Source of the DNA: a virus
Length of the DNA stretch: 25,938 nt
Direction: 5' to 3' (one strand)
Virus record (IMG/VR): IMGVR_UViG_3300032073_000214
Location: 1-25,938 of that record
Shown: positions 1-25,938 of the stretch, one piece after another
Layout: every line of letters starts with the position of its first letter
Numbering within the stretch: position 1 is the first letter of the stretch
The notes under the pieces: generated by a model
Database searches by the model: none
The model's input: only the letters and a program-made list of their open reading frames with translations
What the model was told of the DNA's origin: nothing
Made by a program: the position numbers and the translations under genes

Positions 1-2
1 AT

Positions 3-413
3 GCTTATGGGTATTATGATCGGATGGTGTTCAATCTCAAAAAACTTCTAGAAAAAGTTCCAGGTGGTAAATCCAAGTTTGCTTCATATGCTGCTGCTTT
101 GTTCCTCATCAAAGAAAGCCATTCGCAAACTGAATTTACTGAAGAAGAAATGGTACAAGGGTTATACGAAGCAATGGATGAAATAGATTCAAATACAAAA
201 CAACAAAAAGATTTCGGCAAGCTATTCGAAGATGCTCCTGCTAATGCTACAGGATCTGCTGTGGCTGGTACTGGTGATGATGAAGTTCATTGGAAAAAGC
301 CAGATGCACGCAAGAAAGAAATGAAAGCGTTTTTGAAACGCTATCTTGAGCAGAAAGCAAAGAGAGTTAAGATTAAAGAACGCAAAGACTTCATGAAGAA
401 ATTTGGATTATAA
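3..413 (+). CDS. Conserved phage protein of unknown function, 5' partial
   Basis: The frame is open from the left edge of the window, and the first internal ATG (position 24) has no Shine-Dalgarno sequence before it, so the gene very likely begins upstream. The visible part is lysine-rich and helical-looking. In the middle is a small-residue stretch (ANATGSAVAGTGDDEVHW) that resembles a linker or processing-site-like segment I associate with marine T4-like phages, followed by a very basic C-terminus (KRYLEQKAKRVKIKERK). No enzyme motif is visible. The stop overlaps the start of the next gene (TAATG), suggesting translational coupling. Function is unknown. Confidence 0.7.
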   Translation, partial: AYGYYDRMVFNLKKLLEKVPGGKSKFASYAAALFLIKESHSQTEFTEEEMVQGLYEAMDEIDSNTKQQKDFGKLFEDAPANATGSAVAGTGDDEVHWKKPDARKKEMKAFLKRYLEQKAKRVKIKERKDFMKKFGL

Positions 414-1222
414 TGAATAATTTGGCTATTGAAATGGCGAAACGAAATACACCTGCTAAAGCTGGGAAAGACTTTAACACACTATTTGAAAGTAAAAAGA
501 AAGTGATTGTTGAACAGACACCATATGCCAAAACAAGAACAACCTTGCTTAAAGTAAATGAATTGCAAGACTTTTTTCTTGATGAAGGTATAAATGATCC
601 TGGAATCTTTAAAGCAATATTTCTAGCAGGTGGTCCAGGAAGTGGAAAGTCATATGTAGCAAAAAATGTAATACCAAGCTCAAGCGGTCTTAAGATGATT
701 AACTCAGATGACTTATTTGAGCTTGGTATGAAAAAGAATGATTTAGATCCTGATCTCAGAAAAGGTTATACCAGCAAACATACTGCTGTGAGAAACAAAG
801 CAAAACAAATGACTGCTAAAAGACAAGAACTATATATGAAAGGTCGTTTAGGATTAGTTATTGATGGTACTGGAAAAGACTTTAATAGCATAAAGAATAG
901 TTCAGAATATATGAAAAGTATGGGATATGATGTTTATATGATATTTGTGAATACATCATTAGAGATTGCATTGGAAAGGAATGCACAGAGACAACGCTCT
1001 GTTCCAAAGGCTATAGTAGTTAGCTCATGGAATAAAGTACAAAATAATATTGGTAAATTTCAAAACTATTTTGGTGCTAGTAACATTATTATTGTAGATA
1101 ACAATAATGCTAATGAAGATGTTATGGTAAAATCATATAAACAAATGCAGAAATTTTTAAAACGACCACCGCAGAATAAAGTTGCGAAGAATTGGATTAA
1201 ACAACAAAAAAGGACAAAGTAA
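413..1222 (+). CDS. P-loop kinase, zeta-toxin/polynucleotide-kinase-like
   Basis: A 269-residue protein. A clear Walker A motif GGPGSGKS lies at residues 73-80, followed by a SDD acidic pair near 98-100 and a second strand ending in VIDGTGK (149-155). A lid-like region rich in Arg (ERNAQRQRSVP) comes near residue 190. This layout matches the zeta-toxin/AAA_33 type of small-molecule or polynucleotide kinase. The first 60 residues are a separate basic N-terminal segment containing FNTLFESKKK. Substrate cannot be read from sequence. In a phage it could phosphorylate nucleic-acid ends or a sugar-nucleotide, and a toxin role is only one option. Its start overlaps the preceding stop (TAATG) and the next gene begins one base after its stop. 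Confidence 0.75.
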   Translation: MNNLAIEMAKRNTPAKAGKDFNTLFESKKKVIVEQTPYAKTRTTLLKVNELQDFFLDEGINDPGIFKAIFLAGGPGSGKSYVAKNVIPSSSGLKMINSDDLFELGMKKNDLDPDLRKGYTSKHTAVRNKAKQMTAKRQELYMKGRLGLVIDGTGKDFNSIKNSSEYMKSMGYDVYMIFVNTSLEIALERNAQRQRSVPKAIVVSSWNKVQNNIGKFQNYFGASNIIIVDNNNANEDVMVKSYKQMQKFLKRPPQNKVAKNWIKQQKRTK

Positions 1223-1600
1223 TTGATTAAATTATATGCAGCAATCGCGATAATTGCAATTCTTGGTGGTGTTGGTTATGGTGCTAAGAGTTATTACAAT
1301 GACACGCAAGCAAGAATACAACAGCTCGCAGAAAACAATGCAACATTGAAAGCTGCAGCTGAAGAGCAACAAGCTACAATAAGTCAATTAGAAGAGACTG
1401 CTGCTGTTCAAGCAGAGTTGACTAAAGATTTAATGAAGAATCTTCAGGAAGCAGAAGCATACTCTGATGATTTATTGAAAAAGTTTAAGAAACATAATTT
1501 AACATTATTGAGTTTGAGAAAACCTGGATTAATCGAAAAGAGAATAAATGATGGAACTGTCAAAATATTTGATGATCTCGAGTCTGATACTGCTAAGTAG
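1223..1600 (+). CDS. Inner-membrane spanin (Rz-like), TTG start
   Basis: A 125-residue protein with one N-terminal membrane segment (about residues 3-20, AAIAIIAILGGVGYG) followed by a long coiled-coil-type stretch rich in Glu, Gln, Ala and Leu (about 28-95). This is the layout of an i-spanin: anchored in the cytoplasmic membrane, helical in the periplasm, and joining the o-spanin to fuse inner and outer membranes at lysis. The start is TTG, directly after the previous stop, with AAAGGAC just upstream; no suitable ATG exists. The next gene starts inside its 3' end in another frame, the classical Rz/Rz1 overlap. The call rests on architecture and partner, not on sequence family. Confidence 0.72.
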   Translation: MIKLYAAIAIIAILGGVGYGAKSYYNDTQARIQQLAENNATLKAAAEEQQATISQLEETAAVQAELTKDLMKNLQEAEAYSDDLLKKFKKHNLTLLSLRKPGLIEKRINDGTVKIFDDLESDTAK

Positions 1601-1943
1601 TTGTAGTTTAATAAGCAGACAACCAGAACCAGAGATAGTTACAGTAACAAAGATTGTTAAACCAACAATACCTATTGTTGAAAGACCCAAACAATTAGAT
1701 CTCGCAGATGTTGAATGGTATGTTGTTACTGAAAGAAATATGGATGAATTTTTAGAAAGATTCGAAAAAGATAACGCAGATATAGTTTTTATGGCTATAT
1801 CAGTAAGAGGTTATGAAAACATTAGTTTAAACCTTGCTGACCTTAGACGCTATATATTACAACAAAAGGAAATAATTGTTTATTACGAGGATTCGGTTAA
1901 GCCTGAACCAACACCAACAACGGAAAAAGAAACAAATGAATAA
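1548..1943 (+). CDS. Outer-membrane lipoprotein spanin (Rz1-like)
   Basis: A 131-residue protein with a short signal sequence ending in a lipobox (LLSSC, Cys at residue 19), so the mature protein should be lipid-anchored, probably in the outer membrane. After the Cys comes a Pro/Val-rich extended stretch (EPEIVTVTKIVKPTIPIVERPK) and then a compact domain (LADVEWYVVT, AISVRGYENISLN, LRRYILQQKEIIVYYE) that I recall as common in marine T4-like phages. It overlaps the i-spanin gene by 53 bases in a different frame. Start is ATGATG at 1548, so 1551 is equally possible. The paired overlap plus lipobox supports o-spanin. The folded domain is larger than that of lambda Rz1, so it may do something additional. 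Confidence 0.75.
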   Translation: MMELSKYLMISSLILLSSCSLISRQPEPEIVTVTKIVKPTIPIVERPKQLDLADVEWYVVTERNMDEFLERFEKDNADIVFMAISVRGYENISLNLADLRRYILQQKEIIVYYEDSVKPEPTPTTEKETNE

Positions 1944-2670
1944 TTACCAGAAAGCTGCATTCTTATCAAATGTGGCATATTATGAGGGAGACGCATTAAA
2001 GGATGTGTGTAAATTAAGAGGTTTCAGCTCTAAACTTATAGATAAAAATGGTGCGCAAGTTCTTGTAGCAAAGAATAGCACAGATATTTGGTTTGCTTTT
2101 CGTGGCACAGAACCAACAAAATTTAATGACATTGCAGCTGATTTAAAGATAACTAAAAATAAAGCTGTTGCTGGTGGAAAAGTTCATTCTGGTTTCCAAG
2201 AAGAAATAAACGAGGTTTATCCTGCAATATGTAAAGAATTAAAAAACAATTCTTCTCTGAAAAAACCAAAAACAATTTATATAACTGGTCACTCTCTTGG
2301 TGGTGCAATGGCAACAATCCTCGCTACTAGAATAGATGCTAAGTGTTTATATACATTTGGATCTCCTAGAGTTGGTGGTAAACAATTTGTTAAAGAGTTA
2401 AATTGTAAACATCATCGCTTTGTGAACAACAATGATATTGTTACTAAAGTCCCTTTGAAGATTATGGGGTTTGTTCATTGCGGTGAAGAAAGATACTTTA
2501 ATGCTTATGGTGCTGAACGCGATCCAACATATTGGCAACGCTGGAAAGATTTCTTTCGTGGAGTTTGGGCTGGTTGGAAAGAAGGAAAGATTTTTGATTC
2601 CTTGACTGATCATGGAATGCAAAATTATGTTATTATTTGTGAAACATTAAAAGATGAGGTTGACGAATAA
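1936..2670 (+). CDS. Class 3 (fungal-type) lipase, alpha/beta hydrolase
   Basis: A 244-residue protein with a complete class 3 lipase signature: the nucleophile elbow GHSLGG (Ser120), the following FGSPRVG, an Asp in RFVNNNDIV (Asp167), and a C-terminal His in TDHGMQNY (His226). It would hydrolyse an ester bond in a lipid, possibly a phospholipid. No signal peptide or membrane segment is visible, so the enzyme would stay in the cytoplasm until the membrane is opened. ATG 1936 overlaps the o-spanin stop (ATGAATAA), which argues for this start over an in-frame one at 1876 and for coupling to the spanins. Position in the cassette suggests a role in envelope breakdown at lysis, which is inference. 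Confidence 0.82.
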   Translation: MNNYQKAAFLSNVAYYEGDALKDVCKLRGFSSKLIDKNGAQVLVAKNSTDIWFAFRGTEPTKFNDIAADLKITKNKAVAGGKVHSGFQEEINEVYPAICKELKNNSSLKKPKTIYITGHSLGGAMATILATRIDAKCLYTFGSPRVGGKQFVKELNCKHHRFVNNNDIVTKVPLKIMGFVHCGEERYFNAYGAERDPTYWQRWKDFFRGVWAGWKEGKIFDSLTDHGMQNYVIICETLKDEVDE

Positions 2671-2671
2671 C

Positions 2672-2971
2672 ATGTATTGGTTTATACTTAAATCTATTTT
2701 AGGTTCTATTATTGGTAGTTCTTTTTATAATTGGTTTCAAGGAACAAAGATAGGTATCTGGTTCCAGAAACATGTTGATGCTTTTATGCAATATCTCGCT
2801 ATCAAGTATGATATTGAATTAGCTAAGAAAGACGCCAAGTTCCGAAAACAATATCCACTAATAGCTGATCGTTTGGACGCTTTAGAGGAAGACTTGGGCG
2901 TATTATATTCAATGCAAGCCAAAGAGATTGCAGAGCATATCACAAAAAATATAAATAAAGATTCAGACTAA
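2672..2971 (+). CDS. Small membrane protein of the lysis cassette, unknown
   Basis: A 99-residue protein with a hydrophobic N-terminus (about residues 1-20, WFILKSILGSIIGSSFYNWF) and a charged helical remainder with a heptad-like region around LADRLDALEEDLGVLYS. ATG 2672, one base after the lipase stop, is preferred; GAGGT lies about 12 bases upstream. An in-frame start at 2654 would overlap the lipase. With one N-terminal membrane anchor and a soluble tail it could be a holin-like or antiholin-like protein given its neighbours, but no family is recognised. Confidence 0.6.
   Translation: MYWFILKSILGSIIGSSFYNWFQGTKIGIWFQKHVDAFMQYLAIKYDIELAKKDAKFRKQYPLIADRLDALEEDLGVLYSMQAKEIAEHITKNINKDSD
2950..2957 (+). 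promoter_or_regulatory. T4-type late promoter match (TATAAATA)
   Basis: A perfect match to the T4 late-promoter octamer TATAAATA lies within the last codons of the preceding gene, 29 bases before the ATG at 2987. This spacing would give a leader of about 20 bases. In T4 this element is read by a phage sigma factor (gp55) with the sliding clamp; those genes are not in this window. An AT-rich octamer can occur by chance. Confidence 0.5.
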
Positions 2972-2986
2972 AAAGTAATCTATCTT

Positions 2987-3355
2987 ATGGCTAACATTAA
3001 TCAACCACAAACAAATATTGTTTTTGAAAAAGAAGAGATACCACCGAGAATTGCGATTAACATGGATTTATTTACTTTACTCGAAGAACGAAGAAAAGAA
3101 GCAAGAGAGCAGGTTGATATTTTGCACAAAAGGATAGGCGACTTGAGAGAAGAATTACAGAAAGAACTCTCGGAGTCACATAAAGAGATTGTTCACGAGA
3201 TTCGCGAAATGAAAGAAGAACAACGCGAACATGCCAAAGAGATGTCCAACAGAGTCGGCAAACTCGAGCAGTGGAAATGGCAGGCTGCAGGTGGATTCAC
3301 ACTAATCGCATTTGCCATCACCTTATTCATACCATTCGTCCAGCAACACATGTAA
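2987..3355 (+). CDS. Coiled-coil protein with C-terminal membrane anchor (XhlA-like layout)
   Basis: A 122-residue protein. Residues about 30-90 are strongly charged and heptad-like (EERRKEAREQ, LREELQKELSESHKE, EQREHAKEMSNRVGKLE), then KWQAAGG leads into a single C-terminal hydrophobic segment (FTLIAFAITLFIPFV). This is the layout of XhlA-type and other holin-associated proteins: coiled coil, a basic/Trp turn, then a tail anchor. No catalytic motif is present. It closes the cassette begun by the spanins and is preceded by a late-promoter match, which fits a late lysis or membrane role. Homology to XhlA is not established; a tail-anchored protein of another purpose is possible. Confidence 0.65.
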   Translation: MANINQPQTNIVFEKEEIPPRIAINMDLFTLLEERRKEAREQVDILHKRIGDLREELQKELSESHKEIVHEIREMKEEQREHAKEMSNRVGKLEQWKWQAAGGFTLIAFAITLFIPFVQQHM

Positions 3356-3361
3356 TATAAC

Positions 3362-3390
3362 TTGTCTTTTGTGAGCTTTTATTGTATAAT
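3362..3390 (+). promoter_or_regulatory. Sigma70-like promoter before primase
   Basis: TTGTCT, a 17-base spacer, then TATAAT. The gap between the preceding gene and primase is only 41 bases. The -10 ends 6 bases before the primase ATG at 3397, so initiation at the usual distance would give a transcript with almost no leader. Confidence 0.6.
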
Positions 3391-3396
3391 GATTGG

Positions 3397-4416
3397 ATGA
3401 GTAATTATATTGATTCAAAATACCTTCATCTTCTATCTTCCCAGCTAGATCAATTCAAGCGGAAGAATGATAACCTATACAACTTCCGATGCCCTTATTG
3501 CATGGACTCTCAGACGAATCTGAATAAGGCTCGTGGATATGTCTTTGTTCGAGAAAGCAGTTACATATATAAATGTCATAACTGTGGAAAGGGTGCGAGT
3601 ATTAGCAACCTTATCAAGCATGTTAATCCACAGCTACACAAACAATACATCATGGAGCGATTCAAAGACGGCAATCACAAGTCATCAAACACTGCAGTCA
3701 AAACAAAGACAGAGTTTCGTCTAAAGAAAAAAGCAAATTATATGAAGACACCTCTTGGTAAGTTGAAGAAAATATCTCAGCTTCCAGAAGATCATATCGC
3801 GAAACAATATATCCAGAGTCGCGGAATACCAACAAATTACCACTACAAACTTTTTTATGCTCCTAAATTCTATGAGTTTGTTAATGAATGTGAGAAAGGT
3901 AAGATACCTAACATTCAAAAAGACGAACCAAGAATAGTCATACCATTTATTGATAAGTCTGATAATCTGATTGGCTTTCAAGGAAGGGCATTAGGTGATT
4001 CAAAGTTAAAGTATGTCACAATAATGCTTGATGAACAGTCGCCAAAGATATTTGGATTAGATACAGTTGATTTTCGCAAACCTGTCTATGTAGTCGAAGG
4101 TCCAATTGATAGTATGTTTATTGATAACGCAATTGCTATGGCAGGTGCAGATGTGAGTGGCTTAGATTCATTCAAAGCTGAGTTCATTTTTATCTATGAT
4201 AATGAGCCACGAAGTAAAGAGATTGTCAAGCGTATTGAAAAAACGATAGAACAAAAACATTCTATTGCTTTGTTTCCAAATGGCACAAAAGAAAAAGATA
4301 TAAATGACATGGTACTTTCTGGTAAGTGTGTCGATGAAATCCGAAAGATTATAAGTATTAACACCTTTAAGGGATTATCTGCGAAGGTAAAATTGAGTGA
4401 GTGGAGAAGAGTTTAA
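3397..4416 (+). CDS. 61: DNA primase, T4 gp61-like
   Basis: Makes RNA primers for lagging-strand synthesis together with the replicative helicase. The 339-residue protein begins with a zinc-binding domain (CPYC at 32-35, CHNC at 60-63) including the NKARGY segment also seen in T4 gp61. A Toprim-type catalytic core follows, with VVEGPIDSMF (the conserved Glu) and an acidic strand FIYDNEP. Length matches T4 gp61 (about 340). ATG 3397 gives MSNYIDSKY and fits the family. An in-frame TTG at 3382 is rejected because it lies within the promoter -10 region. The stop overlaps the next ATG. Confidence 0.9.
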   Translation: MSNYIDSKYLHLLSSQLDQFKRKNDNLYNFRCPYCMDSQTNLNKARGYVFVRESSYIYKCHNCGKGASISNLIKHVNPQLHKQYIMERFKDGNHKSSNTAVKTKTEFRLKKKANYMKTPLGKLKKISQLPEDHIAKQYIQSRGIPTNYHYKLFYAPKFYEFVNECEKGKIPNIQKDEPRIVIPFIDKSDNLIGFQGRALGDSKLKYVTIMLDEQSPKIFGLDTVDFRKPVYVVEGPIDSMFIDNAIAMAGADVSGLDSFKAEFIFIYDNEPRSKEIVKRIEKTIEQKHSIALFPNGTKEKDINDMVLSGKCVDEIRKIISINTFKGLSAKVKLSEWRRV

Positions 4417-5093
4417 TGAATGTAAAGTTAGTGTCATATTCGGCAGCAGTAGATGGATTGTTTGGTGATAATGAGAATCCAGACCTATTAGAAATGATTG
4501 CTTATTGTGCGAGGGTATCTAATCCTTCCAATCAGCTTAATAGTGAAACATCAGAAAAGTTAGTCAAATATCTAATCAAGCACCAACACTGGTCGCCATT
4601 AGAGATGGTCAACGCTTGCCTGATGATAGACACAACAAGAGATATTGCACATCAAATAGTGCGACATCGTTCATTCTCTTTTCAAGAGTTTAGTCAAAGA
4701 TATGCACAGCCTGAAGAAATGGGATATCCGTTTGTTATTCGTGATGCAAGATTACAAGACGATAAGAATAGACAGAATAGCGTTGAGACTGAAGATGAAC
4801 ATTTAAAACGAGAGTGGTATGCTAAACAAAAAAGAGTTATCAATTCTGCTCAAGATGCATATCATTGGGCTATTAATAATGGTATAGCTAAAGAACAAGC
4901 AAGAGCTGTTTTGCCAGAAGGTCTTACTAAAACAAGACTATATATGAATGGTACATTGAGAAGCTGGATACATTATATTGACTTGCGTGCAGCTAATGGA
5001 ACACAAAAAGAACACATGGAAATTGCTCGCGAGTGCGCATGCGCAATAGCTGAAATATTCCCCATGACCAATTCACTAATAGAACAACAATAA
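4416..5093 (+). CDS. thyX: Flavin-dependent thymidylate synthase ThyX
   Basis: Converts dUMP to dTMP using methylene-tetrahydrofolate and FAD/NADPH. The ThyX signature RHRx7S is complete at residues 83-93 (RHRSFSFQEFS, then QRY). The C-terminal half carries LPEGLTKTRLYMNGTLRSW, a segment that binds dUMP and FAD in this family, and the Arg/Glu-rich end (HMEIARECA). Length 225 is normal. ATG 4416 overlaps the primase stop and has GGAGAAG upstream; a GTG at 4401 is in frame but inside primase. It sits directly before nrdA, so dTMP and dNDP reduction are probably co-expressed. T4 itself uses the unrelated ThyA type. Confidence 0.93.
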   Translation: MNVKLVSYSAAVDGLFGDNENPDLLEMIAYCARVSNPSNQLNSETSEKLVKYLIKHQHWSPLEMVNACLMIDTTRDIAHQIVRHRSFSFQEFSQRYAQPEEMGYPFVIRDARLQDDKNRQNSVETEDEHLKREWYAKQKRVINSAQDAYHWAINNGIAKEQARAVLPEGLTKTRLYMNGTLRSWIHYIDLRAANGTQKEHMEIARECACAIAEIFPMTNSLIEQQ

Positions 5094-5104
5094 GGTTATA
5101 TAAC

Positions 5105-6886
5105 ATGTTTGGTTTACCCAGAAATCATTTGGGAGTTAAGATTGACCCCAGCAAAGACAAGAACATGACAGAACAAGCTGTCAAACTTTTGAAAGATTAT
5201 TATTGTAGAAGTAATGAAACCACCCCCCAAGAAGCATTTGCTCGAGCTGCAGTTGCCTTTTCAGCAGGAGATAAAAAATTAGCACAAAGAATTTACAATG
5301 CTGTCTCTGACGGATGGTTTATGTTTTCTTCACCCATCCTTTCTAATGCACCAATCAAAGGAGAAAAAGTTAAATCATTACCCATCTCTTGTTTCTTGAC
5401 ATATGTCCCAGATACATTAGAAGGGCTTATAGACCACACTGCTGAGTTGCGTTGGTTGTCAGTTAAAGGTGGTGGCGTTGGTGGACATTGGTCAGATGTT
5501 AGATCTGTTTCAGATGTAGCTCCTGGACCAATGCCATTTTTACACACTGTAGATAGTGATATGACTGCCTATAGACAAGGAAAGACTCGTAAAGGCTCAT
5601 ACGCTTCCTATATGGACATCTCTCATCCAGATATTGTAGAGTTTATAAACATGCGAATACCAACTGGTGATGTGAATCGCAAGTGTTTAAATCTACACCA
5701 TGCTGTGAATCTTACTGATGCCTTTATGGAAGCTGTGGAGAATAATGAAGATTGGGATTTAAAAGATCCAAATGAAGATAGTGTCCGTGATACTATTAAA
5801 GCAAGAAAGTTGTGGGAACTTATTTTAGAAACACGCTACAGAACTGGCGAGCCATATCTAAACTTTATTGATACAGCAAACAATGCATTGCCACAACAAC
5901 AAAAAGATTTGGGTCTTAAGATTCATGGTTCAAACTTATGTAATGAGATACACCTAGTAACAAATGAAGAACGCAGTGCTGTATGCTGTCTATCTTCACT
6001 AAACTTGGAGAAATATGATGAATGGAAAGATACAACAGTTGTTGCTGATGTTATCCGTTTTCTCGATAATGTCTTGCAGTTCTTTATCGACCACGCAGGA
6101 TCAGAAATCGAAAGAGCAAGATTCTCTGCTATGCGGGAGCGATCGCTTGGTCTTGGAGCGATGGGATATCATGCATATCTCCAGAAGCACAGGATTGAAT
6201 TTGAATCTGAAACTGCGATGTCAAGAAATAGAGAAATCTTCAGAGACATCAAAGAGCGAGCAGAAGAAGAAACACTCTTAATGGGTGAAGAACGAGGTGA
6301 AGCACCAGACATGATTGGTTCAGGCAAAAGAAATGCACATCTACTTGCCATTGCACCAAATGCTAATAGCTCTTTGATAGGTGGAACATCTCCATCTATC
6401 GAGCCATGGAAAGCAAATGCATTTACATCACGCACAAGAGCTGGCTCACACTTAACTAAAAACAAATACCTTGAAGAAGAATTAAAAATACTTGGAATGA
6501 ATACTGATGAAGTTTGGTCTTCAATTATTACAAGCGGTGGTTCAGTTCAACATTTAGATTTTCTTTCTAAACATATGAAGTCTGTATTTAAAACTGCTAT
6601 TGAGATAGATCAAGATATTGTGGTGAAGCAAGCTGGCGATAGACAAAAGTGGCTCTGTCAAGGGCAATCACTAAACATCTTTTTCCCAGCAGGTGCTACT
6701 AAAGAATACCTACATAAAGTACATTACAATGCATGGCTTTATGGAGCAAAAGGTTTATATTATCTAAGAACAGAAACATCAAATAAGGCTGAGAATGTCT
6801 CACAGAAAATAGCAAGAGATAGATTATCAGAATTTAACGAAAACAAAGCTGACACTCAAGATGAGTGTGTAGCATGTCAAGGCTAG
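5105..6886 (+). CDS. nrdA: Class I ribonucleotide reductase, large subunit NrdA (no ATP-cone)
   Basis: Reduces ribonucleoside diphosphates to deoxy forms using a radical from NrdB. All catalytic elements are visible: Cys96 (PISCFL) and Cys294 (AVCCLSSLN) as the redox pair, the NLCNE triad (Asn277, Cys279, Glu281), the radical-transfer pair Tyr552-Tyr553 (GLYYLRT), and a C-terminal CVAC (588-591) that would be re-reduced by glutaredoxin. At 593 residues it is about 165 shorter than E. coli NrdA (761). The N-terminus begins near the catalytic domain, so the ATP-cone that gives overall activity control is missing, a common state in phages. The nrdB fusion follows 10 bases later. Confidence 0.93.
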   Translation: MFGLPRNHLGVKIDPSKDKNMTEQAVKLLKDYYCRSNETTPQEAFARAAVAFSAGDKKLAQRIYNAVSDGWFMFSSPILSNAPIKGEKVKSLPISCFLTYVPDTLEGLIDHTAELRWLSVKGGGVGGHWSDVRSVSDVAPGPMPFLHTVDSDMTAYRQGKTRKGSYASYMDISHPDIVEFINMRIPTGDVNRKCLNLHHAVNLTDAFMEAVENNEDWDLKDPNEDSVRDTIKARKLWELILETRYRTGEPYLNFIDTANNALPQQQKDLGLKIHGSNLCNEIHLVTNEERSAVCCLSSLNLEKYDEWKDTTVVADVIRFLDNVLQFFIDHAGSEIERARFSAMRERSLGLGAMGYHAYLQKHRIEFESETAMSRNREIFRDIKERAEEETLLMGEERGEAPDMIGSGKRNAHLLAIAPNANSSLIGGTSPSIEPWKANAFTSRTRAGSHLTKNKYLEEELKILGMNTDEVWSSIITSGGSVQHLDFLSKHMKSVFKTAIEIDQDIVVKQAGDRQKWLCQGQSLNIFFPAGATKEYLHKVHYNAWLYGAKGLYYLRTETSNKAENVSQKIARDRLSEFNENKADTQDECVACQG

Positions 6887-6896
6887 GAGAATAAAA

Positions 6897-8099
6897 TTGG
6901 ATGTATTAATATACAGCAAAAGCAATTGCCCATTTTGTGTTAAGGCAAAGTATTGGTTTGAAACACATGGTTATCCTGTTCGTGAAGTGAAGTTAGATAA
7001 TAATGAACAGCGTTTGGCGTTTTATCAAAAACTACCAAATGCAAGATCTGTTCCTCAGATCTTTATTGATGATAAACACATTGGGACATATGATGATCTT
7101 ATGAAGATCGCAGATACTCTTGTTAAGAAAGTTGGAGGTTTGCTTGAGTTTTCTGAAACATACAAACCATTTCACTATCCATGGGCTGTAGAAATTACTA
7201 CAAGACATGAGAAAGCACACTGGATTGAAGATGAGATTGATTTGTCTGAAGATGTTACTGATTGGAAAGGTGGAAAGATTACTGAAGTCGAGAAAGATTA
7301 CATCACAAATATACTTAGATTGTTTACTCAATCAGATGTTGCAGTTGGACAAAATTACTATGATAACTTTGTTCCTAAATTTAAGAACAATGAAGTTCGT
7401 AATATGCTTGGATCATTTGCTGCACGAGAGGGCATTCATCAAAGAGCATATGCATTATTAAACGAGACTCTTGGTCTTTCAGATAGTGAATACCATGCAT
7501 TCTTAGAGTACAGTGAAATGGCAGACAAGATTGATTTTATGATGGATGCTGATCCATCAACCATGCGTGGTCTTGGTCTGTCAATAGCAAAGTCTGTATT
7601 TAATGAAGGTGTTGCTTTATTTGCTTCATTTGTTATGTTATTAAACTTTCAGCGGTTTGGAAAGATGAAAGGTATGGGTAAAGTTGTTGAGTGGTCAATA
7701 CGAGATGAGTCTATCCATGTTGAAGGTAATGCTAAATTATTCAAAGCATTTTGCGCAGAGCATCCGCGTATTGTAGACGAAGATTTTAAGAAAGATATAT
7801 ATGAAATAGCAAGACAAGCTGTGAAGCTGGAAGATAAATTTATTGATCTAGCGTACAAGATGGGTGAGGTTGAAGGGCTTGATTCATCAGAGGTTAAACA
7901 GTATATCCGCTATATAACAGACAGAAGATTGTTACAGCTTGGACTGAAAACAAACTTCAAAGTCAAAGAAAATCCGCTCCCATGGTTAGAGTGGGTATTG
8001 AATGGGGCAGACCATACAAACTTCTTTGAGAACCGTGTTACTGAATATGAAGTTGCAGGATTAACTGGCAACTGGGAAAATGCTTACGGAGCAGCATGA
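6897..8099 (+). CDS. nrdB: Glutaredoxin-NrdB fusion: class I RNR small subunit with N-terminal Grx
   Basis: A 400-residue two-domain protein. Residues 1-75 are a glutaredoxin: CPFC at 11-14, the cis-Pro loop SVPQIFI (51-57) and GTYDDL. From about 85 onward is an NrdB four-helix ferritin-like domain with every metal ligand expected by comparison with E. coli R2: Asp115, Glu178, His181, Glu237, Glu271 and His274. The radical tyrosine position is Tyr185 (GIHQRAY). It would supply the tyrosyl radical to NrdA and, through the Grx domain, probably the reducing electrons too. The start is TTG with AGGAG seven bases upstream (6885-6889); no in-frame ATG precedes the Grx domain. A similar fusion has been described in a bacterial RNR (Facklamia ignava, from memory). 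Confidence 0.92.
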   Translation: MDVLIYSKSNCPFCVKAKYWFETHGYPVREVKLDNNEQRLAFYQKLPNARSVPQIFIDDKHIGTYDDLMKIADTLVKKVGGLLEFSETYKPFHYPWAVEITTRHEKAHWIEDEIDLSEDVTDWKGGKITEVEKDYITNILRLFTQSDVAVGQNYYDNFVPKFKNNEVRNMLGSFAAREGIHQRAYALLNETLGLSDSEYHAFLEYSEMADKIDFMMDADPSTMRGLGLSIAKSVFNEGVALFASFVMLLNFQRFGKMKGMGKVVEWSIRDESIHVEGNAKLFKAFCAEHPRIVDEDFKKDIYEIARQAVKLEDKFIDLAYKMGEVEGLDSSEVKQYIRYITDRRLLQLGLKTNFKVKENPLPWLEWVLNGADHTNFFENRVTEYEVAGLTGNWENAYGAA

Positions 8100-8296
8100 T
8101 GGAAGATAAAGATACAATTATAGAAATTAAGTGTGATGATTGCGGTGCACACTATCAGCTAATAAGGATAGCTGATGAAAATGATGTAAATGATCCACCA
8201 CAATATTGTCCTTATTGTGGTTCTGAAATGTCAATATCTAACATTGAAGAAGATGATGTTGGTTTTGATGAGCTTGACGAGTTAGACTTTGAGTAG
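8096..8296 (+). CDS. Small zinc-ribbon protein
   Basis: A 66-residue protein with two cysteine pairs, CDDC (about 14-17) and CPYC (about 38-41), spaced like a zinc ribbon, followed by a very acidic tail (NIEEDDVGFDELDELDFE). It probably binds zinc; whether it contacts nucleic acid or a protein partner is unknown. ATGATG overlaps the nrdB stop, so it belongs to the RNR transcript. Its final codons contain the -35 and spacer of a promoter. Confidence 0.72.
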   Translation: MMEDKDTIIEIKCDDCGAHYQLIRIADENDVNDPPQYCPYCGSEMSISNIEEDDVGFDELDELDFE

Positions 8297-8302
8297 TATA
8301 AT
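8274..8302 (+). promoter_or_regulatory. Sigma70-like promoter across end of zinc-ribbon gene
   Basis: TTGACG, a 17-base spacer, then TATAAT, preceded by TAG like two other promoters here. It overlaps the end of the zinc-ribbon gene and the first codons of the SegE-like gene, whose TTG start (8289) would lie upstream of the predicted transcript start. It may therefore serve the glycosyltransferase run from 8801. Confidence 0.5.
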
Positions 8303-8789
8303 TCCATGGGTCTATAAAGGAAGACCATTTGACCCCAGTGAAGAAGATCTCAAAGAGTGGGTTGGATTCTGCTATCGAGTAACAGAACTTGATAGTGGAA
8401 TCTCATACATTGGTAAAAAGTTTTTTTGGAAACCAAAGACTTTGCCAAAAACCAAAACAAGAAAACGAAAAGTTAAAACTAAAGTACAATCAGACTGGCA
8501 AACATATCATGGGTCTAGTGAACAAGTAAAGTTGCTTGTTGAGAACGGAACAGTATTCAGAAGAGAAATACTAAAGTTATGTAGAACAAAAGGTGAATGC
8601 TCATATTTTGAAGCGAAGTATCAATTCGATAATGATGTTTTGTTGAGAGATGATTATTACAATGAGTTTATTGGATGTAAGATACACACTAAGCATGTTA
8701 GTCAACTAAAGGAAGATTATAAAGACGAAGAAGAAATTAGAGTCTCTGGTGTTCCTTATAAAGTGAAGAAAAAAGACTTAAATATATAA
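8289..8789 (+). CDS. SegE-like GIY-YIG domain protein (putative endonuclease)
   Basis: A 166-residue protein matching the SegE-type GIY-YIG layout as I recall it: an IPWVYKGRPF N-terminus, a degenerate first motif GFCY (26-29), YIGKKFFW (40-47), a basic segment (KTKTRKRKVKTK), SDWQTYHGSS, FRREIL, and the conserved acidic region YFEAKYQF (Glu108). GIY-YIG enzymes cut DNA. In phages such proteins can be homing endonucleases or housekeeping nucleases. The only usable start is TTG 8289, overlapping the previous stop by 8 bases; a weak ribosome site precedes it. It lies immediately before the glycosyltransferase run, so it could mark a recombination boundary (inference). Confidence 0.75.
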   Translation: MSSIIPWVYKGRPFDPSEEDLKEWVGFCYRVTELDSGISYIGKKFFWKPKTLPKTKTRKRKVKTKVQSDWQTYHGSSEQVKLLVENGTVFRREILKLCRTKGECSYFEAKYQFDNDVLLRDDYYNEFIGCKIHTKHVSQLKEDYKDEEEIRVSGVPYKVKKKDLNI

Positions 8790-8800
8790 TAAGGTTTGTT

Positions 8801-9523
8801 ATGAAAGATATTATGTATGGCGATAAGCCTAGCAACTCAGTTGTTTTTGCTGCATGTGATAGTAAATATTTCATGGATCACTCAGTGCCGTTTATCATGT
8901 CATCTTGTGAGGCTGGTTTTAAAACACACATACATGTGGTAAATCCGACAGAAGAAGTTCATTCACTATCCTCTCTTATTAATAAATTGGTAGATGGAGA
9001 TATCACATATTCATTTGAAGACAGAGATGTGACACCTCTAGACAGCGAGAGTGAAAGAGCATACTATGCATGTCTGCGTTTTATTGCCTTACCTGAAATA
9101 CTTTCTTCAGCTAAAGAAGTTCTTGTCTTAGATATTGATTGTTTAATAATGAAAGAGTTTGACTTCCCTGAGACACCTTGTGCTTATTTCCCAAGACCAA
9201 ATGAACAAAGCGAAGAAATGAAAGTTGCAGCTGGAGCAGTATACTTGACCAGCGATGCTTTAAATGTAGCACAAGCAATACAACAAACAATTGGTGGTAT
9301 GCAACTGAGGTGGTTTGTAGATCAAATAGCTTTATCACACATATTTAATCAAGTGCCAGAAAATTTTATAACTAAGTTTGATAATCAGTTTATGGACTGG
9401 GAGTTTGAAGAAGGGACATGTATTTGGACAGGTAAAGGTCCAAGAAAGTATGACAACCCAAAATATGTTTCTAGAAAAAATTACTATGTAAATCGTTTTA
9501 ACGATATGAGATCAAGATGTTAA
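8801..9523 (+). CDS. GT-A type glycosyltransferase, GT8-like (copy A)
   Basis: A 240-residue protein beginning with SVVFAACDSKYF, a first beta strand typical of nucleotide-sugar-binding GT-A folds. The metal-binding DxD follows at 111-113 (LVLDIDCLI). Late in the sequence it has VDQIALSHIF, a conserved acidic element of GT8-like enzymes. It would transfer a sugar from a nucleotide-sugar to an unknown acceptor. The start has AAGG six bases upstream. It is a paralogue of the fourth gene in the run (10993-11658): both open with xxFAxCDxxxF, share THIHVVNPT / VHLHIINPT at the same position (43-50), and then the DI-x strand. It overlaps the next gene by 7 bases. Confidence 0.72.
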   Translation: MKDIMYGDKPSNSVVFAACDSKYFMDHSVPFIMSSCEAGFKTHIHVVNPTEEVHSLSSLINKLVDGDITYSFEDRDVTPLDSESERAYYACLRFIALPEILSSAKEVLVLDIDCLIMKEFDFPETPCAYFPRPNEQSEEMKVAAGAVYLTSDALNVAQAIQQTIGGMQLRWFVDQIALSHIFNQVPENFITKFDNQFMDWEFEEGTCIWTGKGPRKYDNPKYVSRKNYYVNRFNDMRSRC

Positions 9524-10266
9524 CAATAATCGCAATGAAGTGGAACAAGCAGAGTAGTGGTGAGACAATACCATCACAAGACATTATATGTTATGGCAAA
9601 GAGCATGTAATCAGACATTTCAATATGTGTAATAAATGGATAAGCGGTGAGTTTAAATATGTGTTTTATACAGATGAAATATTAGATGGATTGCCTTCTG
9701 AAATAGAACAAAGACCACTATTTCCAACATTCACAAAACATTTCCATAGAGGTGGTTGTTACCACAGACTGTTTATGTTTAGTAAAGAGTTTTGCGATGC
9801 TCATGCTCCATTTGTTTCTATGGATTTGGATATGGTCATAACAGATAATATAACATCATTGTTTGATATCAGCCAACCATTTATTTACTATAAGATGAGA
9901 GGTGGTGATGGTAGAGGTTGGAGAATGAACAATGGAATGTTCTTCCTTAATACAGACGCTTTTGATCCTTTATGGAAAGCATTCGATAGTGAGCCAGAAA
10001 AGTTTATAGATAATCGTAAAGGAGCAGGAACAGATCAAGGGATAACAAATGCTATAATCGGCAACTTTGAAGAGTTGGCGTGCTGGCAACAAGGTTCACT
10101 TGGTCCAGGAATCTGGGATTTGCGTCAAGACTTTGATGAACAAGGTCGCATTGATCTGCCGAAAGGTTGTAAGATTGTTATGTGTCCTGGACCACGAGAC
10201 CCATCTCTTAAAGATTATTCTATCAAATATCCTTGGATAAAAAAATATTATGAGGAAATACAATGA
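9517..10266 (+). CDS. GT-A type glycosyltransferase-like protein
   Basis: A 249-residue protein with a DxD motif at 103-105 (VSMDLDMVI), preceded by a region with RGGCYHRLFMF and followed by WRMNNGMFFLNT and GTDQGITNAI, all usual positions in GT8/GT32-like enzymes (the last one carries the conserved Asp). It probably transfers a sugar from a nucleotide-sugar in the cytoplasm; donor and acceptor are unknown. The N-terminus (MLTIIAMKWNK) leads directly into the first strand, so the start is sound. It overlaps its neighbours on both sides (7 bases before, ATGA after), fitting one translationally coupled set. Confidence 0.7.
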   Translation: MLTIIAMKWNKQSSGETIPSQDIICYGKEHVIRHFNMCNKWISGEFKYVFYTDEILDGLPSEIEQRPLFPTFTKHFHRGGCYHRLFMFSKEFCDAHAPFVSMDLDMVITDNITSLFDISQPFIYYKMRGGDGRGWRMNNGMFFLNTDAFDPLWKAFDSEPEKFIDNRKGAGTDQGITNAIIGNFEELACWQQGSLGPGIWDLRQDFDEQGRIDLPKGCKIVMCPGPRDPSLKDYSIKYPWIKKYYEEIQ

Positions 10267-10991
10267 GTGAAAAAGTGAAAATATTTATTGGTTCATCTTC
10301 TAATGGAGAAGATGCTTTAATTGAAATGGCATATGAGTACACTCTGCGCAAGAATACTGATCGTGATGTTGAGATTGTTTGGATGCGACAGACAAAAGAA
10401 GAAAAATCTTTTTGGCGTGGATTCAATGACTTTAGATGGTCAACACCATTCTCAGGATTCCGTTGGGCAATACCTGAATATTGCAACTTTGAAGGTCGAG
10501 CAATATACACTGATTGTGATATGCTAAACTTTCATGACATAGGTGAATTGTTTGATATGGAAATACCTGAAGACAAATGGTTGTTGGCTCGTGATGGTAA
10601 GAGATTTGGTGGTAAAGAGTTTTGTGTTATGTTATTTGATTGTGCCAAGTTTAAAGGTAACATGCCCCTCAAGGAAGAATGGAAAGGTGTTGAGACAGCC
10701 CACCACCAATTCATTGATAACTTTGTTCGTAACGGCACAGTTGGTGATCTAGATCCTGCATGGAATAGTCATGATGGTGATGTAGAACCATTCAAGCAGT
10801 TACACTACACCCACATGCCAACACAACCATGGAAACCAAAGTGGTTTACAGGAACACCGCAGAAACATCCAAAACCTGAGCTGTCAAAGTTGTTTTGGGA
10901 TATGGTAGAAGAAGCAGAAAGAAATGGATATAAGGTAAATGACTATATACCTAGCAAACAAAATTATCATTATGGAATTATAGGAAAATAA
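10263..10991 (+). CDS. GT-A type glycosyltransferase-like protein
   Basis: A 242-residue protein. The first strand VKIFIGSSSNGED is followed by WAIPEYCNFEGRAIYTDCDML, with the DxD at 84-86 (DCD), and later HQFIDNFV and YTHMPTQPW. The layout fits GT8-like enzymes that use a metal-bound nucleotide-sugar. It is not an obvious close paralogue of the adjacent three genes beyond the shared fold. Start ATG 10263 has GAGG upstream and overlaps the preceding stop (ATGA). Substrate is unknown. Confidence 0.68.
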   Translation: MSEKVKIFIGSSSNGEDALIEMAYEYTLRKNTDRDVEIVWMRQTKEEKSFWRGFNDFRWSTPFSGFRWAIPEYCNFEGRAIYTDCDMLNFHDIGELFDMEIPEDKWLLARDGKRFGGKEFCVMLFDCAKFKGNMPLKEEWKGVETAHHQFIDNFVRNGTVGDLDPAWNSHDGDVEPFKQLHYTHMPTQPWKPKWFTGTPQKHPKPELSKLFWDMVEEAERNGYKVNDYIPSKQNYHYGIIGK

Positions 10992-10992
10992 T

Positions 10993-11658
10993 ATGTTACC
11001 AACTTGGGAAGGTGCACCACCAGAAAGTCCAGTCACATTTGCTGTATGTGATGCAGCAGAATTTATTGCTCATGGCGCAGCATTTGTCAGATCAGCTTAT
11101 AGAAGTAAAGTTGATGTGCACTTACACATCATCAACCCAACATCAAGATGCACTCAAGGAATATATCGTTTGATGGGGCAAGGCGGAAGTCATTTTTCTG
11201 TGACTAGAGAAACCACAACAGACGATCCTTATGTAGTTAAGATTAGAGCATTAAACTGTTTGTTATCATATGGGCATCCAATTTTAATGGTCGATATCCA
11301 AACTTTGATAAATAAAGATTTTAAATATCCTAAAACTCACTGTTGCTTCTATAAAAAGGATGGTGTCGTTAGTAAAGATATTTTATATGCGAGTAAAATA
11401 TTTCAACCGCATTTGAATAGATTTTTTGTAGGTTATGTGATGGCAGGGAATGGCGGTGATAGATATTTTCAATCTTTTGTGAATGATGTTGATAACCTAC
11501 ATAAAGGTGATAACATATTTTTTGATAATTCAATGATGAATGTTGTGCCTGATGATAATTCATCAATGTGGTTAAAATCTGAAGATAAGAGATATGTAGA
11601 CGAGAAAAAAAGTTATGGATTATTGTTGTCCACAAACAGAGGAGGGAGGCAAGTATAA
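10993..11658 (+). CDS. Glycosyltransferase paralogue with altered DxD (copy B)
   Basis: A 221-residue protein that lines up with the first gene of the run (8801-9523): PVTFAVCDAAEF with SVVFAACDSKYF, VHLHIINPT with THIHVVNPT, and LMVDIQTLINKDFKYP with LVLDIDCLIMKEFDFP. The second Asp of DxD is Gln here (DIQ, 101-103), so metal and nucleotide-sugar binding is probably weakened or lost. The protein is also about 20 residues shorter and lacks a clear equivalent of VDQIALSHIF (an FDNSMMNVV is present). It may be a non-catalytic partner or a decaying duplicate. It starts one base after the preceding stop and ends just before the small gene at 11661. Confidence 0.68.
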   Translation: MLPTWEGAPPESPVTFAVCDAAEFIAHGAAFVRSAYRSKVDVHLHIINPTSRCTQGIYRLMGQGGSHFSVTRETTTDDPYVVKIRALNCLLSYGHPILMVDIQTLINKDFKYPKTHCCFYKKDGVVSKDILYASKIFQPHLNRFFVGYVMAGNGGDRYFQSFVNDVDNLHKGDNIFFDNSMMNVVPDDNSSMWLKSEDKRYVDEKKSYGLLLSTNRGGRQV

Positions 11659-11660
11659 TC

Positions 11661-11891
11661 ATGAAAACAAGAATCATTGAAGCATTAGTGGCAAATGCCG
11701 AAGGTAATATTGCTAAACACAAAATGAATGTTGAAGTCTATCTTAATAATCCTGTGGGTGTTGGTGAACACTCTGACATTCTGGAAACAGTACAGACTGA
11801 GATTGATAAGATAACTCACTATGAAGATCAACTTGCTACTATTCGCAAGCACTTTGTAACTGTGACACAAAATGATAAAGTAAAATATTAA
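11661..11891 (+). CDS. Small conserved phage protein, unknown
   Basis: A 76-residue protein with a mostly helical, charged sequence (IIEALVANAEGNIAKHKMNVEVYL, then EIDKITHYEDQLATIRKHF). No catalytic or metal-binding motif and no membrane segment. A strong purine-rich ribosome site (GGAGGGAGG) lies in the end of the previous gene. It sits 12 bases before the co-chaperonin gene, which suggests shared expression; a functional link is not shown. Role unknown. Confidence 0.7.
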   Translation: MKTRIIEALVANAEGNIAKHKMNVEVYLNNPVGVGEHSDILETVQTEIDKITHYEDQLATIRKHFVTVTQNDKVKY

Positions 11892-11903
11892 AGGAAATAT
11901 ATA

Positions 11904-12167
11904 ATGAGAATGTTAAATGATAGTATATTGGTTCTTCTCCAAGAAGAAGAAGAGACTAATGTAACTGAAGGTGGTATTATCTTAACATCAAAAGCTGATG
12001 ATGATCGCTCATCTAAGCCAGCAACGGTAATTGCTGTTGGACCACACGCTAGTGGAATCAGACCAGATGATGTTGTGTATTTGAGCTGGAACAACTCTAT
12101 TCCAATTACAGTCGATGGTATGAAACTGAACATCGTTCCTGCTGAGGATATCAAGGCTATTCTATAG
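11904..12167 (+). CDS. GroES-like co-chaperonin (gp31-type)
   Basis: An 87-residue protein with the GroES fold pattern: MLNDSILVLLQEEEE at the N-terminus, a mobile-loop region NVTEGGIILTS (compare GGIVLT in GroES), ATVIAVGPHASG, DDVVYLSW and the closing strand IVPAEDIKAIL. In T4 the equivalent gp31 replaces GroES on host GroEL so that the large capsid protein can fold. The mobile-loop triplet IIL suggests that it docks to GroEL. It is slightly shorter than GroES (97). AAAGGA lies upstream; the second Met (11910) is an alternative start. It is co-directional with the small gene before it and a membrane protein after it. Confidence 0.85.
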   Translation: MRMLNDSILVLLQEEEETNVTEGGIILTSKADDDRSSKPATVIAVGPHASGIRPDDVVYLSWNNSIPITVDGMKLNIVPAEDIKAIL

Positions 12168-12169
12168 CG

Positions 12170-12337
12170 ATGTCTAAGCGTAATAGATATTGGAGACTTT
12201 GGGCTAAGTCGCTTGGAGAAAAGGTTGGAACAACAGACCGAGAGGCTGATCAGATTGCAATGATACGCAGTATTGTAGTCCTAGTCAATTTCGTTACCTG
12301 TTTCTTTATTATCGCTGGAGTTATACATCAATGGTAA
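12170..12337 (+). CDS. Small membrane protein, unknown
   Basis: A 55-residue ORF beginning 2 bases after the co-chaperonin stop. It has a basic, aromatic N-terminus (SKRNRYWRLWAKSLGEK), an acidic middle (TDREADQIAMI) and one C-terminal membrane segment (IVVLVNFVTCFFIIAGVI). The pattern resembles a small protein I recall from other marine T4-like phages, but no function is known to me. The ribosome site is weak (AAGG about 14 bases upstream), so coupling to the co-chaperonin gene is likely. Confidence 0.65.
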   Translation: MSKRNRYWRLWAKSLGEKVGTTDREADQIAMIRSIVVLVNFVTCFFIIAGVIHQW

Positions 12338-12373
12338 AAAGCCAATTATTTACCAAAAAAAGCTATATTTTAG

Positions 12374-12402
12374 TTGACATTGTCGCCTAATTATTGTAGA
12401 AT
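12374..12402 (+). promoter_or_regulatory. Sigma70-like promoter
   Basis: TTGACA, a 17-base spacer, then TAGAAT. It lies in the 73-base gap after the membrane-protein gene and 8 bases before the small ORF at 12411. The -10 has one change from consensus. Confidence 0.65.
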
Positions 12403-12410
12403 AGAGAGTT

Positions 12411-12527
12411 ATGAAAGTTAAAATCGAGATTGAAGCAGATACTTCTACTGATGAAGATAAGGAAGTCCTAGAGGAGTTGCTTATTTTAATCAAAGAAATC
12501 CAAGAAGTTTATTCTGAAAAGGGTTGA
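12411..12527 (+). CDS. 38-residue acidic protein, unknown
   Basis: A short ORF directly downstream of a strong promoter: MKVKIEIEADTSTDEDKEV, then EELLILIKEIQEVYSEKG. It is acidic, starting with an amphipathic strand and ending in a helix of alternating Leu/Ile and Glu. GAGAG lies just before the ATG. Its stop codon TGA is inside the -35 box (TTGACA) of the next promoter, so the two elements are packed end to end. Role unknown; it may be a small regulator or inhibitor, a guess based only on size and promoter. Confidence 0.6.
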   Translation: MKVKIEIEADTSTDEDKEVLEELLILIKEIQEVYSEKG

Positions 12528-12552
12528 CATTCCCTCAATAATGTTGTATAAT
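12524..12552 (+). promoter_or_regulatory. Consensus sigma70-like promoter
   Basis: TTGACA, 17 bases, TATAAT: both hexamers match consensus exactly. Its -35 contains the stop codon of the 38-residue ORF. A leader of about 20 bases with CTGGAG leads to the ATG at 12578. Confidence 0.8.
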
Positions 12553-12577
12553 TTCTTACAATTAACTGGAGTATATT

Positions 12578-12775
12578 ATGTCGGGTGTTATTGATTATAT
12601 TAAAGCGAAAGCTCTTTCAATTATCGCAGGTGCTGTTGCAGTATTTGCCTTGATGACTGGAGCTATCACATTTGATTATGTTCAGGTTATAACTGCTGTT
12701 GTTTTATTGTGGACTGCTGTAGTCATCTTCAGAGGTGATGATGAGCATGTTTGTGACGGTGATCACGACCACTAA
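12578..12775 (+). CDS. Small two-helix membrane protein with His/Cys/Asp tail
   Basis: A 65-residue protein with two membrane segments (about residues 13-31, IIAGAVAVFALMTGAITF, and 34-52, QVITAVVLLWTAVVIF) and a short C-terminal tail DDEHVCDGDHDH that is rich in metal-type ligands. The start has CTGGAG upstream and the recurrent TATATTATG context. It is the first gene after a consensus promoter, so it should be well expressed early. A holin-like or signalling role is possible by size, and metal binding by the tail is inference. No family recognised. Confidence 0.7.
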   Translation: MSGVIDYIKAKALSIIAGAVAVFALMTGAITFDYVQVITAVVLLWTAVVIFRGDDEHVCDGDHDH

Positions 12776-12795
12776 CAGCAACAATTAAAAAGGCA

Positions 12796-12918
12796 ATGGG
12801 GAAGTCTTGGAAAGTAGAGCATTCGATCACTACAACGGTGATGCTCGACCAAAAGTTGGGTAATGCTACTGAAGAACCACTAATTATATTATGGAGCCAT
12901 CATGACACAATATACTGA
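12796..12918 (+). CDS. Possible 40-residue ORF, unknown
   Basis: The otherwise empty stretch between 12776 and 12901 holds an ORF starting MGKSWKVEHSITTTVML and ending LIILWSHHDTIY. AAGG lies just upstream of its ATG and it overlaps the next gene by 17 bases. It could be real, but the same DNA also forms an imperfect stem (GAGC and ATCAC before, GTGAT and GCTC after, 12828-12854), so the conservation reason is unclear. No homology recognised. Confidence 0.35.
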   Translation: MGKSWKVEHSITTTVMLDQKLGNATEEPLIILWSHHDTIY

Positions 12919-13087
12919 TCTTGTTGAAGCACGAAGAAAAGAAATATCTGAAGAAGAGTGGAACAAGCAGTGTTATTGTATACATGCCCAAAACGGTAAA
13001 ATTGAAGTTTGGTATAATGATGGTTCCAGAAAAATTACCGATTCCAAAACAAATGAAGTAACATTCATCCCACCAAGTGAGTCTTAA
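12902..13087 (+). CDS. Small protein, unknown
   Basis: A 61-residue, charged soluble protein (TQYTDLVEARRKEISEEEWNKQ, then a likely beta hairpin KIEVWYNDGSRKITDS). GGAG lies upstream of ATG. Two Cys in CYC are present but no paired second site for metal. It precedes a conserved small gene by a few bases. Role unknown. Confidence 0.65.
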   Translation: MTQYTDLVEARRKEISEEEWNKQCYCIHAQNGKIEVWYNDGSRKITDSKTNEVTFIPPSES

Positions 13088-13102
13088 ATTATGAGGTATT
13101 GT

Positions 13103-13363
13103 ATGATATATAATAAATTTAATCGCAATGAGTTGCGTGACCTTTTAAAAGAAAATATCCTTAAAGTCACATTCGATAAAAAGAACGGTGAAGAGCGTAT
13201 AATGACTTGTACTCTGAAGTCTGATATATTACCTGCTCCGAAAGAAAATGCCGAGAAGTATTGGAAAGAGTCTGAAACATCTTTGTCTGTTTGGGACACT
13301 AATGCTGAAGGATGGCGTGCGTTTTGTATGGACAAAATCAAGTCTGTAGAAAAGGCATCATAA
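13103..13363 (+). CDS. Small beta-rich conserved phage protein (DUF2693-like)
   Basis: An 86-residue protein: LRDLLKENILKVTFDKKNGEERIMTCTL, then ILPAPKE, then SLSVWDTNAEGWRAFCMDKIKS. The segments VTFxKxxGxxRxMxCTL and VWDxxxxxWRxFxxDxIxS are what I recall of the DUF2693 / SH3-like small phage family; the assignment is from memory and unverified. ATG 13103 is chosen because GAGG lies six bases upstream. An in-frame ATG at 13091 would start before that site. The following gene starts directly at its stop codon. Confidence 0.65.
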   Translation: MIYNKFNRNELRDLLKENILKVTFDKKNGEERIMTCTLKSDILPAPKENAEKYWKESETSLSVWDTNAEGWRAFCMDKIKSVEKAS

Positions 13364-14389
13364 GTGGTCGCTAAAACTAGAGCAGGACATAAATCTTTGG
13401 TCAATATCAAAGAATCAGAAAAGATTGATCTCTCAGCAGTTGGTCCAAGTTCAGATGGAACATATGCTGATGCAAAAGGTGGCACTGAAATGATGGCTGA
13501 AAGAATATCAGCTATTGTTTCAGATCTTGGTCTTGATGATCAGTTCAATATAATTCACTCTAGAGTTCGTGAGTTATCAAAAGATAAAAAGAACATACTT
13601 GTTCTTCATGACCTTTGGAGCGACCCTGAAGTCGAGTTTTTAAAAGATCCAAAAGAAAGAGCTAAGTTTGCCAAATTAGTTTTTGTTAGCAATCAACAGT
13701 TCCAGACATACCATTTAGCTTTGGGTGTACCATACTCTGAAGCATATATTATGCGAAATGCGATTGATCCAATTAATCCAAAAGAGCCTAAACCAAATCC
13801 GAATGAACGAATTAATTTAATCTATCACACAACACCACATCGTGGTCTTGAGTTGTTAGTTCCTTGCTTTGAGGAGTTGGCTAGAATACATGGTGATCTT
13901 ATTCATCTAGATGTATACTCATCATTCAATGCATATGGTTGGGGACAAAGAGACATACCATACAAGCCACTGTTTAATAAAATAGAACAGCACCCACAGA
14001 TGACATATCATGGGTATCAACCGAACAATATTGTTCGTGATGCCTTAGAAAAAGCACACATATTTGCTTATCCCAATATATGGCAAGAAACATCATGTAT
14101 CGCAGTAATGGAAGCAATGAGTGCAGGTGTTGATGTTGTTTGTCCAAACCATGCAGCTTTATATGAAACAACTGCTGGGTTTGCTAATATGTATCAGTAT
14201 CATGAAGATCCAAATCAACATGCAGCAGTCTTCATTAATCAATTACATAATTCAATTCTATACTGCAAAGAGGGTGCTCATTTACCTAGAATAAATCAGG
14301 CTAAGAGTTACACTGATAATCTTTATTCATGGGATTACCGTAGACATGAATGGGAACACTTTCTAAAAGGGTTGACTTCAGCCCAGTAA
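13364..14389 (+). CDS. GT-B glycosyltransferase, GT4-like
   Basis: A 341-residue protein with the GT4 signature: a GGTE motif in the N-terminal domain (39-42), the linker strand NLIYHTTPHRGLELL (151-165), YHGYQPN, and the C-terminal E-x7-E (Glu242 and Glu250) in WQETSCIAVMEAMSAGVDVVCP. It should move a sugar from a nucleotide-sugar to an unknown acceptor, with retention of configuration. The start is GTG immediately after the previous stop, with AAGG about 10 bases upstream. It is unrelated in fold to the four GT-A genes upstream, so the phage encodes at least two kinds of glycosyltransferase. Its last codons contain a promoter. Confidence 0.83.
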   Translation: MVAKTRAGHKSLVNIKESEKIDLSAVGPSSDGTYADAKGGTEMMAERISAIVSDLGLDDQFNIIHSRVRELSKDKKNILVLHDLWSDPEVEFLKDPKERAKFAKLVFVSNQQFQTYHLALGVPYSEAYIMRNAIDPINPKEPKPNPNERINLIYHTTPHRGLELLVPCFEELARIHGDLIHLDVYSSFNAYGWGQRDIPYKPLFNKIEQHPQMTYHGYQPNNIVRDALEKAHIFAYPNIWQETSCIAVMEAMSAGVDVVCPNHAALYETTAGFANMYQYHEDPNQHAAVFINQLHNSILYCKEGAHLPRINQAKSYTDNLYSWDYRRHEWEHFLKGLTSAQ

Positions 14390-14400
14390 TGTAGTACAAT
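14372..14400 (+). promoter_or_regulatory. Sigma70-like promoter across end of GT4 gene
   Basis: TTGACT, 17 bases, TACAAT. The bases AGTAATGTAGTAcAATTTT around its -10 are identical, but for one position, to those of the promoter at 14790. The -35 and spacer overlap the final codons of the glycosyltransferase. Confidence 0.65.
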
Positions 14401-14417
14401 TTTCAGGATGAAGATAA

Positions 14418-14461
14418 GACAGCAGAGGTCTGTCAGGTACAAGGATGTGCCATCTATCCTT
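14418..14461 (+). other. Two tandem hairpins in an 80-base leader
   Basis: The leader between promoter 14372 and the gene at 14481 can fold into two perfect short stems: GACAG/CTGTC around a seven-base loop (14418-14434) and AAGGAT/ATCCTT around a nine-base loop (14441-14461). No T-run follows, so they are not terminators. They could stabilise the mRNA or adjust translation. Confidence 0.35.
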
Positions 14462-14480
14462 AACTGTGAGAGTCTATATT

Positions 14481-14786
14481 ATGAAAGGTACAACAGCAGG
14501 TTCACTTCGTTACGATATGTCTGGGAGAAAGAGAAAGACCAAAGCATTGAAAAAGGCAAGACGCTATAAGCCTGAATTTAAGGAAATGCAACCCAGATCA
14601 CTTCACCCAAACTATCAGTCACAAGCAGACATACCGTCTGCTCCACTCACTCCAGCACAATCAGGAGCTGTTCTCGATACTTCATTTAGACAAGAAGTAT
14701 CAAAAAATTACACAGTATCAATAGCTTATAATAAAGGGGCATATCAAGTAGTGCCTAATTCTGACCTAAAACATATTGGAAAATAG
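14481..14786 (+). CDS. Basic conserved phage protein, unknown
   Basis: A 101-residue protein starting MKGTTAGSLRYDMSGRKRKTKALKKARRYKPEF, strongly basic at the N-terminus and Pro/Ser-rich in the middle, with a short beta-like end (YTVSIAYNKGAYQVV). The start is ATG 14481, with GAGAG upstream and the TATATTATG context. A longer in-frame start at 14445 falls in the hairpin leader and is rejected. I recall the MKGTTAGSLRY opening from other T4-like marine phages. Nucleic-acid binding is possible from charge only. Confidence 0.68.
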   Translation: MKGTTAGSLRYDMSGRKRKTKALKKARRYKPEFKEMQPRSLHPNYQSQADIPSAPLTPAQSGAVLDTSFRQEVSKNYTVSIAYNKGAYQVVPNSDLKHIGK

Positions 14787-14789
14787 TGG

Positions 14790-14818
14790 TTGACACCTAT
14801 ATAGTAATGTAGTATAAT
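14790..14818 (+). promoter_or_regulatory. Consensus sigma70-like promoter
   Basis: TTGACA, 17 bases, TATAAT, both exact. It starts four bases after the previous stop and leads to a leader of about 25 bases with GAGAGAG before ATG 14850. Confidence 0.8.
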
Positions 14819-14849
14819 TTTAAAACATTCATATTGAGAGAGATATATT

Positions 14850-15455
14850 ATGAGTAAAGAGCCTGAGAAGTATGTTCGTAAAAAGATTCGCAAACGAAGA
14901 AAGCCTATGTCTGAAGAGCAAAAAGCTGCAGCCGTTGAGCGACTAGCAAAGGCAAGGGAAAAGCGTATGCGTGAAAATCCGCCAACATATAAGAACATAG
15001 CAAAATCTGTTCTTGAGTTGCCTGAAGATGATGCTTTACATATGAGTAAAGTGAAGAATTGGATCAAGCATCATAGAGAACTTGCAGCCATTGAGAGAAA
15101 AAATCATAGAGCTGGAGTAAAAGGTGCATTGGCTAAACAGCTTCGTGCTGAAGGATATGTGAGGAATATGCAACGCTATCTCGAAAGTGGTGAGTGGTGT
15201 GATTTATTTTGGGGACAGGAAGGACAAAATAAAATGCGTTCTGTTTGTTTAACACCTGCCTATGATTCAGATGGCAATATTAAAAGAACATATGGAACAT
15301 TTTATCCAGATATTGGATATGTCTGGGGTGTGCCTGAAGATCAAGGCGGAGTTCCAGAAGGCATGAATATTTCTGATATTAAAGCTCCAGAAAGTCCAAA
15401 AGTGTCGCAACCAATTGCAGCTGGATTATCAAACCTAGAGGAATTTTTTGGATGA
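14850..15455 (+). CDS. Conserved phage protein with basic N-terminus, unknown
   Basis: A 201-residue protein. Residues 1-45 are very basic (VRKKIRKRRKPMSEEQKAAAVERLAKAREKRMRENPP); the middle is helical and charged (VKNWIKHHRELAAIERKNHRAGVKG); the C-terminal part has an ordered look with Trp, Gly and Tyr (GEWCDLFWGQEGQ, YGTFYPDIGYVWGVPED). It may bind nucleic acid through the basic head, but no catalytic motif is visible. It is the first gene after a consensus promoter and overlaps the next gene by 4 bases (ATGA). Confidence 0.72.
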   Translation: MSKEPEKYVRKKIRKRRKPMSEEQKAAAVERLAKAREKRMRENPPTYKNIAKSVLELPEDDALHMSKVKNWIKHHRELAAIERKNHRAGVKGALAKQLRAEGYVRNMQRYLESGEWCDLFWGQEGQNKMRSVCLTPAYDSDGNIKRTYGTFYPDIGYVWGVPEDQGGVPEGMNISDIKAPESPKVSQPIAAGLSNLEEFFG

Positions 15456-15859
15456 GCGATGTAATAGATTTTTCCAAGAAGCTAAAGGAAAAAAGAAAGA
15501 ATGTCATACAAGAAAAGTATGACGCTTATTGCGAGGAAACTGAGGAGATTGTTGAGAGATGGATCAACAGTCTCCTCGATGACTTGATCGATTCTGATAT
15601 AGCAGACGATAGCGTAGAGTTTTCTAGAGATTTTGTTTTCACCTCTGAAGCTGTTCGCTCTATGATATATCGAAGTCGCGGTGATGTCCACATGTTCCAA
15701 GAAATAGCTGACAAAATGTTAGACATTGAATGGTTTAGTGATGAGAGTATTAAAGCAACATGGATGGTTGATGTTGAGAAAGGTATTGAATTGCCATCCT
15801 CTGTTGAAGATGCTGCAGATGTAATGTCAAAATATAAAAGAGATGAGGAAGAAGAATAA
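15452..15859 (+). CDS. Acidic conserved phage protein, unknown
   Basis: A 135-residue protein, opposite in charge to its upstream neighbour: KYDAYCEETEEIVERWINSLLDDLIDSDIADD, then FTSEAVRSMIYRSRGDVHMFQEIADKML, ending in a DEEEE tail. Mostly helical. Coupled by ATGA overlap to the basic protein before it, so a direct partnership is plausible. It overlaps the next small gene by one base. Role unknown. Confidence 0.7.
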   Translation: MSDVIDFSKKLKEKRKNVIQEKYDAYCEETEEIVERWINSLLDDLIDSDIADDSVEFSRDFVFTSEAVRSMIYRSRGDVHMFQEIADKMLDIEWFSDESIKATWMVDVEKGIELPSSVEDAADVMSKYKRDEEEE

Positions 15860-16005
15860 TGAGTGAAAAAATGAAATCTTATTTGTTGTTCATTGGTTTT
15901 GGATTATATCTTGTGTTTGTATCTATCACAGTCGCAACAGTTATTGGTGCTGCAGCAGTCGCAGAGTCTCAGAATGTCGTGTCAGAAAAAGAGGTGAAAA
16001 AATGA
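15859..16005 (+). CDS. Small membrane protein, unknown
   Basis: A 48-residue ORF with one membrane segment (SYLLFIGFGLYLVFVSITVATVIGAAAVA) and a short charged tail (SEKEVKK). The start overlaps the previous stop by one base (TAATG) and the stop overlaps the next start (ATGA), which strongly supports translation. Function unknown. Confidence 0.65.
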   Translation: MSEKMKSYLLFIGFGLYLVFVSITVATVIGAAAVAESQNVVSEKEVKK

Positions 16006-16250
16006 AAACTCGCCTGCATGTAAATCAACATAATGTTAGACATAACAAAAAGAATCCCGAAGATCTTCGACCACCATTAACGGTCAAAGACTACAAACAA
16101 AATCGGAAGTGTTATACTGCCGATATAAAACTGCCTGATGGAACTGTGGTTGCTCGGTTGGTGAGTCAACCAAAGAAGCCACTTTCCTGCGGTGCTACTG
16201 TCTGGATAGAAACAGATCTGGAAGTAGAAACAAATGAAGAAGTGAGTTAA
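16002..16250 (+). CDS. Small conserved phage protein, unknown
   Basis: An 82-residue protein opening RLHVNQHNVRHNKKN, followed by PPLTVKDYKQNRKCYTADIKLPDGTVVARLVSQPKKPLSCGATVWIET, a beta-rich stretch that could form a small barrel. I recall the HVNQH and PLSCGAxVW features from other marine T4-like phages. It precedes RNase H by 2 bases. No function known. Confidence 0.68.
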   Translation: MKTRLHVNQHNVRHNKKNPEDLRPPLTVKDYKQNRKCYTADIKLPDGTVVARLVSQPKKPLSCGATVWIETDLEVETNEEVS

Positions 16251-16252
16251 AA

Positions 16253-17116
16253 ATGATTTTATTAGATTTAAATCAAGTAATGATATCCAACATGATGAAA
16301 CAGTTGGGTGTAAGTGGACAAAACTTTGAAGAAGGTCTTGTTCGTCATATGGTATTGAATAGCATAAGAGCATATAAAAATAAATTTAGTGCTGAATATG
16401 GTGAGTTAGTTATCTGTTGTGATGACAGAAATTACTGGCGAAAAGATGTATTCCCTTATTACAAAGGACATCGCAAGAAAGATCGCGAGAAGTCATCAAT
16501 CGATTGGGTTATGGTATTTGAATCACTTAATCGTATTCGTGAGGAATTAAAAGAATATTTTCCATATCGTGTTGTTCAGGTAGAGCGTGCTGAAGCTGAT
16601 GACATTATCGGTGTATTGGCTACTCGCTCTGGCTCTTGGTTAAACAACGAAAGCACTGAACGAATCCTTGTATTGTCTGGCGATAAAGACTTTGGACAAC
16701 TCCAGAAGTATACTAATGTTGATCAGTATAGTCCAGTCTTGAAGAAGTGGATCCGTGTTCCTGATCCAAGACGCTTCTTGCGTGAGCATATTATGCGTGG
16801 AGATCGTGGTGATGGTATACCAAACTTCTTATCTAATGACAGCTGTATAATTACAGGTGAAAGACAAAAGCCAATTCAATCAAAGAAAATAGATGATTGG
16901 GTTGACAAAGAGCCTGAGCAGTTCTGTAATGATACAATGCTAAGAAACTATCGAAGAAATGAACAGTTGGTTGATCTAGATCAGATACCAGAAGAGATAG
17001 TTAAAAAGATTATTGAAACTTTTGATAATTATGAAGTTCCTCAAAAACGAGGTTTATTAAATTATTTCATAAAATATAAATTAAAAAATCTTGTTGAGCA
17101 TATTAGCGAGTTTTAA
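16253..17116 (+). CDS. rnh: T4-type RNase H (FEN1-family 5' nuclease)
   Basis: Removes RNA primers and some adjacent DNA from lagging-strand fragments. The 287-residue protein aligns along its length with T4 RNase H: ILLDLNQ (Asp5), MVLNSI, CCDDRNYWRKDVFPYYK (Asp57), RAEADDIIGVLA (Glu114, Asp116, Asp117), LSGDKDFGQL (Asp144, Asp146), the WSP-like QYSPVLKKWIRV, and the H3TH-loop RGDRGDGIPN (Asp184, Asp187). Both metal sites therefore look intact. The C-terminus (GLLNYFIKYKLKNLVEHISEF) also matches. It would work with the primase encoded at 3397. Confidence 0.92.
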   Translation: MILLDLNQVMISNMMKQLGVSGQNFEEGLVRHMVLNSIRAYKNKFSAEYGELVICCDDRNYWRKDVFPYYKGHRKKDREKSSIDWVMVFESLNRIREELKEYFPYRVVQVERAEADDIIGVLATRSGSWLNNESTERILVLSGDKDFGQLQKYTNVDQYSPVLKKWIRVPDPRRFLREHIMRGDRGDGIPNFLSNDSCIITGERQKPIQSKKIDDWVDKEPEQFCNDTMLRNYRRNEQLVDLDQIPEEIVKKIIETFDNYEVPQKRGLLNYFIKYKLKNLVEHISEF

Positions 17117-17127
17117 TTGCTAATCTA

Positions 17128-17134
17128 CTAAATA
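17128..17134 (+). promoter_or_regulatory. Late-promoter-like element (CTAAATA)
   Basis: CTAAATA lies in the 50-base gap after RNase H and about 32 bases before ATG 17167. It resembles the TATAAATA/NATAAATA late elements of T4-like phages. No sigma70-type -35 is seen. Support is by motif and place only. Confidence 0.4.
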
Positions 17135-17166
17135 GAAGTACATTTTAATTGATTGAGGATTTACTA

Positions 17167-17610
17167 ATGCCATTGAAAAGGTTTCAAACATTCCATGATG
17201 TTTTTGTTTTGGTAGAAAAGGCACAAACAAAAAAAGAAAAAGTTGCTATATTGCGAGAGCATTCATGTGCTGCATTAAAAGCAGTTTTAGGATACACATA
17301 TGATCCAAATGTTAAGTGGATGTTGCCTGCTGGCGTTCCACCATACACACCACTACCAGCTGGTGCAGATCAAGAAGGGCGACTTGTTTCTGAAGTTCGC
17401 AAGTTTTATTTGTTTGTAGATGGACCAACTGAAACACAGAAAAATATCTCTTCTGCTCGTAGAGAGAAGTTGTTTATTGAAATGCTAGAAGTTGTTGACC
17501 CAAATGATGCTAAAGTTCTTTTGGGTATGAAAGATCGCAGACTTCCATACAGAGGTCTGACAAGGAAGCTGGTTGCGGAAGCATTCCCAACCATATCTAA
17601 AAACTGGTGA
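17167..17610 (+). CDS. Conserved T4-like phage protein (DUF6433-like)
   Basis: A 147-residue soluble protein: RFQTFHDVFVLVEKAQTKKEKVAILREHSCAALKAVLGYTYDPNVKWMLP, then GVPPYTPLPAGADQEGRLVSEVRKFYLFV, then RREKLFIEMLEVVDPNDAKVLLGMKDRRLPYRGLTRKLVAEAFP. I associate this with DUF6433 of marine T4-like phages (from memory). ATG 17167 has GAGG eight bases upstream; an in-frame TTG at 17149 lies before that site. Role unknown. Confidence 0.72.
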   Translation: MPLKRFQTFHDVFVLVEKAQTKKEKVAILREHSCAALKAVLGYTYDPNVKWMLPAGVPPYTPLPAGADQEGRLVSEVRKFYLFVDGPTETQKNISSARREKLFIEMLEVVDPNDAKVLLGMKDRRLPYRGLTRKLVAEAFPTISKNW

Positions 17611-17630
17611 AAAGAAGATAAGAGTCTACT

Positions 17631-17810
17631 ATGGCTAAGAACATTAAGCGTTATAAACAATACACCGAAGAAAATGAGGATTTTTCTCGTAAAAAGCGTT
17701 TGAAAAAAGAATCAAGACACAACTATAAAGTTGAGCTTGAGCATGCGGTTGAGAACGAAGATTGGGATGATTTAGAATATGAAGAAAAAAATAGCATTCG
17801 TAATAGGTAA
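17631..17810 (+). CDS. Small charged protein, unknown
   Basis: A 59-residue ORF: MAKNIKRYKQYTEENEDFSRKKRLKKESRHNYKVELEHAVENEDWDDLEYEEK. The first half is basic, the second acidic, with no hydrophobic core, so it may be disordered until bound. Its 3' end overlaps the next gene by 32 bases in another frame. Coding bias and the clear start support it; function unknown. Confidence 0.6.
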   Translation: MAKNIKRYKQYTEENEDFSRKKRLKKESRHNYKVELEHAVENEDWDDLEYEEKNSIRNR

Positions 17811-18366
17811 TGGACCAAGCCGAAAGGCAATTAATCTAGATGATCTTGTCCATACATCAACAGTGTATGGATGTAATGCTTTATATCGTGAATGGAACAA
17901 AGCAGACTTTCTAGTTGCTATTGATGATGGTATGATCAAAGAACTCCAAGATGCAGATCTTGGTGATACACATCTCATCATCCCACCAGAAGATGAGCGT
18001 TGGGAGTCTGCTGAATATAATAATCAACGCAGAAGATCAAACGCTGGCATGAATGCTATGCTCGAAGCTATAAGAAACCACTGTAATGTTTTATATTGTT
18101 TAGGGTTTGACTTTTTATTGATAGGTGAAAAATCAGTTGATAATGTTTTTAAAGATACTAAAAATTATGGTGCTGAAACAAAGTCAAATGAGGCAGATAA
18201 TTTCTATAGAGTCGCATACCTAGAATGGTTTGCTAAACAAAACCCTGATGTGCAATTTGTAATGGTAGTTCCTGATGTTCCACGCGAAGAGCTAATGAAT
18301 GTCAATGGTAAAAATATTTTTGGTATGTCAGTAGATACATTTCTTTCTAAACTAAAAGAGGAATAA
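17779..18366 (+). CDS. GNGPSR-motif protein, DUF115/sialyltransferase-like
   Basis: A 195-residue Rossmann-like protein. It opens KKKIAFVIGNGPSRKAINL (GNGPSR at 10-15) followed by TVYGCNALYREW and DFLVAIDDGMI, then SNAGMNAMLEAI and YCLGFDF. The GNGPS and YGCNALYR features recall DUF115 and sialyltransferase-like proteins, which bind nucleotide-sugars or similar ligands. It could add another sugar to the glycan programme seen elsewhere in the window, but the activity is not proven by motifs. The start lies within the end of the preceding small gene (32-base overlap). Confidence 0.65.
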   Translation: MKKKIAFVIGNGPSRKAINLDDLVHTSTVYGCNALYREWNKADFLVAIDDGMIKELQDADLGDTHLIIPPEDERWESAEYNNQRRRSNAGMNAMLEAIRNHCNVLYCLGFDFLLIGEKSVDNVFKDTKNYGAETKSNEADNFYRVAYLEWFAKQNPDVQFVMVVPDVPREELMNVNGKNIFGMSVDTFLSKLKEE

Positions 18367-18369
18367 AAA

Positions 18370-18552
18370 ATGTCAACTGAACAAATGATATTATACATGA
18401 TGAGTATATGTGCTTGTTGTTACTTCTCATTCAAAGCAGGTTTTGATTCTGGTGCGAGTGATGGGATTGATACAATACTTTCTCATCTTGAAAAGATTGG
18501 GTACATTAAAGTTGATAAAGATGGAAACATTTCTAGACCATCAGATATATAA
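18370..18552 (+). CDS. Small N-terminally anchored protein, unknown
   Basis: A 60-residue protein with an N-terminal hydrophobic segment (about 5-22, MILYMMSICACCYFSFKAGF, with a CACC run) followed by SGASDGIDTILSHLEKIGYIKVDKDGNI, a soluble helix-hairpin. GAGG precedes the start. It lies between the GNGPSR protein and the cytochrome gene. Role unknown. Confidence 0.62.
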   Translation: MSTEQMILYMMSICACCYFSFKAGFDSGASDGIDTILSHLEKIGYIKVDKDGNISRPSDI

Positions 18553-18575
18553 AAAATGTTTATAGGAATTATATT

Positions 18576-18869
18576 ATGAATAAACTTTCGATAGTGTTTT
18601 TATTATTTCTAGCATCATTCGCCACAGCAGGTGATCCAGAAGCAGGCAAAGATCGATCTTCTGCTTGCGGTGGTTGTCATGGTACTTATGGCATTAGTAA
18701 TAGTCCTTTTTTTCCCAACCTTGCGGGACAGAAAGAAATGTATCTAGTGTCTGCCCTTAAACAGTATCGTGATGGAATACGAAATAACCCTATGATGTCT
18801 TTATATGTAAAAGATTTATCAGACGGTGACATCGCGAATATAGCTTCTTATTATTCAAACTTAAAATAG
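18576..18869 (+). CDS. Exported c-type cytochrome
   Basis: A 97-residue precursor with a Sec signal peptide (about 1-18, NKLSIVFLLFLASFATAG) and a mature domain of about 79 residues bearing one covalent-heme motif CGGCH (31-35). RNNPMMSLYVKDLSDGDIANIASYYSNL near the C-terminus supplies the axial Met (73 or 74) and the end helix typical of cytochromes c4/c553. It should be a periplasmic single-heme electron carrier and would need the host heme-attachment (Ccm or similar) machinery. The start has AGGA upstream and the ATATTATG context. It is an apparent auxiliary metabolic gene: no phage replication or structure role is obvious. Confidence 0.88.
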   Translation: MNKLSIVFLLFLASFATAGDPEAGKDRSSACGGCHGTYGISNSPFFPNLAGQKEMYLVSALKQYRDGIRNNPMMSLYVKDLSDGDIANIASYYSNLK

Positions 18870-18879
18870 GTATTATATT

Positions 18880-19029
18880 ATGAGTGCGTGGTTGATAGCT
18901 GTCACAGGTATGATCTATCTCTATGTCGGAATGGAGCAATGGATCAAATTTTCAAACATTCCAATGTTATTAACATATATCGGCTATGCCTTTGCCAATA
19001 TAGGTTTATACATGCTTGCGAGTAAATAA
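18880..19029 (+). CDS. Small membrane protein, unknown
   Basis: A 49-residue ORF, 10 bases after the cytochrome gene, with the TATATTATG start context. Two hydrophobic segments (AWLIAVTGMIYLYVG and LLTYIGYAFANIGLYML) separated by MEQWIKFSNIP. I recall similar short proteins in T4-like marine phages. Its place beside the cytochrome does not by itself show a joint role. Confidence 0.65.
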   Translation: MSAWLIAVTGMIYLYVGMEQWIKFSNIPMLLTYIGYAFANIGLYMLASK

Positions 19030-19031
19030 TA

Positions 19032-19859
19032 ATGTTTTTAACTGGAAATGCTCTGAATCAAAAAAATGATAATAGGTTTTTGGGATGCGACAATAAAGAA
19101 AATTATGAAAAGAACTTTAAAGAGAACTGGTGGTCAAGGAGATGGAAAGATGTTGATATATCTTATGTCTTAAACAGTGACGGATATAGGACAAAAGAAT
19201 TTAATGAAGTTGATTGGGATAATGCTGTTGTCATTTTAGGTGATTCTAATACAATGGGTTTGGGATTGCCGATTGAACAAGTAGTATGTTCAGTACTAGA
19301 AAAAGAAATAAATCGACCAGTAGTGAACATTTCTGTTGCTGGTTCATCTAATATGTTTATTACATATAATACGGTAAGGTTGATAGAAAATTTTAAACCA
19401 TATGCTGTTATTAATATGTGGTCAGCACCGTCAAGAATAATGACATTTAACAATCATATAATTTCTCATTGGGCTTGGAGGTCGCATGGAACTCCAGGTG
19501 CACAGCCTTTGTTAGAGTCTTGGAGTTTTAGTGTAAAAAAACTCAAAGCAAAAAGGATATTAACTAAGTCGCCAACTGTATATACATCAGGAGATGCAGC
19601 ACCAGAGTGGTTAGAAGAACACAATACAACACGCCAGAGTGATGAGTTGAAGAGAGCATGTAGAGTGATGTGTAGAGACATTCGCCATTTAGAGTATGCT
19701 CCTAAATTCTGGAACCTTAATGAGTGGGCAACTGAAATTCCTACACCCAACAATGTTTTTGGAACATCAAGAGATTGTCTTCATGCTAATGGTAAGTTTC
19801 ATAAGAAATGGGCAGAAATAATAAAAGAGGATTTTATTAAAAATGATTGGTTGGATTAA
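19032..19859 (+). CDS. SGNH/GDSL-type hydrolase-like protein
   Basis: A 275-residue protein with the SGNH blocks: VVILGDSNTMGLGL (nucleophile Ser72), VNISVAGSSNMF (block II Gly and nearby Asn), and a C-terminal DCLHANG (Asp248, His251) for the catalytic pair. Family members remove acyl groups (often acetyl) from sugars or lipids, or act as O-acyltransferase partners. There is no signal peptide, so the enzyme would act in the cytoplasm, perhaps on a nucleotide-sugar or on a phage product. It lies in front of a carbamoyltransferase, another sugar-decorating enzyme, which favours a glycan role (inference). It overlaps the next small ORF by 17 bases. Confidence 0.72.
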   Translation: MFLTGNALNQKNDNRFLGCDNKENYEKNFKENWWSRRWKDVDISYVLNSDGYRTKEFNEVDWDNAVVILGDSNTMGLGLPIEQVVCSVLEKEINRPVVNISVAGSSNMFITYNTVRLIENFKPYAVINMWSAPSRIMTFNNHIISHWAWRSHGTPGAQPLLESWSFSVKKLKAKRILTKSPTVYTSGDAAPEWLEEHNTTRQSDELKRACRVMCRDIRHLEYAPKFWNLNEWATEIPTPNNVFGTSRDCLHANGKFHKKWAEIIKEDFIKNDWLD

Positions 19860-19941
19860 AGAAAAATATCAGTTGTGGAAAGCCAATAGAGAATTCAAAA
19901 AAAAGATGCGTGATAAAAAAGATCCGTACACATATGATTAA
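19843..19941 (+). CDS. 32-residue basic ORF bridging two genes
   Basis: MIGWIKEKYQLWKANREFKKKM, then RDKKDPYTYD. It overlaps the SGNH gene by 17 bases and the carbamoyltransferase by 8, using a third frame. AGAGG lies upstream. The Trp/Lys-rich amphipathic head and DPxxYD end resemble a tiny protein I recall from other T4-like marine phages. It explains the apparent N-terminal extension of the next frame and may couple translation of its neighbours. Function unknown. Confidence 0.55.
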   Translation: MIGWIKEKYQLWKANREFKKKMRDKKDPYTYD

Positions 19942-21364
19942 ATGGGGTGTTTCGGCTGGAACACACGATGCTTCTCTTGCTGTTGTTAAAGACAATAATA
20001 TTCTTTTTGCCAGCAATAGCGAAAGATATAGTGGTGTTAAGAATGATCCAGACTTATGTCAATCTCTGATTAATGATGCGTTAGAGTTTGGTGAACCAGA
20101 TACAATATACTGGTATGAAAACCCTCACAAAAAAGCGTTGCGTAAACTAATCGCTGGACAATCTAACATTTGGTCATCACCAAAGAAGTATCTGAAGAAA
20201 TACAATATTAGTGGAAAGATAATAATAGGGAATCATCATGAGAGTCATGCTTTTGCTGGGTTTGCTACTTCTACATTCAACAAGTCTGCTGCTCTTGTTA
20301 TTGATGCTGTCGGTGAGTTTACAACCACATCTATTAGTTCTTTTTCTAACATATCTGGCAATATAACAAATAAAACTTTATACAAAAAAAGATACCCACA
20401 TTCATTAGGTTTATTCTATACGGCAATCACTTCGCGTGTTGGGTTGAAACCGAATGAAGATGAATACATTCTTATGGGAATGTCTGCGTATGGCAAACCA
20501 TTATATGTTAATGAGATGAGAAAACTTTTAGAGTGTGGATATAATTTTCATCAAGGATGTAAGAACCTATTGCCTGATGCAGATCACTTTGATTTGGCAA
20601 GCTCTGCTCAGCAGATATATGAAGAAGAATTTATTAAGCTGTTATACAAAACAAAAGAATTAACTGGCGAAGACAATCTTGTAATTATGGGTGGGTGTGC
20701 TTTAAATTGTTTAGCCAACAGACACGCAAAAAAACTATTCGACAATGTTTGGATAATGCCCAACCCAAGCGATGCTGGTAGTTCGATTGGAGCTATCGCC
20801 TCAAAAGAAAAAAAGATGTTAGAGTGGAATAATCCATATCTCGGAAAGAACATTGATGGAGAATACCCAGTTGACGAAGCTATTGATGAATTGATTAGAA
20901 ATAAAATTGTCGGTATTGCTAATGGTCGTGCTGAGTTTGGTCCAAGAGCATTAGGAAACAGAAGTCTACTTGCTGATCCGACTGGAAAGGAAATGAAAGA
21001 ACTTGTGAACAAGATTAAAAAAAGACAAGAGTTTAGACCATTTGCTCCAGTGATACTTCAGTCAGAAGTTCATAATTACTTTCATGTTGATGAAGGATTT
21101 GAAAGTCCATATATGCAATATGTTGTGATGGCAAAAGACCCAGAAAAGTTTCCAGCCATAACTCATTATGATGGAACAAGCCGAGTTCAGACAGTCACTA
21201 AAGAACAGCATGATGGTTTGTGGAGATTACTCACCAAATATCATGAAAAGACTGGGATTCCTATGTTGCTGAATACTTCACTGAATATCAAAGGATATCC
21301 GATTGCCAACACTAAAGTCGATGCGGAGCTATTCGAGGAAGTCTATGGGGTTAAAATCGTATAA
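19934..21364 (+). CDS. NodU/CmcH-family carbamoyltransferase
   Basis: A 476-residue protein with the two-domain layout of the NodU/TobZ family. The N-terminal Kae1-like ATPase-fold domain begins WGVSAGTHDASLAVV and has the metal site HHESHA (101-106) and GGCALNC (253-259). The C-terminal YrdC-like part has EFGPRALGNRSLLADP (334-349) and EFRPFAPVIL (366-375). Such enzymes use carbamoyl phosphate and ATP to carbamoylate a hydroxyl, usually on a sugar. At 476 residues it is somewhat shorter than bacterial members (about 550-600). ATG 19934 begins the conserved domain; an in-frame start at 19847 runs through the 32-residue ORF and is rejected. Acceptor is unknown. Confidence 0.87.
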   Translation: MIKWGVSAGTHDASLAVVKDNNILFASNSERYSGVKNDPDLCQSLINDALEFGEPDTIYWYENPHKKALRKLIAGQSNIWSSPKKYLKKYNISGKIIIGNHHESHAFAGFATSTFNKSAALVIDAVGEFTTTSISSFSNISGNITNKTLYKKRYPHSLGLFYTAITSRVGLKPNEDEYILMGMSAYGKPLYVNEMRKLLECGYNFHQGCKNLLPDADHFDLASSAQQIYEEEFIKLLYKTKELTGEDNLVIMGGCALNCLANRHAKKLFDNVWIMPNPSDAGSSIGAIASKEKKMLEWNNPYLGKNIDGEYPVDEAIDELIRNKIVGIANGRAEFGPRALGNRSLLADPTGKEMKELVNKIKKRQEFRPFAPVILQSEVHNYFHVDEGFESPYMQYVVMAKDPEKFPAITHYDGTSRVQTVTKEQHDGLWRLLTKYHEKTGIPMLLNTSLNIKGYPIANTKVDAELFEEVYGVKIV

Positions 21365-21407
21365 AAAACGCACTATTTAGTAAAAATGTGTAAAATTACC
21401 GTTTTTT
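21363..21407 (+). terminator. Possible weak terminator after carbamoyltransferase
   Basis: An inverted repeat AAAAAACG (21363-21370) and CGTTTTTT (21400-21407) flanks a 29-base loop with small internal pairings (GTAA/TTAC) and ends in six Ts. The stem is AT-rich, so termination would be weak. It overlaps the gene's stop codon and precedes a promoter. Confidence 0.35.
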
Positions 21408-21421
21408 AATTAAAAAAAGTG

Positions 21422-21450
21422 TTGTCGAAACCTGATTTATGGGGTAGAAT
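21422..21450 (+). promoter_or_regulatory. Sigma70-like promoter before small-gene block
   Basis: TTGTCG, 17 bases, TAGAAT. It sits in the 119-base gap and is followed by a leader with GAGAGAGA before ATG 21484. It is the only promoter seen ahead of the run of small genes from 21484. Confidence 0.6.
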
Positions 21451-21483
21451 TCTCTTGTAAACTAATGAGAGAGAGATAATCCT

Positions 21484-21690
21484 ATGAGTAATTCCACCAA
21501 CGAAAGTTATATCCGTGCTAGAAGTCTAATGAATGAATTCAAAAAAAGAGTTCGTGATTCACGACCAGATTATTGTGATTCAAATTATGACATTGGTTAT
21601 CTTTCTTCATTTCTTGAAATGATTATTGCTGAAAATTCTGATCTTGAGCAGAAAGTTGCTGACCATATTGATTGTATTGGTAATAAGTAA
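21484..21690 (+). CDS. Small protein, unknown
   Basis: A 68-residue, mostly helical protein (YIRARSLMNEFKKRVRDSRPDYCDSNYDIGYLSSFLEMIIAENSDLEQKVADHI). First gene after promoter 21422, with a purine-rich ribosome site. No motif or family recognised. It opens a block of unrecognised small genes. Confidence 0.65.
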   Translation: MSNSTNESYIRARSLMNEFKKRVRDSRPDYCDSNYDIGYLSSFLEMIIAENSDLEQKVADHIDCIGNK

Positions 21691-21714
21691 TAAAATTTAA
21701 TTCGGAGTTATATT

Positions 21715-22095
21715 ATGGTTACTCGTTATTTTAAAAATATTCCCGCTAATGATAATTTTGATGAGTCTATTGAAATTATGCGTCAACTCGCTGTTGCTGA
21801 TTATAAGAAGTGGTGTGATCAGCGTGATCGTAGCGAATTCTTAAATGATGAATACTTCTCAGAAAGATTCAAAGAGTTTGATGAGAGTCTTGTTGTGAAT
21901 ACTCGCGGTAAGAAATATGTCAAACTTATTTCTGACAATAGTGTTTGGGGTTTTGTGGTCAAAGAAGATGGCGACAAATTTAAGAAAGGTGATATTTTAA
22001 AAGCTGCAAGTTGGAATGCTCCTGCTAAAAACAAAGCTCGTGGTAATATCTTTGAAGAATATGATGTTAATTGGACTGGTCCACTTTATCTATAG
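21715..22095 (+). CDS. Unknown phage protein
   Basis: A 126-residue protein. The N-terminal half is helical and charged (FDESIEIMRQLAVADYKKWCDQRDRSEFLNDEYFSERFKEF); the C-terminal half looks like a small beta barrel (KKYVKLISDNSVWGFVVKEDGDKFKKGDILKAASW). CGGAG and the TATATTATG context precede the start. CGT and T-ending codons are frequent here, unlike the AGA-rich genes upstream. No family recognised. Confidence 0.68.
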   Translation: MVTRYFKNIPANDNFDESIEIMRQLAVADYKKWCDQRDRSEFLNDEYFSERFKEFDESLVVNTRGKKYVKLISDNSVWGFVVKEDGDKFKKGDILKAASWNAPAKNKARGNIFEEYDVNWTGPLYL

Positions 22096-22104
22096 GAGAG
22101 TTTG

Positions 22105-22482
22105 ATGGTCAGTTATTATACTCCATTGAGAGAATTTATTTTTGGTCAAAGTGATTTTCAAAGAAGGTATCGTGATGATCCTTCTTTCAACTTTGACCGT
22201 CATGCTGATTTTCCGTTTGAGAACATTAACCTTAGACAGTCTAAAATCCTTCTTAAAAGTCTTTGGGATTATGATTGGGATAAGCATGGTGAGGCTCATT
22301 ATATGGACTTCCTCAGTAGTCTTAATTTGAGAGAAGCTGTATCAAATCTAGATGATGCTGAAGCTGAGAAATTTGCGAGAGAGATATTTGATAAGATTGA
22401 GAATAAAATCTTTGACATTATCTTTTATCAAGCAACTATAGATGATTCTGAAGGTTTTGGACTACACCCATCAAAAATTTAA
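22105..22482 (+). CDS. Unknown phage protein
   Basis: A 125-residue soluble protein: YYTPLREFIFGQSDFQRRYRDDPSFNFDRHADFPFENINLRQSKILLKSLWDYDWDKHGEAHYMDFLSSLNLREA, rich in aromatic residues and Asp, then a helical end. ATG 22105 has AGGAG six bases upstream; an in-frame TTG at 22102 is too close to that site. No family or motif recognised. Confidence 0.66.
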   Translation: MVSYYTPLREFIFGQSDFQRRYRDDPSFNFDRHADFPFENINLRQSKILLKSLWDYDWDKHGEAHYMDFLSSLNLREAVSNLDDAEAEKFAREIFDKIENKIFDIIFYQATIDDSEGFGLHPSKI

Positions 22483-22491
22483 GGAGAAAAG

Positions 22492-22815
22492 ATGCCGTAT
22501 AAAACACACTTTGGTTCTGATTCAACTTCTTATCTTGAAACTGTGTCACACTTTAATATGAGATACAATGATGAGGTGATTGTGTCACATGTTGAGACAC
22601 TTGATAATAGTGAATCATTAAATTTTAGAACTACTCATTGGCGTATTGTTGTTGGAAATGAAAGCCATTATGCTAATACAATAGATGATGTTCTTGATCT
22701 AATTGAGAACTGTTACCATATCTCTCCTGATGATGAGAGTTTATTAAATTTTGGTGAGAGACTGCGCACTGAGAAAAAACGAATTTTTGATGAATTACTT
22801 TCGGAGTTACAATAA
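22492..22815 (+). CDS. Unknown phage protein
   Basis: A 107-residue protein with a likely beta-sheet first half (SHFNMRYNDEVIVSHVETLDN, FRTTHWRIVVGNESHYANT) and a helical second half (IDDVLDLIENCYHI, LLNFGERLRTEKKRIFDELLSEL). AAGGAG precedes the start. It overlaps the next gene by one base. No family recognised. Confidence 0.66.
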   Translation: MPYKTHFGSDSTSYLETVSHFNMRYNDEVIVSHVETLDNSESLNFRTTHWRIVVGNESHYANTIDDVLDLIENCYHISPDDESLLNFGERLRTEKKRIFDELLSELQ

Positions 22816-23003
22816 TGGATAAAGTATTACAAGCTAGAATAGATAAAGCTATTCAAGAAAACACTTGCCCTTATACAACTGATGCTGACATTGCATACTT
22901 TGAGCGTGAGCAGTATATCAGTGAAACTGCTGATATGTGTATTTGCGGTGAGCCTCTTGAAGAAACTGGTGAACATTATATTCATATGACAAGTGGTTAT
23001 TAA
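22815..23003 (+). CDS. Small Cys-containing protein, unknown
   Basis: A 62-residue protein with three Cys (one in TCPY, two in MCICGEP) and two His near the end (GEHYIHMTSGY). This could form a small metal-binding knuckle, though the spacing is not a standard zinc ribbon. Start overlaps the preceding stop (TAATG). Unrecognised. Confidence 0.6.
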   Translation: MDKVLQARIDKAIQENTCPYTTDADIAYFEREQYISETADMCICGEPLEETGEHYIHMTSGY

Positions 23004-23004
23004 T

Positions 23005-23112
23005 ATGAATAGAGATGAGCTTGTTGAAATCTTTATTATATTAGCACTTTTCACATTGGCTACAAATCTGCCAGTGTGGGATTATTTATTTCACAATGAA
23101 CTTTATATTTAA
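23005..23112 (+). CDS. 35-residue membrane peptide, unknown
   Basis: A short ORF starting one base after the preceding stop: MNRDELVEIFIILALFTLATNLPVW, with one membrane segment, then DYLFHNELYI. Coupling to the preceding gene supports it. Unknown function. Confidence 0.5.
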   Translation: MNRDELVEIFIILALFTLATNLPVWDYLFHNELYI

Positions 23113-23123
23113 GGGATGGATAT

Positions 23124-23441
23124 ATGATAGATGGTAAATTACATTTTGGTGATGACTTTGATAACGAATTTGTTAATGTCTCCATGTGGGATCAACTTGG
23201 CAAGATATTGGACTCATCATCCGCATCTGAAGTCGTCGACAAGAAACGATTTAGAGCTGTTAATACAGTGATCACTGACGATGGTGTTACCATTACAGTT
23301 ACTGCTCGGGAAGCACAGAAGATTAAAGATGTCCTTCTCCAACTACGCACACCTGCTCGTGCTCAAGTTATCAAAACTATTCAGATGTCAAATGGCATGA
23401 ATAACATGTTAAAATTAATTCAAAAGAGTTTGGAGAAATAA
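23124..23441 (+). CDS. Unknown phage protein
   Basis: A 105-residue protein: HFGDDFDNEFVNVSMWDQLGKILDSSSASEVVDKKRFRAVNTVITDDGVTITVTAREAQKIKDVLLQLRTPARAQVIKTIQM. It mixes short strands with helices; no catalytic or metal motif. GGGATGGA lies upstream of the ATG and the glutaredoxin gene begins at the next base after its stop. Unrecognised. Confidence 0.66.
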   Translation: MIDGKLHFGDDFDNEFVNVSMWDQLGKILDSSSASEVVDKKRFRAVNTVITDDGVTITVTAREAQKIKDVLLQLRTPARAQVIKTIQMSNGMNNMLKLIQKSLEK

Positions 23442-23714
23442 ATGATTTACGAAATATATGGAAGTGCCTCATGCGGATATTGCACTCAAGCCAAAGCATT
23501 ACTTGAAGCAAGAGATTTAGAGTTTAAATACTTTGATCTCGCTGATGTGAGTGGTGATAAACAAACTGAGCTCATGAATATTGCTGGTCATCAATTTAGA
23601 ACTGTGCCACAAATCTTCATTGAGCAACATGATGAAAGGTTTGAGAATGAAAGAGTTCGTAAAAAAACCTATGTTGGTGGATTCACCGAACTGTCAAGGT
23701 CTTTAAAAGGCTAG
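23442..23714 (+). CDS. Glutaredoxin
   Basis: A 90-residue thiol-disulfide carrier with active site CGYC (11-14), the cis-Pro loop TVPQIFI (54-60) and YVGGFTEL. It can donate electrons to ribonucleotide reductase or reduce other proteins. A loop insert (EQHDERFENERVRKKT) lies before the last strand. It is distinct from the Grx domain fused to NrdB, so this phage has two glutaredoxins. The stop TAG overlaps its neighbour's ribosome site (GGCTAGGAGA), the same arrangement as at the end of nrdA. Confidence 0.88.
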   Translation: MIYEIYGSASCGYCTQAKALLEARDLEFKYFDLADVSGDKQTELMNIAGHQFRTVPQIFIEQHDERFENERVRKKTYVGGFTELSRSLKG

Positions 23715-23722
23715 GAGAAATA

Positions 23723-23917
23723 ATGGCTGGTAAAGGTAGCAAACGAAGACCAGAGGATCAATCAAAGATTGATGCAAACTGGGATAATATCTTCGGAAAA
23801 AAAGATCCTGTTAAAAAGAATATGGATAAGTTCCATAAACCCTCAACTCATATTGATAAGAAAAAGGAGTCTAAGAAAAATCCTCCCTTCAGAAAAGAAT
23901 GGTATGAAAGACCATAG
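23723..23917 (+). CDS. Small basic conserved phage protein (MAGKGSKRRP type)
   Basis: A 64-residue, Lys-rich protein with the opening MAGKGSKRRPEDQSKIDANWDNIFGKK, which I recall as conserved in many T4-like and other phages, then a basic, Pro-containing tail (HKPSTHIDKKKESKKNPPFRKEWYERP). Likely disordered or nucleic-acid-associated. AGGAG precedes the start. Function unknown. Confidence 0.68.
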   Translation: MAGKGSKRRPEDQSKIDANWDNIFGKKDPVKKNMDKFHKPSTHIDKKKESKKNPPFRKEWYERP

Positions 23918-23932
23918 TCAACCAACTATTTG

Positions 23933-23959
23933 CCGCAATTAATTGCGGTTGTTTTGTAG
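23933..23959 (+). terminator. Likely intrinsic terminator (CCGCAA/TTGCGG)
   Basis: A perfect 16-base palindrome, CCGCAATTAATTGCGG (23933-23948), forms a six-pair stem with a TTAA loop, followed by TTGTTTTG. The T-run is broken, so strength is moderate. The -35 of the next promoter begins in the same T-rich tail. Confidence 0.55.
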
Positions 23960-23977
23960 TCTATTTTAAGGCATAAT
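23949..23977 (+). promoter_or_regulatory. Sigma70-like promoter, abutting terminator
   Basis: TTGTTT, 17 bases, CATAAT, starting at the base after the palindrome. It would drive the gene at 23990 with a very short leader (the -10 ends 12 bases before ATG). Confidence 0.45.
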
Positions 23978-23989
23978 CTACTATATATT

Positions 23990-24526
23990 ATGAACATATT
24001 CTTTTTACATAATGAACCAGATATCGCAGCAATACACCATTGCGATAAACATGTGGTGAAGATGATACTTGAGTCCGCTCAGATGTTATCAACGGCACAT
24101 CGAATGATAGATGGTACAGAGGTGGTTGGTAAAAGTCCAAGTGGAAGGAAGCAAACGCAATACATTCTTTCTAATTCATATATGGACTTTGTCTTATATA
24201 AAGCAGTGCATATGAACCATCCGTGTACTGTGTGGACTAGAGAGTCAAGACAGAACTATGAGTGGCACTATGATTTATTTGTTTCATTGTGCGATGAATA
24301 CACTCACCGTTATGGAAAGGTTCATGAGACTGCTCGTAAATTGCGTGGTATATTAAAAATGCCACCAGAGAATATTGAAGATAAAGGTCTTACACAATTA
24401 CCACAGTGTATGCCAGAATATTGTAAGGACAGTGATCCCATTGAGGCTTATCGTTCTTATTATATAAACGAGAAAAAAGACTTCGCTAGATGGACAAAGC
24501 GTAGTCAACCAAATTGGTTCCATTAA
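23990..24526 (+). CDS. Conserved T4-like phage protein with His/Cys-rich head, unknown
   Basis: A 178-residue protein: NIFFLHNEPDIAAIHHCDKHVVKMILESAQMLSTAHRMIDG, then AVHMNHPCTVWTRESRQNYEWHYDLFVSLCDEYTHRYGKVHETARKLR, then LPQCMPEYCKD and the end YRSYYINEKKDFARWTKRSQPNWFH. The conserved-looking HCDKHVVKMILE, NHPCTVW, CDEYTHRYGKVH and the YYxxEK segments recur in a family I recall from T4-like marine phages. The cluster of His, Cys and Asp suggests a metal site or catalysis, but activity is unknown. Confidence 0.72.
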   Translation: MNIFFLHNEPDIAAIHHCDKHVVKMILESAQMLSTAHRMIDGTEVVGKSPSGRKQTQYILSNSYMDFVLYKAVHMNHPCTVWTRESRQNYEWHYDLFVSLCDEYTHRYGKVHETARKLRGILKMPPENIEDKGLTQLPQCMPEYCKDSDPIEAYRSYYINEKKDFARWTKRSQPNWFH

Positions 24527-24592
24527 TGGAGACAATATTCGCACTTTGGTTACATCTAAGTGTGTTCAATTAAACTAAAACAGGAAAGAAAT

Positions 24593-24946
24593 ATGAATAA
24601 TTTAAAAACTACTTTGATCGCATTAGTTGCTTTATTTGCTGCCTCTACTGCGTCTGCGGGAGCTTATGTTGTTTATGAAAATGATGTAGCGTTTGATAAA
24701 TTCGATTCTCTTGGATCATTTGACGACACCGTTGGTACACTTCGTCTCGGTACTACTTTATTAGATGGCAAAGCGTATGTAGAATACGGTAAGTTTGGTG
24801 ATGGTTTGGATTTCAACACTGGCGAATCAGCTGAAGCTGGTTACATCGTTAATGTTGGTGGGTTCCAAATCAAAGGTGTTATTGAAAGCACCAATGTTGA
24901 TGATTGGTCACACACACTTGAAACTGAAGTAAAATTCAACTTCTAA
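24593..24946 (+). CDS. Exported beta-rich, outer-membrane-like protein
   Basis: A 117-residue precursor with a textbook Sec signal peptide (about 1-22, MNNLKTTLIALVALFAAS, cleavage after ASTASA). The mature part of about 95 residues has repeated alternating strands (TVGTLRLGTTLLDGKAYVEYG, AGYIVNVGGFQIKGVIE, HTLETEVKFNF) and ends in Phe, as outer-membrane barrels do. It could be a small or partial barrel such as a surface or exclusion protein. The start has AGGAAAG upstream; an in-frame ATG at 24560 would add a non-signal stretch and is rejected. A strong terminator follows closely, so this is a single-gene unit. Function unknown. Confidence 0.75.
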   Translation: MNNLKTTLIALVALFAASTASAGAYVVYENDVAFDKFDSLGSFDDTVGTLRLGTTLLDGKAYVEYGKFGDGLDFNTGESAEAGYIVNVGGFQIKGVIESTNVDDWSHTLETEVKFNF

Positions 24947-24966
24947 TTTTAAGTTGTAGATAAAGG

Positions 24967-24991
24967 GGGAGACATTTGTCTCCCTTTTTTT
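24967..24991 (+). terminator. Strong intrinsic terminator
   Basis: GGGAGACA and TGTCTCCC form a perfect stem around a tiny loop (effectively seven pairs with ATTT as loop), followed immediately by seven Ts. It lies 20 bases after the exported-protein stop and is the clearest terminator in the window. Confidence 0.9.
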
Positions 24992-25032
24992 ATTATAATG
25001 TTGATACACACAATAGTGAAATATTTACTGCG

Positions 25033-25040
25033 CATAAATA
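25033..25040 (+). promoter_or_regulatory. Late-promoter-like element (CATAAATA)
   Basis: CATAAATA, one base from the T4 late consensus TATAAATA, lies 33 bases before ATG 25074, just downstream of the strong terminator. This is the natural place for a new transcript start. No good sigma70-type pair is seen in this gap. Confidence 0.5.
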
Positions 25041-25073
25041 CATTTAGAATATGAGTTTATTGGAGTTATTATT

Positions 25074-25448
25074 ATGCCATTATATGATTTTGAAGATAAA
25101 GAGACAAAAGAGCAAGTCACTTTATTATTATCCATATCACAGAAAGAAGTCTTTTTAAAAGACAATCCCCAGCTCAAACAAATTATAACACGTGCACCAA
25201 GCATGGTGTCAGGTATTAATTTTGACTCTAATCAAGACTCAGGGTGGAAAGATAATCTTTCTCGCATCGCTGAGGCTCATCCCAGTTCTGCACTAGCAGA
25301 TAAAGTAGGTGGTAGATCAACAAAAACCGCAAAGGTAAACGAAGCTGCAGAAAAGGCAGGCTTTCGTAAGAGTGGTCGATATAACTTTTCAGATCTTGAC
25401 AACGCTGAAGCAACATTGGCAGAAGCAAAGGCAAGTAAGAAAAAATGA
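25074..25448 (+). CDS. FmdB-like conserved phage protein lacking Zn cysteines
   Basis: A 124-residue protein whose opening MPLYDFEDKETKEQVTLLLSISQKEVFLKDNPQLKQIITRAPSMVSG has the order of FmdB-type putative regulatory proteins (strand, hairpin, helix, strand), but the usual zinc cysteines are absent. The rest is SGWKDNLSRIAEAHPSSALADKVGGRSTK and a helical Lys/Ala tail. I recall this form as common in marine T4-like phages. GGAG and TATTATG precede the start. The phoH gene follows within 31 bases. Role unknown. Confidence 0.7.
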   Translation: MPLYDFEDKETKEQVTLLLSISQKEVFLKDNPQLKQIITRAPSMVSGINFDSNQDSGWKDNLSRIAEAHPSSALADKVGGRSTKTAKVNEAAEKAGFRKSGRYNFSDLDNAEATLAEAKASKKK

Positions 25449-25479
25449 TAACATCAACCCACAACCAACAGGAGACTCT

Positions 25480-25938
25480 ATGTCATCCACTTTTGCATAC
25501 GAAGAAAATATATCAGACTTTGATTATTATGTAAACAAACGGCAAAAGAAGAAGGAGAAAAAAGCTAATCGTGGAACAAGAAACAGACAGCATTCAGGTC
25601 TAACACTTCACGATATCCAACCATTAACAGAAACACAGCGAGATGTTTTTACAGCATACAATAGCGGTTACAATGCAGTCTTACATGGCTGTGCTGGGAC
25701 TGGTAAGACATTCTTATCATGTTATCTGGCTATCCGTGACATCATCCATAAAGTAGACCAAAAACAACAGCTAGTGATAGTGAGGAGTGTAGTCCCTTCT
25801 CGTGACATGGGTTTCCTTCCAGGATCCATTCAAGAGAAAACAAAAGTCTACGAAGCACCATACGAAGCAATCTTCAGCGATCTGTTTGGTAGAGGTGACG
25901 CATATCAAATCTTAAAACAAAAACAAAAAATAGTATTC
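25480..25938 (+). CDS. phoH: PhoH-like P-loop ATPase, 3' partial
   Basis: The frame is open from ATG 25480 to the right edge, giving 153 residues. The N-terminal 45 residues are charged (RQKKKEKKANRGTRNRQ); then ETQRDVFTAYNSGYNAVLHGCAGTGKTFLS holds the Walker A (GCAGTGKT, 70-77) and LVIVRSVVPSRDMGFLPGSIQEK carries the VRxxVxxRDxGFLPG signature of PhoH. PhoH proteins are putative RNA-linked ATPases or helicases, very frequent in marine phages, whose role in infection is unclear. GGAGA lies upstream. The remainder of the gene lies beyond the window. Confidence 0.92.
   Translation, partial: MSSTFAYEENISDFDYYVNKRQKKKEKKANRGTRNRQHSGLTLHDIQPLTETQRDVFTAYNSGYNAVLHGCAGTGKTFLSCYLAIRDIIHKVDQKQQLVIVRSVVPSRDMGFLPGSIQEKTKVYEAPYEAIFSDLFGRGDAYQILKQKQKIVF

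Follow-up and report, generated by a model that had tools for sequence, protein, structure and literature searches.

The window analysed here comprises the 25,938 nucleotides of the virus record IMGVR_UViG_3300032073_000214 (IMG/VR, positions 1 to 25,938) and contains a marine phage gene in which a glutaredoxin (Grx) domain is fused to the N-terminus of NrdB, a subunit of ribonucleotide reductase (RNR), which supplies the precursors of DNA. With a probability of roughly 0.8, the product can be read by analogy as a class I NrdB with a tethered dithiol Grx, which would provide RNR with a built-in, glutathione (GSH)-dependent reductant. We prefer this reading because the protein belongs to a known family, because there is a precedent in Facklamia ignava, and because the adjoining gene encodes an NrdA that is free of Grx and carries a CxxC motif. 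That the phage may bring its own RNR reductant had been suggested in an earlier sequence-only reading, and it is the explanation that the sequence and its analogues support best.

The fusion gene and its translation

6897-8099, plus strand: grx-nrdB fusion gene, TTG start, TGA stop, 400 amino acids, recognised with Pfam and NCBIfam models
6885-6889, plus strand: AGGAG, a Shine-Dalgarno-like motif that overlaps the nrdA stop codon

The TTG start proposed in the sequence-only reading is credible, with AGGAG preceding the codon at a spacing of 7 nt. The start codon is located at the same aligned position in all of 80 other loci (79 viral contigs and the Methylophilales phage Melnitz), of which 59 use ATG and 21 use TTG. 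The frame that joins Grx to NrdB is intact in each of these 80 loci, so that the domain order sought in viral databases, as the same reading had advised, was indeed recovered. A Shine-Dalgarno-like motif precedes the TTG or ATG codon in 15 of 15 sampled relatives. The Grx-NrdB fusion is a real gene and is very probably translated as one unit, because the frame is intact, the start position is shared and the Shine-Dalgarno motif is found at this start only. Judged from these sequences, the fusion protein is probably a working one.

Glutaredoxin and NrdB domains

6903-7082, plus strand: Glutaredoxin domain, residues 3-62, PF00462, E 1.1e-15
6927-6938, plus strand: CPFC, residues 11-14 of the fusion
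7047-7055, plus strand: SVP, residues 51-53, within SVPQIFI at residues 51-57
7128-7172, plus strand: linker predicted to be disordered, residues 78-92, pLDDT below 50 (AlphaFold2)
7158-7976, plus strand: NrdB domain, residues 88-360, PF00268 (Ribonuc_red_sm), E 1.1e-72

The Grx part has the features of a dithiol glutaredoxin, namely a CPxC site, a T/S-V-P loop, the glycine and aspartate of the GSH site and a PF00462 score above the cut-off. Both cysteines (Cys11 and Cys14), Lys8, the SVP loop and Gly63 are invariant in 50 of 50 aligned sequences, and the GSH-site aspartate D67 is kept in 44 of the 50. The NrdB part has the six metal ligands of a class I NrdB (R2), D115, E178, H181, E237, E271 and H274, and the radical tyrosine Y185 adjoining the metal site, all assigned from sequence by the usual class I motif pattern. 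The six ligands, Tyr185 and the C-terminal Tyr384 do not vary among the 50 aligned sequences. The continuous frame with CPFC, SVPQIFI, the metal ligands and Tyr185, as described from the sequence, is thus confirmed by Pfam and by this invariance.

Median pairwise dN/dS values were about 0.11 for Grx, 0.16 for the linker and 0.05 for NrdB, which are rough estimates because synonymous sites are close to saturation; at the sequence level, the Grx domain is clearly held by purifying selection. The AlphaFold2 model has a moderate mean pLDDT of 70, with a confident fold for the Grx block (pLDDT 82-90), and is uninformative on how Grx reaches NrdA. The best PDB match of the modelled NrdB fold is 9dws, the RNR beta subunit of Francisella hispaniensis.

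Relationship to a known protein family

The Grx-NrdB fusion is not new: it belongs to a named family, and proteins of this kind have already been tested in a bacterium. The window protein matches NF009398 (PRK12759.1), a curated NCBIfam family named "bifunctional glutaredoxin/ribonucleoside-diphosphate reductase subunit beta", with 683.9 bits against a curated cut-off of 649, the match extending over residues 2-398 and over positions 3-409 of the 410-position profile. All 20 members of an alignment of phage and Francisella proteins match the same family at E <= 1e-100. Grx::NrdB has been reported from every Francisella, from Allofrancisella and from 24 viruses (Rozman Grinberg 2018, PMC6187632). 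For F. ignava, it was shown that GSH supports RNR activity through the fused Grx, predominantly by a dithiol mechanism, and that the GSH-dependent activity of the fusion requires Cys12; the authors judged it to be a separate fusion event (PMC6187632). On that judgement, the F. ignava biochemistry proves the principle and serves as an analogy for the phage clade. This biochemically tested precedent had been correctly named in the sequence-only reading (PMC6187632), which nevertheless missed the Francisella and viral fusions described in the same paper as well as the NF009398 family.

In an NrdB tree of 32 rows, of the kind proposed in the sequence-only reading, the fused proteins of phages and Francisella group together in a single clade with a support of 95/97, apart from the unfused phage NrdBs. 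The window NrdB groups with the Francisella NrdB (95/97), whose subclass has been reported as NrdBk, a placement made from the tree. An independent fusion in the phage group of the window is unsupported, because the fused NrdBs of phages and Francisella cluster as one clade; the Grx domain by itself has too few residues to tell a single fusion from repeated ones. From these sequence relationships, it is likely that the nrdA/grx-nrdB unit was exchanged long ago between phages and the Francisella line. A search with NF009398 of 274 genomes of the Francisella class gave three matches above the cut-off, including the Francisella query genome, and a fourth, weaker match to an NrdB with a C-terminal Grx.

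NrdA, gene neighbourhood and the separate glutaredoxin

5105-6886, plus strand: nrdA, class I RNR large subunit, 593 amino acids, PF02867/PF00317
6860-6883, plus strand: NrdA C-terminal redox tail DECVACQG, with cysteine codons at 6866-6868 and 6875-6877
23442-23714, plus strand: separate glutaredoxin of a different Grx lineage, 90 amino acids, PF00462, E 5.4e-13

The fusion gene is the last of three closely spaced genes in the order thyX (4401-5093), nrdA and grx-nrdB. NrdA scores 788.9 bits against NCBIfam NF006577 (cut-off 620) and is 74-75% identical to Francisella NrdA and 73% to Melnitz NrdA; neither a Grx domain nor an ATP-cone match was found in the window NrdA. In class I RNRs, the C-terminal CxxC pair of NrdA is reduced by Grx or thioredoxin, and the CxxC in the tail of the window NrdA is expected to be the target of Grx. 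The terminal CxxC is present, and NrdA is without Grx, in 75 of the 75 relatives in which nrdA is visible.

The separate glutaredoxin noticed from the sequence at 23442 is real. Its identity to the fused Grx is only 28%, which fits different jobs. Among six larger records from relatives, a second Grx was identified above the Pfam cut-off in four and below the threshold in one. The remaining record, of 133 kb and perhaps incomplete, shows the fused Grx only. The earlier suggestion that the fused copy is dedicated to RNR is thus less well supported than that of a phage-borne reductant.

Glutaredoxin domains at other positions in RNRs

A second architecture came to light among the nearest related RNRs whose NrdB is without Grx. 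The NrdA of phage C48C1, of Delftia phage PhiW-14 and of Acinetobacter phage nACB2 has a Grx domain inserted after the catalytic core and ahead of the terminal CxxC, which stays at the very C-terminus of the protein.

L086, 776-2770: NrdA with internal Grx, C48C1
L085, 671-2806: NrdA with internal Grx, PhiW-14
L087, 164-2782: NrdA with internal Grx, nACB2
L112-L191: NrdA with internal Grx, 80 IMG/VR loci

The last set was obtained in a scan with the C48C1 NrdA; in 78 of the 78 loci with both genes visible, NrdA has the order core, Grx and CxxC, and NrdB is without Grx. The clean split between phages with Grx on NrdB and phages with Grx in NrdA is partly an effect of ascertainment, because a separate query found each set. 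Two viruses with Grx::NrdA have been noted before (PMC6187632). We regard the NrdA-insert architecture as the more interesting side result, and it merits a separate study.

Further arrangements were observed. The NrdB of Stenotrophomonas phage ANB28 has Grx at its C-terminus (L090, 1505-2722), as has an NrdB encoded by a bacterium of the Francisella class (L111, frame from 1393), and phage PH357 has Grx at the N-terminus of NrdA. The NrdB of PhiW-14 (L085, 2849-3889) is annotated as 'bifunctional glutaredoxin/RNR beta' yet is without Grx, while the neighbouring NrdA has one; this annotation is a mis-transferred name. In nACB2, the NrdA also contains an intein-like insert near the active-site cysteine region (CLAGDTKVIVADGRKP...HRVALVSN). 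A tentative generalization, to which we give somewhat less than an even chance, is a 'one Grx per enzyme' rule for phage RNRs, with Grx gained by different routes, at the N- or C-terminus of NrdB, at the N-terminus of NrdA or as an insert ahead of the NrdA CxxC, the NrdB N-terminus route being shared with Francisella by old exchange. If so, phages would generally secure their dNTP supply during replication by tethering the reductant.

A proposed tethered reductant and the alternatives

In the proposed mechanism, NrdB would act as the radical-generating subunit, with the dithiol Grx joined to its N-terminus via a flexible linker. For each turnover of NrdA, electrons would be supplied by the CxxC pair on its C-terminal tail; the tethered Grx would reduce this pair through Cys11 and Cys14, and glutathione would then recharge Grx. 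With Grx fused to NrdB, the phage RNR would be equipped with a reductase in a constant one-to-one ratio, and with Grx fed by glutathione, the phage would be independent of host thioredoxin levels. The single Grx beside the same CxxC inside the NrdA of related phages points to the same job. For the window phage and its host, we infer the activity and the partner of Grx-NrdB by analogy with these systems.

The attachment of Grx to NrdB and not to NrdA, together with the second, free Grx at 23442 in the window phage and likewise in several relatives, would also suit a protein in which the fused Grx mainly serves NrdB, by loading or repairing the metal-tyrosyl site or by deglutathionylating the complex, while host thioredoxin or the free phage Grx reduces NrdA. 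We consider this unlikely, since the active site is of the dithiol CPFC type with retained GSH-site residues and not of the monothiol CGFS type, which is linked to iron-sulphur work. Moreover, Grx adjoins the NrdA CxxC in related phages, and in F. ignava the fused protein acts directly as the reductant of RNR (PMC6187632).

Two other explanations were considered and rejected. An in-frame Met69, which follows the Grx active site and is shared by 48 of 50 aligned sequences, could give rise to NrdB alone, with the Grx part seldom translated. However, a Shine-Dalgarno-like motif was found before the Met69 codon in none of the 15 sampled relatives that all have one at the TTG or ATG start, and the Grx part is under purifying selection; Met69 was rejected as the main start, and translation of NrdB alone is very improbable. 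The chance that an assembly or sequencing artefact joins two genes, a concern raised in the sequence-only reading, is negligible, given that the 80 other loci share the frame and that independent contigs and cultured Melnitz phages carry the intact fusion, as do Francisella genomes, which match over the full length.

With this fusion, a large group of marine phages is added to the RNRs of a known, probably self-reducing kind and is linked to the Francisella enzyme. Together with the NrdA-insert phages, they offer natural variants for testing how close Grx has to be to the NrdA tail in order to drive dNTP synthesis.

Other genes in the window

A c-type cytochrome gene at 18576-18869 encodes 97 amino acids with a CGGCH motif and a leader-like N-terminus (PF00034, E 2.7e-6). 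Neither a search of 50,697 phage records nor PHROGs gave a match, and the gene is possibly a new auxiliary metabolic gene. A Nol-like carbamoyltransferase was identified at 19847-21364 (phrog_1601, E 8.2e-104), and sugar-transferase-like ORFs, judged by eye only, are situated in the same region (8801-11658 and 13364-14389). The window also encodes a GroES-like phage co-chaperonin at 11904-12167 (phrog_3188, E 1.6e-12).

Comparison with known systems

The closest isolate is Melnitz EXVC044M, of which gene 41 is 82.9% identical to the window protein over residues 1-397. The two share a Kyanoviridae-type phage setting, under which family Melnitz is filed, and a CxxC-tailed NrdA; the earlier description of the phage as T4-like fits this placement, as seen from a record of only 25.9 kb. 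Melnitz differs in its ATG start and in a small ORF between nrdA and grx-nrdB. The annotation of its fusion is limited to RNR small chain or hypothetical, and the word glutaredoxin is absent from the Melnitz paper.

The Francisella Grx-NrdB has the same domain order as the phage protein, with an identity of about 72-73% from end to end, and nrdA is likewise followed by grx-nrdB. Unlike the phage copy, it is a cellular gene, has a Grx domain with some 8-11 inserted residues and is separated from nrdA by an extra grx. This separate gene (about 3998-4265 in L091-L094) encodes a protein that, in F. philomiragia, shares 49% identity with the fused Grx. Its position between nrdA and grx-nrdB is likely to picture how the fusion arose.

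The F. ignava protein resembles the phage protein in the N-terminal dithiol Grx on NrdB, for which reduction of RNR with GSH has been shown biochemically in that species. It differs in belonging to subclass NrdBi, in the ATP-cone that separates Grx from NrdB, in its Mn cofactor and in having nrdA downstream (PMC6187632). Finally, C48C1, PhiW-14 and nACB2 are like the window phage in that one Grx is built into a related phage RNR, whereas their Grx is placed in NrdA before the terminal CxxC and their NrdB is without it.
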